Shown in pieces: positions 1 to 64,000 of a stretch of DNA of 64,000 nt (within the stretch, counting starts at the first letter, position 1; the number at the start of each line of letters is the position of its first letter). The notes under the pieces were generated by a model that did no database searches, was not told the DNA's origin, and worked only from the letters and a program-made list of their open reading frames with translations. Origin of the DNA: Flintibacter sp. KGMB00164 (lineage in GTDB: Bacteria; Bacillota; Clostridia; Oscillospirales; Oscillospiraceae); the NCBI RefSeq assembly GCF_008727735.1, contig NZ_CP044227.1, forward strand, positions 1,550,001 through 1,614,000, given 5' to 3'. Made by a program: the position numbers and the translations under genes.

Positions 1-2
1 AG

Positions 3-581
3 GCCGCCGGGATGCGCACCTATATGCTGGTGTGCCTGGGCTCCACGGTGGTCATGCTCACCAGCCAGTATATGGCCCAGTACTTTAACACCGGGGACCC
101 AGCCCGGCTGGGCGCCCAGGTCATCAGCGGCATCGGTTTTCTGGGGGCGGGAAGCATCATGACCGGGGGAAAGCTGGAAGTGCGGGGGCTTACTACCGCG
201 GCGGGACTGTGGACGGCGGCCTGCATCGGCCTGGCTGTGGGCATTGGCTTTTACGCCGGCGGTATTTTAGGCACTGCGGCGGTCTATCTCACTGTCTCCT
301 GCCTCAAGCCGGTGGCCTACCGTTTTTCCCGGGACCACAACCGCTTTGGGCTGTACATTGAGGTCAAACGAATGGAGTATCTCCCCGTGGTCTATAAGCT
401 CATCGAGGAGTTCGACGGCTATCTCAGTGACAAAGAGGTGTCCGAGTGCCGGGAGGATGGCAGCTGCGGAGCGGTTCTGTCCATCAAGCTGCCCCGGGAA
501 AAGATGCCCGAGGAGATCATGGAAATGCTGTCACTGGAGCCTTTTGTGAAGGACGTCAAATTTATCAACTATAACATTTGA
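3..581 (+). CDS. MgtC/SapB family membrane protein (5' end outside window)
   Basis: The reading frame is open to the left edge and the residues before the first ATG (Ala-Ala-Gly) fit the family, so the true start lies upstream and 192 residues are visible. The visible part has the conserved MgtC stretch with GIGFLGAGSI around residues 40-50 and glycine-rich membrane segments, then a soluble C-terminal domain from about residue 110. MgtC-family proteins are inner-membrane proteins linked to magnesium limitation and, in pathogens, to control of F-type ATPase; which role applies here cannot be told. It ends 33 bases before deoB with a ribosome-binding site between, so it may be co-transcribed with it. 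Confidence 0.85.
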   Translation, partial: AAGMRTYMLVCLGSTVVMLTSQYMAQYFNTGDPARLGAQVISGIGFLGAGSIMTGGKLEVRGLTTAAGLWTAACIGLAVGIGFYAGGILGTAAVYLTVSCLKPVAYRFSRDHNRFGLYIEVKRMEYLPVVYKLIEEFDGYLSDKEVSECREDGSCGAVLSIKLPREKMPEEIMEMLSLEPFVKDVKFINYNI

Positions 582-614
582 GCCCCGGCGGGCTCAGCCA
601 GAAAGGGATCGGAT

Positions 615-1814
615 ATGAAAGAATTTAAGCGCGTCTTTGTGGTGGTGTTGGATTCCATGGGGGTGGGTGCCATGGCCGACTCCCCGGAGTACGGGGACGT
701 GGGCGTGGACACTTTGGGTCATATCTCCCAGAGCGTGGAGGCGTTTCACATTCCCAACCTGCAAAAGCTTGGGCTGGCCAATCTGCACCCGCTTCAGCAG
801 GTAGAGCCAGTCAGCCGACCCGCCGGGCGGTTCTGCCGCCTGCGGGAGGCCAGCCGGGGCAAGGATACCATGACCGGCCACTGGGAGATGATGGGGCTGT
901 ACGTGACCAAGCCCTTTGTCACCTTCACCGACCACGGATTCCCCCCAGAACTCATCCGGGAGCTGGAGCAGCGCATGGGAAGGAAGATCATCGGCAACAA
1001 GAGCGCCAGCGGCACCGAGATTCTGGAGGAGCTGGGGGAGGAGGAGATCCGGGAGGGACACCTCATTGTCTACACCTCCGCCGACTCGGTCCTTCAGATC
1101 TGCGGCAACGAGGAGACCATGGGCTTGGAAAACCTGTACCGGTACTGCGAGATCGCCCGGGAGCTGACCATGCGGGACGAGTGGAAGGTGGGGCGTGTCA
1201 TTGCCCGGCCTTACACCGGTATGAAGCGGGGCGAGTTCAAACGAACTGCCAACCGCCACGACTACGCATTAAAGCCCTTTGGGCGGACGGTGCTTAACGC
1301 TCTAAAGGACGGGGGCTATGACGTGATCTCGGTGGGCAAGATCTTTGACATCTTCGACGGGGAGGGGCTCACCGAGTCCAACAAGTCCAAGTCCTCCGTC
1401 CACGGTATGGAACAAACTATCGACATTGCCGGGCGGGATTTTGCCGGCCTATGCTTTGTCAACCTGGTGGACTTTGACGCTCTGTGGGGCCACCGGAGAA
1501 ACCCGGAGGGCTATGCCAGGGAGATCGAGCGCTTTGACGAGAAGCTGGGAGAGCTGCTGGAGCTGCTGGGGGAGGACGATCTGCTGATCCTTACTGCGGA
1601 CCACGGCAACGACCCCACCTATACCGGCACCGACCACACCCGGGAGATGGTTCCCCTGGTGGCCTGGTCGCCCCGGTACACCCGGGGCGGTCCTCTGGAA
1701 GATCAGGACACTTTCGCGGTCATCGGAGCCACCATTGCGGAGAACTTCCAGGTGCCTATGCCGGAGGGGTCCATTGGACATTCGATTCTGTCCCAGCTGC
1801 GGGACGGAGAATAA
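615..1814 (+). CDS. deoB: phosphopentomutase
   Basis: Cytoplasmic enzyme of the alkaline phosphatase superfamily that interconverts ribose-1-phosphate and ribose-5-phosphate (and the deoxy forms), feeding nucleoside sugars into central metabolism. The protein is 399 residues, the normal length. The N-terminal metal site [10 protein letters not shown] is at residues 9-18 and the C-terminal metal ligands are in [10 protein letters not shown] and TDHTRE around residues 325-345. The start is supported by AAAGGGATCGG a few bases upstream. It is followed after 16 bases by cytidine deaminase, forming a nucleoside-salvage operon. Confidence 0.96.
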
Positions 1815-1830
1815 AGGAGGAGACGAAGAT

Positions 1831-2235
1831 ATGGACGATAAAGAACTGATCCGGCTGGCCCACCAGGCCCGGGAGCGTGCCTACGCCCCTTACTCTAACT
1901 TTTTGGTGGGGGCGGCCCTGGAGACACAGGACGGAAAGGTGTACCTGGGCTGCAACATCGAAAACGCCTCCTACGGAGCCAGCAACTGCGCTGAGCGCAC
2001 CGCCTTCTTTAAGGCGGTGTCGGAAGGGGAGAGGCACTTTGCCAAAATTGCCATCGTAGGAGGCACGCGGGAAGCAAAGGTCTGTCCCACCTGCGCGCCC
2101 TGTGGGATCTGCCGCCAGGTGATCAGTGAATTTTGCGATGGCAAGACGTTTATCATCCTTCTGGAGGGAGAAGGCGGAGAGATCAAGCGATTTACTCTGG
2201 ATGAGTTGCTCCCATTTGCGTTTAAAAAAGTATAA
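1831..2235 (+). CDS. cdd: cytidine deaminase
   Basis: Zinc-dependent hydrolytic deamination of cytidine and deoxycytidine to uridine forms. At 134 residues it is the size of the small homotetrameric bacterial type. The zinc site is visible as CAERTAFFK (Cys ligand and catalytic Glu) near residue 53 and PCGICRQV near residue 88. The frame is open further upstream into deoB, but the ATG at 1831 follows AAAGGAGG at the correct distance and gives the canonical start, so it was chosen. It is co-directional with deoB and ends just before a strong terminator, so deoB-cdd form one salvage unit. Confidence 0.96.
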   Translation: MDDKELIRLAHQARERAYAPYSNFLVGAALETQDGKVYLGCNIENASYGASNCAERTAFFKAVSEGERHFAKIAIVGGTREAKVCPTCAPCGICRQVISEFCDGKTFIILLEGEGGEIKRFTLDELLPFAFKKV

Positions 2236-2243
2236 CGATGCGG

Positions 2244-2276
2244 TTCCCTGGACGGTATTTCGTCCAGGGAATTTTT
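2244..2276 (+). terminator. intrinsic terminator of deoB-cdd
   Basis: Perfect 11-bp stem (TTCCCTGGACG with CGTCCAGGGAA), 6-base loop and a following TTTTT run, 9 bases after the cdd stop codon. Confidence 0.93.
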
Positions 2277-2393
2277 GTATAAAGAAAACCACCCGCCAGG
2301 CGAGTGGACCCGAACTGCACTTCAAATTTTTCCTTTATTTACAACTCAGGAAATTGGGTACTGCAAACCCAAAAAGTATTTTGCTCCCGGAGA

Positions 2394-2447
2394 TTAAGAA
2401 AACTTAAGAGAATGTTTATGAGCCTTCCCTATTTGCTGTGATATAAT
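2394..2447 (+). promoter_or_regulatory. TTAAGA direct-repeat box and promoter, copy 1
   Basis: Two TTAAGA half-sites 10 bases apart (2394 and 2404), with a weaker third at about 2415, sit 38 bases (second half-site start to -10 start) before a TATAAT at 2442. No good -35 is present, which fits a promoter that needs an activator. The 30 bases upstream (ACTGCAAACC-AAAAAG) are shared with the copy near 4.05 kb. Helical-turn-spaced direct repeats are typical of OmpR/PhoB-family response regulators; that reading is inference. Confidence 0.6.
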
Positions 2448-2486
2448 CCCAAAATCAAGTCAAGATATGGTGGGGGAGGCCAGGAC

Positions 2487-3125
2487 ATGAAACGCATCAT
2501 CACAAATGGAATCACCAATCTGGAACCACTGGCCGGCAGCAGTAAATGGTATTGGGGCGCCGACTATGCCAGCGGAGATTTATACGAAGCCGAAGAGCTG
2601 TTCCGCAGCGGTCATCCAATCCGCAAGAACCGGCTTGTCCTGGTCCGCTGCCCGGAGGGCACAGTCTATGAGCCGGTATGCACCAAGCCGGGGCAGTACT
2701 TGGGCAGACCGGCGTACCACAATGGACAGGTTGTGTTGCTGCTGGTGGATTTTCCAAAGGAAGAGATTCGTATTTTGTCCTTCGATGAAGCAGAGGAAAT
2801 CACTAAGCCGCTGGCGGTGTTGCCTCTCTCTATCGTGTCGGACTGCTATAATCTCATGCTGGAGGCATCACCGCTTATGCTGACCCGGTCCACCCACGAC
2901 AATCAGTTCCAGATTATCTGGCCGGAACGCCGGGACTTTGCGATAGAGGACCATGAGTTTTTTGAGTTTCTGGAAGGAAACAGGCTGTATACTTCGGTCT
3001 GGTATGAGGACCCGGACTACCGGGAGGAGCTTCTGGTGCGGGATTATGATACCGGGGAACTGCTGGAGCGGATACCGGGAAGCCTCCGCCAGATGCCGAA
3101 CGGCCAGAAGTGGCTCCTGGTGTGA
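2487..3125 (+). CDS. hypothetical protein, first gene of an accessory operon
   Basis: A 212-residue soluble, acidic protein with no signal peptide or membrane segment and no motif that I recognise. It is rich in aromatic residues and has alternating short strands, as in many small beta-rich immunity or SMI1-like proteins, but no family is claimed. The start ATG follows GGGGGAGGCC. It is the first gene after the TTAAGA-box promoter and is followed after 10 bases by a second small gene, so the three genes to 3802 look like one operon. Confidence 0.7.
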   Translation: MKRIITNGITNLEPLAGSSKWYWGADYASGDLYEAEELFRSGHPIRKNRLVLVRCPEGTVYEPVCTKPGQYLGRPAYHNGQVVLLLVDFPKEEIRILSFDEAEEITKPLAVLPLSIVSDCYNLMLEASPLMLTRSTHDNQFQIIWPERRDFAIEDHEFFEFLEGNRLYTSVWYEDPDYREELLVRDYDTGELLERIPGSLRQMPNGQKWLLV

Positions 3126-3135
3126 GGAGGTGCCT

Positions 3136-3540
3136 ATGAAACCGAATATTGAGAAAACACGGGCCTATTACCACAATCTCGGCCCAGAGAACATCTGTGA
3201 TTGCGCCTACTGCCAAAACTACTGCGCCAGGGTGAAGACAGCCTATCCAGAGGTGGCGTTCTATTTGGCCTCCTTGGGAGTGGACATCGAAAAGCCCTTT
3301 GAGACCTCTCCGCTGGAGCCGGATGAGAACGGATACCTGGAATACTGCGTCTGTCAGTATGTCGTCTTTGGCAGATGTCCGAAGGACTTCACCCACCGGA
3401 TCGGGGATGTGACCTTTGGCCGCTCGGACTGCCATCCCAATACAAAAATTGATGAGGAGCATTTTGTGCTGGATCTCTACCCCATCCATCTGCCATTTGA
3501 AGAAACGGAGGTAGCCAACGATGAAGGACCTGAAATGTAA
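3136..3540 (+). CDS. conserved clostridial protein with CDCxYCxNYC motif
   Basis: A 134-residue soluble protein. The N-terminal motif CDCAYCQNYC (residues 17-26) could bind metal; further cysteines lie at about 76 and 84. From memory, proteins of this pattern, with a following EKPFET and PLEPDENGYLEY region, are common in Clostridia, but their function is unknown. The start ATG follows GAGGAGGTGCC. A truncated relative sits at 8567-8707. The last 20 bases overlap the next gene, which implies translational coupling. Base composition is lower in GC than in the core genes to the left, in line with an acquired region. Confidence 0.75.
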   Translation: MKPNIEKTRAYYHNLGPENICDCAYCQNYCARVKTAYPEVAFYLASLGVDIEKPFETSPLEPDENGYLEYCVCQYVVFGRCPKDFTHRIGDVTFGRSDCHPNTKIDEEHFVLDLYPIHLPFEETEVANDEGPEM

Positions 3541-3802
3541 CACTGTAATGGAGACAGCAGCCAAGAAGCATCCTCCTCGGAACGGTATGAATACGGTGCA
3601 CCGCAAGGAGTTTGAGTTCCAAGGGTGCGTGGAGGTGCCGATGGAGCTTTCGGAGGACCAGTTTCTGGATCGGTTCCTGATGTTCATCGAGGAGAACGGC
3701 TGGAGTTTCGGTGGCGGTGTACGAACCATCGTAGACGGCTACTATATCAACGGGGACGGCACACCGGGAGAGCCGGTTTGGCCGGAAGAAGAATTTGTAT
3801 AA
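3521..3802 (+). CDS. hypothetical small acidic protein
   Basis: A 93-residue protein beginning inside the end of the previous gene (20-base overlap) with AACGGAGGTAGC as ribosome-binding site. It contains a pattern of the kind ELSEDQFLDRFLxFIE followed by GWSFGGG and ends in an acidic tail; no metal or catalytic motif is evident. Its coupling to the CDCxYC-type gene suggests a shared role. Function unknown. Confidence 0.65.
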   Translation: MKDLKCNTVMETAAKKHPPRNGMNTVHRKEFEFQGCVEVPMELSEDQFLDRFLMFIEENGWSFGGGVRTIVDGYYINGDGTPGEPVWPEEEFV

Positions 3803-3934
3803 TCAAGCTTCTGAGGAACTGATAGAGGATAAAATGATACTCCCAAGGGGAATCACAGTATTTTGGAACGTGGCCCCTGAACCGCCTTTGTAAATGGTCC
3901 GCGAGATTAGATTTCATACTTGGCCCTGAGATAA

Positions 3935-3982
3935 AACATGGTCACTGGGAAATGCCGCTTTCCCGGTGACCATGTTCTTTTT
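3935..3982 (+). terminator. intrinsic terminator of the 2487-3802 operon
   Basis: 18-bp stem with one G-T pair (AACATGGTCACTGGGAAA with TTTCCCGGTGACCATGTT), 6-base loop, then CTTTTT. The stretch 3803-4256 holds only this hairpin and the second copy of the TTAAGA promoter module. Confidence 0.85.
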
Positions 3983-4086
3983 AAATAATACTGCTATGAG
4001 AAGATTACCACCAGGCGGAGCCGTTCCATCTGCGGTTCAAAAAATGGGGGACTGCAAACCACAAGAAGCATTGCATTTCCAGGAGG

Positions 4087-4139
4087 TTAAGAAAACTTAA
4101 GAGAATATTCATAGAGGATTTTGCTCTCCATGGTATTAT
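4087..4139 (+). promoter_or_regulatory. TTAAGA direct-repeat box and promoter, copy 2
   Basis: TTAAGA at 4087 and 4097 (10-base spacing) and a third half-site ATTCATAG at 4107. A -10 element TATTAT at 4134 lies 37 bases from the second half-site. The upstream block GGGGGACTGCAAACCACAAGAAG matches copy 1 and copy 4. It precedes the ABC transporter pair by about 115 bases. Confidence 0.6.
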
Positions 4140-4256
4140 CCCTTTGATTTGTATATGTAATATTTTTTAAAAATATACTGAAACCTCATGGGGCACTGAA
4201 ATAAAGTCAGCATCTTGTTGTCATTGATTTTTAAATACGGTAAAGGCGGCGATAAA

Positions 4257-5168
4257 ATGGAATATATTCTGCAAACAGATAATCTGTCAAAAGTCTACGG
4301 AACAAAAACTGTTCTTAATCATGTGAGTATCCATGTGCCCAAAAAGTCGATCTACGGTCTGGTGGGAAAGAACGGGGCCGGAAAGACTACGCTTATGCGG
4401 ATTATCTGCGGCTTAACCCAGCAAAGTGAAGGCAGCTATACCTTGCTGGGAAAGTCAAATGACGATGCCGCACGGAACAACATGGGCGTGTTGATCGAAA
4501 AGCCTGGTATCTATGAACACATGACCGCACTGGAAAATCTGCGCTATTTTTCCCTGCTGTTTGGCCTGCAATCTCAAGATCATCATAAAATACTGGAAAT
4601 GGTCGGTCTGCAAAACGCAGGGAAAAAGAAAGCACGCCAATTTTCTCTGGGAATGAAGCAGCGTTTGGGCATTGCCATTTCTTTGCTGGGAAATCCCGAT
4701 TTTCTCATTCTCGATGAGCCCATCAACGGCCTGGACCCGGAAGGGGTCTATGAGATGCGTAAAATGCTGGCGACCTTAAATCGCGAGCACGGCACCACCA
4801 TCATGATCGCCAGTCATATTTTAAGCGAGCTACATAAGCTGGCAACGGATTACGCGATTATCGACGGCGGATGTCTCATTGATGAGTTCAGTAAGGAAAC
4901 GATGGAGCGCGCATGCAGCAGCGGCGTTCAGGTTACGGTGGAACCGGAATCTCTGCAAAACGCCCAAACACTTATTGCCTCCCGTTATCCTGACGTCCGG
5001 TGTGAAGTGCTTTCCAATCAAAGCCTGCGCCTGCACGAGAAAATCAATCCAGCGGACCTGAACCAGTTCCTGGTGGAGCACAATGTTCGGGTATGTGGTT
5101 TGGGGTCAAACGAGGAAGACATTGAGAAATTCTTTGTAGAAAAACTTTCCGGAGGGCACGCGGTATGA
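4257..5168 (+). CDS. ABC transporter ATP-binding protein (bacitracin/lantibiotic-export type)
   Basis: Energy-coupling subunit, 303 residues. Walker A GKNGAGKTT is near residue 39, the ABC signature FSLGMKQRLG near 139, and Walker B FLILDEP near 161. A C-terminal extension of about 80 residues follows, as in BcrA/NatA/lantibiotic self-protection ATPases. An in-frame codon 42 bases upstream exists, but ATG 4257 follows AAAGGCGGCG and begins the usual N-terminus, so it was chosen. It overlaps the permease gene by 4 bases and is preceded by the TTAAGA-box promoter, which fits stress- or peptide-induced export. Confidence 0.9.
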   Translation: MEYILQTDNLSKVYGTKTVLNHVSIHVPKKSIYGLVGKNGAGKTTLMRIICGLTQQSEGSYTLLGKSNDDAARNNMGVLIEKPGIYEHMTALENLRYFSLLFGLQSQDHHKILEMVGLQNAGKKKARQFSLGMKQRLGIAISLLGNPDFLILDEPINGLDPEGVYEMRKMLATLNREHGTTIMIASHILSELHKLATDYAIIDGGCLIDEFSKETMERACSSGVQVTVEPESLQNAQTLIASRYPDVRCEVLSNQSLRLHEKINPADLNQFLVEHNVRVCGLGSNEEDIEKFFVEKLSGGHAV

Positions 5169-5905
5169 AAAATCTGATTCGCGGACATATTTACCAGCTG
5201 AAAAAAGACAATTTCTTTTTCGGTTGCCTTGCGCTCAGTTGTGTTTCCCTGTTTGTATCGATCCGGCTGTCTCTTTCTCTGGCATTTGCCGATGCCCCTG
5301 TTATGGGGATCGAGGAGCTGTTTAATACATTTTTGGGTGGCGATATCGCCCTTTATATCTTCATGCTGCTGACTGCAAATATAGTTGCGGAAGCCTATCG
5401 CTCCGGTGTGATGAAGAACATTGTAGGGCGGGGGATCGGGAAGAAACCTTACTATCTCTCCATCGTTCTTACGATATCTGCCGCATATGTATTGGTCATG
5501 CTGATGGGCGGCATCGTTGCCGGCGTTCTTGCAGGCAGCAAATTTGGCATGGGGACCATTTCTTATCCTGGTTACTATGCTCTTTCCGTTGTTGCGCGCA
5601 TTCTTTTTGTGATGGCGCATATCAGCTTTGCGCTTACCGCAACGATCTACACCAGAAATGCAATTACAGGCGTTATTATTGGCCTTGCGATTCCCAATAT
5701 CCCGAAAATTCTGGAGATGGTCCTGGGATTTTTGAGAATTCAAATTGACCTCGATTTTATCAAAATCTCTACGCATATGCCGTCTGTCTATGCGGCATCG
5801 AATGACCTGTCGTCCTTCCTGCCGTGCTTTGTTGTGTTGATCGGTTATCTCCTTTTATCCATCGTTGTTGGTTTCTGGCTTTTGAAGCATCAGGATATCA
5901 AGTGA
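5165..5905 (+). CDS. ABC transporter permease (ABC-2 type)
   Basis: A 246-residue membrane protein with about six hydrophobic segments (near residues 15-35, 55-75, 100-125, 140-165, 170-190 and 215-240). It starts within the last codon of the ATPase gene, so the two are translationally coupled and form one exporter. Proteins of this size paired with a BcrA-like ATPase usually give resistance to bacitracin, lantibiotics or other envelope-active peptides. The substrate cannot be read from sequence and no histidine kinase or response regulator gene is adjacent. Confidence 0.85.
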   Translation: MKNLIRGHIYQLKKDNFFFGCLALSCVSLFVSIRLSLSLAFADAPVMGIEELFNTFLGGDIALYIFMLLTANIVAEAYRSGVMKNIVGRGIGKKPYYLSIVLTISAAYVLVMLMGGIVAGVLAGSKFGMGTISYPGYYALSVVARILFVMAHISFALTATIYTRNAITGVIIGLAIPNIPKILEMVLGFLRIQIDLDFIKISTHMPSVYAASNDLSSFLPCFVVLIGYLLLSIVVGFWLLKHQDIK

Positions 5906-6051
5906 TACAACGGAATCATCGCAGATGATAAGAAAAAACCGGGAGGACAGGTTCTGAAAAGAGTGGCCCCCTAAGTGGTCAAAATCAAGCATTTCTGCAC
6001 TCAGGTTTGGAAGTAAATTTGGAACCTTGTTTTTGCAACAACAAGCAGGAG

Positions 6052-6087
6052 AACCGCCATTTTCGCATTGAAAATGGCGGTTTTTTC
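6052..6087. terminator. bidirectional terminator, copy 1 of a repeated hairpin
   Basis: 13-bp stem AACCGCCATTTTC with GAAAATGGCGGTT and flanking T/A runs. The same hairpin with near-identical flanks occurs at 11561-11596 and 36734-36767, the latter two beside tRNA-Pro sequence. Here it separates the ABC pair (+) from the SDR gene (-). Confidence 0.8.
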
Positions 6088-6177
6088 ACCGGAGCCTCAT
6101 CTAAGGATTTCATAATTCAGGCCAAGGAAGAGGGGATGTGCGGACTCTTTCTGCTGAAGCGAACCACCGGCCCATAT

Positions 6178-7005
6178 TCAAGGTTTCAGCGGCCCATAGA
6201 AATAAGAGGCAGTTGCACCGCCATCAATGAGAAAATCAGCGCCGGTGATGAAAGCGCCTTTGCCGCTCATCAGCAGTTCCGCCACATTAGCCACCTCATC
6301 CGCTGTGCCAGGACGTCCAGCAGGGCACTTGGCAAACATATTCTTGTAGAAGTCCCCGCGGGGGCCGTTAAACTCGTCGATAGCCAGAGGTGTGACGATG
6401 ATTCCCGGAGAGATGGAATTAATCCGGGCACCCTTTTCGCCCCATAGGACGGACTGGGCCATCACGCGCTTTTCATTGCAGCGCTTGGCCAGCTGGTAAG
6501 CATGCAGCGTATCCCGGATATTTGCCGGCTGAAGCAGAGGCAAGTTCAGAAGTTCCTCGGTGGGTGTGCAGGCCAGCTGCTCATCTTCCTCCGGGGTAAG
6601 CTGTTTCATCCGATGACCGGACTGACTGGAGATCGTCACACCCACGCCGCCGGGGGCAATCACCTTACCCACCTCCTCCAGCAGAACAGCAGTCCCATAC
6701 AGGTCCACCTTCAAAATCGCCTCGATAGGGGCCTGGCTGGGAGAGATGCCGGCGGCGTTTACTAACATGGTGATGTCACCATACTTCTGTGCCTGGGCAA
6801 TGATGCTCTGGATGGATGCCCGGCTGGAGAGATCCATTTCCACCGGCACTACATCAAATCCGGCGTCGTTCATGGTTTTGGCGATGGCCTGAGCGTTCTC
6901 CGTTTTTTTGTCTCCGATCACGATTTTTATTCCGTATCCCATCCGGCGGGCAATGGCCACGCCGATCTGGCCCGCACCGATCAAAAGCATAACGTTTTGT
7001 TTCAT
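6178..7005 (-). CDS. SDR family NAD(P)-dependent oxidoreductase
   Basis: Short-chain dehydrogenase/reductase of 275 residues. The nucleotide-binding loop is GAGQIG near residue 11 (a variant of the usual GxxxGxG), the NAAG motif is near 84, a catalytic Ser region SSQSG near 126, and the catalytic YxxxK (YQLAK) near 170. The C-terminal FLIDGGA is typical of classical SDRs. Substrate unknown. It has its own promoter with a LysR-type palindrome upstream, and a LysR regulator gene lies immediately upstream on the same strand, so it is the likely target. Confidence 0.9.
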   Translation of the reverse strand: MKQNVMLLIGAGQIGVAIARRMGYGIKIVIGDKKTENAQAIAKTMNDAGFDVVPVEMDLSSRASIQSIIAQAQKYGDITMLVNAAGISPSQAPIEAILKVDLYGTAVLLEEVGKVIAPGGVGVTISSQSGHRMKQLTPEEDEQLACTPTEELLNLPLLQPANIRDTLHAYQLAKRCNEKRVMAQSVLWGEKGARINSISPGIIVTPLAIDEFNGPRGDFYKNMFAKCPAGRPGTADEVANVAELLMSGKGAFITGADFLIDGGATASYFYGPLKP

Positions 7006-7043
7006 GATTGTGTTCGTCCCTTCCTTTTGGTTGGTCTGCCTCT

Positions 7044-7108
7044 ATTATAAAAATCCCCCTGGAGTCCATCAATTTGAGTTTCAACTGCTTTCGATAAGTT
7101 AAACTTAT
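7044..7108 (-). promoter_or_regulatory. SDR promoter with LysR-type operator
   Basis: On the minus strand, -35 TTGATG (7067-7072) and -10 TATAAT (7044-7049) are 17 bases apart. A 15-base perfect palindrome ATAAGTT-A-AACTTAT (7094-7108) lies just upstream and fits the T-N11-A LysR box at about position -60. Confidence 0.75.
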
Positions 7109-7110
7109 AT

Positions 7111-7141
7111 GAAAAAGCTGCCCTCGCAAAGCGAGGGCAGC
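7111..7141 (-). terminator. intrinsic terminator of the LysR gene
   Basis: 11-bp stem GCTGCCCTCGC with GCGAGGGCAGC and a 3-base loop. On the minus strand it is followed by TTTTTC, so it ends the LysR transcript before the SDR promoter. Confidence 0.9.
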
Positions 7142-7159
7142 CGGAAAGAAAACAGGTAA

Positions 7160-8041
7160 CTATTTAAATTTACTTTTCAAAACATCCGCAAATTCCTCCA
7201 CATAATATCCGGAGTTATCCTTCTTCCAGAACAGACAATAGTTGCGGACAATCGGTTCCTCTCCGCGACAAAGAGGAACACGGCGGATGGAAGTGCCGAA
7301 GGTCATAGCGGGGGTTCTGCCTTCCACAGGGAAAAACCCCTGTCCGCTGATGACCATCAGGCGTGCCTCCTCCAGATTCTCAGCAAAGAGGATCTCACTT
7401 GGAATCCCGATGATGGTTTGGTAAAACTCCTGCTCAGTGGTCTGTTGTTCTTTGGAGGCCACCAGAATACAGGGAAGGTTTTTCAATTCCTGTACGGTAA
7501 CAGAAGAAAGCTCCGTCATAGGATTTCGGGCTGCCAACTCAATATACATTTGGTTGGAGTCTAAAATCAAATTGACATATTCATCCGAAAAAGCACGGCG
7601 CTGATCATTGAGTACCAAATCCGCACCGCCGGTGCGCAGCAGATCAAATAATTCCTCATGGTTTCCGTACAGCAGCTGAAGATCCACACGAGGATATTTT
7701 TCTGAAAACTCCTCCAGTGCCTGATGAAGTTCCGGGCTGCTATGGCTGCGCAGGTATCCGATTTTTAGAATCGCTTCATCTCCACGGGCAATCTTAGCGG
7801 CCTCGCTGCACATCTGCTCATAATCTGAGACTAATACCAGGCTCTTTTTATAAAAGTGTTCCCCTGCAGGAGTCAACACAAATTTCCGATTATGTCGTTC
7901 CAGCAGGGAAAAGCCCAACTCCTGCTCCAATGCCTTGATCTGCTGAGAAATAGCAGACTGGGAAATGTGGCACTCTTCTGCAGCTTCTGAAAAGCTGTTA
8001 TTGCGCACAACGGCTTGAAAATATTGAATCTGTCGTAACAA
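7160..8041 (-). CDS. LysR family transcriptional regulator
   Basis: DNA-binding regulator of 293 residues. The N-terminal winged helix-turn-helix has the classic pattern SFSEAAEECHISQSAISQQI (residues 16-35) followed by LEQELG. A periplasmic-binding-protein-like effector domain follows from about residue 90. It is transcribed towards the SDR gene, with its own terminator between. The palindrome before the SDR gene is the expected binding site; effector unknown. Confidence 0.92.
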   Translation of the reverse strand: MLRQIQYFQAVVRNNSFSEAAEECHISQSAISQQIKALEQELGFSLLERHNRKFVLTPAGEHFYKKSLVLVSDYEQMCSEAAKIARGDEAILKIGYLRSHSSPELHQALEEFSEKYPRVDLQLLYGNHEELFDLLRTGGADLVLNDQRRAFSDEYVNLILDSNQMYIELAARNPMTELSSVTVQELKNLPCILVASKEQQTTEQEFYQTIIGIPSEILFAENLEEARLMVISGQGFFPVEGRTPAMTFGTSIRRVPLCRGEEPIVRNYCLFWKKDNSGYYVEEFADVLKSKFK

Positions 8042-8186
8042 GGACCCACCTCCCGCTGAAACATACCTTTATCAGTATAGCATATCTGCACTAGTTTTCA
8101 AAAGAGATGTGTAATCGTGGTGAAAATACCTGTGGTTTTATTTTAAAAGCTGTACCTTGGAAAACAAGAAGGCAGACACCCAAAAA

Positions 8187-8239
8187 TGAAAGAAATTTAA
8201 GGAAATATTTATAGGCTGTTTTTATCTCTGCGCTATCAT
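8187..8239 (+). promoter_or_regulatory. TTAAGA-type box and promoter, copy 3 (degenerate)
   Basis: Half-sites TGAAAG (8187) and TTAAGG (8197) plus ATTTATAGG (8207) at 10-base spacing. A -10 element TATCAT at 8234 lies 37 bases from the second half-site, the same geometry as copies 1 and 2. It precedes the 8307 gene cluster. Confidence 0.5.
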
Positions 8240-8306
8240 TTTAACATCAAAGAAACCCAAAAAACAGGGTGCCGGCATTGGCACTGCAGATCGGGAGGCG
8301 GCCTCA

Positions 8307-8567
8307 ATGTGGCTTGACGTTTTATTTCAGGAATGTATGGATGCAGCGCAGTCAGAACGTGTTTCCAGGCCTGTCCGAATCCTGTGCATCGTTCTTGTAT
8401 CACTGGTGTTTCTTATCGCGATTACCGGCTTGTTTCTTCTGGTTTTTGTGATAGAGGGCCAAAGCCTTTTCAAGCGAGGTATCTTCCTGATCATGGGAAT
8501 GATTGCGCTTGCCTCTTATCTGCACTTTCTAAGTGCCATCGTGAGAAAGGGCGGGAGGAAGCCGTAA
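8307..8567 (+). CDS. small membrane protein, two transmembrane segments
   Basis: An 86-residue protein with two hydrophobic segments (about residues 25-47 and 56-78) and a basic C-terminus (KGGRKP). The start follows GGGAGGCGGCC. It overlaps the next short frame by the TAATG junction, so both are translated together. No family recognised; in its setting it could be an immunity protein or a membrane anchor, but this is a guess. Confidence 0.6.
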   Translation: MWLDVLFQECMDAAQSERVSRPVRILCIVLVSLVFLIAITGLFLLVFVIEGQSLFKRGIFLIMGMIALASYLHFLSAIVRKGGRKP

Positions 8568-8707
8568 TGCGATCGGACATGAAAAAAGCCTATTACCATC
8601 AGCTTGGCCCAGAAAACATCTGCCGCTGCGCCGACTGCCGAAACTACTGTGCCAGGGGCAAGGCGGCCTATCCGAAGGTGGCCCGGTATCTTGCCTCCCT
8701 TGGGTAG
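8567..8707 (+). pseudogene. truncated copy of the CDCxYCxNYC gene
   Basis: A 46-residue frame whose sequence matches the first third of the protein at 3136-3540 (AYYHQLGPENIC, the CxDCRNYC motif, YPKVARYLASLG). It stops at TAG exactly where the full protein continues with VDIEKP. Downstream bases still show weak similarity to the lost part. It is probably a decayed gene, though the short peptide keeps four of the N-terminal cysteines and a coupled start and might still be made. Confidence 0.7.
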
Positions 8708-8750
8708 ACAGGGAGGCAGGATACCAGATAAGAACGGGTGGAAGACGCAT

Positions 8751-9158
8751 ATGACAAATCTTCTATACAGCTTAATGATATTCAATGAGAGGCTTGAAGG
8801 GTTTTTTATCGGAGTGTTTGAATCCAGCGAAAAGGCCAGGCAAGTGGCGGAACACTACTTATCTGCTCTCCCAGGATTCCGGGATTACCCCTGCACCTAT
8901 GAGATCACAGAAAAGTTGGTGGTCGGTACAATCGGCCAATCTCAGAAAGTCCATATGATCTGGGGCTGGGACGAGGATGAAAATGGGAACGAGACAGGTA
9001 TTTGGAGCAGCACCTGCTATACGGATAAGCAGAACGCCCAACAGGCTCTGGAAGAAGCAAGGCGGAGTATGAACAAGCAAGAGTGGAGCTTGGATACCTA
9101 CCTCATTGGTCAATGCCACTGGACAGAGGGCTTCACACGTGTCTTTTCTTCAGAATAA
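8751..9158 (+). CDS. hypothetical protein (immunity-like, unknown)
   Basis: A 135-residue soluble protein. The frame is open upstream, but ATG 8751 gives the natural N-terminus and the upstream part overlaps the truncated gene. The first half has the pattern FFIGVFESSEKARQVAEHYL then LPGFRDYPCTYEI, seen from memory in small uncharacterised clostridial proteins that accompany immunity genes. The ribosome-binding site (GGGTGGAAG) is weak. Function unknown. Confidence 0.6.
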   Translation: MTNLLYSLMIFNERLEGFFIGVFESSEKARQVAEHYLSALPGFRDYPCTYEITEKLVVGTIGQSQKVHMIWGWDEDENGNETGIWSSTCYTDKQNAQQALEEARRSMNKQEWSLDTYLIGQCHWTEGFTRVFSSE

Positions 9159-9194
9159 GAACAATATAAAATACATAAGCGAGGAGATCAGGCA

Positions 9195-9788
9195 ATGGCT
9201 TTGAGTTATGATGAAATGCAGCAACTGTTTGAACAAATGGGATTCAAAGGCTTTTCCATGCGAGCGTATGATGCACAGATGGAATATCTTATTTCTGAGG
9301 CGATGGAAGACAATGCAAAAGCGTATATGATTGATGTAGTCCCCGGTGACCTTGAATTCGGACAGAATGATGGGATTGCCTTACTGGAAAAGCATTATTA
9401 TAAAGAGGCTAATATGGCTCGTCTGCTTCGTAAGTGGTTGGATATCGTTCTCCATTTTTCATGCTACTATCCGCTGGAGACTGTTCTGGTTACTGGCGTA
9501 GGCTTACCAGATATAGAAGATTTCAAAGAGCAAACACCCAATGAAGAAGGATATTACCTGGAATTCCCAATGGAATCTATCCATGACATGGATGAGCTGT
9601 CTGACCTGGTGTTTCAAAAGACCTTTGGGACCATGAGATTTTTGTTCCCAACACTGGATATGGTGTTTCATATTGAGACCGGTGAGGTATATAATATTGT
9701 CACGCTGAAGAAAATTACGGAAGAAAACCAGACAGCAATAGAACTCCTGCGGAAACTTGTGGCAGCTCAGGGATTATTTCTTGTGTAA
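9195..9788 (+). CDS. hypothetical soluble protein
   Basis: A 197-residue acidic protein with no membrane segment or motif that I recognise. Start ATG follows GCGAGGAGATC. It is 36 bases after the previous gene and 16 bases before the next, so it belongs to a co-directional set of small genes from 8307 to 11110. The AT-richer codon use contrasts with the core genes and supports horizontal origin. Confidence 0.65.
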   Translation: MALSYDEMQQLFEQMGFKGFSMRAYDAQMEYLISEAMEDNAKAYMIDVVPGDLEFGQNDGIALLEKHYYKEANMARLLRKWLDIVLHFSCYYPLETVLVTGVGLPDIEDFKEQTPNEEGYYLEFPMESIHDMDELSDLVFQKTFGTMRFLFPTLDMVFHIETGEVYNIVTLKKITEENQTAIELLRKLVAAQGLFLV

Positions 9789-9804
9789 AGGAGGATCGTG
9801 TGCC

Positions 9805-10149
9805 ATGAGTGAGATGTTGCTGAACGGGATGTTGTTTGATGATTACCTTGCAAAGTATGAGATATTTGAGAAAACCACACAGTTCATGATGGAGTACCTG
9901 AAAAATTGGTACGATGATGATCCGGAAGATTTTCAGAGAGAAATGTGGGCAGATTACCGGACTGTGGCAGAAGCCTATCAGTTTAAGCGGAAAATTGCCG
10001 CATTTGAGAAAAACTATATGTATGACACGCCCCTGCTCTGCATTGCTTTCAGTATGGACATCAATGATAATGATGGTAATTATGTGGCAATTTATACCGC
10101 AATTTTTGACCTTAACGGTAACTGCATTGATGACCTGCTGCGTAAATGA
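9805..10149 (+). CDS. hypothetical small acidic protein
   Basis: A 114-residue soluble protein. An upstream in-frame codon exists inside the previous gene, but ATG 9805 is preceded by AAAGGAGG and was chosen. Many Asp/Glu and aromatic residues; the C-terminal half reads as alternating strands (AFSMDINDNDGNYVAIYTAI). No family recognised. It lies in the small-protein array. Confidence 0.6.
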   Translation: MSEMLLNGMLFDDYLAKYEIFEKTTQFMMEYLKNWYDDDPEDFQREMWADYRTVAEAYQFKRKIAAFEKNYMYDTPLLCIAFSMDINDNDGNYVAIYTAIFDLNGNCIDDLLRK

Positions 10150-10216
10150 TATTGATCAGTCATCTGTGATAGATTTTCGAGATTAGACGCAGAATGCTAA
10201 AAGCGTTTCGATATTC

Positions 10217-10684
10217 ATGAGTAAAAGGATGTTCACCATGAGTCAGTGTATTTTTATAGCAGCCGATACTCCCTTGCCCGAAGTCACACCACCACAAGAT
10301 TATCCTCTACATATTGATTTGGACGCCGGCACCATCTTTGATGGGGGAGCGGATGATAATTATTTCCTGCTGCCCTTTGACGAGGTGGATCTATACTGCG
10401 AGAAGAAATACGGAGTTTATCTTGAACTTCCTCAATTCACCAATGGACGGGCCGAGCAAATGATTGCTTATATCAGAACAGTTCTGATGCAATCTGACAG
10501 CGTAGAAATTTGGAATGTCTGGCTCTCGGGCTATTGGGAATTTGATGATAGGCCCCATATCTGTAAACGAACCGTTCCTATTGACGAATTGACCGCAGAG
10601 GACATAAAAGAGATCGTCCAAGCGGAGAACTGGGACAATAAGGATAAAAATCGGCCGTGGTTTTACTGTTTGGAAATAATTTAA
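10217..10684 (+). CDS. hypothetical acidic protein (immunity-like)
   Basis: A 155-residue soluble acidic protein. The start could be ATG 10217, 10229 or 10238; the last two are closer to the AAAGGATG site. It has the pattern PLHIDLDAGTIFDGG followed by an aromatic-rich C-terminal half ending in WFYCLEII. Such small lone proteins often serve as immunity factors to polymorphic toxins, but no toxin gene is adjacent and the family is not identified. Confidence 0.6.
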   Translation: MSKRMFTMSQCIFIAADTPLPEVTPPQDYPLHIDLDAGTIFDGGADDNYFLLPFDEVDLYCEKKYGVYLELPQFTNGRAEQMIAYIRTVLMQSDSVEIWNVWLSGYWEFDDRPHICKRTVPIDELTAEDIKEIVQAENWDNKDKNRPWFYCLEII

Positions 10685-10708
10685 TTGACGGAAAAGCAGG
10701 GGGGAATA

Positions 10709-11110
10709 ATGGAGAACAACTGGAAAGCATGGATACCACACTATGATTTAGAAAATAAATACTTTATATGTAAGGTCGTTGATGACGAAGATGGGCTTCA
10801 ACTATTTCTCATAAGCAATGACTATACGAAGAAAATATGTGTCCAGTTTCCAGGTATGGTATATGCCTATCGAAATCGGCTTGAACTTGCAGCACTTTGC
10901 ACTTTAGATAAGATTGAAGATAAAACCAGAGGGTTCTTGGCATCGGATTGGACTTTCTTTGTTGTGGAAAATTCTGCTTATGCAAAAGAGATTGCAAAAG
11001 AATCGCAAGACATATATCCATTTTCACAGCTTATCCATTTTGCTATTGTTGGAGGCCAAGCATTATTTGAGGTTATAACGGATGCACTACCTATAATCAC
11101 CGAAGGCTGA
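10709..11110 (+). CDS. hypothetical protein (immunity-like)
   Basis: A 133-residue soluble protein. ATG 10709 after GCAGGGGGGAAT was preferred to an upstream TTG. The pattern ENNWKAWIPHYDL, a central AYRNRLE and then WTFFVVENSAYAKEI resembles small uncharacterised proteins that I associate with immunity arrays. No catalytic motif is visible. It is the last gene of the 8307-11110 set. Confidence 0.6.
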   Translation: MENNWKAWIPHYDLENKYFICKVVDDEDGLQLFLISNDYTKKICVQFPGMVYAYRNRLELAALCTLDKIEDKTRGFLASDWTFFVVENSAYAKEIAKESQDIYPFSQLIHFAIVGGQALFEVITDALPIITEG

Positions 11111-11593
11111 GAATTTCCACCTGAAGATATAGTCGATGAAATAACATGGACACAGATATATTACCAAGAAACTTCTATTCTGCTCAGATCCGTAGATATG
11201 ACGACTTCATTTTTATTTTACAGAACATCCACTATCCTTGCAGGAACTTTTTCCGCTGAACAGTTCGCGACTATTACACCTGATCTGTTCGATTACGTTG
11301 GTTAGGAGGCACTTTAGGTGGAATCGGACAGCAATGCTTCTATCGCCCCCTAGTCTCCTAATTTTTGGAGACCAGGAGGAGTATTATACGAGATAGGCCC
11401 CAGGACTTGCGCCGCATAAAACAAAAGACGGCCACCCCTTCTAAAAAGAGGCACCTCTCCTGTGTTCAAACCAGAAACCCGTCTGTGGTATTTCTGTGGT
11501 CAGATGTAAAAGTAATTTTTTCGCTCTCAATTTTTGTAATATAAAGCAAGGAAAAAGAAAAACCGCCATTTTCATGCGAAAATGGCGGTTTTT
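11111..11593. other. gene-free stretch with left copy of a long direct repeat
   Basis: No credible gene. From about 11405 to 11593 the sequence matches 36580-36766 imperfectly (shared blocks CACCCCTTCT, CCAGAAACC, GTCTGTGGTATTTCTGTGGT, GCTCTCAATTTT and the CCGCCATTTTC hairpin at 11561-11590). The repeat continues into the tRNA-Pro fragment. Confidence 0.7.
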
Positions 11594-11639
11594 TGGTCCG
11601 AGTGGCGGGATTTGAACCCACGGCCTCATGGACCCGAAC
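11594..11639 (-). repeat. 3' half of tRNA-Pro, candidate attachment site
   Basis: These 46 bases are identical to the 3' 46 bases of the intact tRNA-Pro(CGG) at 36767-36842, from the anticodon loop to the CCA end, in the same orientation. The match stops sharply at 11639. A partial tRNA copy of this kind is the usual footprint of a tyrosine-recombinase element integrated in a tRNA gene. Confidence 0.85.
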
Positions 11640-12075
11640 GGATTTATAAAAATTTTCCTGTTAATTATTGCTGCTTTGAAACGTTTCCGCTCCGTTCCAC
11701 TTCATCTTTAGCCCTCTTTGTCCATGCTAGTTCCGTGTAGTACAGGGCGGTGTGTGGTATGTTCTGTGGTCAAAACGCTCCCCAGCCTGTGCCGGTTCTT
11801 TGTACTGGCAGGGGAGGGGAGCGTTCTTTCTGCTTCTGATTGCCTGTATTGTACCTCTGAAGGCGGGATGAAGCAAGTTATTTCTCCATCATCCACGGCT
11901 CAGAAATTGGGGGACTATAAACAAAAAGAGGCCTTTTACTACCCAAGATTAAAAAACTTAAGAAGATGAAGATATTATGTGTTTCCTCTAGCTGTTCCTA
12001 CTTTCTCCATTGCAGAGTACTTATAGGTTTAAATAGGTTTAAACAACTACACTGGATGGATCACCACCAAATGAA
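11640..12075. other. gene-free stretch with terminator-like hairpin and copy 4 of the TTAAGA box
   Basis: Contains a third TGTGGTATGTTCTGTGGTCA motif (11754-11773) like that in the long direct repeat, a hairpin AACGCTCCCC/GGGGAGCGTT (11774-11825) followed by CTTTC, and the fourth TTAAGA module (GGGGGACTATAAAC at about 11908, TTAAAA 11949, TTAAGA 11958). No gene follows the box in its direction, so it looks like debris. Confidence 0.55.
11949..11963 (+). promoter_or_regulatory. TTAAGA box, copy 4, orphan
   Basis: TTAAAA and TTAAGA spaced 9 bases, preceded by the same GGGGGACT-x-x-AAAC block as copies 1 and 2. The nearest TATTAT (11973) is too close for the geometry of the others, and the gene to the right is on the other strand. 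Confidence 0.4.
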
Positions 12076-13230
12076 TTATAGGAGCGGACTATCCAGAATC
12101 ATACGAAGTTTTACTGCTAAAGCAATGGTTTCATGGAAGCATATATTATCGGATTCTAGCCCTAGGGCTTCTTTGACCCGATTTACTCGGTAGCGAATGG
12201 TGTTTTCGTGTTGGGACAGCGCCTTTGCTGTCTCAGAGTAACTACCCTTATTGGCAACAAATGTTTCAATTGTGTGAAGCGCATCACATGCGGACTCAGA
12301 AGAAAATTTGAGCCGAATTGCTTCGACATATGACTGATAAAAATCATGTGCCTCTTTGCAATCTTTTAACCCAAGTACAAGTTGTAAAACGGAAAGAGGG
12401 TTGTAAGTGACACAGGAAATGTGGAGAGTTTCAGCTACGTTTAGTGCTTTCAATGCCTCGTTTAGAGCAAGATCAATTTTGTCTTTAGTATAAATCATGC
12501 TGTATCCCAAAATTGGATCCCGAATAAATTGTTTTAGTCTGGATGCAGTAGAGTCAGAATAATGCCGAAGGCCCTTTTCCGTTTCCGAACTGAGGATAAA
12601 TATCATGGTATTATCCATTTTAACATAAATATCATGACTCTGCTTGGAATAGTAAAATTCTAATTCAAAATTGGTAGAATCAAACATGGGATCTCCGTGG
12701 GCTGCAATTACACGAAGGTATGATTGGATATTAGGATTGATGCTGCTGAGCGTATTTAATTTCTCTCGATCGGATAATTGGCCGCGCATGATTCGCTCTA
12801 ATTTTAAATAGTTGATCGTATTGGAATTGTCGGCAGCAAGGTATCGACTGACCACGTCAATGATTTGTGCATACGGGTAATTGTTTGGAATTAAAACAAT
12901 AGGGAAGTTGTTTTGATCACATTGGGCCAAAATGTCTGGGGATAAGACATAAAGCATTTCATCCGTTACAACAAAAAGGCCGCTGCTTTTAGTCTGAATC
13001 AGCGTGGTAATATACAGAGGGATATTCTCTTTGTTATGTAAAAATTGCGTTAGATCTGTTATAAATACGTCGCCGGCGGACAGTATTCCAAGATCAATCA
13101 AATCTTTGCTACATAAACAATCAAAGACCGATATCCTCTTCACTGGTTTACATAAGCCATCTTGGCCACTAAGTATGCGTATGTCATGGAATAAAGGGTT
13201 TTTTAAAATATCTTTTAACTGAATTAACAT
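12076..13230 (-). CDS. PucR family transcriptional regulator
   Basis: A 384-residue regulator. The N-terminal PucR-type domain covers about residues 5-120, a central GGDEF-like/CdaR region follows, and the C-terminal helix-turn-helix shows SYSETAKALSQHENTIRYRV near residue 335. An upstream in-frame start exists, but ATG 13230 follows GGGGGGAC and begins the PucR domain. PucR regulators usually control uptake and breakdown of purines or related nitrogen compounds. It lies downstream of an NCS1-type permease on the same strand and across from two hydrolase genes, so it probably controls this cluster. Confidence 0.88.
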   Translation of the reverse strand: MLIQLKDILKNPLFHDIRILSGQDGLCKPVKRISVFDCLCSKDLIDLGILSAGDVFITDLTQFLHNKENIPLYITTLIQTKSSGLFVVTDEMLYVLSPDILAQCDQNNFPIVLIPNNYPYAQIIDVVSRYLAADNSNTINYLKLERIMRGQLSDREKLNTLSSINPNIQSYLRVIAAHGDPMFDSTNFELEFYYSKQSHDIYVKMDNTMIFILSSETEKGLRHYSDSTASRLKQFIRDPILGYSMIYTKDKIDLALNEALKALNVAETLHISCVTYNPLSVLQLVLGLKDCKEAHDFYQSYVEAIRLKFSSESACDALHTIETFVANKGSYSETAKALSQHENTIRYRVNRVKEALGLESDNICFHETIALAVKLRMILDSPLL

Positions 13231-13290
13231 ACTGTCCCCCCTTTTTATCTCTGTTGCTGATTTTAATACAAAAGAGTATGAATAAGCAAT

Positions 13291-13331
13291 AAAAAGTATT
13301 GCCAATCCTTTCTGGGATTGGCAATACTTTT
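13291..13331 (-). terminator. intrinsic terminator of the NCS1 permease gene
   Basis: 16-bp perfect stem AAAGTATTGCCAATCC with GGATTGGCAATACTTT and a 6-base loop. It overlaps the permease stop codon and has A/T runs on both sides. The PucR gene starts 60 bases further on. Confidence 0.88.
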
Positions 13332-14613
13332 ATTGCTCTCTATTCCTTCTTCTTTCATCTCTAACTTTAATTAGCACCACATATATAATTGCAGCTGTAA
13401 ATACACCCTGTGCAAGGGGAATTCCATATGGGATCAGACGAATAATTGCGTAACCGCATAGCCATGAAATAATTCCAATCCAGTTGACTCCTTCTGCGAC
13501 CTCATATCGAGATGGATCTCCTTTCCTGATAATCCAGTAATCTGCAAGAATGACACCCATGGTAGGAAGGAGTAGATCAGCCAAAATATACAGAAAATCT
13601 TCAAAGTGATTGGCCAAACCAAATGCGGCAAAAATAGTTCCCAAAGCTCCTGAAATCATAGTGGCTAAAGCGCGATCATGATCAGGGAGATGGAACAACA
13701 AAACCGCATTGATTCCACCAGAATAAGCGTTGGTCGTATTGGTAGTCCAAGTAGCGGCAATCAGAACCAGCATTCCCAGCACAGGAATTCCAATCTCACA
13801 AAATACCAGTGTGATATCATACTGCTGCGCCACACGGGTCATCAGGGCACCTAGAACAACCATTAGAATACCGGCAGGAGCAACCCCTAGAGTACTGGAG
13901 AGTATCGTGTCTCGTCTTGATTTTTGGTAGCGGGTTACATCGGAAGCAGACAAGCATCCAGCGGCCATAAAGCTAATGGTAAGGACAATGCCTCCTCCAA
14001 AGGTCATGGTGGACTGTTCCGGATCTACGTATAGCATATTTGTTCCGTATTTGTTTAATGCCAAAATACAACCACCAATTGTTACAAAAAACAAGGCGGG
14101 TACCGCGACCATATTTAGTTTGTCTAAGGCGTTGATGCCATAGACTGCTGTGACCAGCATAATGGCACCCCAGATAACAATAGAAATGACGTTTGGAATT
14201 TTTATATGAAAAAATTCCGCAATTAAATTGGAAAATGCGTCACCGCATACGCCGGTCTGTACTGCGAACCAGCCAATCATCGAAATGAGAACTAGCAAGC
14301 TGATAATGTACTGCGCTCCTTTTCGTCCAAACCCACCCATAGCGGTTACACAAGTCGGTACGCCAAGATCGCTTCCCATGACACCCATCAGACAGAAGAA
14401 GACGATTACAATTATGTATCCTACTGCGCCAGACGCAATTGCCTGTGCAAGCGGCATACTTTCAGCCAACATCCCTCCTAATAATAAGCTAGGGACACAG
14501 ATCATGATCCCTGCTTGGATCATGGCAACGTCAAGCCAGCTTTTTCGTTCGCTTAAAGGAACTTTCTCTAGGGTTGTTGTCTCAACTCCACTGGTTTTAG
14601 ATTGTGTTGACAT
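13330..14613 (-). CDS. NCS1-type nucleobase permease (CodB-like)
   Basis: A 427-residue membrane transporter with about twelve hydrophobic segments. The family pattern is seen in the N-terminal WLDVAMIQAG, in GVPTCVTAMGGFGRKGAQYI around residue 85, and in ATWTTNTTNAYSGG around residue 285. NCS1 carriers import cytosine, allantoin, hydantoins, purines or pyridoxine with a cation. Substrate not determinable, but the PucR neighbour points to a nitrogen heterocycle. It is divergent from the hydrolase gene at 14805, with a shared 190-base AT-rich control region. Confidence 0.88.
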   Translation of the reverse strand: MSTQSKTSGVETTTLEKVPLSERKSWLDVAMIQAGIMICVPSLLLGGMLAESMPLAQAIASGAVGYIIVIVFFCLMGVMGSDLGVPTCVTAMGGFGRKGAQYIISLLVLISMIGWFAVQTGVCGDAFSNLIAEFFHIKIPNVISIVIWGAIMLVTAVYGINALDKLNMVAVPALFFVTIGGCILALNKYGTNMLYVDPEQSTMTFGGGIVLTISFMAAGCLSASDVTRYQKSRRDTILSSTLGVAPAGILMVVLGALMTRVAQQYDITLVFCEIGIPVLGMLVLIAATWTTNTTNAYSGGINAVLLFHLPDHDRALATMISGALGTIFAAFGLANHFEDFLYILADLLLPTMGVILADYWIIRKGDPSRYEVAEGVNWIGIISWLCGYAIIRLIPYGIPLAQGVFTAAIIYVVLIKVRDERRRNREQ

Positions 14614-14804
14614 ATAATCCCCTCCTTTTTACTTGTGTTGGGAGTAGTATACAAGATTGAGAAAAAAGTGTCGTTGTAATTATTATAAAATCACAAAATA
14701 TATTTTAAAATAATTCTAAAGATGTGGTTCCAATAATGCGTTATACTGCCAACAGAAACCAAGGAATAACAAATAAAAATAACACATGAAAGAAGGAGCA
14801 GATT

Positions 14805-15836
14805 ATGTTGAAGTATGAATTGCAAACAGCGGCAGACAGATTGATCCGAGATATTTTTGCGGTTCAGCCAGAGGAGACCGTGGTAATCACTGCGGATACC
14901 AGTTCAAATTTTGACGTAGTCGATGCAGTGGCATCCAGTGTGGTAGCTGTAGGGGCAAAACCTATGGTTATTACGGTCAAAACCCCTGGTGGCGTAGGAA
15001 AAGCTGCTGATCCGGATCTTCCGGTGGAAGCTCTGTCCGCCGTTTTGTCTAAAGCAGATGTATGGTTGGAATTCAATCATCAATGGCTGCTGTATTCCAC
15101 GCCGTTTTCCGTAGCAGAGCGGGCAAATAAGAAAATGCGTTATATGTGCCTGGTTGATTTTGAGCCAGGTGTAATGTGGCGTCTTTTGGGAAAGGTAGAC
15201 TGCAGCAAACTAAAAGAATTTATGCTGCACGCCAAAGAACTGCATAAAAAAGCGAAGACGATGCGGGTAACTACTCCCGCGGGAACCGATGTACATTTTG
15301 AGATGGATCAGAACCACTATATGACATGCGATTATGGTGATGCCACAACGCCGGGTATTTACATGGTGCCTGGGCAGTTAAACGTAGTACCCAAGTTTGG
15401 CACCGTAGAGGGGAAAATTGTGTTTGACGGAACGGTTACTCCGCCGTTCAGTTCGGCATTAAAGGAACCAATTGTACTTACTATTGAGCATGGCGTGATT
15501 GTTAAGGTTGAGGGCGGCAGTCAGGCAAGAGAGTATGATGCGTGGCTACATTCCTTTGAGGATGAGGGCATGCTTAAAATCGCTCACGTTGCCTATGGCT
15601 TTAATCCAGGCGCGACTTTGACAGGAAATGTTGTGGAAGATGAGCGTGTCTGGGGATGCACGGAATGGGGAATTGGATTTGTCAGTGAGATAGATGCCCC
15701 GCCGGTTGGTCAGGATGCCAAATCTCATTCGGATGGAATCTGTCTGAATGCCAGTGTGTGGCTGGATGATAAACCTCTTATGCTGGATGGAAAAATTGTT
15801 CATGAGGAATTGGTGCCGTTGTCCCCGGTGAAATAA
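14805..15836 (+). CDS. M29-aminopeptidase/NicX-like metalloenzyme
   Basis: A 343-residue cytoplasmic protein of the thermophilic-metalloprotease fold. The C-terminal metal-binding pattern is visible as GxNPGATLTGNVVEDER (about residue 265) and a late HSDGI (about 308). The family includes leucyl aminopeptidases of type M29 and the iron-dependent 2,5-dihydroxypyridine dioxygenase NicX; ring dioxygenation needs oxygen and would be odd in an anaerobe, so a hydrolase is more likely. It starts after GAAGGAGCAG. Together with the M20 gene behind it and the divergent permease it forms an uptake-and-hydrolysis cluster. Confidence 0.75.
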   Translation: MLKYELQTAADRLIRDIFAVQPEETVVITADTSSNFDVVDAVASSVVAVGAKPMVITVKTPGGVGKAADPDLPVEALSAVLSKADVWLEFNHQWLLYSTPFSVAERANKKMRYMCLVDFEPGVMWRLLGKVDCSKLKEFMLHAKELHKKAKTMRVTTPAGTDVHFEMDQNHYMTCDYGDATTPGIYMVPGQLNVVPKFGTVEGKIVFDGTVTPPFSSALKEPIVLTIEHGVIVKVEGGSQAREYDAWLHSFEDEGMLKIAHVAYGFNPGATLTGNVVEDERVWGCTEWGIGFVSEIDAPPVGQDAKSHSDGICLNASVWLDDKPLMLDGKIVHEELVPLSPVK

Positions 15837-15859
15837 AAAGTGTAAGATAGTCAAGTAAG

Positions 15860-15908
15860 GTACGCTGTCCGGCGGCAAATGGATTTTCGCTGTCGGGCAG
15901 CGTACTTT
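15860..15908 (+). terminator. hairpin between the two hydrolase genes
   Basis: Stem GTACGCTG with CAGCGTAC, extended by CCG/CGG, followed by TTTAA. It may be a terminator or an attenuator in front of the M20 peptidase gene. Confidence 0.6.
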
Positions 15909-15933
15909 AAGCAAAGAGAAGGGGATGTGAACA

Positions 15934-17331
15934 TTGAATTTAGACGCATTTATTCAAAATTACAAGAAAGATATGGTGGAAGATATTATTTCATTGGTTC
16001 ATATTCCATCCGTTTTTGATCCGCAAACACAAGACAAGGGTCAGCCCTTTGGTGAGAATATCAAGAAGGCACTTGATACTGTATTGGAAAAAGCAAAGGA
16101 AATGGGAATGCAGACCAGAAATTTGGAGGGATATGCCGGTGAAATTACAGTAGGAACCGGAGCATTCATTATCGGGGTATTGGCCCACATCGATGTCGTC
16201 GCAGCAGGCGACGGGTGGGACACACCGGCGTTTTCTGGAACAGTAAAAGAGAATAAGCTTTTTGGGCGGGGAAGTGCAGACGATAAAGGGCCGTTAATTA
16301 GCAGTCTCTATGCAATCAAGTATTTACTGGATGAGCATCGTATCCCAGACGGAACCAGCATTCGTTTGATTATAGGGACCAACGAGGAGGAAGATTGGAA
16401 ATGCATGGAGTACTACCGAGAACATGTGTCCCAACTTCCCAATTTCTCCATCGTGCCAGATGGATATTTTCCGTTGATCTCTTGCGAAAAAGGCCTTTTG
16501 GATCTTGATATAACTATTCCACTGAAACAACAAGAGGCTCCTTTCCTACGGGAACTGAGCGGAGGGAACGGGCGCAATATTGTTCCCAGCAGGGCATCAT
16601 GTCTTTTGGAATACGGGACTGTCCGTGAGGCAGAGAAGGCCGCTGAACAGCTGAGTCTGTGCCAGGGAATCTCAGCTTGCGCAGAAGGGCGGATGGTGCA
16701 TGCGGTGTCGGAAGGAATCGGTGTACATGCCATGACGCCGGAAAAGGGAATCAATGCGATTGGACAGCTGATGGATGCCCTTGGGAGTTTGGAAGAGTGG
16801 TGCAGGCCAAGCAGTTTTGTTCAGCAATATAATCATTATATCGGACAAGATTATCATGGAAAAGGGCTCAACTGCGATGTCCGGGATGAAATGTCTGGCC
16901 GCACCACATTTAATGTAGGTGTCATTCAGCAAAAAGATAACTATATCGCGCTGGAAGCTGACTTGCGATATCCTGTTTCATGGGAAAAGAATGAGGTTGT
17001 GCATCGGCTGAGCACCACTTGTGATGAGGCTGGATTTGGCTTGCAGATCCGAAACTCTTTCCCTCCAATTTTCCGCGATCCCGACTCCGAATTTGTAAAG
17101 AGATTGTTGGACGTCTATCGCGAAGAGACAGGCGATACAGCTTGTAATCCAATTGCGATAGGAGGAGCTACTTATGCGCGCGTTCTACCCAACGCAGTGG
17201 CATATGGGCCACTGTTCCCACATGAAGTTGAATTGGCCCACATGCCTAATGAGAACTTGAATTTAGAAAGCCTGGAACGGATGACCAGAATTTATGCCAG
17301 GGCTTTGGAATCGCTGCTTCAGATGAAATAA
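15934..17331 (+). CDS. M20 family dipeptidase (PepV/Sapep-like)
   Basis: A 465-residue zinc-dependent dipeptidase-type hydrolase. First metal ligands in GVLAHIDVVAAG (near residue 86), the bridging Asp in FGRGSADDKGP (near 115), and the catalytic Glu pair in GTNEEEDWKC (near 150); an inserted lid domain follows and the C-terminal ligand region is PHEVELAHMPNE. Length matches the PepV class. The start is TTG 15934, nine bases after AGAAGGGG; no in-frame ATG is usable. Probably co-transcribed with the M29/NicX-like gene. Confidence 0.9.
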   Translation: MNLDAFIQNYKKDMVEDIISLVHIPSVFDPQTQDKGQPFGENIKKALDTVLEKAKEMGMQTRNLEGYAGEITVGTGAFIIGVLAHIDVVAAGDGWDTPAFSGTVKENKLFGRGSADDKGPLISSLYAIKYLLDEHRIPDGTSIRLIIGTNEEEDWKCMEYYREHVSQLPNFSIVPDGYFPLISCEKGLLDLDITIPLKQQEAPFLRELSGGNGRNIVPSRASCLLEYGTVREAEKAAEQLSLCQGISACAEGRMVHAVSEGIGVHAMTPEKGINAIGQLMDALGSLEEWCRPSSFVQQYNHYIGQDYHGKGLNCDVRDEMSGRTTFNVGVIQQKDNYIALEADLRYPVSWEKNEVVHRLSTTCDEAGFGLQIRNSFPPIFRDPDSEFVKRLLDVYREETGDTACNPIAIGGATYARVLPNAVAYGPLFPHEVELAHMPNENLNLESLERMTRIYARALESLLQMK

Positions 17332-17404
17332 AGATATTATTTTCGACTATTTTCCCACTTCATTCGTACGGAAATATTTTTGGATAAGTAGTTCCTGTGT
17401 AAAC

Positions 17405-17466
17405 GTCAAATCTCCCGGCAAATAAAAAGGCCGTCATCTCAGTACCCAAGCAAAGAGATGGCGGCC
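17405..17466. repeat. IS66-like end sequence, copy A
   Basis: TCAAATCTCCCGGC followed by AAATAAAAAGG and an inverted repeat (GGCCGTCATCTC/GAGATGGCGGCC). It matches 21821-21880. It lies at the 3' side of the transposase remnant below and begins near GTAAACG, as expected for an IS66 terminus. Confidence 0.6.
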
Positions 17467-17472
17467 AGTCAT

Positions 17473-18011
17473 TCAATCAGATTTTGGAATTTGGCATTCC
17501 TGGGGTGCATTTACAGGAAGGAAAGATTTGGGCCAGGCCCTATCCGTCCGGCTCAGCCCCGGTGCGTTGGAAAAGAGCCAGTTCTTCCGGCCCATCACAA
17601 AGGGCTTTATGCTGCGCTCGGCGCGGTTGTTAGAGAGCTCCAGCCTGCCGTCCTCCAAATAACGCACCAGACAGGGCCCCTGCTTCAGTCCCTGCCTCTT
17701 GCGGGCAGGAGCCTTTACCGCCACCTGCTTCGCCGTGGCATTCTTGGCCCTGTAGGCGTAGGCCTCTACCACATTTGCCATGATAGACAACTGGTCATCA
17801 GGCCCTCGTCGAGCTGCTCTGAGAATGCACCAAACTGCCACTTTTTTGCAAGACCAAGCTGCTCCAGAAACCATTGGTTTTGGAGCTTTAACTCAGTCAG
17901 TTGTGCCTGCTGAGAACCGTATTCTGCCCGTGAGATGGTCACCATTTCCGGGATATTTGCGGCAATATTCTTCTCATTTCCATGCGTAAATGATACCACA
18001 AAACAGAGCAA
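17473..18011 (-). pseudogene. IS66 transposase (TnpC) remnant
   Basis: Two frames that together give the two ends of an IS66 transposase. The N-terminal part has [19 protein letters not shown] and [13 protein letters not shown]; the C-terminal part has the hallmark [21 protein letters not shown]. The central catalytic region is deleted, the frame shifts near 17790 and the C-terminus is altered after GLSRTDRA. It cannot encode an active enzyme. Confidence 0.88.
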
Positions 18012-18039
18012 AAACCAATATTTTCAGTGCTTTTCGGCA

Positions 18040-18135
18040 TCAGATCACGTTCAGACCGGACACCGCCTTATTCGCCTTTGGCTGTTCGGTCTTCAGTCCC
18101 GCCATCAGCCAGCGGTACTGCTGGGATGTCAGGGC
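18040..18135 (-). pseudogene. IS66 TnpB C-terminal fragment
   Basis: About 31 codons with the pattern LTSQQYRWLMAGLKTEQPKA, which I read as the end of IS66 TnpB, in the expected place just before TnpC. It is fused in frame to the end of the truncated IS200 transposase upstream, so the junction marks a deletion. Confidence 0.6.
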
Positions 18136-18486
18136 CTTTCCTACTGTATCGACATAGTAGTCTCTACACCAAAAATGTCGATTCCCATACTTATACTTCA
18201 AATTTGCATGACGATCAAATATCATCAAACTACTTTTGCTCTTTAAGTAGCCCATGTACTGCGACACGCTCAAATGCGGCGGGATTGCTACCAGCATGTG
18301 TATATGATCTGGGCAACATTCCGCCGCTATGATTTCTACATGTTTTCTTTCACTCAATTCCCGCAGTATTTTTCCTACATCAGCCTTAATTTGCTTATAT
18401 ATTACTTGTCTCCTGTACTTTGGAGCGAATACTATGTGGTACTTGCAACACCATTTACTATGTGCTAAACTTTTTACGTCATCTAC
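18136..18486 (-). pseudogene. truncated IS200/IS605-type TnpA
   Basis: The frame matches the intact transposase at 58906-59382 from KYHIVFAPKYRR to YYVDTVG, including the HUH metal motif HIHML. It lacks the C-terminal part with the catalytic tyrosine, replaced by the IS66 TnpB tail. It also has no normal start codon: AGGAGG at 18494-18499 is followed by ATC GTC GTA at the start position. Inactive. Confidence 0.85.
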
Positions 18487-18630
18487 GACGATACCTCCTG
18501 TGTTTTATTTTGATGTGGTTGCCAAACCCACTTTCATCTTAACACAGGAGGTTTTCTTTATCTAACGATTATTTTTATCCACCCCCAGTTGAACACTTCT
18601 GAGGGAGAGACAGGAAACCGGAGGGCCGCT

Positions 18631-19884
18631 ATGAATGACTATGAATGTATCCTGCATCTTATTTTAGATTTGGGGACCGCTATGATTCAAAGCGGTGCAG
18701 AAACCCACCGCGTGGAGGACAGTTTGTACCGTCTGCTGGAGAGCTACGGTTTTGCTGAGTGCAACGTATGGGTGGTTCCCACCAATATTCAGGCAACAGT
18801 GATCGCGCCGGATGGGGTGTGCCTAACTCAGATCCGCCACATCCGCCGCAGCGGGATCGACTTTGCCGCTCTAGACGATCTAAACACTCTTTCCCGCCGG
18901 GCCTGCTCAGAAAGGCTGATACCTTCCGCATTTTCTGCCCAGCTGGCGGGAATTGTCAGGCGGTCCCGCCCAAGGGGGTGGATTTCATATCTAGCCGGAG
19001 CTTTGGCAGGCGGCGGTTTCGGTGTCTTTTTCAACTGTGACCCCGCAGACGCTGTCGCTGCAGTGTGTACCTCCCTCTTAGTCACCTTTCTCAGCCGGTA
19101 CATCAGCCAGCGGGAACACAATCCCCTGATCTCCAATTTTGTGATTGCGTTTATAGCAGAGCTTTTCATCCTCTTTTCTGTGTCCAATGGCTTGGGACAC
19201 CACGGGGGCTACGTGGCGGCAGGCGTCGTCATGCTGCTTATCAGTGCTCTGGGCACCACCAACGGGGTGCGGGATCTGATCGCGCTGGATACTCTTTCGG
19301 GCATCATGAATATCAGTCTCTCCCTGACCGGAGCTATGGGGATTGCCATGGGCATCGCCCTCCCCCTCCAGCTGTTGTCCCATCAGGAAATCAGCGATAT
19401 CATGATGCTCAACCCGGATATCAGGATACAACTGGCGGCTTGTACCATAGGCTGTCTGGGATTTTCCCTGTGGTTTAGGGTAAAACGCCGCCACATCCTT
19501 TGGTGCACGCTGGGGGCCTTCGTGACGTGGTTGGCATATGCCCTGTGTTTTCTCTGGCGCACCAGTAACTTCCAGGCCTCACTGGCAGGGGCTGTGGTTT
19601 GCGCACTTTTCTCCCAGATCATGGCCCGAGTAAACAAGGCACCCACCACTATTTTTCAGACCGTCTCTGTTTTCCCTGTGATCCCGGGCGCTGCCCTGTA
19701 CTACTGCATGTACGGCTTTGTCATTGGAGATTTCCGGTTTGCATGTGAAAATGGGTTCTCCCTGCTGCTTAGCTGCTTTGGGATCGTTCTGGGGTTCCTG
19801 CTGGTCCAGGTCATCAGCCGCTTTATATGGCCTGCAGCGGCTTTTAAAAGTGAAGCTTCGGGATGCAAACATTCTCTTTTCTAG
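18631..19884 (+). CDS. threonine/serine exporter family protein (ThrE-type)
   Basis: A 417-residue fused membrane protein. The N-terminal cytoplasmic DUF1212 region covers about residues 10-120 (SGAETHRVEDSL near 25 is the family signature), followed by about ten membrane segments including the DUF3815-type second half. Such proteins export threonine and serine or, in anaerobes, other small acids. ATG 18631 follows GGAGGGCC; an upstream in-frame ATG (18589) has no site. It lies alone between IS debris and the sigma-factor operon. Confidence 0.85.
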   Translation: MNDYECILHLILDLGTAMIQSGAETHRVEDSLYRLLESYGFAECNVWVVPTNIQATVIAPDGVCLTQIRHIRRSGIDFAALDDLNTLSRRACSERLIPSAFSAQLAGIVRRSRPRGWISYLAGALAGGGFGVFFNCDPADAVAAVCTSLLVTFLSRYISQREHNPLISNFVIAFIAELFILFSVSNGLGHHGGYVAAGVVMLLISALGTTNGVRDLIALDTLSGIMNISLSLTGAMGIAMGIALPLQLLSHQEISDIMMLNPDIRIQLAACTIGCLGFSLWFRVKRRHILWCTLGAFVTWLAYALCFLWRTSNFQASLAGAVVCALFSQIMARVNKAPTTIFQTVSVFPVIPGAALYYCMYGFVIGDFRFACENGFSLLLSCFGIVLGFLLVQVISRFIWPAAAFKSEASGCKHSLF

Positions 19885-20039
19885 CATCAGATTTAAGAAC
19901 AAATAAAGAGGAAATAAAAATCCGGGAAATTTCCTTGCTGCTGTCCCAGCCACGCCGCGGGCCGCAAAAAAATTGACCTGACTGCAACTATCCTGTTGGG
20001 TATGCAGTCTTACATAATGAAAGGAGGCCATTCACCTAT

Positions 20040-20552
20040 ATGCAGCTGCAAAAAGAAACCCACCCGTTGTCTGATTCAGCATTTTTATCGCTGCTTCAGG
20101 CCCGTAAAACTTCCTTCTACTGTGTGGCCTACGGATATGTAAAAAACGAGGAAGACGCCAAAGACATTGTCCAGGAGGCAGTTTGTAAAGCTTATATGGC
20201 AAAGGACAAACTCAAAGAGACAGCTAAGTTTTATCCCTGGTTTTACCGGATCCTGACCAATACCGCCATCGCCTTCCTGCGGCAGTCCTCCCGCACGATC
20301 TCGTGGGATGAGGAATTGTTACAGCTTCCTTCCAACGAGGACACCGACTGTCAGGATGACAAGCTGTGGATCCACGACTCCCTGAAGCGACTTGATGCCA
20401 AGTCCCGCACGGTGATCATTCTGAAAGTCTACGAAGGTATGAAGTTTTTTGAAATTGCCCAAATTCTGAACAAACCAGAAAGCACCGTGAAGTCCATGTA
20501 CTATCGCGGACTGCAATTTTTAAAAGAAAGGATGCAATGCAATGGAACGTGA
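20040..20552 (+). CDS. ECF-type RNA polymerase sigma factor
   Basis: A 170-residue sigma-70 family factor with region 2 (YVKNEEDAKDIVQEAVCKAY, about residues 34-53) and region 4 (FFEIAQILNKPESTVKSMYY, about 138-157). The start lies 11 bases after AAAGGAGG. The upstream bases 19980-20009 contain an inverted repeat GACTGCA/TGCAGTC around a GCAACT that could be an autoregulated -35 element. It overlaps the downstream membrane anti-sigma gene by 11 bases, the usual layout of SigV-like pairs. Confidence 0.92.
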   Translation: MQLQKETHPLSDSAFLSLLQARKTSFYCVAYGYVKNEEDAKDIVQEAVCKAYMAKDKLKETAKFYPWFYRILTNTAIAFLRQSSRTISWDEELLQLPSNEDTDCQDDKLWIHDSLKRLDAKSRTVIILKVYEGMKFFEIAQILNKPESTVKSMYYRGLQFLKERMQCNGT

Positions 20553-21669
20553 TCACCGTTTTTCTATTTCCATTCCGGATGATCTGGACGATGTGATTCT
20601 CAGAGGAATGAACCAAGGAAAGACCCGCGCGGCTCACCGCAGACGACTCAAGCGCACTGCGGCCTGTATCGCCTGCTCCTTTGCGCTGGTAGCAGGACTA
20701 TTTTTAGGCGGCGTCTACACTTCTCCTAGCTTTGCGGCCTCTGTGGAGCAGATACCTGTCCTGGGGCAGCTGGTGCATATTTTTCATAAAAACCAGCCCG
20801 TCGTGGAGGGCGGTACCCAGACAGAGGGCGGCACCGCCGCCATCACCATGGAGCGCACTGGCAGCACCGAGCAAATGCGCCTGACCTTCCAGCAGATGGA
20901 CGCTGCGCTTTATAAGGCTGAGTTTGCCTCCTATCCCAAAACCATCACCATCTCCCTTCCCGGTACGAGGGGCGTTGAAGTTCTCTCAGAGATTTCCCGC
21001 GCCAAAGATACCAGCCAGTATATCAAGTCGGTTTATCAGCTCCCCACCAGCACAGAGGATACCACGCTGATCCAGCTGGAACTGGAGTGTGACGCAGACG
21101 TGCAGATTGAGGAATACCGGGATCCCGGCAGTCTGGTGGTCCAGCTGTCTCCCACCGCCCCCCAGTTGGACACCATCTATTCCGTACGCACCTTGTCTTT
21201 TAACGCTCCATCCGTCCAAGACGCACTTTCGCCATACGCGGAGCAGGAACTCCGTCTCCTCCAGGATGACCATGGCTACTTCTTCGGAGAACTGGCCCAG
21301 TATCCCACCAGGGCTGAGGCGGAAGCCGCCAGTGCTTCCTTTGCCGGAGATGTCATTGTGGAAATGCGTACCGGAAACAATGTCCCCGTCTGCTTTGAGA
21401 CAATGGGTAGCTATCAAAGTAGCCAATTCCTGAATGAGTACTATCAGCTTCTGATCTCCGCTTCTTCCTCCGAACCTGTTCTTGACTTCCTGGACCAGCA
21501 TTTCGCTCAGGCCAGCACCGAAGAACAGAGCGTGATGCTAAAGGGCTTGGACGGACTGTTGCAAGATACCGATGAAAACGCCGACTGGGCACATATTGCC
21601 TCTTTCTATCACCTGGCGGGCCAGGAGGTCCCTGAGCATATTCAGCAGCGCCTGAGTGATCAAAAGTAA
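20542..21669 (+). CDS. membrane anti-sigma factor (DUF4179-like)
   Basis: A 375-residue protein with a short cytoplasmic N-terminus (about 38 residues with a basic RRRLKR end), one membrane segment (about residues 41-62) and a large extracytoplasmic region of about 300 residues. This architecture and its overlap with the sigma gene mark it as the cognate anti-sigma factor that holds the sigma factor at the membrane until a surface signal is sensed. The extracellular part shows no enzyme motif that I recognise. Confidence 0.82.
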   Translation: MERDHRFSISIPDDLDDVILRGMNQGKTRAAHRRRLKRTAACIACSFALVAGLFLGGVYTSPSFAASVEQIPVLGQLVHIFHKNQPVVEGGTQTEGGTAAITMERTGSTEQMRLTFQQMDAALYKAEFASYPKTITISLPGTRGVEVLSEISRAKDTSQYIKSVYQLPTSTEDTTLIQLELECDADVQIEEYRDPGSLVVQLSPTAPQLDTIYSVRTLSFNAPSVQDALSPYAEQELRLLQDDHGYFFGELAQYPTRAEAEAASASFAGDVIVEMRTGNNVPVCFETMGSYQSSQFLNEYYQLLISASSSEPVLDFLDQHFAQASTEEQSVMLKGLDGLLQDTDENADWAHIASFYHLAGQEVPEHIQQRLSDQK

Positions 21670-21710
21670 CTACGCCCCCCCTAAAGCACATTCTGCTGTT
21701 GGTATAAAAT

Positions 21711-21748
21711 GCGGCCCCTGGTTTCCACTCTTGAAAACCAGGGGCCGC
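21711..21748 (+). terminator. strong hairpin after the sigma/anti-sigma operon
   Basis: Perfect 14-bp stem GCGGCCCCTGGTTT with AAACCAGGGGCCGC, 10-base loop. No T-run follows directly, so termination may be weak or Rho-like. Confidence 0.6.
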
Positions 21749-21820
21749 ACTTCAATCTATATGTTCACGCTCTATACTTGGAATCTCTTTCTTCCCGGCG
21801 CTTTGGTTTCACACGGCACT

Positions 21821-21880
21821 GTCAAATCTCCCGGCGTATAAAAAGGCCGCCATCCCAGTGCACAGGCAATGAGATGGCGG
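21821..21880. repeat. IS66-like end sequence, copy B
   Basis: GTCAAATCTCCCGGC, then TATAAAAAGG and an inverted repeat like that at 17405-17466. No transposase gene lies next to it, so it is probably the terminus of a lost IS66 copy that cut into the hsdR remnant to its right. Confidence 0.55.
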
Positions 21881-22090
21881 GCGGTATTTGGCGCCGAATA
21901 GGCATGAAATAAACCAAATGCATATTTTAAGTCAGTATATGCCTTTTAATTTGACATGTCAACATAACGGTGGTACGGAGACGGAGCATGCCAGAGCGTA
22001 TCTGGAAAATCTGGGCAGGGCCCTTGCAAAATACAGCTCCAGCAAGAGTATGATTTTGTCTGCCACGATGTACCTGGCGTATATGAGCAC

Positions 22091-22639
22091 ATGAAAGTGG
22101 CCAGCCGCCTGGGGGAGGAAGTGGTAGGAGCCTTCGGCTCGGTGGAGTGGAAGGAGTCGGAGCTGGAAAACGACGACCTGAAAAACTACAAAGCCAAGGC
22201 GGAGTTCTATGTGCGCCAGCATCAGGACAACGCCGCCATTGCCAAGCTGCGTTCCAATGTTCCGCTGACGGCGGATGATGTGAAGGAACTGGAGACCATT
22301 CTCTGGAGTGAGGTAGGTACCAAGCAGGACTATGAGGCGGAGATCGGCCAGAAGCCCCTGGGGGAGTTCGTCTGGGAGATCGTGGGCATGGACATGAACG
22401 CCGCAAAAGAGGCCTTCGCCCAGTACTTAAACGACGTCAACCTGGACAGCCGACAAATCTACTTTGTCAATCAGATCGTGGAGTACATCGTCCACAACGG
22501 AGTGATGAAGGATCTGTCTGTGCTCCAGGAGCCGCCCTTTACTGATCAGGGCAGTATCGTGGAGATCTTCACCGACCTGTCCCTGTGGGCGGGGATCAAG
22601 GGTGTCATTGACCGGATCAATGCCAATGCGGCAGCGTAA
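22091..22639 (+). pseudogene. C-terminal remnant of type I restriction subunit HsdR
   Basis: About 180 codons matching the very C-terminus of HsdR (EcoEI_R_C region): NYKAKAEFYVRQHQDNAAI, LGEFVWEIVGMD, SRQIYFVNQIVEYIVHNG and DLSVLQEPPF. The nuclease and motor domains (about 800 residues) are missing and no hsdM or hsdS is nearby. The sequence before 22091 is out of frame and near an IS66 end. It is therefore a broken gene, though the frame has stayed open. Confidence 0.85.
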
Positions 22640-22661
22640 ACTTTGCGCCGAAGAAAACAAA

Positions 22662-22704
22662 AAAAGCCCTGCCGTTTATTGGAAAAATGAATGGCAGGGC
22701 TTTT
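22662..22704 (+). terminator. intrinsic terminator
   Basis: Stem AAAAGCCCTGCC with GGCAGGGCTTTT, extended by weaker pairs. It works in both directions and separates the hsdR remnant from the minus-strand gene at 22744. Confidence 0.85.
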
Positions 22705-22743
22705 CGATAACTTTATAAAAAAGGGATCATAAGAATGGACTTA

Positions 22744-23820
22744 TTACAAATCCCAAAGCTTTCTTCTCAGTTCCTCATCGGTCAATTGCCCACGCCCAGA
22801 TTGATCCAGTAGTTCCTGTGCTCTGGCCACAGCAGTATTCCACTCGTCCACGCTGATCTTCTTGCGGTTCTTCCTCTGCTTCAATCGGTTATAAGTGCGG
22901 TCATACTCCTGTTGAGCCGGAGTGCGGTTGGCTTTGCTTTGGGCCTCCTTCCGGTGAGCGCCCACTTTCCGGCAGGTGCGCTCCGTCTCGCCCGGGGCAA
23001 TGTTGTTGCAGTAACAGGTGTTATATCCTGCGGTCAGTAAAAAATACTTCCCGCAGTTATGGCAGCGGCGGGGTGCGTTGCCCACAGCCAGGCCCCGATA
23101 AAATTCCACCTGTAAGAAATCGAGCAGGCTCTGAAATGTAGTTTTCTCAGCCACAAAGATGCCGCCCTTCTGAGTGGGGTGCATCATGGGAACAAAGCTC
23201 ACTTCCACCGGAGTACTCTGTTCAAAGTTCTCGTGAAAATAGTGAGCGGCGATGGATACCATCTGGCCATAAAATTGGGAATATGCCTGGGCATAGGCTG
23301 CGCTGTTCCGCCGCTTCAACGGCTCAAAATAGTGTTCTGTCATCGTGGCAATCTGGTTCTGGAACATACGGATACCGTCTGTGAGGTGAGACAGGCCCTT
23401 TAAAAACTCCTGATACATGGCATAACCTTCTGTGCCGGGCGTCTGGATTTGTGTCCATTTATCCTCATCCGTCAGAAGGTGCTCCAGAGCATGATAGCTG
23501 CATACCTCATCCAGCTTCAGGTCCCGGTAGACCGGCAAAGTAAATACCACATCCCAGACAGCGTTCAGCTTCTCCTGCGCGGAAGCTGCGGCGCTGTCTG
23601 TTTTTTCTGTCAGAAGCCGCTGGGCCGCAGGCAAAAAATCCTGCACTCGATCGTCAATGGTATTTAAAATATCTTCGCTCAGGTTCATCATGTCCACACT
23701 GCACTGTCCAGTGGGAAAGTCCTTCTCCCCAACAAAGATCCGATCCCCATAGAAAAGTATCGTGAACTGGTCATAGGTATAGGTGTACGGAATAAAGATC
23801 TCTTTCATCTGCTCTTCCAT
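22744..23820 (-). CDS. DUF6076-like protein with Cys-rich motif
   Basis: A 358-residue soluble protein. A C-terminal cysteine cluster (RRCHNCGKYFL ... NTCYCNN ... ERTCRKVGA, about residues 260-295) looks like a zinc ribbon and is followed by a basic helical tail. Proteins like this, which I recall as DUF6076, often sit at the edge of mobile elements in gut Clostridia; function unknown. ATG 23820 follows GGAGGACATGAC and was preferred to an upstream start. It is divergent from the excisionase-like gene, so the intervening 150 bases probably hold promoters for both. Confidence 0.7.
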   Translation of the reverse strand: MEEQMKEIFIPYTYTYDQFTILFYGDRIFVGEKDFPTGQCSVDMMNLSEDILNTIDDRVQDFLPAAQRLLTEKTDSAAASAQEKLNAVWDVVFTLPVYRDLKLDEVCSYHALEHLLTDEDKWTQIQTPGTEGYAMYQEFLKGLSHLTDGIRMFQNQIATMTEHYFEPLKRRNSAAYAQAYSQFYGQMVSIAAHYFHENFEQSTPVEVSFVPMMHPTQKGGIFVAEKTTFQSLLDFLQVEFYRGLAVGNAPRRCHNCGKYFLLTAGYNTCYCNNIAPGETERTCRKVGAHRKEAQSKANRTPAQQEYDRTYNRLKQRKNRKKISVDEWNTAVARAQELLDQSGRGQLTDEELRRKLWDL

Positions 23821-23972
23821 GTCATGTCCTCCATGTTGTACCCGATCAAGATTTGGCGTTTTCCCAATCATTCCCAATTCTGTTGTATCAAGGGGGCGAT
23901 TCGTGATACCCTGTCGCCACAAAGCAAGCGTATCAGAGAAACCTATCTAAGTCAATCGGGAGGAGGATCACA

Positions 23973-24182
23973 ATGAAATTGTCACAGTACAAAAGCTACG
24001 ATGAGCTGCCGCTGTTCCTCAATTCAGAACTGGTAGCAAAAGTCCTTGGCGTCTCTCCATCCAGTGGGTATGAGCTGATGCACGAACCGGACTTCCCGGT
24101 GCTGCGTGTGGGCAGCCGCATGGTGGTGCCAAAAGAAAAATTCATTCAGTGGGTGGAAGCGCATACAGGAGGTGGGAAGTGA
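23973..24182 (+). CDS. excisionase-like HTH protein
   Basis: A 69-residue protein with the MerR-type/HTH_17 fold of excisionases: FLNSELVAKVLGVSPSSGYELM then FPVLRVGSRMVVPKEKFIQWV. It would bind element DNA and favour excision or act as a regulator. The start follows GGGAGGAGGATC. It overlaps the next gene by 4 bases (GTGA). Confidence 0.82.
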   Translation: MKLSQYKSYDELPLFLNSELVAKVLGVSPSSGYELMHEPDFPVLRVGSRMVVPKEKFIQWVEAHTGGGK

Positions 24183-24595
24183 AATACAGAGGAAACTTTT
24201 TCTCTCTGCCCAATGAGATCTTCCTCCTGGGCCTGAGCCCTGGCGAGCTGGCGGTGTACTGCTATCTGCGCCGGTGCGAAAATCAGAAGACGCACCAATG
24301 CTGGCCCAGCTACAAAACTATCGGGGACGCAGTAAGAATGTGCGAGAACACCGTGAGCAAGTACATCCAGAAGCTGATCGAGCGTGGACTCATTGCGGTG
24401 GAGCCCACCAAGGTAACAACCAAAGCGGGTGTAACACGCAACGGGACCTTGCAGTTCACTGTGCTTCCGCCTCAGGATGTGATCGCCCGACACTACGAGA
24501 GAGAGCTGGAAGAACTGGAGCTAGAAGCCGAGCAGCAGCGGCTCCAGAAAATCCTAACGAAGCAAAACCAGAACGACCCGTGTACCCCGCTGTGA
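24179..24595 (+). CDS. helix-turn-helix protein (HTH_36 type, replication/mobilization module)
   Basis: A 138-residue protein. GTG 24179 overlaps the previous stop and follows AGGAGGTGGG. Residues 15-80 form a winged helix (LSPGELAVYCYLRRC ... PSYKTIGDAVRMCENTVSKYI), as in HTH_36 replication-initiator N-termini, and the C-terminus is a charged coiled coil (about 100-125). Probably a regulator or initiator of the mobilizable element. Confidence 0.78.
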   Translation: MKYRGNFFSLPNEIFLLGLSPGELAVYCYLRRCENQKTHQCWPSYKTIGDAVRMCENTVSKYIQKLIERGLIAVEPTKVTTKAGVTRNGTLQFTVLPPQDVIARHYERELEELELEAEQQRLQKILTKQNQNDPCTPL

Positions 24596-24896
24596 GAGGC
24601 TGTGTGCCCGTCTTGGGAGCAGGGTAGAGGCCTGCCCCACAAAAATTTTCGAGGCGGATTTGGGCCGCTTTCGAAGGCTTTGCGGGGGACGAAAGAAAAA
24701 GCAGGATAAAGGCTAGGCGTCGTCCGCGACACCTTTGCCGATCACATCTGCCCGCAGTGCGGACAGTTACAGGGGTTCCGCAGGCGCTGAATGTGGGGTC
24801 AAAATCAGAGAAAAAACCGAATTCTGCGGTCGGTTTCCCGCAAGGCCTACTCTCACAAGAAAATAACAGGGGTCATTCCCCGGAAAGGAGATAGTT
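24596..24896. other. intergenic region before mobC, candidate oriT
   Basis: No gene. It contains an inverted repeat AAACCGA-N9-TCGGTTT (24814-24836) and a second short one CCGCA/TGCGG near 24755. A region of this size and position just upstream of mobC and the relaxase is where the transfer origin of MobP-type elements usually lies. No nick site can be named from sequence alone. Confidence 0.4.
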
Positions 24897-25322
24897 ATGA
24901 GCAAGAAAGAGAAATTTGCCCTCTATCTGACGCCGGAGAAGAAAGCCACTTTGGAACGGCGCTATACGGAAGATGGGAGCCGCAGTCTCACTGCGTTCAT
25001 CGAAAATGCCATCGACTTTTATCTGGACTATCTCAGCGCCAACAACGCTGGACTGTTTCTCCCAACCTCGGTTCAGTCCTACTTGGACGGGAGGCTGGAT
25101 CAATTTGAAAATCGCATGGCGTCACTGCTGTTCAAGCAGGCGGTGGAGTTGGACATGGGCATGAGTACCCTAGCTGACTGCGTCAACCTGGACGAGGAGT
25201 ATCTGCGCCGCCGTCGTGCCAACAGCATCGCCAATGTGAAGCGCACCAACGGCAGGCTGCGGTTCGAACAGATCGCAAGAGACTCCTACGAGGATGGGAG
25301 TGATGATGCATGGCAAGACTGA
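24897..25322 (+). CDS. mobilization accessory protein (MobC-like)
   Basis: A 141-residue basic-acidic protein with an N-terminal ribbon-helix-helix-like start (KFALYLTPEKKATLERRY ... SLTAFIENAIDFYL). Such proteins bind oriT and help the relaxase. It starts after GGAAAGGAGATAG and overlaps the relaxase gene by 13 bases, so the pair is coupled. Confidence 0.78.
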   Translation: MSKKEKFALYLTPEKKATLERRYTEDGSRSLTAFIENAIDFYLDYLSANNAGLFLPTSVQSYLDGRLDQFENRMASLLFKQAVELDMGMSTLADCVNLDEEYLRRRRANSIANVKRTNGRLRFEQIARDSYEDGSDDAWQD

Positions 25323-27280
25323 TCGTCAAGAGTCCCTACATCAAGTGCGGCGGCAATCAAGGTGCAGGTGGCTACATGAAGTACATCGCCACGCGGGAAC
25401 GAGTAGAGATCATCCCGGATGACCGTCCGCCCACCCGCAAGCAGGAGCAGCTCATCACAAAACTGGTGAACGATTTTCCTGACACAAAAGAGTTGCTGGA
25501 GTATGAGGACTACACCCGTCATCCCACCAAGGCCAACGCCTCGTCCCTCATCACCCTGGCCCTGGAGGAAAACTGGTCTCAGGTGCGATCCTCCGAGGGC
25601 TACGCAAAGTACATCGCTACCCGTCCCCGCGCGGAGCGTCTTGGTAACCACGGACTGTTTAGCGATGAGGACGGCGTGGATCTGGATCAGGCCATGTCGG
25701 AACTGGAGCACTACACGGGCAATGTATGGACGCACATCATCTCTCTTCATCGGGAGGACGCGGAGCGTCTGGGCTATGACAACGCCAAGGCATGGCGGTC
25801 GCTTCTGTGTACACATCGCAATGATATCGCCGCCGCCATGAAGATCCCGCCCCAGGACTTCCGCTGGTACGCGGCCTTCCATGATGAAGGGAAGCACCCC
25901 CATGTGCATGTAATGGCGTGGTCGGTAAAACCGGGACAGGCCTACCTGTCCAAAGATGGCATCCGACAGATCAAGTCCACGCTCACCAATCAGATCTTCA
26001 AGCAGGAGATGCTCCACCTCTACGAGCAGAAGTCGGAAAGTCGGGACGAACTGGTGCGGGAGACGCGGAAAGTGATGCTGGAGTTGTCCCGGCAGATGAG
26101 TGAGTCGGTCTGTGAACACCCTGAGGCGGAGCAGATGATGCTGGATCTTGCTCAGCAGTTGGGTAATGTGAGGGGTAAGAAGTCCTACGGGTATCTTCCC
26201 AAGGGTCTTAAGAAACAGGTCGACGAGATCGTAGACCAGATGGAACGTCTACCTATTGTGAATGAATGCTACCAGAAGTGGTGGGAGCTGCAATGCAGGG
26301 TAAGTGACTTCTACTCGGAAAGGGAACGGCAACGTCCGCCGCTGTCACAGCAGAAAGAGTTCCGTGCGATTAAAAACGCAGTGATCCAGGAGGCGGAACG
26401 CATCCGAAAAAACCAGATCACCTATGAGGATGGACGGATGGAGGATCAGGGCGGGTGGCTGAACCGGAATAGAATTTCCCCAAACTGTCTGGATCTGTGG
26501 GACAGGGCAAATGATAAGAGCAGCTCTCTGGAGGATCGGGACGAGGCCGCCACAGAGCTGGAGAAACTAGCAGGGGAGGGGGATATCCACGCTCAGTTCC
26601 TGACCGGGGTCCTTTATCGGGACGGCGGTCTGTTCATTCCGGACGCAGAGAAAGCCCGGTACTGGTTTGAACAGGCGGCAAAGCGTGAATTTCCCCAGGC
26701 CCAGTATGCACTGGGCAAGCTACTTCTCTCAGACGATCGGGATGTGCATGATTCAAGTGAGGGAATCCGCTGGATGAAAGCGGCGGCGCAAAACGGAAAC
26801 GACTATGCCGCCTATGCTCTGGGCAAGGAGTATCTCACTGGTAAGCATGTGGTGAAGAATCAAGACTTAGCGAAGGAGTATCTCCAGCAGGCTGCTGAAA
26901 ATGAAAATCCCTGGGCGCAGTATCTACTTGGCAAGCTGTATCTGACAGGGGAGGGGGCAGGGGTGGATAACAATGCTGCCCATGCGTGGTTTCAGGCTGC
27001 GGCAAAGCAGGGTCATACCTACGCGCAGTTCTTCGTGGACCGGATGGAGCAGCAGGGGCAGTACGGATTACCTGGCCTGCTGCTCTCCGCCACCCGGCTC
27101 CTGCACCACATGGGCAACATCTTCCGGGACTGTGCCCCTTCTAATCCAGCACCAGGTGGGATGCAGATTGACCGCAAGAGGCTCCAGAAACTCAGGGAAA
27201 AGAAGGTTGCTCTTGGACATAGGCCGGATGATCATGAGGAAGAGCAGACCATGGGCGGCATGACCATGGGGGGATGGTAA
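25310..27280 (+). CDS. MobP-type relaxase with C-terminal Sel1-like repeats
   Basis: A 656-residue DNA-nicking relaxase for conjugative mobilization. The N-terminal part (to about residue 250) has the MobP3 pattern: IKCGG near 13, YMKYIATRERVE near 22, and the histidine metal triad HDEGKHPHVHVMAW near 191. From about residue 415 to 580 there are four to five Sel1-like repeats (AxxGxxxAQxxLGxxY type, e.g. AQYLLGKLYLTGEGAGVD). The start overlaps mobC and follows GATGGGAGTGATG. Self-transfer genes are absent, so a helper conjugation system is needed. Confidence 0.9.
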   Translation: MARLIVKSPYIKCGGNQGAGGYMKYIATRERVEIIPDDRPPTRKQEQLITKLVNDFPDTKELLEYEDYTRHPTKANASSLITLALEENWSQVRSSEGYAKYIATRPRAERLGNHGLFSDEDGVDLDQAMSELEHYTGNVWTHIISLHREDAERLGYDNAKAWRSLLCTHRNDIAAAMKIPPQDFRWYAAFHDEGKHPHVHVMAWSVKPGQAYLSKDGIRQIKSTLTNQIFKQEMLHLYEQKSESRDELVRETRKVMLELSRQMSESVCEHPEAEQMMLDLAQQLGNVRGKKSYGYLPKGLKKQVDEIVDQMERLPIVNECYQKWWELQCRVSDFYSERERQRPPLSQQKEFRAIKNAVIQEAERIRKNQITYEDGRMEDQGGWLNRNRISPNCLDLWDRANDKSSSLEDRDEAATELEKLAGEGDIHAQFLTGVLYRDGGLFIPDAEKARYWFEQAAKREFPQAQYALGKLLLSDDRDVHDSSEGIRWMKAAAQNGNDYAAYALGKEYLTGKHVVKNQDLAKEYLQQAAENENPWAQYLLGKLYLTGEGAGVDNNAAHAWFQAAAKQGHTYAQFFVDRMEQQGQYGLPGLLLSATRLLHHMGNIFRDCAPSNPAPGGMQIDRKRLQKLREKKVALGHRPDDHEEEQTMGGMTMGGW

Positions 27281-27497
27281 GAAATAGATACGCAGGGCTT
27301 GCGCCACTGAAAACAAAAAAGGCCAAACTGAAGGGATATCTTTTGTTGAACTCATCATGTTCTTAATATAAGTTATAAGTTTTTTCAAAAAACGGTCGAT
27401 AATAACAATAAAAGAGTTATTCTTGCACAAAGAGATAAAAGATATCTGAGAAAGTCAGTGAGCGCTGGGTACGCAATCAGGAAGGGAGGACGTCACC

Positions 27498-28262
27498 GTG
27501 GATTTGCTGTCAATTCAAAACCTGAACGGTTACATAAAAAACCTGAAACTTCAGAGCCAATGGTCACTGAAACAGCAGACCGGGCAATACAATGCCAAGG
27601 GAACCACGCTGGAGGAATGGCTGGGCGATTCCCAATCCCAGACGCAGGAAACTGCCCCGGGGGATCGTGGAGATGATACTCTGCGCAAGATCCACCAGAA
27701 GTTGGATGTAGGAGGCAAACTGACCCAAAAAGAACGGGATTACCTGCAGGACCATGACCCGGAGGCCTATCGGGAACTGGTAAACCAGGAACGGGAGCAG
27801 AAAGCCTATGAGGAGGCACTGCGCCGCTGCAAGACTCAGGAGGAGGCGCAGCAGCTGCAGATCGGCCGGATCAATGCCTCCCTTTCCCGCGTGCAGTCCG
27901 TAGAACACGACCCTCATATCCCGCTCTCCAAAAAGCTGGAGATCGCCATGGCGGAAAAAAATCGGGTTGACCGGGTGGCGGAAAGTACCAGAGAATTTAT
28001 AACCAGCGGCGAATTTGATGAGTTGCCCAACCGAGCCGAAGAACTGCAGGCAAACGAGGACGCGGTGGATGTGCCTGCCCCCGCGCCAGAGGAGTCCGAC
28101 CGGGCAGAAGCGGAGTGCGATGCCCCAGAGACAGAGAATACCGAACCGGACCTGGAGACCTCGGCAGAGCGAAAGGTCCGCAAAGCCAAGGCGCGGGCCG
28201 CCTACGCTGCCGTCCAGACTCCAGATCAGCCCGCTGTGGAAACGATGGATACCTGGGCATAA
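27498..28262 (+). CDS. hypothetical mobile-element protein
   Basis: A 254-residue highly charged, Gln/Glu-rich protein, probably helical (coiled coil about residues 65-150), with an acidic, proline-rich tail (about 195-230). Starts at GTG 27498 after GGGAGGACG. No family recognised; genes of this look commonly follow relaxases in clostridial elements. No catalytic motif or membrane segment. Confidence 0.6.
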   Translation: MDLLSIQNLNGYIKNLKLQSQWSLKQQTGQYNAKGTTLEEWLGDSQSQTQETAPGDRGDDTLRKIHQKLDVGGKLTQKERDYLQDHDPEAYRELVNQEREQKAYEEALRRCKTQEEAQQLQIGRINASLSRVQSVEHDPHIPLSKKLEIAMAEKNRVDRVAESTREFITSGEFDELPNRAEELQANEDAVDVPAPAPEESDRAEAECDAPETENTEPDLETSAERKVRKAKARAAYAAVQTPDQPAVETMDTWA

Positions 28263-28472
28263 CCGTAGCCGCAGAATCGAATCCACAGGCAGGAGAGCCC
28301 CCTCTGACTTTGGAATTTGAATACATTGACTTGATTTATGGGGCCAATGGAATCAAAACTACCGGTTCATCAGGGAAGTCTATCTCTGGTGAGCCGGTTT
28401 TTACTGTCTGTGGGCAAACATGGGGTCAAAGCTACTGGCTATGCTCCGCCGCTCATTGCTCCTATCCATAGC

Positions 28473-29771
28473 TCAGTGTTTCAAATGATCGGTTGCTGGG
28501 TTATCGATCAATTTCCCGTCTTCGGTGAAGCGGGAACCGTGACATGGGCAATCCCAGGTGTGTTCCATGGGATTCCATTTCAGTGCACAGCCCAGGTGGG
28601 GACAGCGCTTTGCGGTGGGCGTCAGCAAGTTGGCCACAGCCTCGAACCCGTTGACAACCAGTTGGGGGTGTAGGATGGAACGGGAGGGAGAGAACACCGC
28701 CCCATACGGGTTTTCCTTCCCCTGTACAAGATCGGTGAGGATCATAGCGGACACCATGGAGGTGGTCATGCCCCACTTATTGAAACCAGTGGCCACATAT
28801 AAATCAGTGGTGGAGGCAGAATAGGGCCCGATATAAGGGGCACCGTCTAGGCTCATGCAGTCCTGCGTGGCCCAGTAATATTTCTCTTTCGCTTGCGGGT
28901 AGTGCCGGTGGGCAAAATCCCGCAGTTCCTGCCAGCCGCCGCCCTTTTTTCCGGTGCGGTGGTCTCCGCCCCCGATGAGCAGCAGATTGTTATAGTTCCG
29001 GAAAGACATCCCCGCCTGCGCCTCGTCCAGATACATGCCGTCCACATCCGGCGCGTTTTGAAGGGCAATGACATAAGAGCGGTGCTGATACAGTTTGAGA
29101 AAATAGCTGCCGTGCTTGTTGAGAAAAGGGAAGTGGGTCGTCACAATGATCTTCTTGGCGTGAACCCGGCCATGATCTGTCACCGCCGTAGTGCCCATCA
29201 GCTCCCGCACCCGGGTGTGCTCATAGATGTGCAGACCCTTTGTAATGCCGGAGACAAATTTCAGCGGGTGAAACTGTGCCTGATTCGGAAATCGGACTGC
29301 GCCCGCAACCGGGAAGGGGAGAGGAAGCTCGTCCGTAAATTCTGCCGGAAAGCCCAGTTTTTCCAGGGCCTTCAGTTCCCGATCAATCTTGCGCCGGTCG
29401 TCCAGAGAATAGGTATAGGCTGCCTTTTCCTCAAAGTCACAGTCAATCTTCCGGCACAGCTCCCGGTAAGTTTGAAGTGCTGCCTGGTTGGCGGCAAGAT
29501 ATTGCTTTGCTCGCTCGACTCCAAACCTGGAAATCAGCTTGTCATAGATCAGCCCATGCTGGCTGGTAATCTTAGCGGTGGTGTTTTTTGTGATGCCGCT
29601 GCACAGGGTTTCGGCTTCCACCAGCATATAAGGTACACCGGTACAGTGCAGCTGGTAGGCGCACAGGACGCCCGCCATACCGCCGCCGATGATCAGCACC
29701 TCGGTGTTCCTATCTCCGTCCAAAGCCGGAAAGGCGGGTTTCGTCCAAGTTTGCTCCCAGAGTGACTCCAT
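28473..29771 (-). CDS. FAD-dependent oxidoreductase with C-terminal Rieske domain
   Basis: A 432-residue enzyme. The N-terminal FAD site is VLIIGGGMAGVLCAYQL (about residues 25-41), a DAO-type fold fills the middle, and the Rieske [2Fe-2S] ligands CPHLGC and CPCHGS are near residues 392 and 411. ATG 29771 follows GGGGAGAAGG; earlier in-frame starts lack a site. DadA-like/Rieske fusions are soluble oxidoreductases of unknown substrate. The gene lies 69 bases downstream of a tocopherol-cyclase-like gene on the same strand, suggesting a two-gene unit for a lipid or isoprenoid-type substrate (inference). Confidence 0.87.
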   Translation of the reverse strand: MESLWEQTWTKPAFPALDGDRNTEVLIIGGGMAGVLCAYQLHCTGVPYMLVEAETLCSGITKNTTAKITSQHGLIYDKLISRFGVERAKQYLAANQAALQTYRELCRKIDCDFEEKAAYTYSLDDRRKIDRELKALEKLGFPAEFTDELPLPFPVAGAVRFPNQAQFHPLKFVSGITKGLHIYEHTRVRELMGTTAVTDHGRVHAKKIIVTTHFPFLNKHGSYFLKLYQHRSYVIALQNAPDVDGMYLDEAQAGMSFRNYNNLLLIGGGDHRTGKKGGGWQELRDFAHRHYPQAKEKYYWATQDCMSLDGAPYIGPYSASTTDLYVATGFNKWGMTTSMVSAMILTDLVQGKENPYGAVFSPSRSILHPQLVVNGFEAVANLLTPTAKRCPHLGCALKWNPMEHTWDCPCHGSRFTEDGKLIDNPATDHLKH

Positions 29772-29840
29772 ATCCTTCTCCCCAATGCTTGTTTTGATCA
29801 TAGTGTGATCTAAAAGGGAAAAAGTATGTCCCATCTCCTT

Positions 29841-30680
29841 TTATGTCCCATGATTTGGAACAAATTCATAGGCGGCATGGTCACTTTGCAGATCAAATAT
29901 GGTGGTTCCTCGGTTCCACAGCCGCGCCCGCAAATGCGCATTACAGCTTTCCCGAATGGTACTGGACATCTTCCCACGCTGTGGCGCACGAAGAGGGTGG
30001 CCTGCATGGGAGGGAGCAATGTCCATTTCCAGAAGAAGACTGCCTTGAGACAGGCAGATATGTTCCGGAGTAAATGCCTGAATTCGGACCCCTTTGTAAG
30101 TTGCCAAGCGATACTCCCTGCCCTGGTACAAAATTGCGCAGATGCATCCCCGGAAAGAGCTTCCGCAAAACGGAATATGGGCGATTGAAAGCATGAAAGA
30201 GCATGATTTCGGGAAATCGTTGCACTGCATCCACAGATAGGAGCGCGGGAAAGAGGTCCCACTGTCTTTTTCTGCATAGCCAAGACCGCCATCGAAACGG
30301 TGCACATGTCCATTCAATATGACGCTGCCCTGGAGGGGATGCGCCATGCTGAGAACGCCGTGCCGGCACTCCATAGGGAAAAACCGGAATGGCCCCATGA
30401 TATCGGAACTAAGAGGAGCAAGTGGTCCATAGGAAATCTCGCCGCTGATACCGGGCAGTTCTATATGGCAGCCATGCTTTGAAAACCAACATCGGTCTGC
30501 TCGGATCATGCCGTCATGGGTAGTCAGATTCGACACTTCAAATTGCCGGGCACCTTCCTGCGAGATCAGTTGGATAAAAGCGCCGCTCTCTGCCCGGCCG
30601 GGGATGAATGCCACCATGTCATCCCCTTTTTGATGCTTGAAATACCAGCCCTCAAAACCTTTTTGCCCCGACATACACAT
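29841..30680 (-). CDS. tocopherol cyclase-like protein
   Basis: A 279-residue protein of the tocopherol cyclase family (PF14249-type). Characteristic stretches are GFEGWYFKHQ near residue 8, AFIPGRAESGAFIQLI near 24, SDIMGPFRFFPMECRHGVLSM near 92 and a late GLGYAEKDSGTSFP near 131. Plant members close the chromanol ring of vitamin E; bacterial members in anaerobes have no known substrate. The start ATG follows GGGGTGTGAC. It is the promoter-proximal gene of the pair with the Rieske enzyme. Confidence 0.82.
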   Translation of the reverse strand: MCMSGQKGFEGWYFKHQKGDDMVAFIPGRAESGAFIQLISQEGARQFEVSNLTTHDGMIRADRCWFSKHGCHIELPGISGEISYGPLAPLSSDIMGPFRFFPMECRHGVLSMAHPLQGSVILNGHVHRFDGGLGYAEKDSGTSFPRSYLWMQCNDFPKSCSFMLSIAHIPFCGSSFRGCICAILYQGREYRLATYKGVRIQAFTPEHICLSQGSLLLEMDIAPSHAGHPLRAPQRGKMSSTIRESCNAHLRARLWNRGTTIFDLQSDHAAYEFVPNHGT

Positions 30681-30900
30681 GTCACACCCCTTCTTTGAGG
30701 AATGGACTCAGTATGCCCGTATAGGCGGGATATCAGACGTATTTATTTATGCCTCACCTGCAGTTGCTGGCCGCGGCCACAAGCGAGACACAAACCCCCG
30801 ACAGCCGGTAATTGATAACAGTTTGATAACTGTGGTCAAAGGCGCTGGCTATTCTCCGCTGCTTCGGGTATTGTGTGTGGCAGAAAGGAGGCAGGAGGTT

Positions 30901-31206
30901 ATGCTGAAGTACATACGAGCCCTGCAAACATGCTGCTTCCCGCTGCCATCCCGTAAGCGAGAACTCCGTGAGATCGAGCAAATTCATCAGGAACTCAACG
31001 GTCGTTTGAACCGCAGAGACCGGGCCAGACTCCAGTGCCTGATGGACCAAACAGAAAGCCTGCGCAAGCTGACAGCGGAGGACCACTTCGCAGCTGGAGT
31101 TGCCCTTGGCTGGCATCTGCGGGAGGAACTGCAGCGAGAGGGAATTCTCGTCAAGGAACAGGCGAAAGGGGGGAGCTGCGGTGGCAAAGCGACGTCCATC
31201 CGGTGA
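30901..31206 (+). CDS. small DUF6809-like protein
   Basis: A 101-residue protein. ATG 30901 follows AAAGGAGGCAGGAGG. Pattern: LPSRKRELREIEQIHQEL ... LMDQTESL ... HFAAGVALGWHL, matching from memory a family of short proteins found near recombinases in gut Firmicutes. Function unknown. Its last 26 bases overlap the first integrase gene, so they are coupled. Confidence 0.65.
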   Translation: MLKYIRALQTCCFPLPSRKRELREIEQIHQELNGRLNRRDRARLQCLMDQTESLRKLTAEDHFAAGVALGWHLREELQREGILVKEQAKGGSCGGKATSIR

Positions 31207-32338
31207 CGGCATGGTCCGCAAGCGGGAAGATGGCCGCTGGGAGGGTCGCATTGTCATTAGTCACAAGGCAAACGGCGCGCCCATCTTCCGCTATGTGTCG
31301 GCCAAGACCCAGAAGGAACTGCTGAAAAAGCTCCATCAAAACATCGAGGAATACCGGGACGTGAATCTGAACGAGGGCAGCAAAATGCCTCTGGGGCAGT
31401 GGCTGGAACGCTGGCTGGAGGAGTACGCTGCCCCCTCGGTGCGGCCCTCTACACTGGAGGGCTACCGGGGGTACATCGAGCGAAATATCAAGCCTTACCT
31501 GGGCGACAAGCCGGTGGGAAAGGTAACCCGTGAGGATGTCCAGAAGCTGTACCGAGAGCTCCAGAAAAATGGGCGGAAGGAGTTCCATCCGGAGCATGGA
31601 CACAAGCTGTCTGGCAGCTCCATCCGCCGGATTCACGGGGTGTTCCACCTGGCCATGGACGCGGCGGTGCGGGAAAACCTCATCGCCCGGAATCCCACCG
31701 AGGGCATCACCCTGCCCAAGAAGAAAACGGCTCCCAAGCAGATTCTCAACGACGCCCAGCTGGAGCGCTTCATGGATGTAATTCAGAAGGATGAGGTCTG
31801 GCACGACTTCTTCTACACGGAGCTGACCACCGGACTGCGGCGGGGGGAGATCTGCGGCCTTATGTGGAGCGACTTCGATGCGGCCCATGGCACCCTCACC
31901 GTCCGCAGGACCATGCACGTCCAAAAGGGTGGCGGTCTGGCCGCGGGGGAGACCAAAACCGGGGCAGGAAAGCGGACCATCACCCTGCCGCCCAGCACGG
32001 TGGAGCTGCTGGCCAAAAGAAAGAAAAATTCCTACTCCCAGTGGATCTTTCCAAACCCTCTCCGGCCGGAGCAGCCCATCAATCCCAACGCCGCCTACGA
32101 CCACCTGAAGAAGCTGCTGCAACAGGCGGGGCTGCCCAGCATCCGCTTTCATGATCTTCGGCACACCTTCGCCACCCATGCCCTGGCCAGCGGAGTGGAC
32201 GCCAAGACTCTCTCCGGGATTCTGGGCCATACCCAGGCTTCCTTCACCCTGGACACGTACACCCATGTGACCGGTGACATGCAGAAACGGGCCAGTGAGA
32301 TCGTGGGTGGTTTCATGGAACACATCATGGTGAGGTGA
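31181..32338 (+). CDS. tyrosine recombinase (integrase 1)
   Basis: A 385-residue phage-type integrase. An N-terminal AP2-like arm-binding module (DGMVRKREDGRWEGRIVIS) is followed by a SAM-like core-binding domain (about 65-170) and the catalytic domain: Arg in TTGLRRGE, HDLRHTFATH, GHT and the tyrosine in TLDTYTHV. GTG 31181 follows AAAGGGGGGAGC. It overlaps the DUF6809-like gene and lies 5 bases before a second recombinase gene. It is a good candidate for tRNA-Pro integration and excision. Confidence 0.93.
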   Translation: MAKRRPSGDGMVRKREDGRWEGRIVISHKANGAPIFRYVSAKTQKELLKKLHQNIEEYRDVNLNEGSKMPLGQWLERWLEEYAAPSVRPSTLEGYRGYIERNIKPYLGDKPVGKVTREDVQKLYRELQKNGRKEFHPEHGHKLSGSSIRRIHGVFHLAMDAAVRENLIARNPTEGITLPKKKTAPKQILNDAQLERFMDVIQKDEVWHDFFYTELTTGLRRGEICGLMWSDFDAAHGTLTVRRTMHVQKGGGLAAGETKTGAGKRTITLPPSTVELLAKRKKNSYSQWIFPNPLRPEQPINPNAAYDHLKKLLQQAGLPSIRFHDLRHTFATHALASGVDAKTLSGILGHTQASFTLDTYTHVTGDMQKRASEIVGGFMEHIMVR

Positions 32339-32343
32339 TAACA

Positions 32344-33927
32344 GTGGCAGGCAAGCGAAAAAAGGGAGAAGGCACCGTCCGCTTGCGGAAAGACGGCCGC
32401 TGGGAGGGCCGGGTGGTGGTGAGCTATGACGAGGCAGGCAACCCCAAGACGAAAAATGTGCTGGCGAAAACGAAAAAAGAGTGTGTCGCCAAGCTGGAAA
32501 AGCTGAAAGGGAAGTGCGGGGGCGTCCGGTCTACTCAGGTGCAGCCGGATATGCTCTTCCGTGACTGGCTGAACGAGTGGTACCAGAATGACGCAAAGCC
32601 CAGGCTGCGCCCCACTACACAGCTCCAGTACGAAGGCTTTCTCCAACATCATCTGATTCCTGGCCTGGGGGAGATCCCGCTGAACCAACTGACCCAAGGG
32701 GAGCTCCAGCAGTTCTTCCGGCACATGAAGGAGAGTGGGCGGAAGGTCCAGGTGGAGCGCTACGGCCCCGGCATGGCAGACCGGTCCGTGCGCAGCTGCC
32801 ACGCGGTCTGCCAGATGGCGCTGGACAAGGCGGTGGAGGAGAAGCTGATCCACTCCAACCCGGCAGTGGGATGCAAGTTACCGCCGCTGAAGGGCAAGGA
32901 GATGAAAATTCTGCCCCTGGAGGAGATTCAGCGCTTCCTCATCCAAGCCAAGGCGGAGGGAATGTACGAGCTCTTCCTGCTGGAATTGACCACTGGAATG
33001 CGACGGGGAGAACTGCTGGCCCTTCAGTGGGACGACCTGGATTTTGTCACCGGGAAGCTGCACATCGACAAGCAGGTCTATCCCGTGGGCGGCAAGCTCA
33101 TCATCAGCGAGCCCAAGACCAAGGCCGCCAACCGCACCATCATCCTGCCACCCGCCATGGTGGAGCTGCTGGCAGAGTACCAAAAAGGCGTGTTCTCGGA
33201 CCTGATGTTTCCCTCCCGCACCAAACCGGAGCAGCCCATCGACCCCTGCTATGTCCGTAAGCGGCTGCAGGTGATTCTGAAACGGGCGGGATGTAATAAA
33301 GTCCGGTTCCATGACCTCCGGCACACCTTCGCCACCATGTCTTTGGAGAATGGGATGGATATCAAGACGCTCTCTACCATCATCGGGCATGTCTCCGCAG
33401 AAACTACGCTGAACACCTACACCCACATCACCGACGAGATGCGGCAGAAGGCTGCCCTGAACATTGACCAGGGAATTGTAAAAGCGGAGGTGCCTCCCGC
33501 TCCAAAACGGAAAAAGAAGGAACCAGCAAGGACAGACTTCGTGCCAGTGCCCCTGTCCCGCCGCCGGCCGGGAACCGGGTGTATCAGCCAGATCAATGAG
33601 ACCCTGTGGGAGGGGCGGTACTCTCCCAAGTGGCCGGATGGGGTGAAACGTCCGCGAAATGTCTACGCCCACTCACTGGAGAAGTGCGAGGAGAAGTTAA
33701 AGGAGCTGATTCTGGAGATAAAAGGGGAGATGGCCGCCCTCCGCTCCGGAGCCAGCACAGAGTATCCGGAGGATGGCAATCCCAAGAAGAAGGCCATCAC
33801 CGCTTATCTGCTGGAACACCCAGGCGTGACCAACAAGTCTAGGATTGCCAGAGAGCTGCAGATGGACCGCTCGACGGTGCGGAGGTATTATGATGAGATC
33901 CGTGGAGAGCTGCGGCAACGCGTATAA
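32344..33927 (+). CDS. tyrosine recombinase (integrase 2) with C-terminal extension
   Basis: A 527-residue recombinase, about 140 longer than its neighbour. It has the same N-terminal module (GTVRLRKDGRWEGRVVVS), core-binding domain and catalytic residues (TTGMRRGE, HDLRHTFAT, GHVS, LNTYTHI). After residue 375 come a basic linker, a second copy-like arm-binding module (CISQINETLWEGRYSPK ... RNVYAHSLEKCEEKLKELI) and a C-terminal helix-turn-helix (VTNKSRIARELQMDRSTVRRYY). The start is GTG 32344 after GAGGTGAT; a GTG at 32335 overlaps the previous stop. Confidence 0.9.
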   Translation: MAGKRKKGEGTVRLRKDGRWEGRVVVSYDEAGNPKTKNVLAKTKKECVAKLEKLKGKCGGVRSTQVQPDMLFRDWLNEWYQNDAKPRLRPTTQLQYEGFLQHHLIPGLGEIPLNQLTQGELQQFFRHMKESGRKVQVERYGPGMADRSVRSCHAVCQMALDKAVEEKLIHSNPAVGCKLPPLKGKEMKILPLEEIQRFLIQAKAEGMYELFLLELTTGMRRGELLALQWDDLDFVTGKLHIDKQVYPVGGKLIISEPKTKAANRTIILPPAMVELLAEYQKGVFSDLMFPSRTKPEQPIDPCYVRKRLQVILKRAGCNKVRFHDLRHTFATMSLENGMDIKTLSTIIGHVSAETTLNTYTHITDEMRQKAALNIDQGIVKAEVPPAPKRKKKEPARTDFVPVPLSRRRPGTGCISQINETLWEGRYSPKWPDGVKRPRNVYAHSLEKCEEKLKELILEIKGEMAALRSGASTEYPEDGNPKKKAITAYLLEHPGVTNKSRIARELQMDRSTVRRYYDEIRGELRQRV

Positions 33928-33936
33928 TAAAAATAC

Positions 33937-33983
33937 CGGGAGGACTGCACCTGAAAAGAACGCAGTCCTCCCGAATCTTTTTC
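33937..33983 (+). terminator. intrinsic terminator of the recombinase operon
   Basis: 12-bp stem CGGGAGGACTGC with GCAGTCCTCCCG, followed by AATCTTTTT. Confidence 0.92.
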
Positions 33984-34075
33984 GAAAGGTCTTGATTGTC
34001 CTGGGATGTCCGCTGTGCTATTATCATACTAAACTGATTTGGGAGAGTTCCAGCAACGGGGAGGGAAAATAGAGC

Positions 34076-34642
34076 ATGGAAAAAATCCGGTGTCATTGGG
34101 CAACCCCCAAGAATCCACTTTACCTTCAGTACCACGATGAGGAGTGGGGTATCCCGCTCCACGATGACCACAAGCTATTTGAAATGTTGATTTTGGAGAG
34201 CTTCCAGGCGGGGCTCTCCTGGGAGTGCATCCTCAACAAGCGGGAGGCATTCCGTCGGGCCTTCGATGAGTTTGACCTGGAGACGGTCTGCGGATATGGG
34301 GAAGAAAAGCTGGCAGCGCTGGGACAGGATCCCGGCATTGTCCGTAACAAACTGAAAATCCGCGCCGCCGTAAACAACGCCAGGATCTTCCGGACCATCC
34401 AGCAGGAGTGGGGGAGTTTCGACCGCTACCTCTGGCACTGGACGGAAGGGAAGACAATCTATGAGACAGGCAAGGTCAGTTCCGAACTGTCGGACGCCGT
34501 GTCCAAGGACTTAAAGCGCCGGGGCATGAAGTTCGTGGGGACGGTCATCATCTACTCCTACCTGCAGGCGGTGGGGGTCATCAATTCCCATGAGGAGTCC
34601 TGTTTTTGCAGACGAGCAAGGACATCCGCTGTACATTTGTGA
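34076..34642 (+). CDS. tag: DNA-3-methyladenine glycosylase I
   Basis: A 188-residue base-excision repair enzyme that removes 3-methyladenine. N-terminal zinc ligands are in RCHW and YHDEEWG (residues 5-26), the catalytic region ESFQAGLSWECIL near 41, and the C-terminal ligands in INSHEESCF near 169. The last dozen residues differ from the usual end. Start ATG follows GGGGAGGG. It is a lone gene between the recombinases and the RT unit, so it may be island cargo. Confidence 0.93.
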   Translation: MEKIRCHWATPKNPLYLQYHDEEWGIPLHDDHKLFEMLILESFQAGLSWECILNKREAFRRAFDEFDLETVCGYGEEKLAALGQDPGIVRNKLKIRAAVNNARIFRTIQQEWGSFDRYLWHWTEGKTIYETGKVSSELSDAVSKDLKRRGMKFVGTVIIYSYLQAVGVINSHEESCFCRRARTSAVHL

Positions 34643-34740
34643 GCTGGCAGAGGCCTAAAAATAATTCTCAAATTTTTTGAGCCGCAGTAAATAAAGAGAA
34701 GACACTCCTTGTAAAAATGGGACAGCCTTCCTGAGCCGTT

Positions 34741-35136
34741 CTAGAGGGAGCCCAGAATATCCAAAGGTAAGCAACTCAAAGGTAAGGTACAGAACTGGCT
34801 TGAAAAATGTAAATAATTTGTAAAATAGCACTCGCATTCAATGAGTGCCAGTTGACACATTCGAAAAAATGTTCTATAATATAAATGCCCTATGCGAAAG
34901 GCGTAGGGGAGGAATATTGTCGTCAACCCTTTCTTCATAATTTCTGCCAGTAGACTGCGCAGGAGTTCTTGGAGCTGGAGTGACTGATCATAAGCCCACC
35001 AGCTGGTGGCCGCCATCAGACACATCCAGTAGGCAATGACACAAGCTTCCCGCTCAATTGTATCACAGTTGAGCATTGCAATCTGGGCAGCCGGTTTCCT
35101 TAGACACACACCAAACAGGTGAAGCGGGAGGCTGCG
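34741..35136 (-). other. antisense open frame across the putative ncRNA
   Basis: Minus-strand frame without stop for 131 codons, running through the whole putative ncRNA and its promoter. No convincing ribosome-binding site or ATG begins it. Within 35018-35108 it is the only one of the six frames that stays open, and the two AGACACA repeats (35018, 35102) are in phase (84 bases). It may be the coding phase of an RT-made repeat gene, or chance. Confidence 0.3.
34852..34880 (+). promoter_or_regulatory. consensus promoter of the putative RT-associated ncRNA
   Basis: TTGACA (34852-34857), 17-base spacer, TATAAT (34875-34880): a perfect sigma-A promoter. Transcription would start near 34887, about 320 bases before the RT start codon. 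Confidence 0.85.
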
Positions 35137-35190
35137 TTAAAACGTATATCCGTCGACTAAGGGATGCTGCCCCCCGTGTCGACGGATATT
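34887..35190 (+). ncRNA. putative structured ncRNA template upstream of the reverse transcriptase
   Basis: No sense-strand gene is present. At the 5' end is a hairpin CCCTATGC-GAAAG-GCGTAGGG (34888-34908). In the middle an extended stem pairs CCAG/CTGG (35026-35029/35083-35086) and GCAATG/CATTGC (35033-35038/35074-35079) with inner hairpin GCTCAA/TTGAGC (35052-35057/35069-35074). GCTTCCCGC (35045) could pair alternatively with GCGGGAGGC (35124). The 3' end is a perfect 12-bp hairpin ATATCCGTCGAC/GTCGACGGATAT (35146-35157/35178-35189). Known DRT2 and DRT9 systems use such an upstream ncRNA as the RT template. Boundaries are estimates. Confidence 0.55.
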
Positions 35191-35209
35191 GCAATTTTGA
35201 GGAGTTGTT

Positions 35210-36574
35210 ATGACGAACCAAGAATGGCTGACCTCTGAAACTACGATAGAAAAAAGTCGAAGATCATATGCCCATTTTGACTGCCGGACAGATATTGCCC
35301 AGCAACGGGCCTATATATCGGTCCCGCAAAATATAGAGCGGCATGGGTTTTACCCATTTATTCATTATCAGAAGAAACAAGTTAAATTTAATAAAGAAAC
35401 CGGGCCCAAAGAGAAAACACGAGATATTTGTTATGCGTCACACATTGATCGCTGTATTTATCAGTACTATTGCTTCTTGCTGGGGAAGGATTATAACCAG
35501 CGCGTTACCAGAGATGGGCTGTCAAAAGTTGCTGTAGCATATCGGACGGATTTGCATGAAAACAACATTCATTTTGCTAAGCGGGTAATTCAATTTGTTC
35601 GTAGCAATTCTCCCTGCTACATTATGATAGGAGACTTTACTGGCTTTTTTGACCACCTGGACCATAAATATTTAAAAGAGCAATGGTGCTCATTGATGAG
35701 AGTGCCTAAACTTTCAAAAGATCACTATAAAGTATTTCGAAGTGTGACCCATTATAGTACGTGGGAGTTGTCTGATTTGTTATCCTTGAACGGCCTAAAG
35801 GATAACTGGACAGGACGTAGAACATTGAATTCTATGTTGCGTGTGCTGACACCAGAAGAATATAAGGCTAATTCAAATAGGGATCATATCAAGCGAAATC
35901 CAGATACATTTGGAATACCACAAGGTTCTCCAATCAGTGGACTACTTGCCAATGTCTATATGTTAGAGGTGGATAAGACGGTCAATGATTTGGTAACAGA
36001 ACAAAATGGCCTTTATATGCGGTATAGTGATGATTTTATTGTTGTGTTACCTGATGCTGGACCAACGACTCTCCAGATTCTTGAGGATGTATCAGCCAAG
36101 TTCAATAGTGTTCCTGGATTGACTTTGGAACCGAATAAGACTCAGTATTTCCGATATGAAAATACGCAGTTAGAGAACTGTGGGTCATTGTTTGGAGTAC
36201 CTTTGGAAGGACAAAAGAGATTCATCAACTTCCTTGGGTTTACTTTCGATGGAAAAACTGTATCAATTCGAATGAAAACATTGGGTAAATATTATTATCG
36301 AATGTACAGTAAGGTAAAGACGATACGGAAAAGCGGCAATTACTCTCCGAAAGGAAAGCATATTAGCAATAAAAATTTATATGCCCTGTATTCTATCAAA
36401 GGTGCGAGGGGGAGCCAAATTGTTCAAGAGAATGGGAGAAAAAAATGGCATTCAGGAAATTTCCTATCATATGTTCAGCGTGCAACTAAAGAATTTGGCT
36501 CAGATGAATCCATTGAAAGAGACACTAAGAACCACATGGCAAAAATAAGCAGAGCATTGAAGGGGAAAAAGTAA
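35210..36574 (+). CDS. defence-type (UG/DRT) reverse transcriptase
   Basis: A 454-residue reverse transcriptase. Motif A GDFTGFFDHLDH (residues 141-152), motif B GIPQGSPISGLLAN (235-248), the active site YSDDF (272-276), LEPNKTQ near 306 and NFLGF near 340. The N-terminus has SYAHFDCRTD, PFIHYQKK and the KTRDICYASHIDRCIYQYY block typical, as I recall, of UG2/UG3-like antiviral RTs. It has no maturase X domain, so it is not a group II intron protein, and no retron msr-msd or DGR variable repeat is evident. The start follows GAGGAG. An ncRNA-like region precedes it; DRT2-like is my best guess at subtype. Confidence 0.82.
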   Translation: MTNQEWLTSETTIEKSRRSYAHFDCRTDIAQQRAYISVPQNIERHGFYPFIHYQKKQVKFNKETGPKEKTRDICYASHIDRCIYQYYCFLLGKDYNQRVTRDGLSKVAVAYRTDLHENNIHFAKRVIQFVRSNSPCYIMIGDFTGFFDHLDHKYLKEQWCSLMRVPKLSKDHYKVFRSVTHYSTWELSDLLSLNGLKDNWTGRRTLNSMLRVLTPEEYKANSNRDHIKRNPDTFGIPQGSPISGLLANVYMLEVDKTVNDLVTEQNGLYMRYSDDFIVVLPDAGPTTLQILEDVSAKFNSVPGLTLEPNKTQYFRYENTQLENCGSLFGVPLEGQKRFINFLGFTFDGKTVSIRMKTLGKYYYRMYSKVKTIRKSGNYSPKGKHISNKNLYALYSIKGARGSQIVQENGRKKWHSGNFLSYVQRATKEFGSDESIERDTKNHMAKISRALKGKK

Positions 36575-36579
36575 ACACA

Positions 36580-36766
36580 AAATCTGTGCCGCGGAAAACA
36601 AAAAGGGAGGGCACCCCTTCTGAAACGGGGTACCCCTCCTGTGGTCAAACCAGAAACCTGTCTGTGGTATTTCTGTGGTCAGATGGAAAAGTGAATTTTT
36701 GGCTCTCAATTTTCGCAACAAAAAGTAAGAAAAAACCGCCATTTTCGTACGAAAATGGCGGTTTTT
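36580..36766. repeat. right copy of the long direct repeat
   Basis: Matches about 11405-11593 imperfectly, including CAGAAACC, GTCTGTGGTATTTCTGTGGTCAGATG and the hairpin AACCGCCATTTTC/GAAAATGGCGGTT (36734-36763), which also acts as terminator for the minus-strand tRNA. Confidence 0.7.
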
Positions 36767-36842
36767 TGGTCCGAGTGGCGGGATTTGAACCCACGGCCTC
36801 ATGGACCCGAACCATGCGCGCTACCAACTGCGCTACACCCGG
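36767..36842 (-). tRNA. tRNA-Pro (anticodon CGG)
   Basis: A 76-nt cloverleaf with encoded CCA: acceptor CCGGGTG/CACTCGG, D stem GCGC/GCGC, anticodon stem CATGG/CCATG with loop TTCGGGT, T stem GTGGG/CCCGC with loop TTCAAAT. The C-N-G start and A73 discriminator fit tRNA-Pro. Its 3' half is duplicated at 11594-11639. Confidence 0.96.
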
Positions 36843-36877
36843 ATGCTGATTGTCGTTTTCACGACCATAGCTTATAC

Positions 36878-36906
36878 ATTATAAATTTCTTCCCTGACGA
36901 TGTCAA
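36878..36906 (-). promoter_or_regulatory. promoter of tRNA-Pro
   Basis: On the minus strand TTGACA (36901-36906) and TATAAT (36878-36883) are 17 bases apart, ending 35 bases before the mature 5' end. Confidence 0.9.
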
Positions 36907-36971
36907 GAGGAATAATGGAATTCTCCATGGAATATCCTATTTTATCAAAAACATCAAAAGGGGGAGTGAGG

Positions 36972-38021
36972 ATGGAGCATACCAGCGCATCCTACCGCGT
37001 ATACCGGACAAGCGGCCGTTCCGCCGCCAGGCGGAACCGAGGCAATCAAAGCGGGCTCTCGCCCAAGGAGCGGGTGCGCCTGGTACAGCTGTGTGTGTGC
37101 CTGGTGCTGTTTCTGGCGGTGTTTGTGGGGAAGGGAGCCTTCCCGCAGCAGCTGGCCCAGATTCAAAACAAGCTGGTGTCGGCGCTGACGGCAGACACCG
37201 ACTTCCGCGCCGCTTTTTCTAAGTTGGGGGAGTCCCTGGGAACCCAGGACTCGGTGCTGGGGGAGCTGGAGGACTTCTGCGTGGAGGTCTTTGGCATCCA
37301 ACCTTCCGGGGCCGGTGACGATTTGGAGGGTCAAAGCCAGACTCAGCAGGAGCAGGCCTTTCTCAATGCCGGGGCCTCCTCCGCCGACCTGGCCGCCCAC
37401 TACCTGCGCCTGGAGGATATGCCTCAGGACTGGCTGAGCGGGGGAGATGCTGTGTCGGAGACCCCGGAGACAGCACCAGAGCCTCAGGCCCAAGCTCAGC
37501 CCGAGGCAGCGGCGGCCCAGCCGGAGGAGACCGTGCCGGCGGTAGGCACTGTGCTGCTGTCGGCAAACTACGAAGGCCCGGCACTGCCCAACAATTATAC
37601 GATGGATAAACTGTCCCTGGGAGCGCTGGAGACCGTCAATCCCATTCTGGGCCACCTCAACTCGGTGTACGGCTACCGGGACCACCCGGTGGACGGGGAG
37701 TATAAATTCCACAACGGAGTGGACATCGGTGGACAGATGGGGGACCCCATCGGCGCCTTTGCCGCCGGGACGGTGGAGTACATCGGCGAGAATGACGACC
37801 ACGGGCTGTATCTGCAGATCGACCACGGCAACGGCGTTAAGAGCTTCTATGCCCACTGCAGCAAGCTGTGTGTCTCCCAGGGCCAGACTGTGGCGGCAGG
37901 GGAGACGGTGGCCCTGGTTGGCTCCACCGGGGTGTCCACCGGCCCTCACCTGCATCTGGAGATCAAATGCAACGGGGTGCACGTGGACCCGGCCTACTAC
38001 GTCACCTTCCTTACCGACTGA
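36972..38021 (+). CDS. M23 peptidase-domain protein, SpoIVFA-like
   Basis: A 349-residue membrane-anchored protein: basic N-terminus, one membrane segment at about residues 36-56, a linker rich in Ala/Pro/Glu/Gln (about 170-205), and a LytM/M23 domain with HNGVDIGG near 251 and HLHLEI near 330. ATG 36972 follows GGGGGAGTGAGG. It abuts an M50 protease gene with the order and type of spoIVFA-spoIVFB, where FA holds FB in check during pro-sigma-K processing. M23 metal ligands appear kept, so it could also be a true endopeptidase or a SpoIIQ-like protein. Confidence 0.8.
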   Translation: MEHTSASYRVYRTSGRSAARRNRGNQSGLSPKERVRLVQLCVCLVLFLAVFVGKGAFPQQLAQIQNKLVSALTADTDFRAAFSKLGESLGTQDSVLGELEDFCVEVFGIQPSGAGDDLEGQSQTQQEQAFLNAGASSADLAAHYLRLEDMPQDWLSGGDAVSETPETAPEPQAQAQPEAAAAQPEETVPAVGTVLLSANYEGPALPNNYTMDKLSLGALETVNPILGHLNSVYGYRDHPVDGEYKFHNGVDIGGQMGDPIGAFAAGTVEYIGENDDHGLYLQIDHGNGVKSFYAHCSKLCVSQGQTVAAGETVALVGSTGVSTGPHLHLEIKCNGVHVDPAYYVTFLTD

Positions 38022-38624
38022 GTGCGTCTGGGCAGGGTAGAGGTCAGCGGCGGCTTTCTTTTGCTGCTGGCCTGGCTCAACTATACCGATACCCAGGGGC
38101 TGATCCCCCAGGCCGTTGTCTCCTGCGCCCTGCATGAGGGGGGACATTGGCTGGCCATCCAGGCCGTGGGCGGTAAGGTGAAGCGCATGCGGCTGGGAAT
38201 CGCGGGAGCGGAGATGGAGCTGGGCCGTCCTCTGTCCTACTCCAGAGAGGCGCTGTGCGCCCTGGCCGGGCCGGGGGTGAGCCTGGCTCTGGCCTGGCTG
38301 GGACATTTCCTGCCCGGCGGCGCTCTGTTTGCGGGCATCAACCTGGTGCTGGCCCTCTTTAACCTGCTGCCGGTAAGCGGCCTGGACGGAGGGAGGGTAC
38401 TCCACTGCGCCCTGTGCGCCCTGGCCGGACCGGAGGCAGCGGAGCGGACAGCCGGCTTTCTGGACGGATTTTTGGTAGGTGTACTGGTAGCCGGAGGGGT
38501 CATTTTGGCCTGGAAGGGGGGCAGCATCACCCTGCTTTTTACCGCAGGATGGCTATTTTCTTCCATTTGGCGTGAAAAGGAAGGAAAAAGGGGTTGCCAG
38601 ATAGGGGTGAAACGAGTAAAATAG
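38022..38624 (+). CDS. M50 site-2-type protease, SpoIVFB-like
   Basis: A 200-residue membrane metalloprotease. The zinc site HEGGH lies in a membrane segment (near residue 39) and the third ligand region NLLPVSGLDGGR is near residue 108. It starts at GTG directly after the stop of the M23 gene, so the two are translated together. SpoIVFB proteins cut pro-sigma-K in the mother cell; this one lacks an obvious C-terminal CBS domain, like short clostridial forms. The role is inferred from pairing. Confidence 0.85.
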   Translation: MRLGRVEVSGGFLLLLAWLNYTDTQGLIPQAVVSCALHEGGHWLAIQAVGGKVKRMRLGIAGAEMELGRPLSYSREALCALAGPGVSLALAWLGHFLPGGALFAGINLVLALFNLLPVSGLDGGRVLHCALCALAGPEAAERTAGFLDGFLVGVLVAGGVILAWKGGSITLLFTAGWLFSSIWREKEGKRGCQIGVKRVK

Positions 38625-38660
38625 TTCTACCGCGTCTCAAGATAGAACTGGGGGAACGAC

Positions 38661-40505
38661 ATGAATCGCACGCTGGAGCATATTTTGCCCAAAGTACAAA
38701 AACCTGCCCGCTACACGGGCGGAGAATATAACGCCGTGGTAAAAGACAAACGCACGGTAGACACCCGCTTTGCCCTTTGCTTTCCGGACACCTATGAGAT
38801 CGGCATGTCCAACCTGGGCTGCCGTATTTTGTACGGCCTGATGAACGAGCAGGAGGGGCTGTGGTGCGAGCGCTGCTACGCCCCCTGGGGAGATATGGAG
38901 GAGGAAATGCGCCGGGAGGGGTTGCTGCTCTACGCCCTGGAGAGCGGCGACCCTATTTCTGACTTTGATATCATCGGCTTCTCGCTGGGCTATGAGATGG
39001 CCTACACCAATGTCCTGAACATGCTGGACCTGGCGGGGCTGCCTCTGCGCAGCGAGCAGCGGCCGGAACTCACGCCTCTCATTGTGGCGGGCGGCACCTG
39101 CTGCTATAACCCGGAGCCTCTGGCCCCCTTCGTGGACCTGTTTGTCCTGGGTGAAGGGGAGGAGGTCACCCTGGAGTACATCGCCCTGTACCGCCAGGCC
39201 AAGGAGGAGTGCTGGAGCAAGGAGGAGTTTTTGCGGGAGGCTGCCCAGATCGAGGGTATCTACGTCCCGTCCTTCTATGAGCCCGTCTACCGTCCTGATG
39301 GCACCCTGGAGGAAATGCGCATCAAGGAGGGCTCCGGCGCGCCGGAGCAGGTGCGCAAGCGGGTGGTGCAGGACATGGACAAGGCCTACTTCCCGGTCAA
39401 GACCATCATCCCCTCCACTGAGATCGTCCACGACCGCGTCATGCTGGAGCTGTTCCGCGGCTGCATCCGTGGCTGCCGGTTCTGCCAGGCGGGCTATGTG
39501 TACCGTCCGGTGCGAAACCGCAATCCTCAGCTGCTGGCTGAGTACGGCAAGGCGGCCTGCCAGGATTCCGGCTACCAGGAGATGACCCTGTCCAGCCTCA
39601 GCTCCACCGACTACCCCTGCCTGCTGGAGCTGTGTGACGACCTGCTGGACTACTGCGCGCCTAAGGACATCGGCGTGTCCCTGCCCTCTCTGCGGGCAGA
39701 CACCTTCTCTATGAACCTCATGGAGCGCCTGCAGCGGGTACGCAAGGGCGGTTTGACCTTCGCCCCGGAGGCGGGCACCCAGCGTCTGCGCGACGCCATC
39801 AACAAGAACCTGCGGGAGGAGGACCTGCTGCAGTCCTGCCGCACCGCCTTCTCCGGCGGCTGGAGCGGCGTGAAGCTCTACTTCATGCTGGGCCTGCCCA
39901 CCGAGACCGACGAGGACGTGCTGGGCATCGCCGATCTGGCCCGGAAGGTATACCAGTGCTGGCGGGAGTGCACCCCCAACCGCGCCCGCGGGGTGCGCAT
40001 CACCGTGTCCACCTCCTGGTTTGTCCCCAAGCCCCACACCGCCTTCCAGTGGGACGCCCAGATCCCGGTGGAGGAGTACCAGCGTCGGGTGAACCTGCTA
40101 CGGGATGCTCTGAAGCGGGACCGTTCCATCACCTACAACTGGCATGACCCCCAGACCAGCTATCTGGAGGCCATCTTCTCCCGGGGCGACCGCCGCCTGG
40201 CCGACGTGCTGGAGCACGCCTGGCAGAACGGGGCCAAGTTCGACTCCTGGAGCGAGTATTTTAACTTCCAGCGCTGGATGGACGCCCTGTCCGCCTGCGG
40301 TCTGGACGGCGACTTCTACGCCCACCGGGAGCGGCCCCGGGACGAGGTATTCCCCTGGTGCCGCATCGACCCCATGGTCACCCCCGCCTTCCTGTGGCAT
40401 GAGCGGGAGCTGTGCTACCAGTCCCAGACCACCCCGGACTGCCGCACCCGCTGTTCCGGCTGTGGAGCCAACCGCCTGCTGAAAGGAGGGGTGTGCAATG
40501 GCTGA
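38661..40505 (+). CDS. B12-binding-domain radical SAM protein (TIGR03960 type)
   Basis: A 614-residue protein. The N-terminal Rossmann-like domain (about 1-190) resembles B12-binding folds but lacks a clear cobalamin His motif. The radical SAM cluster site is RGCIRGCRFC near residues 266-275, followed by FAPEAGTQRLRDAIN near 371. The end carries a Cys-rich tail (CRTRCSGCGAN). The next gene overlaps by 8 bases and encodes the partner DUF2344 protein. Together they are thought to modify an RNA or protein target that is not known. Confidence 0.9.
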   Translation: MNRTLEHILPKVQKPARYTGGEYNAVVKDKRTVDTRFALCFPDTYEIGMSNLGCRILYGLMNEQEGLWCERCYAPWGDMEEEMRREGLLLYALESGDPISDFDIIGFSLGYEMAYTNVLNMLDLAGLPLRSEQRPELTPLIVAGGTCCYNPEPLAPFVDLFVLGEGEEVTLEYIALYRQAKEECWSKEEFLREAAQIEGIYVPSFYEPVYRPDGTLEEMRIKEGSGAPEQVRKRVVQDMDKAYFPVKTIIPSTEIVHDRVMLELFRGCIRGCRFCQAGYVYRPVRNRNPQLLAEYGKAACQDSGYQEMTLSSLSSTDYPCLLELCDDLLDYCAPKDIGVSLPSLRADTFSMNLMERLQRVRKGGLTFAPEAGTQRLRDAINKNLREEDLLQSCRTAFSGGWSGVKLYFMLGLPTETDEDVLGIADLARKVYQCWRECTPNRARGVRITVSTSWFVPKPHTAFQWDAQIPVEEYQRRVNLLRDALKRDRSITYNWHDPQTSYLEAIFSRGDRRLADVLEHAWQNGAKFDSWSEYFNFQRWMDALSACGLDGDFYAHRERPRDEVFPWCRIDPMVTPAFLWHERELCYQSQTTPDCRTRCSGCGANRLLKGGVCNG

Positions 40506-41163
40506 CCGTCTGCTCTTTTCCAAGACCGGCCGGGCCAAGTATATCTCCCACCTGGATCTGATGCGCACCTTCCAGCGGGCCTTCACCCGGGCTGGCATCG
40601 AAATTAAGCACACCCAGGGTTTCCACAAGCACCCCTTCGTGTCCATCGCCCTGCCCCTGTCGGTGGGCTACTCCAGCCAGTGTGAAATTCTGGAGTTTGG
40701 CCTGGTGGGGGGAGCCACCGCCGAGGAGGTTCCCGCCCGGCTCACTGCGGCCATGCCTGAGGGCATCATCATTCACCAGTGCTACCCCGCCGAGCGTAAG
40801 CTCAAGGAACTGGCCTATGTGAACTACATCATCAATTTTGAGTACTCTGAGGGCCGTCCTCAGGCCTCGGAACCCGCCATGCGGGAACTGCTGAGCCGGG
40901 AGAGCCTGGTGATGCAGAAGAAGTCCAACAAGTCCAAAAAGGGCTACACCGAGGTGGATCTCATTCCGCTCATCAAGGGCTTCAATCTGGAGTGCCAGAG
41001 TGACACCCTCACCCTGGACGCGGTGCTGTGCGCCCAGAATCCGGGACTCAACCCGGAGCTCATCCGGGCGGCCTTCTGTCAGGCCTACCCCGAGTATGCC
41101 CCCGATTTTGTCACCTTCCACCGCCGTGAGGTACTGGATATCGACGGAAAACCGTTTAGATGA
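40498..41163 (+). CDS. TIGR03936 family radical SAM-associated protein (DUF2344)
   Basis: A 221-residue cytoplasmic protein beginning with RLLFSKTGRAKYISHLDLMR and TQGFHKHPFVSIALPLSVG, both hallmarks of DUF2344. It overlaps the radical SAM gene and in some genomes is fused to it, so both act in one complex. Function unresolved. Confidence 0.92.
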   Translation: MADRLLFSKTGRAKYISHLDLMRTFQRAFTRAGIEIKHTQGFHKHPFVSIALPLSVGYSSQCEILEFGLVGGATAEEVPARLTAAMPEGIIIHQCYPAERKLKELAYVNYIINFEYSEGRPQASEPAMRELLSRESLVMQKKSNKSKKGYTEVDLIPLIKGFNLECQSDTLTLDAVLCAQNPGLNPELIRAAFCQAYPEYAPDFVTFHRREVLDIDGKPFR

Positions 41164-41185
41164 TGGCTTCTTTCTCCCCACGGGG

Positions 41186-41214
41186 TTGTCAAACGCCCGG
41201 GGGAGTGGTATAAT
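41186..41214 (+). promoter_or_regulatory. promoter of yebC
   Basis: TTGTCA (41186-41191), 17-base spacer, TATAAT (41209-41214), 42 bases before the start codon. Confidence 0.85.
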
Positions 41215-41256
41215 ACCTCCGCTATTTGAACCGAAAAAAGAGAAGGGAACGATACT

Positions 41257-41982
41257 ATGTCCGGACATTCCAAGTGGCACAATATTCAAAAGACCAAGGG
41301 CGCGGCCGACGCCAAGCGCTCTCAGATTTTTACCAAGATCGCCCGTGAGATGATCGTGGCCGTCAAGACCGGCGGCAGCGGCGATCCCGCCAACAACTCC
41401 CGCCTGGCCGCCGTCATCGCCAAGGCCAAGGCTGCCAACATGCCCAACGACAACATCAAGCGCACCATCGACAAGGCTCTGGGCGCGGGCAACACCGACA
41501 ACTTCGAGAGCGTGGTGTACGAGGGCTACGGCCCCAACGGCGTGGCCGTCATCGTGGACGCTCTGACCGATAACCGCCAGCGCACTGCCCCCGAAGTGCG
41601 TCACCTGCTGGACAAGTACGGCAAGGGCCTGGGCGCCACCGGCTGCGTGTCCTGGAGCTTTGACCGCAAGGGCGTCATCGTCCTGGACAGCGAGGACCTG
41701 GACGAGGATACCGTAATGATGGACGCTCTGGAGGCCGGTGCCGACGATATGCAGGCCGACGACGAGGTCTTTGAGATCTACACCGATCCCGACGCTTTCC
41801 CCGCCGTCTCCGAGGCTCTGGAGGCCAAGGGCTACACCTTCCTGGAGGCTTCCGTGCAGATGGTGCCTCAGAACTACGTCAAGCTCACCGACGAGGCCGA
41901 CATCAAGAACATGGAGAAGCTCATCGACGCTCTGGAGGACAACGACGACGTTCAGAACGTTTACCACAACTGGGAGCAGTAA
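41257..41982 (+). CDS. yebC: YebC/PmpR family protein
   Basis: A 241-residue cytoplasmic protein. It starts with the invariant MSGHSKWHNIQKTKGAAD and has NMPNDNIKRTIDKA near residue 65 and YEGYGPNGVA near 88. Family members were described as DNA-binding regulators and, more recently, as helpers that relieve ribosome stalling. Full length; the acidic C-terminal half is typical. It has its own promoter and terminator. Confidence 0.97.
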   Translation: MSGHSKWHNIQKTKGAADAKRSQIFTKIAREMIVAVKTGGSGDPANNSRLAAVIAKAKAANMPNDNIKRTIDKALGAGNTDNFESVVYEGYGPNGVAVIVDALTDNRQRTAPEVRHLLDKYGKGLGATGCVSWSFDRKGVIVLDSEDLDEDTVMMDALEAGADDMQADDEVFEIYTDPDAFPAVSEALEAKGYTFLEASVQMVPQNYVKLTDEADIKNMEKLIDALEDNDDVQNVYHNWEQ

Positions 41983-42015
41983 CCTACTTTTTTCGAGAAA
42001 AAAGTAGGCAAAAAA
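41983..42015 (+). terminator. terminator of yebC
   Basis: 12-bp stem CCTACTTTTTTC/GAAAAAAGTAGG with a 2-base loop directly after the stop codon. The T-run lies inside the stem. Confidence 0.75.
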
Positions 42016-42060
42016 GCTTCCTGCAAAGCTTCGCTTTGCCTCTGCTTCATAAGGCAAAAC

Positions 42061-42092
42061 ACAGGGACCCGCCAACCGGCGGGTCCCTGTTT
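42061..42092. terminator. bidirectional hairpin between yebC and the PepSY gene
   Basis: Perfect 13-bp stem ACAGGGACCCGCC/GGCGGGTCCCTGT, 4-base loop, with TTTCG on the plus side. Confidence 0.8.
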
Positions 42093-42126
42093 CGTTATCT
42101 GTCTCTCTTTGCCGCTTGATGGACAC

Positions 42127-42870
42127 TTAGTCCCGATCCTGCTCCCACTTGATGAAGTTGCCGGTGGCAGCGTCAATCTCAAACTCGTACTCGGTGCGGC
42201 CCTCCCGCAGCTCACCCTCGTACACGGCCCGGCCGTCGTCAAAGTCGAACTCCAGCTTGACCAGGGTGGCATTGGGAGCCTTGGCCTGGGCAAGCTGCCG
42301 GGCCTTTTCCCGGGTAATATAGTTGCCGGAGCTGGTGCCCGAGTTTCCGGAGGAGGGGATGGTATAGTTCTCGATGTCGTAGTCATAGCCCACGATGGAG
42401 CCGGTGGCGGCGTCGATCTCGTAGTCGTACTCCTTGTTGCCGGAGTAGAACTCCACCTCATAGACCATCCGGCCGTCCTCCCGGTCCAGCTTCAGCTCCA
42501 GGAAGGTGGCCTTGCCGGCGGTGAGTCCGGCATGGTTGAGGGCGATCTCCTTGGCCTTGGCCTCGCCGATGTAGTCGGAGGCGGAATCGTCGTCGTGGAT
42601 GAGGATGGTCTGGGTGTTCTGGTCCCAGGAGACCTCCGCTCCCAGCAGCTGGCTCAGGGAGGCCAGAGGCAGGTAGGTGGTTCCGTTGTAGACCAGGGGG
42701 GAGACCCGGACTCCGGTGGTGTCCCGGACGGTGTAGGTGGTACCGTTGACCTTCAGGGTCATGTCGGGGCGGAAGGTGGCGGTCACAGTCTTGGACTGGC
42801 TGGCGGCGGCGGTCCCCAGGACCAGGCAGCTGGTGAGAGCCAGAGCGGCGGCGATATAAGATTTCTTCAT
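42127..42870 (-). CDS. secreted PepSY-domain protein
   Basis: A 247-residue exported protein. The signal peptide (KKSYIAAALALTSCLVLGTAAA) is followed by a copper-amine-oxidase-N-like stalk domain (TLKVNGTTYTVRD ... GTTYLPLASLSQLLG, residues 35-95) and two PepSY domains (about 100-165 and 180-245), each ending in YEFEIDAATG-type motifs. PepSY domains are thought to bind or inhibit peptidases in the cell wall. ATG 42870 follows GAGAGGAAT. The 260 bases upstream hold an imperfect GTAAC/GTTAC inverted repeat and no gene. Confidence 0.88.
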   Translation of the reverse strand: MKKSYIAAALALTSCLVLGTAAASQSKTVTATFRPDMTLKVNGTTYTVRDTTGVRVSPLVYNGTTYLPLASLSQLLGAEVSWDQNTQTILIHDDDSASDYIGEAKAKEIALNHAGLTAGKATFLELKLDREDGRMVYEVEFYSGNKEYDYEIDAATGSIVGYDYDIENYTIPSSGNSGTSSGNYITREKARQLAQAKAPNATLVKLEFDFDDGRAVYEGELREGRTEYEFEIDAATGNFIKWEQDRD

Positions 42871-43133
42871 AGTAAATTCCTCTCTTTCCTTGTGTGTTGT
42901 TTTGCGCTTCTGACTATGAAATGCACCAGGAGAGGATTTTATTGCACAAGCTGAAAAATTTCTGAAAAAATTTTTTCTCTGTGCGCAAAGCAGCCCCACC
43001 GGGGCACACTGACTATCACAGAGACATTGACTTTTGCTTTCACTATTACTGTAACAGGGACAGTTACTGCACGAAATCGTACAACAAAGCAGGATATTTC
43101 TCCTAAGGTAAAAGAAGGAAAGGAGAACATATT

Positions 43134-43523
43134 TTGTGCAATGAAAAAAAGAGTTTTTTAATTTACTTTGATAATGCTCCTATGATCAACGGCTTGCCTC
43201 CGGAACAGAGGGGCTGGCTGTTTTCTGCTCTACTGGACTATGGATCCCGGGTAAGCCGTGAAAATCTAACCTCTGAAACCGCGCTTTCGTTCTATCCACA
43301 GCTCGATTCTCAAGCTCAGATGGTTTTCCGGTTTATTGCATCCACAATAGACCGTGACACCCAGCGCTGGCTCCAACGCCAAAGAGCCGGGGAGGAGCGC
43401 CGCAGAACCCGGGAAGGGGAGAGGCCGTCTTCGTCTGCGGCTTCTTCTGCTCAGACACTTCAGGAACAGGCGGAACGGGAGCGCCTGCGCCGGGTGCTGG
43501 AATTATCCAAAGGCATCCAATAA
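43134..43523 (+). CDS. DUF6291-like protein
   Basis: A 129-residue soluble protein. Starts at TTG 43134, eight bases after AAAGGAGAACA; no ATG fits. The pattern KSFLIYFDNAPMINGLPPEQRGWLF ... AQMVFRFIASTIDRDTQRW matches short phage- or plasmid-derived proteins, with a charged helical tail (about 82-129). Function unknown. Confidence 0.68.
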   Translation: MCNEKKSFLIYFDNAPMINGLPPEQRGWLFSALLDYGSRVSRENLTSETALSFYPQLDSQAQMVFRFIASTIDRDTQRWLQRQRAGEERRRTREGERPSSSAASSAQTLQEQAERERLRRVLELSKGIQ

Positions 43524-43526
43524 GCA

Positions 43527-43563
43527 AAAAACAGGCATGCGCAGATGCGCATGCCTGTTTTTG
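43527..43563. terminator. terminator shared by the DUF6291-like gene and rnpB
   Basis: 14-bp stem AAACAGGCATGCGC/GCGCATGCCTGTTT with a 4-base loop and A/T runs on both sides; works for both converging transcripts. Confidence 0.9.
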
Positions 43564-43566
43564 GTA

Positions 43567-43918
43567 CAAGTAAGCCTGTAAGCCGGGTTCTGTCTTTTAA
43601 GACAGCCATCTATCTCGACGCGCCGTTGCCGACGCGCTCCAGCCGCCTCCCCGGGACGGTCGGGCCAACCTATTGTCCCTCCACGGCGTTGCTCCGGATA
43701 GAGTTTACAGCGATGGACTGTTCCCAGCCATCGGGTGAGCTCTTACCTCGCCTTTCCACCCTTACTGGCGGCAAGCCGCCAGCGGTATATCTCTGTTGCA
43801 CTTTTCCTAGGGTCGCCCCCGGCGGATGTTATCCGTTATCCTTGCCCTGTGGAGCCCGGACTTTCCTCACAGACGGGCCTTTCGCCCCGCCCGCGCGGCT
43901 GTCCAGCTTGCTTGCCAA
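43567..43918 (-). ncRNA. rnpB: RNase P RNA, class A
   Basis: On the minus strand the universally conserved GAGGAAAGTCCGGGCTCC lies near the 5' end (about 43850-43870) and the 3' AGAACCCGGCTTAC near 43580-43592. Size about 350 nt, as expected of class A. The ends are estimates, taken from the promoter and the shared terminator. Confidence 0.95.
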
Positions 43919-43921
43919 GCT

Positions 43922-43950
43922 ATAATACAGGAAAAAAACCATTCTGTCAA
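43922..43950 (-). promoter_or_regulatory. promoter of rnpB
   Basis: Minus-strand TTGACA (43945-43950), 17-base spacer, TATTAT (43922-43927). Confidence 0.9.
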
Positions 43951-44113
43951 ATAAAATTCCGTCTTTCGGGGGAAAAATGAGGACAAAGCAGTTCCAGCGC
44001 CCCCTTCCTGATTGAAATTTTTCCAGGGGTGTGATAATATATTTTTAGGTATGCTTGGCTAGAGACCAGGCATCCAAAGAATCTGAAATCACTTCGATGG
44101 GAGGAGGACGCAT

Positions 44114-45496
44114 ATGTCCACCATTACGGAATATTTAGAGGAACTCAGCGGCCGGTCGGTAACGGTGATCGGTATGGGCATCAGCAATGTGCCCCTGATC
44201 AAAATGCTGCTGCGCGCGGGCGTGAAGGTCACCGTGCGTGACAAGGCAAACCGGGAGAAGGTTGCCGACCTGGCCCAGGAGCTGGAGAGCCTGGGAGCCA
44301 CGCTGGTGCTTGGCCCGGACTATCTGAAGGACCTGGGCGGGGAGCTTATCTTCCGCACCCCGGGCCTCAGCCCCAACACCCCGGAGCTGGCCCAGGCTGT
44401 GGAGAACGGAGCCGCCCTGAGCTCGGAGATGGAGGTCTTCTTCCAGACCTGCCCCAGCCACCTGGTGGCCGTGACGGGCAGCGACGGCAAGACGACGACC
44501 ACCACCATCATCTCGGAGTTTTTGAAGGAGGCGGGCAAGACCGTCTATGTAGGCGGCAACATCGGCAAGCCTCTGCTGCCTGACGTGGCCGACATGGACC
44601 CGGAGGACTATGCCGTGCTGGAGCTGTCCTCCTTCCAGCTGATGACCATGGAGCAGAGCCCCAACATCGCTGTCATCACCAATCTGGCCCCCAACCACCT
44701 GGACTACCACCACACCATGGAGGAGTACACCAACGCCAAGAAGAACATCTTCCTCCACCAGGGAGAGGGCGACCGGCTCATCCTCAATTATGACAACGAG
44801 GTCACCCGTTCCATGGCCGCTGAGGCGGTGTGCCCGGTGACCTGGTTCAGCCGCAAGGAGCGCCTGGAGGAGGGCGTCTATCTCCGGGACAACGCCATCT
44901 GGCTGACCAACGAGATGGGCAGCCGGGAAGTGCTGCCTCTCAGCGACATCCAGTTGCCCGGCGTACACAACATTGAAAACTACATGGCCGCCATTGCCGC
45001 GGTGGACGGTCTGGTACCTGACAAGTGTGTGCGGGCCGTGGCCCGCCGCTTCCACGGCGTGGAGCACCGCATCGAGCTGGTGCGGGAGCTGGACGGCGTG
45101 AAGTACTACAATGACTCCATCGGCACCAGCCCCAGCCGCACCACCGCCTGCCTGGAGTCCTTCAACCAGAAGATCATCCTGATTGCCGGCGGCTACGACA
45201 AGGGTGTGCCCTTTACTCAGCTTGGCGTGGAGATCGTGGGCCACGTAAAGGCCCTGTTCCTCACCGGCAACACCGCCGGAGCCATCCGTCAGGCGGTGGA
45301 GCAGGCTCCCGGCTACGCCGAGAGCGGCATGATTCTGGCCGAGACCGAGGACCTGGCCGCCGCTGTGGCCGCCGCCCGCCAGGCGGCAAAGCCGGGTGAC
45401 GTGGTGGTACTCTCTCCCGCCTGCGCTGCCTTTGACCACTTCAAGAACTTTATGGAGCGTGGCCAGGTATTCAAAAAGCTGGTCCAGGAACTGTAA
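44114..45496 (+). CDS. murD: UDP-N-acetylmuramoyl-L-alanine--D-glutamate ligase
   Basis: Adds D-glutamate to UDP-MurNAc-L-Ala in the cytoplasm during peptidoglycan synthesis. 460 residues, normal length. The ATP loop is GSDGKTTTTTI near residue 123, with NLAPNHLDYHHTMEEY near 194 and the ligase HGVEHRIELV region near 316. The C-terminal domain ends in SPACAAFDHFKNFMERG, the family signature. Start follows GGGAGGAGG. It stands alone here rather than in a dcw cluster. Confidence 0.97.
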   Translation: MSTITEYLEELSGRSVTVIGMGISNVPLIKMLLRAGVKVTVRDKANREKVADLAQELESLGATLVLGPDYLKDLGGELIFRTPGLSPNTPELAQAVENGAALSSEMEVFFQTCPSHLVAVTGSDGKTTTTTIISEFLKEAGKTVYVGGNIGKPLLPDVADMDPEDYAVLELSSFQLMTMEQSPNIAVITNLAPNHLDYHHTMEEYTNAKKNIFLHQGEGDRLILNYDNEVTRSMAAEAVCPVTWFSRKERLEEGVYLRDNAIWLTNEMGSREVLPLSDIQLPGVHNIENYMAAIAAVDGLVPDKCVRAVARRFHGVEHRIELVRELDGVKYYNDSIGTSPSRTTACLESFNQKIILIAGGYDKGVPFTQLGVEIVGHVKALFLTGNTAGAIRQAVEQAPGYAESGMILAETEDLAAAVAAARQAAKPGDVVVLSPACAAFDHFKNFMERGQVFKKLVQEL

Positions 45497-45522
45497 GGAA
45501 GCTGCCAAGGAGGCAAACTGCG

Positions 45523-46554
45523 TTGAACTATCTTTCCGCTATCAACCGTCTCTCCGCCGCCCCCGGCCCCAGCGGGTTTGAGGGGGCGGTGGCCCGTGTG
45601 GCGCTGGATATGCTCAGCCCCCTGGTGGAGGAGGCCTATCTGGACCGCATGGGTAATGTGGTGGGTTTGCGCCCCTGCGGCAAGCCGGGGGCCAAAAAGG
45701 TCCTGCTGGACGCCCACTTGGACGAGATCGGTTTCATCATCACCGGGCAGGAGGAGGGCTACCTCCGCTTTGCCCCTCTGGGAGGCGTTGACCCCCGGAT
45801 GCTCCCCGACCGGGAGCTCACTGTCCTCACCGACCCGCCCCGGCTTGGCGTGGTGGCCTGTCTGCCCCCACACATCCAGAGCCGGGAGGACATGGACAAA
45901 TCCCAGCCTATCTCGGAACTGTATCTGGACCTGGGCCTTACGGAAGAGGAGGCCAAGGCCATTCCCATCGGCACCCCGGCCGTTTACCGGACGGGGTGTC
46001 TTGCCCTGGGTAAGGACCTTTTGAGCGGCAAAGCCCTGGATGACCGGGCCTGCTTTGTGCTGCTGCTGCGGGCCTTGGAGCTGCTGGAGGGAGAGGAACT
46101 GGATGTGGACCTCATGGTCCTGGGCTCTACCCAGGAGGAGACCCACTCCACCGGCGCCATCACCGCCGCCTACGGGCTCCGGCCCGATCTGTGTGTGGCG
46201 GTGGACGTGACCCACGGAGACAGCCCTGACGCCTCCAAGGACAAGACCTTCCCCCTGGGGAAGGGTCCGGTCATCGGCCTGGGACCCAACTGCACCAAGT
46301 GGATCTCCGACCTTATGCGCCGGTGCGCCAAGGAGATGGACTTGAATGTCCAGTTGGAGGTCATGTCGGACTCCAGCGGCACCAACGGCTGGCCCCTCCA
46401 GGTGAGCCGGGAGGGCATCGCCACCGGGGTGCTGTCTCTGCCCCTTCGCTATATGCACACCCCCATCGAGACCGCCCACCAGGGCGACATGGAGGACACC
46501 GCCCGGCTGCTGGCTGAGTTTATCCGCCGGGTTGGAAAGGAGGGAGCCCTGTGA
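45523..46554 (+). CDS. M42 family metallopeptidase, first of three
   Basis: Dinuclear-metal aminopeptidase of 343 residues. Metal ligands DAHLDEIGF (near residue 65), GKALDDRACF (near 172) and the catalytic Glu pair STQEETHS (near 206). Late ligands at VAVDVTHGD. Starts at TTG after AAGGAGGCAAAC. The next gene overlaps by 4 bases. M42 enzymes form large dodecameric shells that trim peptides. Confidence 0.93.
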   Translation: MNYLSAINRLSAAPGPSGFEGAVARVALDMLSPLVEEAYLDRMGNVVGLRPCGKPGAKKVLLDAHLDEIGFIITGQEEGYLRFAPLGGVDPRMLPDRELTVLTDPPRLGVVACLPPHIQSREDMDKSQPISELYLDLGLTEEEAKAIPIGTPAVYRTGCLALGKDLLSGKALDDRACFVLLLRALELLEGEELDVDLMVLGSTQEETHSTGAITAAYGLRPDLCVAVDVTHGDSPDASKDKTFPLGKGPVIGLGPNCTKWISDLMRRCAKEMDLNVQLEVMSDSSGTNGWPLQVSREGIATGVLSLPLRYMHTPIETAHQGDMEDTARLLAEFIRRVGKEGAL

Positions 46555-47573
46555 GAGAGCTTTTGAAAGAGCTTTGCGCCCTCAACGGCGTGTCCGGAGA
46601 CGAGGGAGCCGTGCGGGACTTCATCCGCGCCCAGGCCGAGCCCTACGCCGACTCCATCCGCACCGATGCCCTGGGCAACCTCATTGTCTTTAAAAAGGGC
46701 AAAAAGTCCACGGGCAACCGCCTGCTGCTGGCCGCCCATATGGACGAGGTGGGCCTCATCATTACCCGGGCTACCGAAGATGGCTTTTTGAAGTTTGACT
46801 TTGTGGGCGGCGTGGACCGCCGGGTAGCTTTGGGCAAGCCGGTAGTCCTGGGGCCCAAGAAAATTTCCGGCGTCATCGGCATGAAGGCCATCCACATGCT
46901 CTCCCGGGAGGACATGAAGAAGGTACCCAAGACCGAGTCCCTGTATATCGACATCGGTGCCTCCAGCCGTGAGGAGGCCAAGGAGATGGCGGAGCCCGGC
47001 ACTTATGGGGCCTTTGTCTGTGAAGGAGAACCCCTTGGCAGCGATTTCTTCAAGGCCAAGGCCATCGACGACCGGGTGGGCTGCGCTATCATGCTGAAAC
47101 TCCTCCAGGAGGAGCTGCCCCTGGATGTGACCTTCGCTTTCACCGCTCAGGAGGAGGTGGGCACCCGTGGGGCCTTTGCCGCCGCCTTTTCCGTGACCCC
47201 GGAGGTGGCCCTGGTGCTGGAGACCACCACCGCCGCCGACAGCCCCGCCGTGGAGGAGCACCGGAAGGTGTGCGCCCCGGGGAAGGGCCCGGTGATCTCC
47301 TACATGGATGGGGGCACCATCTATGACCGGGGACTCTTTGAGGACCTGCGCCGCCTGGCGGAGGACAACGGCATTCCCTGGCAGACCAAGGAGTACCTGG
47401 CCGGAGGCAATGACGCCCGCACCATCCAGCGCACCAAGGCCGGCGTGCGGGTGGCGGCTGTGTCTGCCGCCGTTCGCTACCTCCACGCCCCGGCCAGCGT
47501 GGGCAGTTTTGCCGACTTTGAAAACATGTTGAAGCTGACCCGGCTGTTTCTGGCCGATCAGGCCACGAAATAG
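46551..47573 (+). CDS. M42 family metallopeptidase, second of three
   Basis: 340 residues, same fold as its neighbours: AAHMDEVGL near residue 62, KAIDDRVGCA near 171, TAQEEVGTRGA near 205, late VLETTTAAD near 223. Starts at GTG overlapping the end of the first gene (GTGA) after AAAGGAGGG. Sequence differs clearly from the other two copies, so substrate choice may differ; the three subunits could also co-assemble. Confidence 0.93.
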   Translation: MRELLKELCALNGVSGDEGAVRDFIRAQAEPYADSIRTDALGNLIVFKKGKKSTGNRLLLAAHMDEVGLIITRATEDGFLKFDFVGGVDRRVALGKPVVLGPKKISGVIGMKAIHMLSREDMKKVPKTESLYIDIGASSREEAKEMAEPGTYGAFVCEGEPLGSDFFKAKAIDDRVGCAIMLKLLQEELPLDVTFAFTAQEEVGTRGAFAAAFSVTPEVALVLETTTAADSPAVEEHRKVCAPGKGPVISYMDGGTIYDRGLFEDLRRLAEDNGIPWQTKEYLAGGNDARTIQRTKAGVRVAAVSAAVRYLHAPASVGSFADFENMLKLTRLFLADQATK

Positions 47574-47585
47574 GAGGTTTTCTGC

Positions 47586-48590
47586 ATGGAACTGTTTGAA
47601 TATATCCAGACCCTCAACGCTGCCCACGGCCCATCCGGGGACGAGGGGGAGGTACGGGAGGCCATCGCCCGTCTGGCTGCCCCTTATTCCGACGAGGTGA
47701 CCACCGACACCCTGGGCAACCTCATCGTCCACAAGAAGGGCTCCGGCCCCCGGGTGATGCTGTGTGCCCACATGGACTCCATTGGCTTCATTGTCACCCA
47801 CATCGAGAAGGAAGGGTTCCTCCGTCTGGGCCGGGTGGGCGGCATCGCCGCCAGCGAGGCTCTGTACACCCCGGTGCGCTTTAAAAACGGCGTGCGGGGA
47901 GTGTTCGTGAAGGAGGAGAAGGCGGAGCTCAAGGGGCTCAAGCTGGACTCCTGCTACGTGGATATCGGCGCTGCCGACCAAGACGCCGCTAAGGCTCAGG
48001 TCCAGGTGGGGGACACGGCAGTATACGACACACCCACCATTCGCAATGGGGATAAAGTGATTTCCCCTTACCTCGACAACCGCATTGCCTGCGCTGTCCT
48101 CCTGGACGTGCTGGCCCGGCTGGAGGACTGCCCCAACGACCTGTACTTGGTCTTCTCCGTTCAGGAGGAGGTGGGCCTGCGGGGAGCCAAGACGGCGGCC
48201 TGGGCCATCGACCCGGACTACGCCCTGGCGGTGGACGTCACTGACGTGGACGACACCCCCGGCAGCGAGCGCTGCGGCACCGTCCAACTGGGAAAGGGTG
48301 CGGCCATCAAGGTGATGGACTCCTCCGTCATCTGCCATCCCGTCGTGGTCTCCGCTCTGGAGGAGGCCGCCAAGGCCGGGAACATCCCCGTCCAGAAGGA
48401 TATTATGCGGGCAGGGGGTACCGACGCTGGGGCCATTCACACCACCCGCCTGGGCGTGCTCACCGGAGGGGTCAGCATCCCCTGCCGGTACATCCACACC
48501 CCCGTGGAGATGGCCGACTTAAACGACGCTAAACACTGCGCCGACCTGCTGCTGGCCTTTGTGTGCCGGAAGCTGGAACCGATCAAATAA
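47586..48590 (+). CDS. M42 family metallopeptidase, third of three
   Basis: 334 residues, with CAHMDSIGFIV near residue 60, YLDNRIACAVL near 161, SVQEEVGLRGA near 190 and late AVDVTDVDD near 215. Starts after AATAGGAGGTTTTC, 12 bases behind the second copy. Completes an operon of three related aminopeptidases. The following gene starts 26 bases later. Confidence 0.93.
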   Translation: MELFEYIQTLNAAHGPSGDEGEVREAIARLAAPYSDEVTTDTLGNLIVHKKGSGPRVMLCAHMDSIGFIVTHIEKEGFLRLGRVGGIAASEALYTPVRFKNGVRGVFVKEEKAELKGLKLDSCYVDIGAADQDAAKAQVQVGDTAVYDTPTIRNGDKVISPYLDNRIACAVLLDVLARLEDCPNDLYLVFSVQEEVGLRGAKTAAWAIDPDYALAVDVTDVDDTPGSERCGTVQLGKGAAIKVMDSSVICHPVVVSALEEAAKAGNIPVQKDIMRAGGTDAGAIHTTRLGVLTGGVSIPCRYIHTPVEMADLNDAKHCADLLLAFVCRKLEPIK

Positions 48591-48616
48591 AGAAAGAATA
48601 AGGACTGAGAAGGAAA

Positions 48617-49870
48617 ATGGCTTTACACATTAGCAAGCAAGTGCGTCAGCTGGGCGAGCAGGCCCAGGCCGAGCTGCGGGAGCAGTTTGCCCGCATTGAC
48701 GCCATCGCCCAGGAGAACACCCAGCGGGTGCTGGAGGCGTTCCAGGACCACCGGGTGGCCGATGCCTACTTTGCCGGCACCACCGGCTACGGCTATGACG
48801 ACCTGGGCCGGGATAAGCTGGACGAAATCTACGCCCAGATCTTCGGCACCGAGGCCGCTCTGGTGCGCATCCAGTTTGTCAACGGCACCCACGCCATCGC
48901 CAGCGCCTTGTACGGCTGCCTGAAGGCGGGGGATGTGCTGGTATCCGCCGTAGGCGCGCCCTACGACACCATGCTGGGGGTCATCGGAGTGGTGGACAAG
49001 GGCCACGGCTCTCTGAAAGATTACGGCGTCGAGTATCGGCAAGTAGAACTCCTTGACAATAAGCCCGACCTGGAGGGCATGGCCAAGGCGGCCGCCGACC
49101 CCCGGGTCAAGGCGGTGCTGATCCAGCGCTCCAAGGGCTACGCCACCCGGGCGTCTCTGTCGGTGGCTGAGATTGGAGAGATGTGCAAGGTCATTAAGGC
49201 CGCCAACCCCAACGCCGCCATCCTGGTGGACAACTGCTACGGCGAGTTTGTAGAGACCCTGGAGCCCACCCACGTGGGGGCCGACCTGGTAGTTGGCTCT
49301 CTCATTAAGAACCCCGGCGGCGGCCTGGCTCCCACCGGCGGCTATATCGCCGGCCGGAAGGACTTGGTGGAGGGGGCAGCTATGCGCCTCACCGTGCCCG
49401 GCATCGGTGCTGAGTGCGGCTCCACCCTGGGCAACAACCGCCTGCTGTACCAAGGCCTGTTCCTGGCCCCCCACACGGTGGCCCAGGCGGTGAAGACCGC
49501 CGTGTTTGCCGCCCGGGTGATGGAGCTGCTGGGTTACGAGACCGAGCCCCACTCCAGCCAGGTGCGCCACGACATCATTCAGATGATTCACATGCGGGAG
49601 CCGGAGGCCCTGAAGAAGTTCTGCAAGGGCATCCAGTTCGGTGCCCCGGTGGACTCCTACGTCACTCCTGAGCCCTGGGACATGCCGGGTTACGACTGCC
49701 CCGTCATCATGGCGGCGGGCGCTTTCATTCAGGGTGCGTCCATCGAGCTGTCCGCTGATGCCCCCATGCGGGAGCCCTACACCGTCTATCTCCAGGGCGG
49801 CCTGACCTTTGAGTCCGGCCGGCTGGGCGTGCTGCTGGCGGTGGAGGAGCTGCTGGGCGAACACGAATAA
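48617..49870 (+). CDS. methionine gamma-lyase family PLP enzyme (YnbB-like)
   Basis: 417-residue fold-type I PLP enzyme once named aluminium-resistance protein. Glycine-rich entry FAGTTGYGYDDLGRD near residue 53, QFVNGTHAIASAL near 90 and the probable PLP lysine in GSLIKNPGGGLAPTGGYIAG near 234. Probably acts on sulfur amino acids in the cytoplasm. Same direction as the M42 operon, so it may use the same transcript. Confidence 0.9.
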   Translation: MALHISKQVRQLGEQAQAELREQFARIDAIAQENTQRVLEAFQDHRVADAYFAGTTGYGYDDLGRDKLDEIYAQIFGTEAALVRIQFVNGTHAIASALYGCLKAGDVLVSAVGAPYDTMLGVIGVVDKGHGSLKDYGVEYRQVELLDNKPDLEGMAKAAADPRVKAVLIQRSKGYATRASLSVAEIGEMCKVIKAANPNAAILVDNCYGEFVETLEPTHVGADLVVGSLIKNPGGGLAPTGGYIAGRKDLVEGAAMRLTVPGIGAECGSTLGNNRLLYQGLFLAPHTVAQAVKTAVFAARVMELLGYETEPHSSQVRHDIIQMIHMREPEALKKFCKGIQFGAPVDSYVTPEPWDMPGYDCPVIMAAGAFIQGASIELSADAPMREPYTVYLQGGLTFESGRLGVLLAVEELLGEHE

Positions 49871-49913
49871 GCCAAGCTTCCCGGCGCATACCCTGCCCTG
49901 AGGGGGTGTTGGG

Positions 49914-52584
<2,671 letters not shown>

Positions 52585-52648
52585 CCTTGTTTCTCCTGGT
52601 AACATGTGCTATACTGAACCATATAAAAAATAGGAAGAAGGGGCTGCC

Positions 52649-53602
52649 ATGGGGGCAAAAAAGGGTTACTTTTTTATTGTAGTCACCATCATCATGTTCA
52701 CCTCCTATGAGGTGGTACTGAAATTTATCTCTGGGCAGCTCAACTCTATGCAGCTGACTCTGTGCCGGTTTTCGGTGGGTTTCCTCATTCTGCTGCCCCT
52801 GGCCCTTCACACCCTGAAAAAGAGGGGAGAGCGGCTGGATGGCAAGAGTGTGGCCTACTTCGCCCTGCTGGGTCTCCTGGGCATCGCCCTGAGTATGCCC
52901 ATCCTCCACGTGTCGGTGAACTACGCCGGGTCCTCAGTGGCGGCGGTGCTCTTTAGCTGCAACCCGGTATTTGTCACCTTTTTGGCCTTCTTTTTGCTGA
53001 AGGAGCCCATTTTGCCCCGGCATATTGCCGCCCTGGTGCTGGAGGTGGCGGGCACTATCGCCATTATCAACCCCTTCCAGACCTCGGTAAATTTGTTGGG
53101 AACTGGGCTGGCTCTGCTGTCCACCATTCTGTTCTCCTTCTACGGAGTCATGGGCAAGCGCAAGTGCGCCCAGTACGGCGGGGCAGTGGTCACCTGTTTC
53201 AGCTTCTTCTTTGGCAGCCTTATTCTGCTGGTGCTCATTCTCCTGTCCCACATTCCCGCCCTGGCTCAGATGCTCACCGGAGCTGGGCTCAGCGAGTTTG
53301 CCAACATTCCTATCTTCGCAGGGTATACCCTGCAAAACCTGCCCTACGTGCTGTTTGTGTCGGTCGGTGTGGCGGGCATCGGCTTTTGCTGCTATTTCCT
53401 CGCCATGGAGTACCAGCCCGCCAGCGTGGTCTCCCTGGTCTACTTTTTCAAGCCGGCTCTGGCGCCGGTGCTGGCCTGGATGGTTCACGGTGAGATCATC
53501 GCGCCCAACATGCTGCTTGGCATCGTGCTTATCGTGGCCGGTTCCCTGTGCGCCATCATCCCGGGTATTCTGGAAGCAAAACGGGTCTCTGTGCCCAAAT
53601 AA
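52649..53602 (+). CDS. EamA/DMT family transporter
   Basis: 317-residue membrane protein of ten hydrophobic segments in two homologous EamA halves (about 8-145 and 155-300). Start follows AGAAGGGGCTGCC. Drug/metabolite transporters of this kind export amino acids or metabolites or import nucleotide sugars; the substrate is not readable. An in-frame proline- and glycine-rich VYFFKPALAPVLAW in the last half is typical. Confidence 0.88.
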   Translation: MGAKKGYFFIVVTIIMFTSYEVVLKFISGQLNSMQLTLCRFSVGFLILLPLALHTLKKRGERLDGKSVAYFALLGLLGIALSMPILHVSVNYAGSSVAAVLFSCNPVFVTFLAFFLLKEPILPRHIAALVLEVAGTIAIINPFQTSVNLLGTGLALLSTILFSFYGVMGKRKCAQYGGAVVTCFSFFFGSLILLVLILLSHIPALAQMLTGAGLSEFANIPIFAGYTLQNLPYVLFVSVGVAGIGFCCYFLAMEYQPASVVSLVYFFKPALAPVLAWMVHGEIIAPNMLLGIVLIVAGSLCAIIPGILEAKRVSVPK

Positions 53603-53635
53603 ATCGGTTATTACATAAGAGTGAGGGGAAACATC

Positions 53636-54766
53636 ATGTCCGTATCCAAAGTTTATTTTACTGATTTTCACACGGAAGCCTTCGGCGACGGCCTGCCCAC
53701 CAAGCTGAAAAAGCTGATCAAGCGGGCCGGCATTGCCGACCTGGACCTGGAGGGTAAGTTTGTCGCCATCAAGATGCACTTCGGCGAGCTGGGCAACATC
53801 AGCTATCTGCGCCCCAACTACGCCCGTGCGGTGGTGGACGTGGTAAAGGAGCTGGGCGGCAAGCCCTTCCTCACCGACTGCAACACCATGTATCCCGGCA
53901 GCCGGAAGAATGCCCTGGAGCACCTGGAGTGCGCCTGGCAGAACGGCTTCACGCCCTTGACTGTGGGCTGCCCCATCCTCATCGGTGACGGTCTGAAGGG
54001 CACCGACGACGTGGAGGTGCCCGTGGTGGGCGGCGAGTACGTGGAGAAGGCCAAGATCGGCCGGGCGGTGATGGACGCCGATGTGTTTATCTCCCTGACC
54101 CACTTCAAGGGCCACGAGATGACCGGCTTTGGCGGCACCATCAAGAACATCGGCATGGGCTGTGGCTCCCGGGCCGGTAAGACCGAGCAGCACGCCAGCG
54201 GCAAGCCCCAGATCAACCCCGAGCTGTGCCGGGGCTGCACCCGCTGCCAGAAGGAGTGCGCCAACGGCGGTCTGGTCTTTGACAAGGAAGCCCGGAAGAT
54301 GACCGTGGATCAGAACAACTGCGTGGGCTGCGGCCGCTGCCTGGGCGCCTGCAACTTTGACGCCATCTACTTTGTCAACAACAACGCCAACTCCACCCTG
54401 AACCGCCGCATGGCTGAGTACACCAAGGCAGTGCTGGACGGCCGTCCCAACTTCCATGTCTCCCTGGTGGTGGACGTGTCTCCCAACTGCGACTGCCACG
54501 GGGAGAACGACATCCCCATCCTGCCCAATATCGGCATGTTCGCCTCCTTTGACCCCCTGGCCCTGGATCAGGCCTGCGTGGACGCCTGCCTGGCCGCTCA
54601 GCCCATGCCGGGCAGCCAGCTGGCCAAGCATCTGGCCGACCCCAACTTCCACGACCACCACGACCACTTCACCAACTCCACCCCCGAGTCGGAGTGGAAG
54701 AGCTGCCTGGAGCACGCGGCCAAGATCGGCCTGGGCTCCCGGGAGTATGAACTGATTGAGATGTAA
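53636..54766 (+). CDS. DUF362 protein with two 4Fe-4S clusters
   Basis: 376 residues. The DUF362 fold (KVYFTDFHT, KMHFGELGN, FISLTHFKGHEMTGFGG) fills most of the chain. A ferredoxin insert carries two 4Fe-4S sites, CRGCTRCQKEC near residue 198 and CVGCGRCLGAC near 228. Probably a cytoplasmic electron-transfer or cluster-carrying protein; widespread in anaerobes with no firm function. ATG 53636 follows GTGAGGGGAAAC and was preferred to a start 15 bases upstream. Confidence 0.88.
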   Translation: MSVSKVYFTDFHTEAFGDGLPTKLKKLIKRAGIADLDLEGKFVAIKMHFGELGNISYLRPNYARAVVDVVKELGGKPFLTDCNTMYPGSRKNALEHLECAWQNGFTPLTVGCPILIGDGLKGTDDVEVPVVGGEYVEKAKIGRAVMDADVFISLTHFKGHEMTGFGGTIKNIGMGCGSRAGKTEQHASGKPQINPELCRGCTRCQKECANGGLVFDKEARKMTVDQNNCVGCGRCLGACNFDAIYFVNNNANSTLNRRMAEYTKAVLDGRPNFHVSLVVDVSPNCDCHGENDIPILPNIGMFASFDPLALDQACVDACLAAQPMPGSQLAKHLADPNFHDHHDHFTNSTPESEWKSCLEHAAKIGLGSREYELIEM

Positions 54767-54779
54767 AGGATAGAAACTT

Positions 54780-54810
54780 GCCCCGCCTGACTCTCCAGGC
54801 GGGGCGTTTT
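54780..54810 (+). terminator. terminator of the DUF362 gene
   Basis: 10-bp stem GCCCCGCCTG/CAGGCGGGGC, 6-base loop, GTTTTC tail. Confidence 0.88.
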
Positions 54811-54864
54811 CTGTTTACTTTGCCCCGAAAGTCTGGTACAATCAGAGGGCAAAGGGAGGCTGTC

Positions 54865-56235
54865 ATGAAAGAGAAGATCCTGTACTACTGTACCGAATGT
54901 GGAAATGAGACCCCCAAGTGGCAGGGCAAGTGCCCGGCCTGCGGGGCTTGGAATACGATTGTGGAGCGCCCGGCGGAGAAGTCCTCCAAAAAGGGACCGG
55001 TGCGCTCAGTGGGCAGCGGCCTGGGGGTGGCGGTGAACCGCCCCAAGCCCATCGCCCAGGTGGAGACCACCGATGAGCTGCGCTTTCCCACCGGAATGGG
55101 AGAGCTGGACCGGGTGCTGGGCGGGGGAGCCGTGAAGGGTTCCCTGGTCCTGGTGGGCGGCGCGCCGGGCATCGGCAAGTCCACCCTGATGCTCCAGATC
55201 TGCGGCTCTCTGTGCCGGTTTGCCAACGTGTTGTACGTCTCCGGTGAGGAATCCGAGCGGCAGATCAAGCTGCGGGCCGAACGGCTCAAAGTAGGCGGGG
55301 AGGGGCTGTACCTCCTGTCGGAAACCAGCCTGGACAACCTGGTGGATGCCGTACACGAATTAAAGCCCGATATTCTGATTGTCGACTCCATCCAGACCCT
55401 CTACCACGGGGACCTGTCCGCTTCGCCGGGCAGCGTGAGCCAGGTGAAAGAGTGCACCATGGCCCTGATGCAGCTGGCAAAAGGGGAGGGGCTCACCATT
55501 TTTGTCATTGGCCACGTGAATAAGGAGGGCTCCATCGCCGGACCTAAGGTGCTGGAGCACATGGTGGACTGTGTGCTCTACTTTGAGGGCGAGCGGCACA
55601 TGTCCTACCGCATCCTCCGGGCGGCCAAAAACCGCTTCGGCGCCACCAATGAAATTGGTGTGTTTGAAATGGAGGACGGCGGGCTCAGCGAGGTGCCCAA
55701 TCCCTCGGAAACCCTGCTGGCCGGACGTCCGGAGGGCGTGCCCGGTTCCTGCGTCACCTGTGTGATGGAGGGCGTTCGTCCGGTATTGGCCGAGGTACAG
55801 GCCCTGGTCGTGCCCAGCAGCCTGGGTAACCCCCGGCGGGTGAGCAATGGCTTTGAGTATAACCGGGCCATGCTGCTGCTGGCCGTGCTGGAGAAACGGG
55901 GCGGCCTGCTGCTGGGAGGCTGCGACGCCTATTTGAACGTGATCGGCGGCCTGTCGTTGGACGAGCCTGCCGCCGACCTTGCCGCCATGATGGCCATGGC
56001 GTCCAGTTTTCGAGACAAGCCGGTGCCCAGCGACCTTGCCGCCATCGGTGAGGTAGGACTAACCGGAGAGCTGCGTGCCGTGAACACCTTGGGGCAGAGG
56101 CTGTCCGAGGTACGGCGTCTTGGCTTTACCAAATGCCTGATCCCCAAGCGCACCCAGGGGAAGCTGGTGGTGCCGGAGGGGCTGGAACTCATCCGGGTGG
56201 CCAACATCCGGGAGGCTCTGGCGGCCTTGCTGTAA
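54865..56235 (+). CDS. radA: DNA repair protein RadA (Sms)
   Basis: 456 residues. N-terminal zinc finger CTECGNETPKWQGKCPAC (residues 9-26), RecA-like ATPase with Walker A GGAPGIGKSTL near 97, the RadA-specific KNRFGATNE near 257, and a Lon-like C-terminal domain. Hexameric helicase-like protein that helps branch migration in recombinational repair. An open frame exists upstream, but ATG 54865 after AAAGGGAGGC gives the canonical start. Confidence 0.97.
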   Translation: MKEKILYYCTECGNETPKWQGKCPACGAWNTIVERPAEKSSKKGPVRSVGSGLGVAVNRPKPIAQVETTDELRFPTGMGELDRVLGGGAVKGSLVLVGGAPGIGKSTLMLQICGSLCRFANVLYVSGEESERQIKLRAERLKVGGEGLYLLSETSLDNLVDAVHELKPDILIVDSIQTLYHGDLSASPGSVSQVKECTMALMQLAKGEGLTIFVIGHVNKEGSIAGPKVLEHMVDCVLYFEGERHMSYRILRAAKNRFGATNEIGVFEMEDGGLSEVPNPSETLLAGRPEGVPGSCVTCVMEGVRPVLAEVQALVVPSSLGNPRRVSNGFEYNRAMLLLAVLEKRGGLLLGGCDAYLNVIGGLSLDEPAADLAAMMAMASSFRDKPVPSDLAAIGEVGLTGELRAVNTLGQRLSEVRRLGFTKCLIPKRTQGKLVVPEGLELIRVANIREALAALL

Positions 56236-56364
56236 GGGCTGACCAGCCAAGGGCACAAAGTTGACACAGCCATAGCCGGGTCGGCCCCAGGAGCCGGCCC
56301 GGACCAATTCACATAGCCCATCCCGCTGATAGACGCAGGGGTCGGTGCAGTGGATCAAACTCAT
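56059..56364 (-). CDS. small Cys-rich protein, antisense overlap with radA end
   Basis: A 101-codon minus-strand frame. ATG 56364 is well placed after GGAGGTGTGTG and the first 35 residues (SLIHCTDPCVYQRDGLCEL ... YGCVNFVP) match the look of short Cys-rich proteins often found beside radA in Clostridia. Such proteins normally stop soon after the last motif; here the frame runs on into the end of radA, so the last 60 residues are probably read-through after loss of the stop. Confidence 0.5.
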   Translation of the reverse strand: MSLIHCTDPCVYQRDGLCELVRAGSWGRPGYGCVNFVPLAGQPLQQGRQSLPDVGHPDEFQPLRHHQLPLGALGDQAFGKAKTPYLGQPLPQGVHGTQLSG

Positions 56365-56483
56365 GGACACACACCTCCAAAAAACGGGTGTCCAAAGTAT
56401 GTCCGCCGCGCCGCCGCTTTATCCGGCGGGACAGATCATCCGAAAGGAGGGGCCGCAGGGGCCTGTTTTTGGGTAAACTTATA

Positions 56484-56511
56484 AGTCAACAAAATAAAAA
56501 TTTTGTTGACT
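56484..56511. repeat. perfect 12-bp inverted repeat upstream of the Xer-type gene
   Basis: AGTCAACAAAAT-AAAA-ATTTTGTTGACT, AT-rich in a GC-rich setting, 80 bases before the recombinase start. Either an operator, an attachment-like site or a hairpin; no T-run follows. The 56365-56591 stretch has no gene. Confidence 0.7.
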
Positions 56512-56591
56512 AGAGTGGAGGCTAAAACGTCCTCTGCCCTGGATTTGCCCGATTTTGGCCGGTTTTCGGCCATCCCGGCGGCCGCCGCAAT

Positions 56592-57620
56592 ATGATAGAT
56601 TATCGTACCGAAGCACCACCCATTTTACGTGATTTTCTTGTTTATCACGAGACCATTCAGGGCCACTCCCGGGCCACCGTGGACGAATACTTTCTGGACC
56701 TGCGCAGCTTTTTCCGATTTCTCAAGCTGGACAAAGGCCGCGTGGCCAAGGACACGCCGTTTGATGAGATCTCCATTGACGACGTGGATCTGGATCTGGT
56801 CCGCGGCGTTACGCTCAGCGATGTGTACGCCTATATGAACTATCTGTCCCGGGACCGCGCGGTCCATCCCAACAGCTCTGACGCCCACTACGGCCTGGCG
56901 CCTGCCGCTCGTGCCCGCAAAGCCGCCGCCATCCGTTCCTTTTATAAATACCTCTCCAGCAAGGCCAAGCTCATCACTGAAAACCCCATGCAGGACCTGG
57001 ACGCACCACGGCTGAAAAAGACGCTGCCCCGTTACCTGAATCTGGATGAGAGCGTGGAACTGCTCAGCCATGTGGACGGCCCCAACCAGGTGCGTGATTA
57101 CTGTATCCTAACTCTGTTTCTCAACTGCGGCCTGCGAATCTCCGAGCTCATCGGCCTGAACGTCACCGATGTGCGCGGCGATCAACTGCGCGTGTTAGGC
57201 AAGGGTAACAAAGAGCGTGTTCTCTTTTTGAACGAGGCCTGCCGCTCCGCCCTGGACGACTGGATGACGGAGCGCTCCACCCTCACCCTGCTGGATCAGA
57301 ACGCCCTGTTCGTCACCCCCCGCAACCGCCAGCGCATCACCCGGGCGGCGGTCCATAAGCTGGTAAAAAAGCACCTGTCCGCTGCCGGGCTGGACAGCAC
57401 CAAGTACTCCTCCCACAAGCTGCGCCACACCGCCGCCACCCTGATGCTGCAAAACGGCGTGGACGTGCGCACCCTTCAGGAAGTTCTGGGCCACGATCAC
57501 CTGAACACCACGCAGATCTACACCCACGTGGACAACGACGATCTGCGCACCGCCGCCCGGGCAAATCCCCTGGCTAAGGTGCGGAAACCGAAAAAAGAAG
57601 CTAAACAACAGGATGAATAG
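56592..57620 (+). CDS. tyrosine recombinase, XerC/XerD-like
   Basis: 342 residues. SAM-like N-terminal domain with SRATVDEYFLDLRSFFRFL (about 26-44). Catalytic residues: Arg in NCGLRISELIGL near 181, Lys near KGNKERV, HKLRHTAATLML near 277, GHDHLNTTQIYTHV with the tyrosine near 310. Longer N-terminal spacer than XerC/D of 295-300 residues, but otherwise like chromosomal Xer enzymes. There is no strong ribosome-binding site before ATG 56592. Confidence 0.9.
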   Translation: MIDYRTEAPPILRDFLVYHETIQGHSRATVDEYFLDLRSFFRFLKLDKGRVAKDTPFDEISIDDVDLDLVRGVTLSDVYAYMNYLSRDRAVHPNSSDAHYGLAPAARARKAAAIRSFYKYLSSKAKLITENPMQDLDAPRLKKTLPRYLNLDESVELLSHVDGPNQVRDYCILTLFLNCGLRISELIGLNVTDVRGDQLRVLGKGNKERVLFLNEACRSALDDWMTERSTLTLLDQNALFVTPRNRQRITRAAVHKLVKKHLSAAGLDSTKYSSHKLRHTAATLMLQNGVDVRTLQEVLGHDHLNTTQIYTHVDNDDLRTAARANPLAKVRKPKKEAKQQDE

Positions 57621-57634
57621 ATGGAAAACGACAG

Positions 57635-57667
57635 AAAACGGCGGCGCAGGATGCGCCGCCGTTTTTA
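57635..57667. terminator. terminator after the Xer-type gene
   Basis: 13-bp stem AAAACGGCGGCGC/GCGCCGCCGTTTT, 5-base loop, T-run. Confidence 0.92.
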
Positions 57668-57685
57668 TAGCTGGACTCCCCTCTC

Positions 57686-58354
57686 TCAATCTACCTTTAT
57701 ATCCAGAACCTTATACAGGAGGAAAAGTATAATTATTCCGCCCACAGCCATCAAAATATGAATCTGAAACAGAGATTTTGTCAGGAGAGCATTGACTCCC
57801 ATGCAGATCAGCAGCAAAACAAAGATCAGAGAAAACAGTGATAAAAGTCCTTTCTTATCGGAACCGCTGCTAATATGAAAGGTATTTTTAGAGATCGTAT
57901 AAAAGAGCAAAAAGGCTCCTGCAATACATAAAACGGCACAGAGCATATTTCCTACTGTGACCGAAATATACGGCAGCGTATAGGCTCCGATCCTCTGCTC
58001 CACCAGTTGAAAGACAACCCAGATGCCCAGCAGCACGTCGGCAGCAAGCAGGACATCTCGCACCAATGTCAGGATATATTCGGTTGTACGTACCTTTGGA
58101 ATCTCGGCAATCACCCGGTCACAGAACCCCTGCATATCCTCTCCGATAATGTTCTTTGCCGTCTCTCCCCTTTTCTCACCCTCCACAATCATCTCCCAGA
58201 TATCCCGGCGCACCTGTTCTTGATCATAGGAGCTGATGTTAGCTGAACGAATATAAACAATGAGGTCGGTCAAGACAGCCAGGTTCTCCTGATTTTGAAT
58301 TTGCTCCTCTAATTTATTATTTTCCTTGCGCAGACGGTCGGTTCGCTTACTCAC
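57686..58354 (-). CDS. membrane protein paired with PadR regulator
   Basis: 222 residues. A cytoplasmic helical N-terminus (about 1-90, coiled-coil start RTDRLRKENNKLEEQ) is followed by four hydrophobic segments (about 95-118, 128-150, 170-188 and 195-218). The gene overlaps the PadR gene by 8 bases. PadR regulators commonly control adjacent membrane or DUF1700/DUF1048-type proteins in response to envelope stress; this gene is likely such a target. Confidence 0.75.
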   Translation of the reverse strand: MSKRTDRLRKENNKLEEQIQNQENLAVLTDLIVYIRSANISSYDQEQVRRDIWEMIVEGEKRGETAKNIIGEDMQGFCDRVIAEIPKVRTTEYILTLVRDVLLAADVLLGIWVVFQLVEQRIGAYTLPYISVTVGNMLCAVLCIAGAFLLFYTISKNTFHISSGSDKKGLLSLFSLIFVLLLICMGVNALLTKSLFQIHILMAVGGIIILFLLYKVLDIKVD

Positions 58355-58688
58355 CTGATACTCCTCCTTTCATATCTTCCATCAGATGATGGACTGCGTT
58401 GGACAGTTCACAATAACTCTGAAAAAAGTCGTTCAAGGCCTCCTGTCCGGTGGGGGTCAACTGATAATACTTCCGTCTAGGACCCACATCAGAGGTTTTG
58501 TAGGTGGCACAGATAGAGCCATTTTTCTCCAGCCGAAGCAGCAGAGGATAGATGGTACCCTCTGTAATCTTGCCAAATCCATACGCCATAAGCTGCTGGG
58601 ATATTTCATATCCATAGGTCTCCTGTTTGCTGATGATGGCCAGCACACAGCCTTCCAGGGTTCCTTTTAGCATTTGGGATGGGATCAC
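58347..58688 (-). CDS. PadR family transcriptional regulator
   Basis: 113-residue winged-helix repressor: LKGTLEGCVLAIISKQETYGYEI near residue 7, ITEGTIYPLLLRLEKNGSI near 41, RRKYYQLTPTG near 70. GTG 58688 follows GAGGAGGTGAGC; an in-frame ATG 15 bases later is possible. The upstream bases 58715-58740 contain AGTTAGC/GCTAACT-like repeats (GCTAACTTGC, AGCTAACTAT), a candidate operator. Confidence 0.92.
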   Translation of the reverse strand: MIPSQMLKGTLEGCVLAIISKQETYGYEISQQLMAYGFGKITEGTIYPLLLRLEKNGSICATYKTSDVGPRRKYYQLTPTGQEALNDFFQSYCELSNAVHHLMEDMKGGVSGE

Positions 58689-58778
58689 AAGCTCACCTCC
58701 TCGCTAACTTGCAAAGCATAGTAGCTAACTATATTGTAATGCAAGGTAATGGTGATGTCAAGACTCTCAAGTCAGGAC

Positions 58779-59494
58779 CCCCGGCTAAGCCGGGGGCTTG
58801 AGTAAGCCCTAGAAGGGCACAATACGGACAACGCCCCTAAAGGGGCCGCGAATGGGTCGGCCAACTGCATTGCTGACTCATGGCCGGCCCCTGAAGGGGC
58901 TATTTTTATGCCTTGGGATTCTTGCTACCCGTAAACGGATCGATAAATTCCTTGATACTGATTTGGTCCGCGATCTTGTCCTCCTCTAATTGACTCCGTA
59001 TGTACTCTTGTATCTGCTTTTTATTTCGCCCTACTGTGTCCACATAGTACCCTCTTGCCCAGAAATGCCTGTCTCCGTACTTGTATTTTAAATTCGCATG
59101 CCGGTCGAATATCATCAGGCTACTTTTTCCTTTGAGATACCCCATGATTTGTGATACACTGTACTTGGGCGGTATGCTGATTAGCATGTGAATATGGTCT
59201 GGGCATGCTTCTGCTTCTATAATTTCCACACCTTTTTGCTCGCATAGTTTCCGCAGAATTTGTCCAACATCCTTCTTGATCTGTCCATATATGGCTAGCC
59301 GTCTGTATTTGGGGGCAAATACGATATGGTATTGACATCTCCATGTCGTATGCTGCAAATTCCCTATATCTTTTTCTTTCATCGAAAAAACCTCCTGGTG
59401 ATTGTTGTTGCAGTTGGCCGACCGCAACTTCCATTCTACCAGAAGGTTTTTTCACTATTTAATTCTTTTTATTCTCCCCAGCATAGCTGGGGGT
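58779..59494 (-). mobile_element. IS200/IS605-type insertion sequence, intact
   Basis: Single-gene element. One terminus is the hairpin CCCCCGGCTTAGCCGGGGG (minus strand, 58779-58799) and the other CCCAGCTATGCTGGG near 59475-59493, the subterminal palindromes recognised by Y1 transposases. Further stem-loops (GCCCCT/AGGGGC type) lie between the gene end and the terminus. Exact boundaries are not certain. Confidence 0.8.
58906..59382 (-). CDS. tnpA: IS200/IS605 family transposase TnpA
   Basis: 158 residues. HUH motif CPDHIHMLISIPP near residue 53, catalytic tyrosine in IQEYIRSQ near 126. Cuts and rejoins single-stranded DNA at element ends. ATG 59382 follows AGGAGG by eight bases; an upstream start is less likely. 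No tnpB accompanies it. A truncated relative lies at 18136-18486. Confidence 0.95.
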   Translation of the reverse strand: MKEKDIGNLQHTTWRCQYHIVFAPKYRRLAIYGQIKKDVGQILRKLCEQKGVEIIEAEACPDHIHMLISIPPKYSVSQIMGYLKGKSSLMIFDRHANLKYKYGDRHFWARGYYVDTVGRNKKQIQEYIRSQLEEDKIADQISIKEFIDPFTGSKNPKA

Positions 59495-59573
59495 TTTCGT
59501 TGCGCTAAAGCGGCAACAATAAAAATGCGCCGGAAACTTGGCTCTGCCAAGTTTCCGGCGCATTACCTCTTCC

Positions 59574-60878
59574 CTATCCCCTCTTACATTTCACCTTTAC
59601 TAGCTCCGTTCCAAGCCGCCAAAGAGGCAGCAGATAGAGGAAAAACGCAAAGCAGATGCTAACCATAGGCGCTCCCACCGAGGCCAGCGGCACTCCGGCT
59701 GCGATAGACCAGGGGATCAGCGGCGCCGCTACCACCGCCGTATCCTCCAGGGCGATGGCGGTCTCCTCCCGGCTGGGCTGGGCGTCCTTGCACAGCTGGT
59801 GGGTCAGGATGATGGCCAGCGTCTGATTGCAGGCCACGGCAGAGGCCAGCACGCCGGTGCACAGCATGGCCCCGTAGGGGGTGATGCGCCGGCTGAGAGT
59901 CAGAATGGCCTGCTGCAGCCCGTCCAGCAGCCTGGTTTTTTGGAAAATGCCCGAGTAAGCCGAGGAGATGCACACGATGACGGCAACCTTCACCATAGAA
60001 ATGACTCCGCCGCCGTTGAGCATGGCCCCCACCGCCTCCTCCCTGGCCTGGTAACCAAGCAGGGCGCAGTGCAGCAGCTCCACCGGCTGGACCCGCTGGA
60101 GAAGCAGGCAGATGGGAATAGCGGAGAGAATACTGGCCCCCATGGCCCACTTCACCGGCACCCGGCCCAAAGCCAGCGCGAAAATCACCAGAGCGGGCAG
60201 CAGCGCGATCCAATGCAGTTGAAATTCCGTCTCAAACAAAGCAGCCAGATCCAAAGAGGTCTGGGTGTGCGGTGTGGCCATGCCCACAAAAAGGTACAGC
60301 AGACTGGTCACCACAAAGGGCAGCCAGGAGGTGCGCAGCATGGCCCGGATGTTGTCAAAGATGCTGGTCTGGGTAAGCTCTGCCACCAGCAGAGCGCTGG
60401 TGGACACAGGAGAGCACCGGTCTCCGAAGAACACGCCGGAGAGTACTGCGCCTCCGATCAGCACCAGAGGTACTCCCATGGCTGTGCCCAGAGTGGCGCA
60501 GATGACTCCCATAGTGGCCGCCGCGCCAAAGGCGGTTCCGGTGAGCACTGATACCAAACAGTTGAGCAAAAAGGTCATCATAAGGAACACAGAGGGCTGG
60601 ATAAAGGGCGTGGTATAGCTGATGATGGCCGGAATGGTACCCGAGGCCCGCCACAGGGCGGTGAGCACGCCGATGAGCAGGAATGTGACCAGAATGTTCC
60701 GGGCGGTTTTGACTCCGTCCAGACACATACTCCCCAGCTCCCGCCAGCCATAGCCCCGCCTGCGTCCGTAAGCCAAAAAGATGACCAATCCCACCGCCAG
60801 AGCGTACAGAATGGACCAGTTCAGAGCCACGCACACCACCAGAGCAGCACAAAACAGCAGCAGCGTCAGCGTTTCCAC
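59574..60878 (-). CDS. Na+/H+ antiporter NhaC family protein
   Basis: 434-residue membrane transporter with about eleven hydrophobic segments. Family signatures: the GTAFGAAATMGVI stretch near residue 115 and GVFFGDRCSPVSTSALLVA near 150, then a late EDTAVVAAPLIPWSIAAG near 390. GTG 60878 follows AGGAGATGG; a TTG nine codons upstream is possible. Exchanges sodium for protons, or in some NhaC-like members malate/lactate or other solutes. Confidence 0.9.
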   Translation of the reverse strand: METLTLLLFCAALVVCVALNWSILYALAVGLVIFLAYGRRRGYGWRELGSMCLDGVKTARNILVTFLLIGVLTALWRASGTIPAIISYTTPFIQPSVFLMMTFLLNCLVSVLTGTAFGAAATMGVICATLGTAMGVPLVLIGGAVLSGVFFGDRCSPVSTSALLVAELTQTSIFDNIRAMLRTSWLPFVVTSLLYLFVGMATPHTQTSLDLAALFETEFQLHWIALLPALVIFALALGRVPVKWAMGASILSAIPICLLLQRVQPVELLHCALLGYQAREEAVGAMLNGGGVISMVKVAVIVCISSAYSGIFQKTRLLDGLQQAILTLSRRITPYGAMLCTGVLASAVACNQTLAIILTHQLCKDAQPSREETAIALEDTAVVAAPLIPWSIAAGVPLASVGAPMVSICFAFFLYLLPLWRLGTELVKVKCKRG

Positions 60879-61008
60879 GTCTCCATCTCCTCTCTCTCCT
60901 GCCAATTAGCATAGCACACCCAGCTCCAAATGAAAAGAGGGCAGACAAGCGCGCCGGGAACCTGGATGTCCCCCAGATTCCCGGCGCGGTCAATCGTAAG
61001 GCGTTTTG

Positions 61009-62538
61009 TTATGAATCTGCCCGCCGGACGGTAAGGAAATAGTGCTCTGTCTCCGCTTCCAGCTCTACGGTCTTGATGCCTGCGTCCAGGTCAAAGCCGA
61101 AGTTCTGCCATAGAATTTCGATCTGTCCCCGGTCCTCCAGGGTGGCAGTCTGCTCCGTACACACGAGGTTAGAGCCCAGGGTGGTCATCAGGTCGTAACC
61201 CCGTGCCCCCTCGTTGGCCCGGTCGCAGTTATAGTTGTAGCTGCCCTCTTTTTTCATAGAGGCGGTCACCGTAAGGCTGCCCCCGGCGGGGACCGTTACC
61301 TGGGTTTCCAGCCAGCACACCCGCTGGATGCCCTCCGCGTCGGAGGCCACATCCTCCAGCCAGCCGGAACTGTATCGCGATTTTTCCTGGGCAGTCAGCC
61401 CGCCATAGGCCAGCAGCTGTTCTAAAACCACACGGTAATAGAGTTCAAAGTCCACCTGGGTTTCCCGGCCATTGGTCATCCGGGTCAGCACCTCCCGCAG
61501 CATGGTATCAAGGTCGCTCTCGTACCGCTCCACGGTGATGCCGCACCCCTCCAGCTGTGGGGTATCCTCATCCACGCCGCCGGTGACATAGCCTCCCACG
61601 GTCAGATTCTTAATGTCCTCCCCGATCACCAGCAGATAGAAAGGTTCCCCATAGTTGGACTCCCGCTCTTCCGGGATGGAGAAGCCCTGGACCATAGCGC
61701 CGCTCTCCGGATCATACCGGCAGGCATGGAAGCCATAGGTCAAAACACGGGTTTTATTGTAATCCAGATCAAAGGCTGCACGAATGGTGGGATTGGATGT
61801 CTCTCCTCTGTCCTCGGGCGCGTAGGGGGCAGTGAATTGATAGACCGTCACAGAGATTCCGCTTACATCGGGGGCCGTCCCCAGAGCACGAGCCAGATAG
61901 CTGCCGTCGGAGAGCAGATCCCGGTAGTTCTCCCAACTCTCTGGGGCATCCAGATTGATGCTGCCCCCCTCCTCGCCTTCCAGCAGACCTCCGCCCCCTT
62001 CAAACGCTCCGGCATAGGAGCCCAGATACAGATCGGTTTCCACCTCGCTCCCGTCCACAGTCAGCACCGGAAGCTCCAGGCTGTGCAGTGAGGTGACAAA
62101 GGGGTAGAGCAGGGTGATGTCCTGATCCGTTTCCCCATGGTTGGTCAGGGTGTACTCGTCGGTAACCAGGATGTGGTCGTCGTACCGCTCCAGCTCCAAT
62201 TCCTCATCCCACACCGGTATCCACGGGGCAAAGTCCAGGGTAATGGCCCGTTGGGCGGTAATGTTTTTGTTTTCCTCCCGCAATGTCATGGGAAGCACCG
62301 GCCCGGCGTAGGACTGAAACGCAGACGCGCCGCTGGCTCCACTGTCACTGCCGCTGCGCCCGCCCAGCAGAGGCAGCAGCCGCACCACGCCCACCACCAG
62401 ACACACACAGGCGGCCAGAGCGGCCCATCGTTTCCAGTGATATTTTGTTTTTCTCCTTCTGGGTTCCAGGGCCGGGTCAAGTATCTCATCGTTCAGGTGG
62501 CTGATGGCCTCAAAGAGGCACTCGCTCTGTTTGCTCAT
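61009..62538 (-). CDS. membrane anti-sigma-type protein
   Basis: 509 residues. N-terminal cytoplasmic segment (about 1-35), one membrane segment (about 38-58), then a large extracytoplasmic region. ATG 62538 overlaps the sigma gene by ATGA, so the two are coupled and the protein is most likely the cognate anti-sigma factor. The outer region is beta-rich and resembles DUF4179/DUF-type sensors only in general layout. The frame upstream of 62538 belongs to the sigma gene shadow. Confidence 0.8.
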   Translation of the reverse strand: MSKQSECLFEAISHLNDEILDPALEPRRRKTKYHWKRWAALAACVCLVVGVVRLLPLLGGRSGSDSGASGASAFQSYAGPVLPMTLREENKNITAQRAITLDFAPWIPVWDEELELERYDDHILVTDEYTLTNHGETDQDITLLYPFVTSLHSLELPVLTVDGSEVETDLYLGSYAGAFEGGGGLLEGEEGGSINLDAPESWENYRDLLSDGSYLARALGTAPDVSGISVTVYQFTAPYAPEDRGETSNPTIRAAFDLDYNKTRVLTYGFHACRYDPESGAMVQGFSIPEERESNYGEPFYLLVIGEDIKNLTVGGYVTGGVDEDTPQLEGCGITVERYESDLDTMLREVLTRMTNGRETQVDFELYYRVVLEQLLAYGGLTAQEKSRYSSGWLEDVASDAEGIQRVCWLETQVTVPAGGSLTVTASMKKEGSYNYNCDRANEGARGYDLMTTLGSNLVCTEQTATLEDRGQIEILWQNFGFDLDAGIKTVELEAETEHYFLTVRRADS

Positions 62539-63092
62539 AACACCACGCCCTCCTTCTCCAGCGCCTGACGCAGACTCTGGCGCAGCCGCCGCAGCCGTTG
62601 GGCCAGTCCGTTGGAGGAACAGCCTAGTCCGGCCGCCAGTTCTTTGACTGCCTCTCCGCACCAGTACCGGCGGAGAAACAAATCCCGCTCCTCCTCATCC
62701 AGAGTCTGAAGCCACCGCTCCACCGCCCGGGCCACCTCCTGGGCCTCCCACTGCTCCTCCGCGCTGGGCACCGCCGGGACGCACTCCTCCAGTTCCAGCA
62801 CCAACGCCTCCATTCCCCCGCCCCGCTTGGCGCTGTACCGCTGCCGCCAGCGGTCAATGGACAGGTTGCGCACGATGCGGCACAGGTAGGCCCGCAGACT
62901 GTTGGGCCGCTGAGGCGGCATGGTATTCCAGGCCCGGTGCCAGGTGTCGTTGACGCACTCCTCCGCGTCGGGCCGGCTTTGCAGAATGTTGTAGGAGACG
63001 CTGCGGCACACCGGGCCGTACTTCTCCTCCGAGGCGGTAATGGCCCGCTCCTCCCGCTTCCAGTATAAGGCCACGATCTGCTTGTCCTCCAT
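62535..63092 (-). CDS. ECF-type RNA polymerase sigma factor
   Basis: 185 residues. Region 2 includes SRPDAEECVNDTWHRAWNTMPPQ (about 39-61) with LRAYLCRIVRNLSIDRWR following; region 4 includes RRYWCGEAVKELAAGLGCSSNGLAQRLRRLR (about 140-170). Second sigma/anti-sigma pair of the window and not closely similar to the one at 20 kb. Start follows AAGGGGGGAACCC. Confidence 0.92.
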   Translation of the reverse strand: MEDKQIVALYWKREERAITASEEKYGPVCRSVSYNILQSRPDAEECVNDTWHRAWNTMPPQRPNSLRAYLCRIVRNLSIDRWRQRYSAKRGGGMEALVLELEECVPAVPSAEEQWEAQEVARAVERWLQTLDEEERDLFLRRYWCGEAVKELAAGLGCSSNGLAQRLRRLRQSLRQALEKEGVVL

Positions 63093-63282
63093 GTGGGTTC
63101 CCCCCTTTTCCCTTCACCTATTCAGACGGAATTGCCCGGGGAATATGACCAAAATTCTTTCTTTTATTGTACCATGGGAGAAAAATCCTGCCAATGCTCT
63201 CGTCCCGCCATTGCGAAACAGTCTCCCCTGTGCTACAATTTATCCCGATGTTTGGAAATTTCTCAGAAAAGAGGGTTTATTT

Positions 63283-63630
63283 ATGTATCCCATCTATGTT
63301 TTGATCGCGCTGCTGCCCCCGGTAGCTATGCTGATCGTGGGTATCTGGTGGAAGGTATCTCCCCCCAAGATGGAGGGAAAAGGTCTGGCCTACCGCACCC
63401 AACTGTCTACCAAGAGCCCGGAGGCGTGGGCCTTCGCCCACAAGCACTGCGCCCGGCTGTGGGTGCGCATGGGCGTGATTCTGACTGCGGCGGCGGGCAT
63501 CGCCATGTACCTGCTGCGGGACCAGGACTACCAGACCTTCCTGATCTGGATCCTGGCGGGCGAGATGGCTTTGTTCTGCGTCTCCGCCTTCCTGGTGGAC
63601 GCCCTGCTGAAAGCAAATTTTGAAGAATAA
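63283..63630 (+). CDS. SdpI-like small membrane protein
   Basis: 115 residues with three hydrophobic segments (about 3-24, 61-80 and 85-108). The short sequence AHKHCARLWVRMG between the first and second segments is the pattern of SdpI/YfhL immunity-type proteins. ATG 63283 follows AAAGAGGG. Divergent from the sigma operon. Confidence 0.8.
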   Translation: MYPIYVLIALLPPVAMLIVGIWWKVSPPKMEGKGLAYRTQLSTKSPEAWAFAHKHCARLWVRMGVILTAAAGIAMYLLRDQDYQTFLIWILAGEMALFCVSAFLVDALLKANFEE

Positions 63631-63639
63631 GTAAGAAGT

Positions 63640-63672
63640 GGCCCGTCCGGCATAGCCGGACGGGCCTTTTTT
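63640..63672. terminator. bidirectional terminator between the SdpI-like and amidase genes
   Basis: 12-bp stem GGCCCGTCCGGC/GCCGGACGGGCC, 3-base loop, TTTTTT tail. Confidence 0.93.
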
Positions 63673-63674
63673 GT

Positions 63675-64000
63675 CTATGAGGATAGGCAGACCTGGGCCA
63701 ATACGGCGGCCAGTTTGGTTTGGTAGCCCTCCTGACGGAGCATCGCCTCCTCCTCCGGGTTGGAGAGAAAGCCGCACTCCACCAACACCGCCGGACAGTC
63801 CACGTGATTCATCAGGTACACATTGTCGCCGATTGGCTTGGCCTGACGGCTGTTATCAGGCTGCAAATTGGTCTGAATTTCCTGCTGGAAGGACTCCGCC
63901 AGGGCCTGAGAATCCTGGGTAGGAGCAAAGAAAACCTGTGAGCCGTGGTATTGACTTTGGGAGAAGATATTCTGGTGGATACTCACCAGCACCGCTCCCT
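63675..64000 (-). CDS. N-acetylmuramoyl-L-alanine amidase (Amidase_3), C-terminal part
   Basis: The frame is open at the right edge, so the N-terminus is outside. The visible 107 residues include SIHQN (zinc-ligand His and fold core), the GSQVFF strand, NVYLMNHVDCPAVLVECGFLSNPEEEAML with the catalytic Glu, and the end of the domain. CwlD-like amidases cleave the peptide from the glycan in the cell wall or spore cortex. No signal peptide can be seen. Confidence 0.92.
   Translation of the reverse strand, partial: GAVLVSIHQNIFSQSQYHGSQVFFAPTQDSQALAESFQQEIQTNLQPDNSRQAKPIGDNVYLMNHVDCPAVLVECGFLSNPEEEAMLRQEGYQTKLAAVLAQVCLSS

Follow-up and report, generated by a model that had tools for sequence, protein, structure and literature searches.

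The window considered here, the whole 64,000-nucleotide stretch of Flintibacter sp. KGMB00164 DNA, contains what is on sequence comparison a Bacillota DRT2 (UG2) anti-phage system, a Drt2 reverse transcriptase (RT) with a structured RNA in front of it. Very probably it acts by abortive infection via a concatemer of 159-nt units that are bounded by ATTG and encode an endless protein, Neo. The original prediction for this DNA, that the RT may jump between repeats as DRT2 does and that the antisense strand of the concatemer has an endless frame, is right in kind when sequences are compared, and the antisense frame it proposed is the correct one; the repeat from which it derived the unit fares differently, as described below. 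The linking of the names UG2 and Kpn-type, and of the organism of the solved Drt2 chains, to the proteins discussed is taken from papers and general background, not from the output of the structure search, and is an assumption on our part.

The RT gene is intact. With PADLOC profiles its product gives 476.8 and 300.4 bits as Drt2, 73.8 for the next family and 71 as Drt9; the NCBIfam Drt2 model gives 388.8 bits, 1.2 below its cutoff of 390, the Pfam match is RVT_1, and the solved Drt2 chains (PDB) match at E about 1e-53. There are several differences from the Kpn-type. The window RT shares 31% identity with Photobacterium and Psychrobacter plasmid Drt2. With the solved chains it reaches 186 bits, compared with 479 for the Photobacterium RT, and it lies outside the 7-row tree clade with the Photobacterium and E. 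coli Drt2; the active site is YCDD in that clade and YSDD in the window. YCDD is also present in two phage loci (L075 and L076, in our numbering of loci), both of which the tree places outside the Photobacterium/E. coli clade. The window itself is within a 25-row clade of the RT tree with support of 100/100. Two sequences (L058, L063) were left out of that tree as short, and three others (L015, L021, L028), for which the wrong ORF was probably picked, are on end branches of length 10, and no statement here relies on them.

Features of the DRT2 locus (positions in the window; features other than the RT gene are predicted)
Feature	Position	Strand	Remarks
ncRNA	about 34886-35195		predicted ends; directly before the RT gene
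Likely ncRNA/RT promoter	34852..34880	+	TTGACA 34852-34857, 17 bp, TATAAT 34875-34880; just before the start of the Rfam RT-6 match at 34886
5′ handle hairpin of ncRNA	34886..34909	+	Rfam RT-6 match, MFE fold; 'handle' named after PMC12039810
Template (neo proto-unit), 159 nt, 53 codons	34916..35074	-	LNCDTIEREACVIAYWMCLMAATSWWAYDQSLQLQELLRSLLAEIMKKGLTTM; last codon spans the junction
5′ jump-repeat copy ATTG (end of each cDNA unit)	34916..34919	+	distance to 3′ copy equals the promoter-derived unit length
-35 of junction promoter, TTGACG	34921..34926	-	exact TTGACA in 54 of the 63 loci with a pair
9-bp hairpin with -10 complement	35053..35073	+	88.9% of cells paired, 26 sequences; MFE
-10 of junction promoter, TACAAT	35057..35062	-	12 nt from unit end; exact TATAAT in 42 of the 63 loci with a pair
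3′ jump-repeat copy ATTG (landing site)	35075..35078	+	159 nt from 5′ copy
Pseudoknot strand GGGCAGC	35085..35091	+	partner 35166-35172; 100% of cells paired, 26/26 sequences
Small CACC/GGTG hairpin	35109..35121	+	weakly conserved, 45.2% of cells paired
12-bp hairpin whose loop (35166-35172) forms the pseudoknot	35146..35189	+	99.0% of cells paired; 8/12 pairs changed on both sides
TTGCAAT near presumed ncRNA 3′ end	35189..35195	+	complements ATTGCAA 35075-35081; 63.5% of cells paired; possible self-primer
Drt2 reverse transcriptase, 454 aa	35210..36574	+	YSDD active site; PADLOC, NCBIfam and PDB Drt2 matches

The repeat unit and a rule blind to its reading frame

What is the unit that is repeated? 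Most likely it is 34916-35074, 53 codons bounded by ATTG. When its ends are joined, TTGACG comes to stand 17 bp from TACAAT on the antisense strand, as TACAAT begins 12 nt into the unit counted from 35074 and a further 5 nt separate TTGACG from the unit end at 34916, which together make 17. The resulting candidate promoter across the repeat junction is of sigma-70 type and has 10 of the 12 consensus letters, both of its elements being off consensus. Only one of the six frames of the unit is open; it is antisense, over a length that is a multiple of three, with 53 residues per repeat. The eight close relatives that were the source of the idea have the same arrangement, with lengths of 159 (five of them), 147, 144 and 132. 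The window alone would prove little, since 16% of shuffles of the 159-nt unit are open antisense.

The arrangement is familiar. In Kpn-type DRT2, according to PMC12039810, the antisense concatemer rebuilds a promoter, with TATAAT near the unit start, TTGACA near its end and 17 bp across the junction, and the template, whose unit is 111-129 nt, is flanked by ACA jump motifs (ACA-1/ACA-2). With KpnDRT2 (neo), as presented in PMC12039810 and PMC11100668, the window shares a Drt2 RT, an upstream ncRNA with a 5′ hairpin and a pseudoknotted 3′ part, a template between short direct repeats, a -10 that starts 12 nt into the antisense unit, the 17-bp junction promoter and, as a prediction for the window, an antisense ORF, endless and hydrophobic, over a unit whose length is a multiple of three. 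It differs in that its jump repeat is ATTG and not ACA, and in that its 159-nt unit is outside the range just given.

Relatives came from a pattern scan of a species-genome collection that yielded 66 loci, and a rule for choosing the unit was applied to 70, i.e., the window, 59 of those 66, three phage loci and seven from plasmids or E. coli. The rule requires -35 and -10 words with at most one mismatch each, 17-bp spacing and a unit of 85-230 nt, and it ranks the candidates by the number of promoter matches plus the length of the shared repeat and takes the top one; the frame is never used. The genome loci dropped (L057, L059, L060, L061, L064, L065, L066) have a gene that is partial or lack DNA upstream of it, L081 was kept out for having 79 bases upstream only, the partial genes L070 and L071 were left out, and apparent repeat finds of genome-scan loci were not counted.

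A pair was found in 63 of the 70 loci, with a unit that is a multiple of three in 58 and open antisense in 57 of the 63; 53 loci are open in the same antisense frame and 55 have exactly one open frame. For the window and genome loci only, the counts are 54/56 multiples of three and 53/56 open antisense, and without the window and the eight idea-forming loci they are 49/54 and 48/54. When loci are clustered at 70% identity, 31 of the 35 units are multiples of three (binomial p 1.8e-11), and the representatives are open antisense in 30 of 31 cases against 4.6 expected from dinucleotide shuffles. Open units range from 117 to 201 nt. Of the 57 open loci, 44 have a direct repeat of at least 4 nt whose copies are exactly one unit length apart, versus 0-15 at 24 other offsets (within 12 nt), a result that is favoured because repeat length is part of the score by which pairs were chosen. 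Among loci that were added later, L087 has an open unit of 138 nt and L088 one of 87 nt, and L085 fails. Upstream of the RT in L088 a 7-nt direct repeat, GTTGCAC, bounds the 87-nt unit, which has two open antisense frames and is possibly a very short Neo.

The rule finds no pair in seven loci: L052, where the upstream DNA is truncated, L054, L055, L056, L073, L077 and L080. In five (L040, L051, L072, L079, L082) the best pair is not a multiple of three, and in L027 the unit is a multiple of three but closed. Actually, L027 and L029 are on two contigs of one assembled genome and their Drt2 RTs are identical; L029 has the full template and L027 keeps the 3′ hairpin, the template part seemingly lost. 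In the Eggerthellaceae loci L054 and L055, placement by hand gives 129 nt and an open frame; in L056 it gives stops in frame. The DNA upstream of the RT in L056 keeps the 5′ ATTG and the -35, with no -10 found by the rule, and that locus is perhaps decayed.

How does the rule do on the published type? The positive control, the E. coli DRT2 L078, yields 117 nt and ACA, as published for Kpn-type, and among the six Kpn-clade loci (L072, L073, L077-L080) it is the one in which the rule as fixed succeeds. With relaxed matching, second-ranked open units are a 117-nt one with ACA in the E. coli DRT2 L077, where a weaker -35 has to be allowed, one of 111 nt with AGAT in L072 and one of 144 nt, at 16-bp spacing, in L079. 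Even then nothing is open among the top six candidates in L073 and L080, and a scan of L072 and L073 for ACA pairs gave no consistent unit.

The RNA, its scaffold and the jump site

The stretch 34886-35195 has a predicted fold of -124.3 kcal/mol (z -5.4), and none of 100 shuffles is as stable. Its features, as predicted from sequence, are those of a structured upstream ncRNA with a 5′ handle and a pseudoknotted 3′ scaffold. In an alignment of 26 sequences, out of 34 gathered, there are changes on both sides at 5/7 pairs of the pseudoknot between 35085-35091 and 35166-35172; as a control, with all tested helices taken together, a shift of the partners by 1-3 columns lowers the paired cells from 86% to 30-46%. 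The 12-bp hairpin at 35146-35189 likely corresponds to a portion of the Kpn 3′ scaffold, and the CACC/GGTG hairpin possibly to the Kpn 'buttress', both by analogy.

Rfam RT-6 (RF03027) matches 34886-34972 with 52.4 bits, the gathering score being 46.7, and so extends over just the 5′ handle and the beginning of the template. The Rfam output gives no function for it; it is read here as part of the DRT2 ncRNA, and looks like the 5′ part of that RNA in the window lineage. It also matches 16 of the 18 genome-scan loci checked, the two without a match being L044 and L050. Another family, RT-12 (RF03016), has matches directly upstream of the RT in L072 (Photobacterium) and L078 (E. coli), and because of that adjacency it appears to be the 3′ portion of the Kpn-type DRT2 RNA; the window, unlike these, is without an RT-12 match at the gathering score.

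In the window's 25-row clade ATTG is, or lies within, the shared repeat in 23, the exceptions being L027 and L056. Elsewhere the shared repeats are ATT and AGTAT, GTAT in the C. difficile phage L075 and in L076, AATC in Selenomonas (L044), AGAT in L072 and ATGA in L087; in L033, L045, L049 and L053 the shared repeat is AT only, which leaves the actual jump word uncertain. There is no ACA at either end of the promoter-defined window unit, and ATTG is there instead. The Kpn-type jumps on ACA; the window lineage appears to jump on ATTG.

The 3′ end of the ncRNA and the landing site are complementary over 7 nt in the window and five loci, and in L004 as CCAAT/ATTGG; the pairing is full only in close kin. 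In a self-priming test with 33 loci, own pairs were not clearly better than swapped ones (33/500). A tentative and rather doubtful proposal is that the DRT2 jump motif drifts by lineage with promoter spacing and frame being fixed, and that, as the close-kin 3′ end UUGCAAU complements the landing AUUGCAA, the first priming and the later jumps may share one site.

The coding question and the rival readings

Is the unit coding? In 53 of the 53 loci open in it, the neo frame exceeds both other antisense frames in hydrophobicity, with a mean hydropathy of 0.83 against -0.72 and -0.25, and a hydrophobic bias is also reported for Kpn Neo in PMC12039810. A Shine-Dalgarno-like word, loosely defined as at least 4 nt, follows the -10 in 46/53, and in 27/53 relatives, the window not being among them, there is an in-frame start 3-14 nt past that word. 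The window's neo frame has a weak GGGA word and no well-placed start, its first in-frame ATG being 31 nt beyond the -10; judged by eye, one possibility is that decoding there would start at a junction ATG behind AAAGGG, at the end of the previous repeat. Pooled pN/pS, from pairs that are non-independent, is 0.68 for the neo frame versus 0.81 and 0.93 for the other two frames, and coding constraint by codon position is only weak. Amino-acid conservation of Neo, and selection on it, is weak. The Neo unit matches no annotated Pfam family up to E 1, and a search of viral contigs gave no stretch matching the peptide patterns.

Could the window copy be a decayed DRT2, with an architecture inherited from working relatives and a Neo that is no longer well expressed? 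Its off-consensus -35 and -10 (TTGACG, TACAAT) and want of a well-placed start codon would fit. However, its RT is intact with YSDD, its frame is open across 53 codons, TACAAT is common to other relatives, e.g., L011-L014, and since L001-L003, L007 and L009 are no better off for start codons the poor start looks like a subclade trait. Decay of the window copy is improbable.

Very improbable, in our estimation, is that the RT makes repeats whose product acts as DNA or RNA, the open frame being incidental. Weak amino-acid conservation is in keeping with this, and there are precedents for such products: according to PMC12483538 and PMC12632851, the product of DRT9 is poly-dA, with arguments raised against a coding role for it, and that of DRT10 is DNA made up of tandem repeats. 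These systems resemble the one considered here in having related RTs and RNA-templated synthesis of repeated DNA, and differ in that their products are poly-dA or short tandem repeats and in being protein-primed (same sources); as given above, the window RT also scores far lower as Drt9 than as Drt2. Against an incidental frame are the lengths that are multiples of three, the open frame in 30 of the 31 cluster representatives, the hydrophobic bias in 53/53 and the ribosome-binding-like sites.

The original prediction had the RT jumping between two copies of AGACACA, with an 84-nt concatemer and a 28-residue repeat as the outcome. The two copies are indeed at 35018-35024 and 35102-35108 with a spacing of 84 nt, and the 84-nt unit does have a single open antisense frame of 28 residues (CLRKPAAQIA...EACVIAYWM), the other five frames being stopped. 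As jump repeats they are most likely wrong. Though the spacing of 84 nt, a multiple of three, is kept in the window and in L001 and L002, its two nearest relatives, it is absent from the other 10 of the 13 loci compared (82 nt in L009, one copy in L003, none in the other eight), even if L003 and L005 have copies of a shorter word, GACACA, that are 81-83 nt apart. In an upstream alignment with eight close relatives the copy at 35018 is in a variable stretch and the one at 35102 is past a conserved block. Nor are repeat and frame above chance level: AGACACA occurs 8 times on both strands of the window versus 5.6 expected, a count reached by 16/100 shuffles, 34886-35195 has four exact 7-mer repeats 60-200 nt apart versus a shuffle mean of 1.3 (47/500 reach four), and of 2000 shuffles of the 84-nt unit 92% are open in at least one of the six frames and 48% antisense.

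Would keeping of the frame in homologues, the other check suggested for that repeat, help? Over the 10 codons just outside the 159-nt unit the frame is open in 11 of 13 loci, with stops in L003 and L004, and because this outside stretch is so often open the frame by itself does not settle the matter, which is decided by spacing and scaffold. One pseudoknot strand, paired in 26/26 sequences and so scaffold rather than template, is inside the 84-nt unit. That the prediction nevertheless hit on the correct frame is because the genomic ORF 34741-35109 (-) runs through both the 84-nt and the 159-nt units. With the published type of junction promoter and the frame accounted for by the ATTG unit, and with a spacing that is not kept, a chance-level pair and scaffold inside, AGACACA as the jump site was rejected, its prospects being extremely slim.

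The proposed mechanism, its distribution and its wider relevance

On the preferred reading, that of a 159-nt unit bounded by ATTG, the promoter at 34852 would make the RNA, to which the Drt2 RT would bind via the 5′ hairpin and the 3′ pseudoknotted scaffold, and the RT would copy the template, beginning at 35074 and running to 34916. Having copied the 5′ ATTG, the cDNA would end in ...CAAT-3′; this end would then release and re-anneal at 35075, on the 3′ copy of ATTG, where synthesis would restart to give head-to-tail 159-nt repeats, with each junction setting the -35 17 bp from the -10. Following second strand synthesis the concatemer would yield a transcript antisense to the ncRNA, and translation of this transcript would give Neo, an endless and hydrophobic protein built of 53-residue repeats, which would stop growth of the infected cell. 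The unit, its frame, the repeat, the junction promoter and the scaffold are features that sequence comparison supports; RT binding, concatemer synthesis, the phage trigger, the second strand, translation and toxicity are presumed by analogy with the Klebsiella DRT2 papers.

Distribution is sparse, 5 of 400 genomes of the family, the window's own included, having a match, and of nine other genomes listed for the genus one carries the system, which fits a patchy defence gene. Upstream are two tandem tyrosine integrases (31100-33927), downstream a tRNA-Pro (cgg) at 36767-36842 (-), and L001 shares with the window the order of integrase-like stretch, ncRNA-RT and tRNA-Pro; DRT2 is placed as if in a tRNA-Pro integration site. 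A methyladenine glycosylase gene (34076-34642) is between integrase and DRT2 in the window, and a blastn of 31000-38100 gave no match to it in L001 or L002. Seven neighbouring genes between 27498 and 38624 gave no PADLOC match up to E 0.001. Further off, at 43563-43914 on the minus strand, is an RNase P RNA of bacterial class A.

The main texts of PMC12039810 and PMC11100668 contain none of Firmicutes, Bacillota, Clostrid-, ATTG or AUUG, and among the literature matches listed none is, by title or abstract start, on this DRT2 lineage. According to the preprint PMC11100668, Neo was hard to annotate in divergent DRT2 clades, and other mechanisms were suggested as possible there. Given this, it is of significance that junction-promoter geometry and any shared repeat find a unit and an open frame in 53 of the 56 window and genome loci with a promoter pair, with ACA not being needed. 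This provides concrete, testable units for dozens of DRT2 systems, hints at what the RT-6 family of Rfam may do, and opens a route to other hidden genes that are assembled by reverse transcription.
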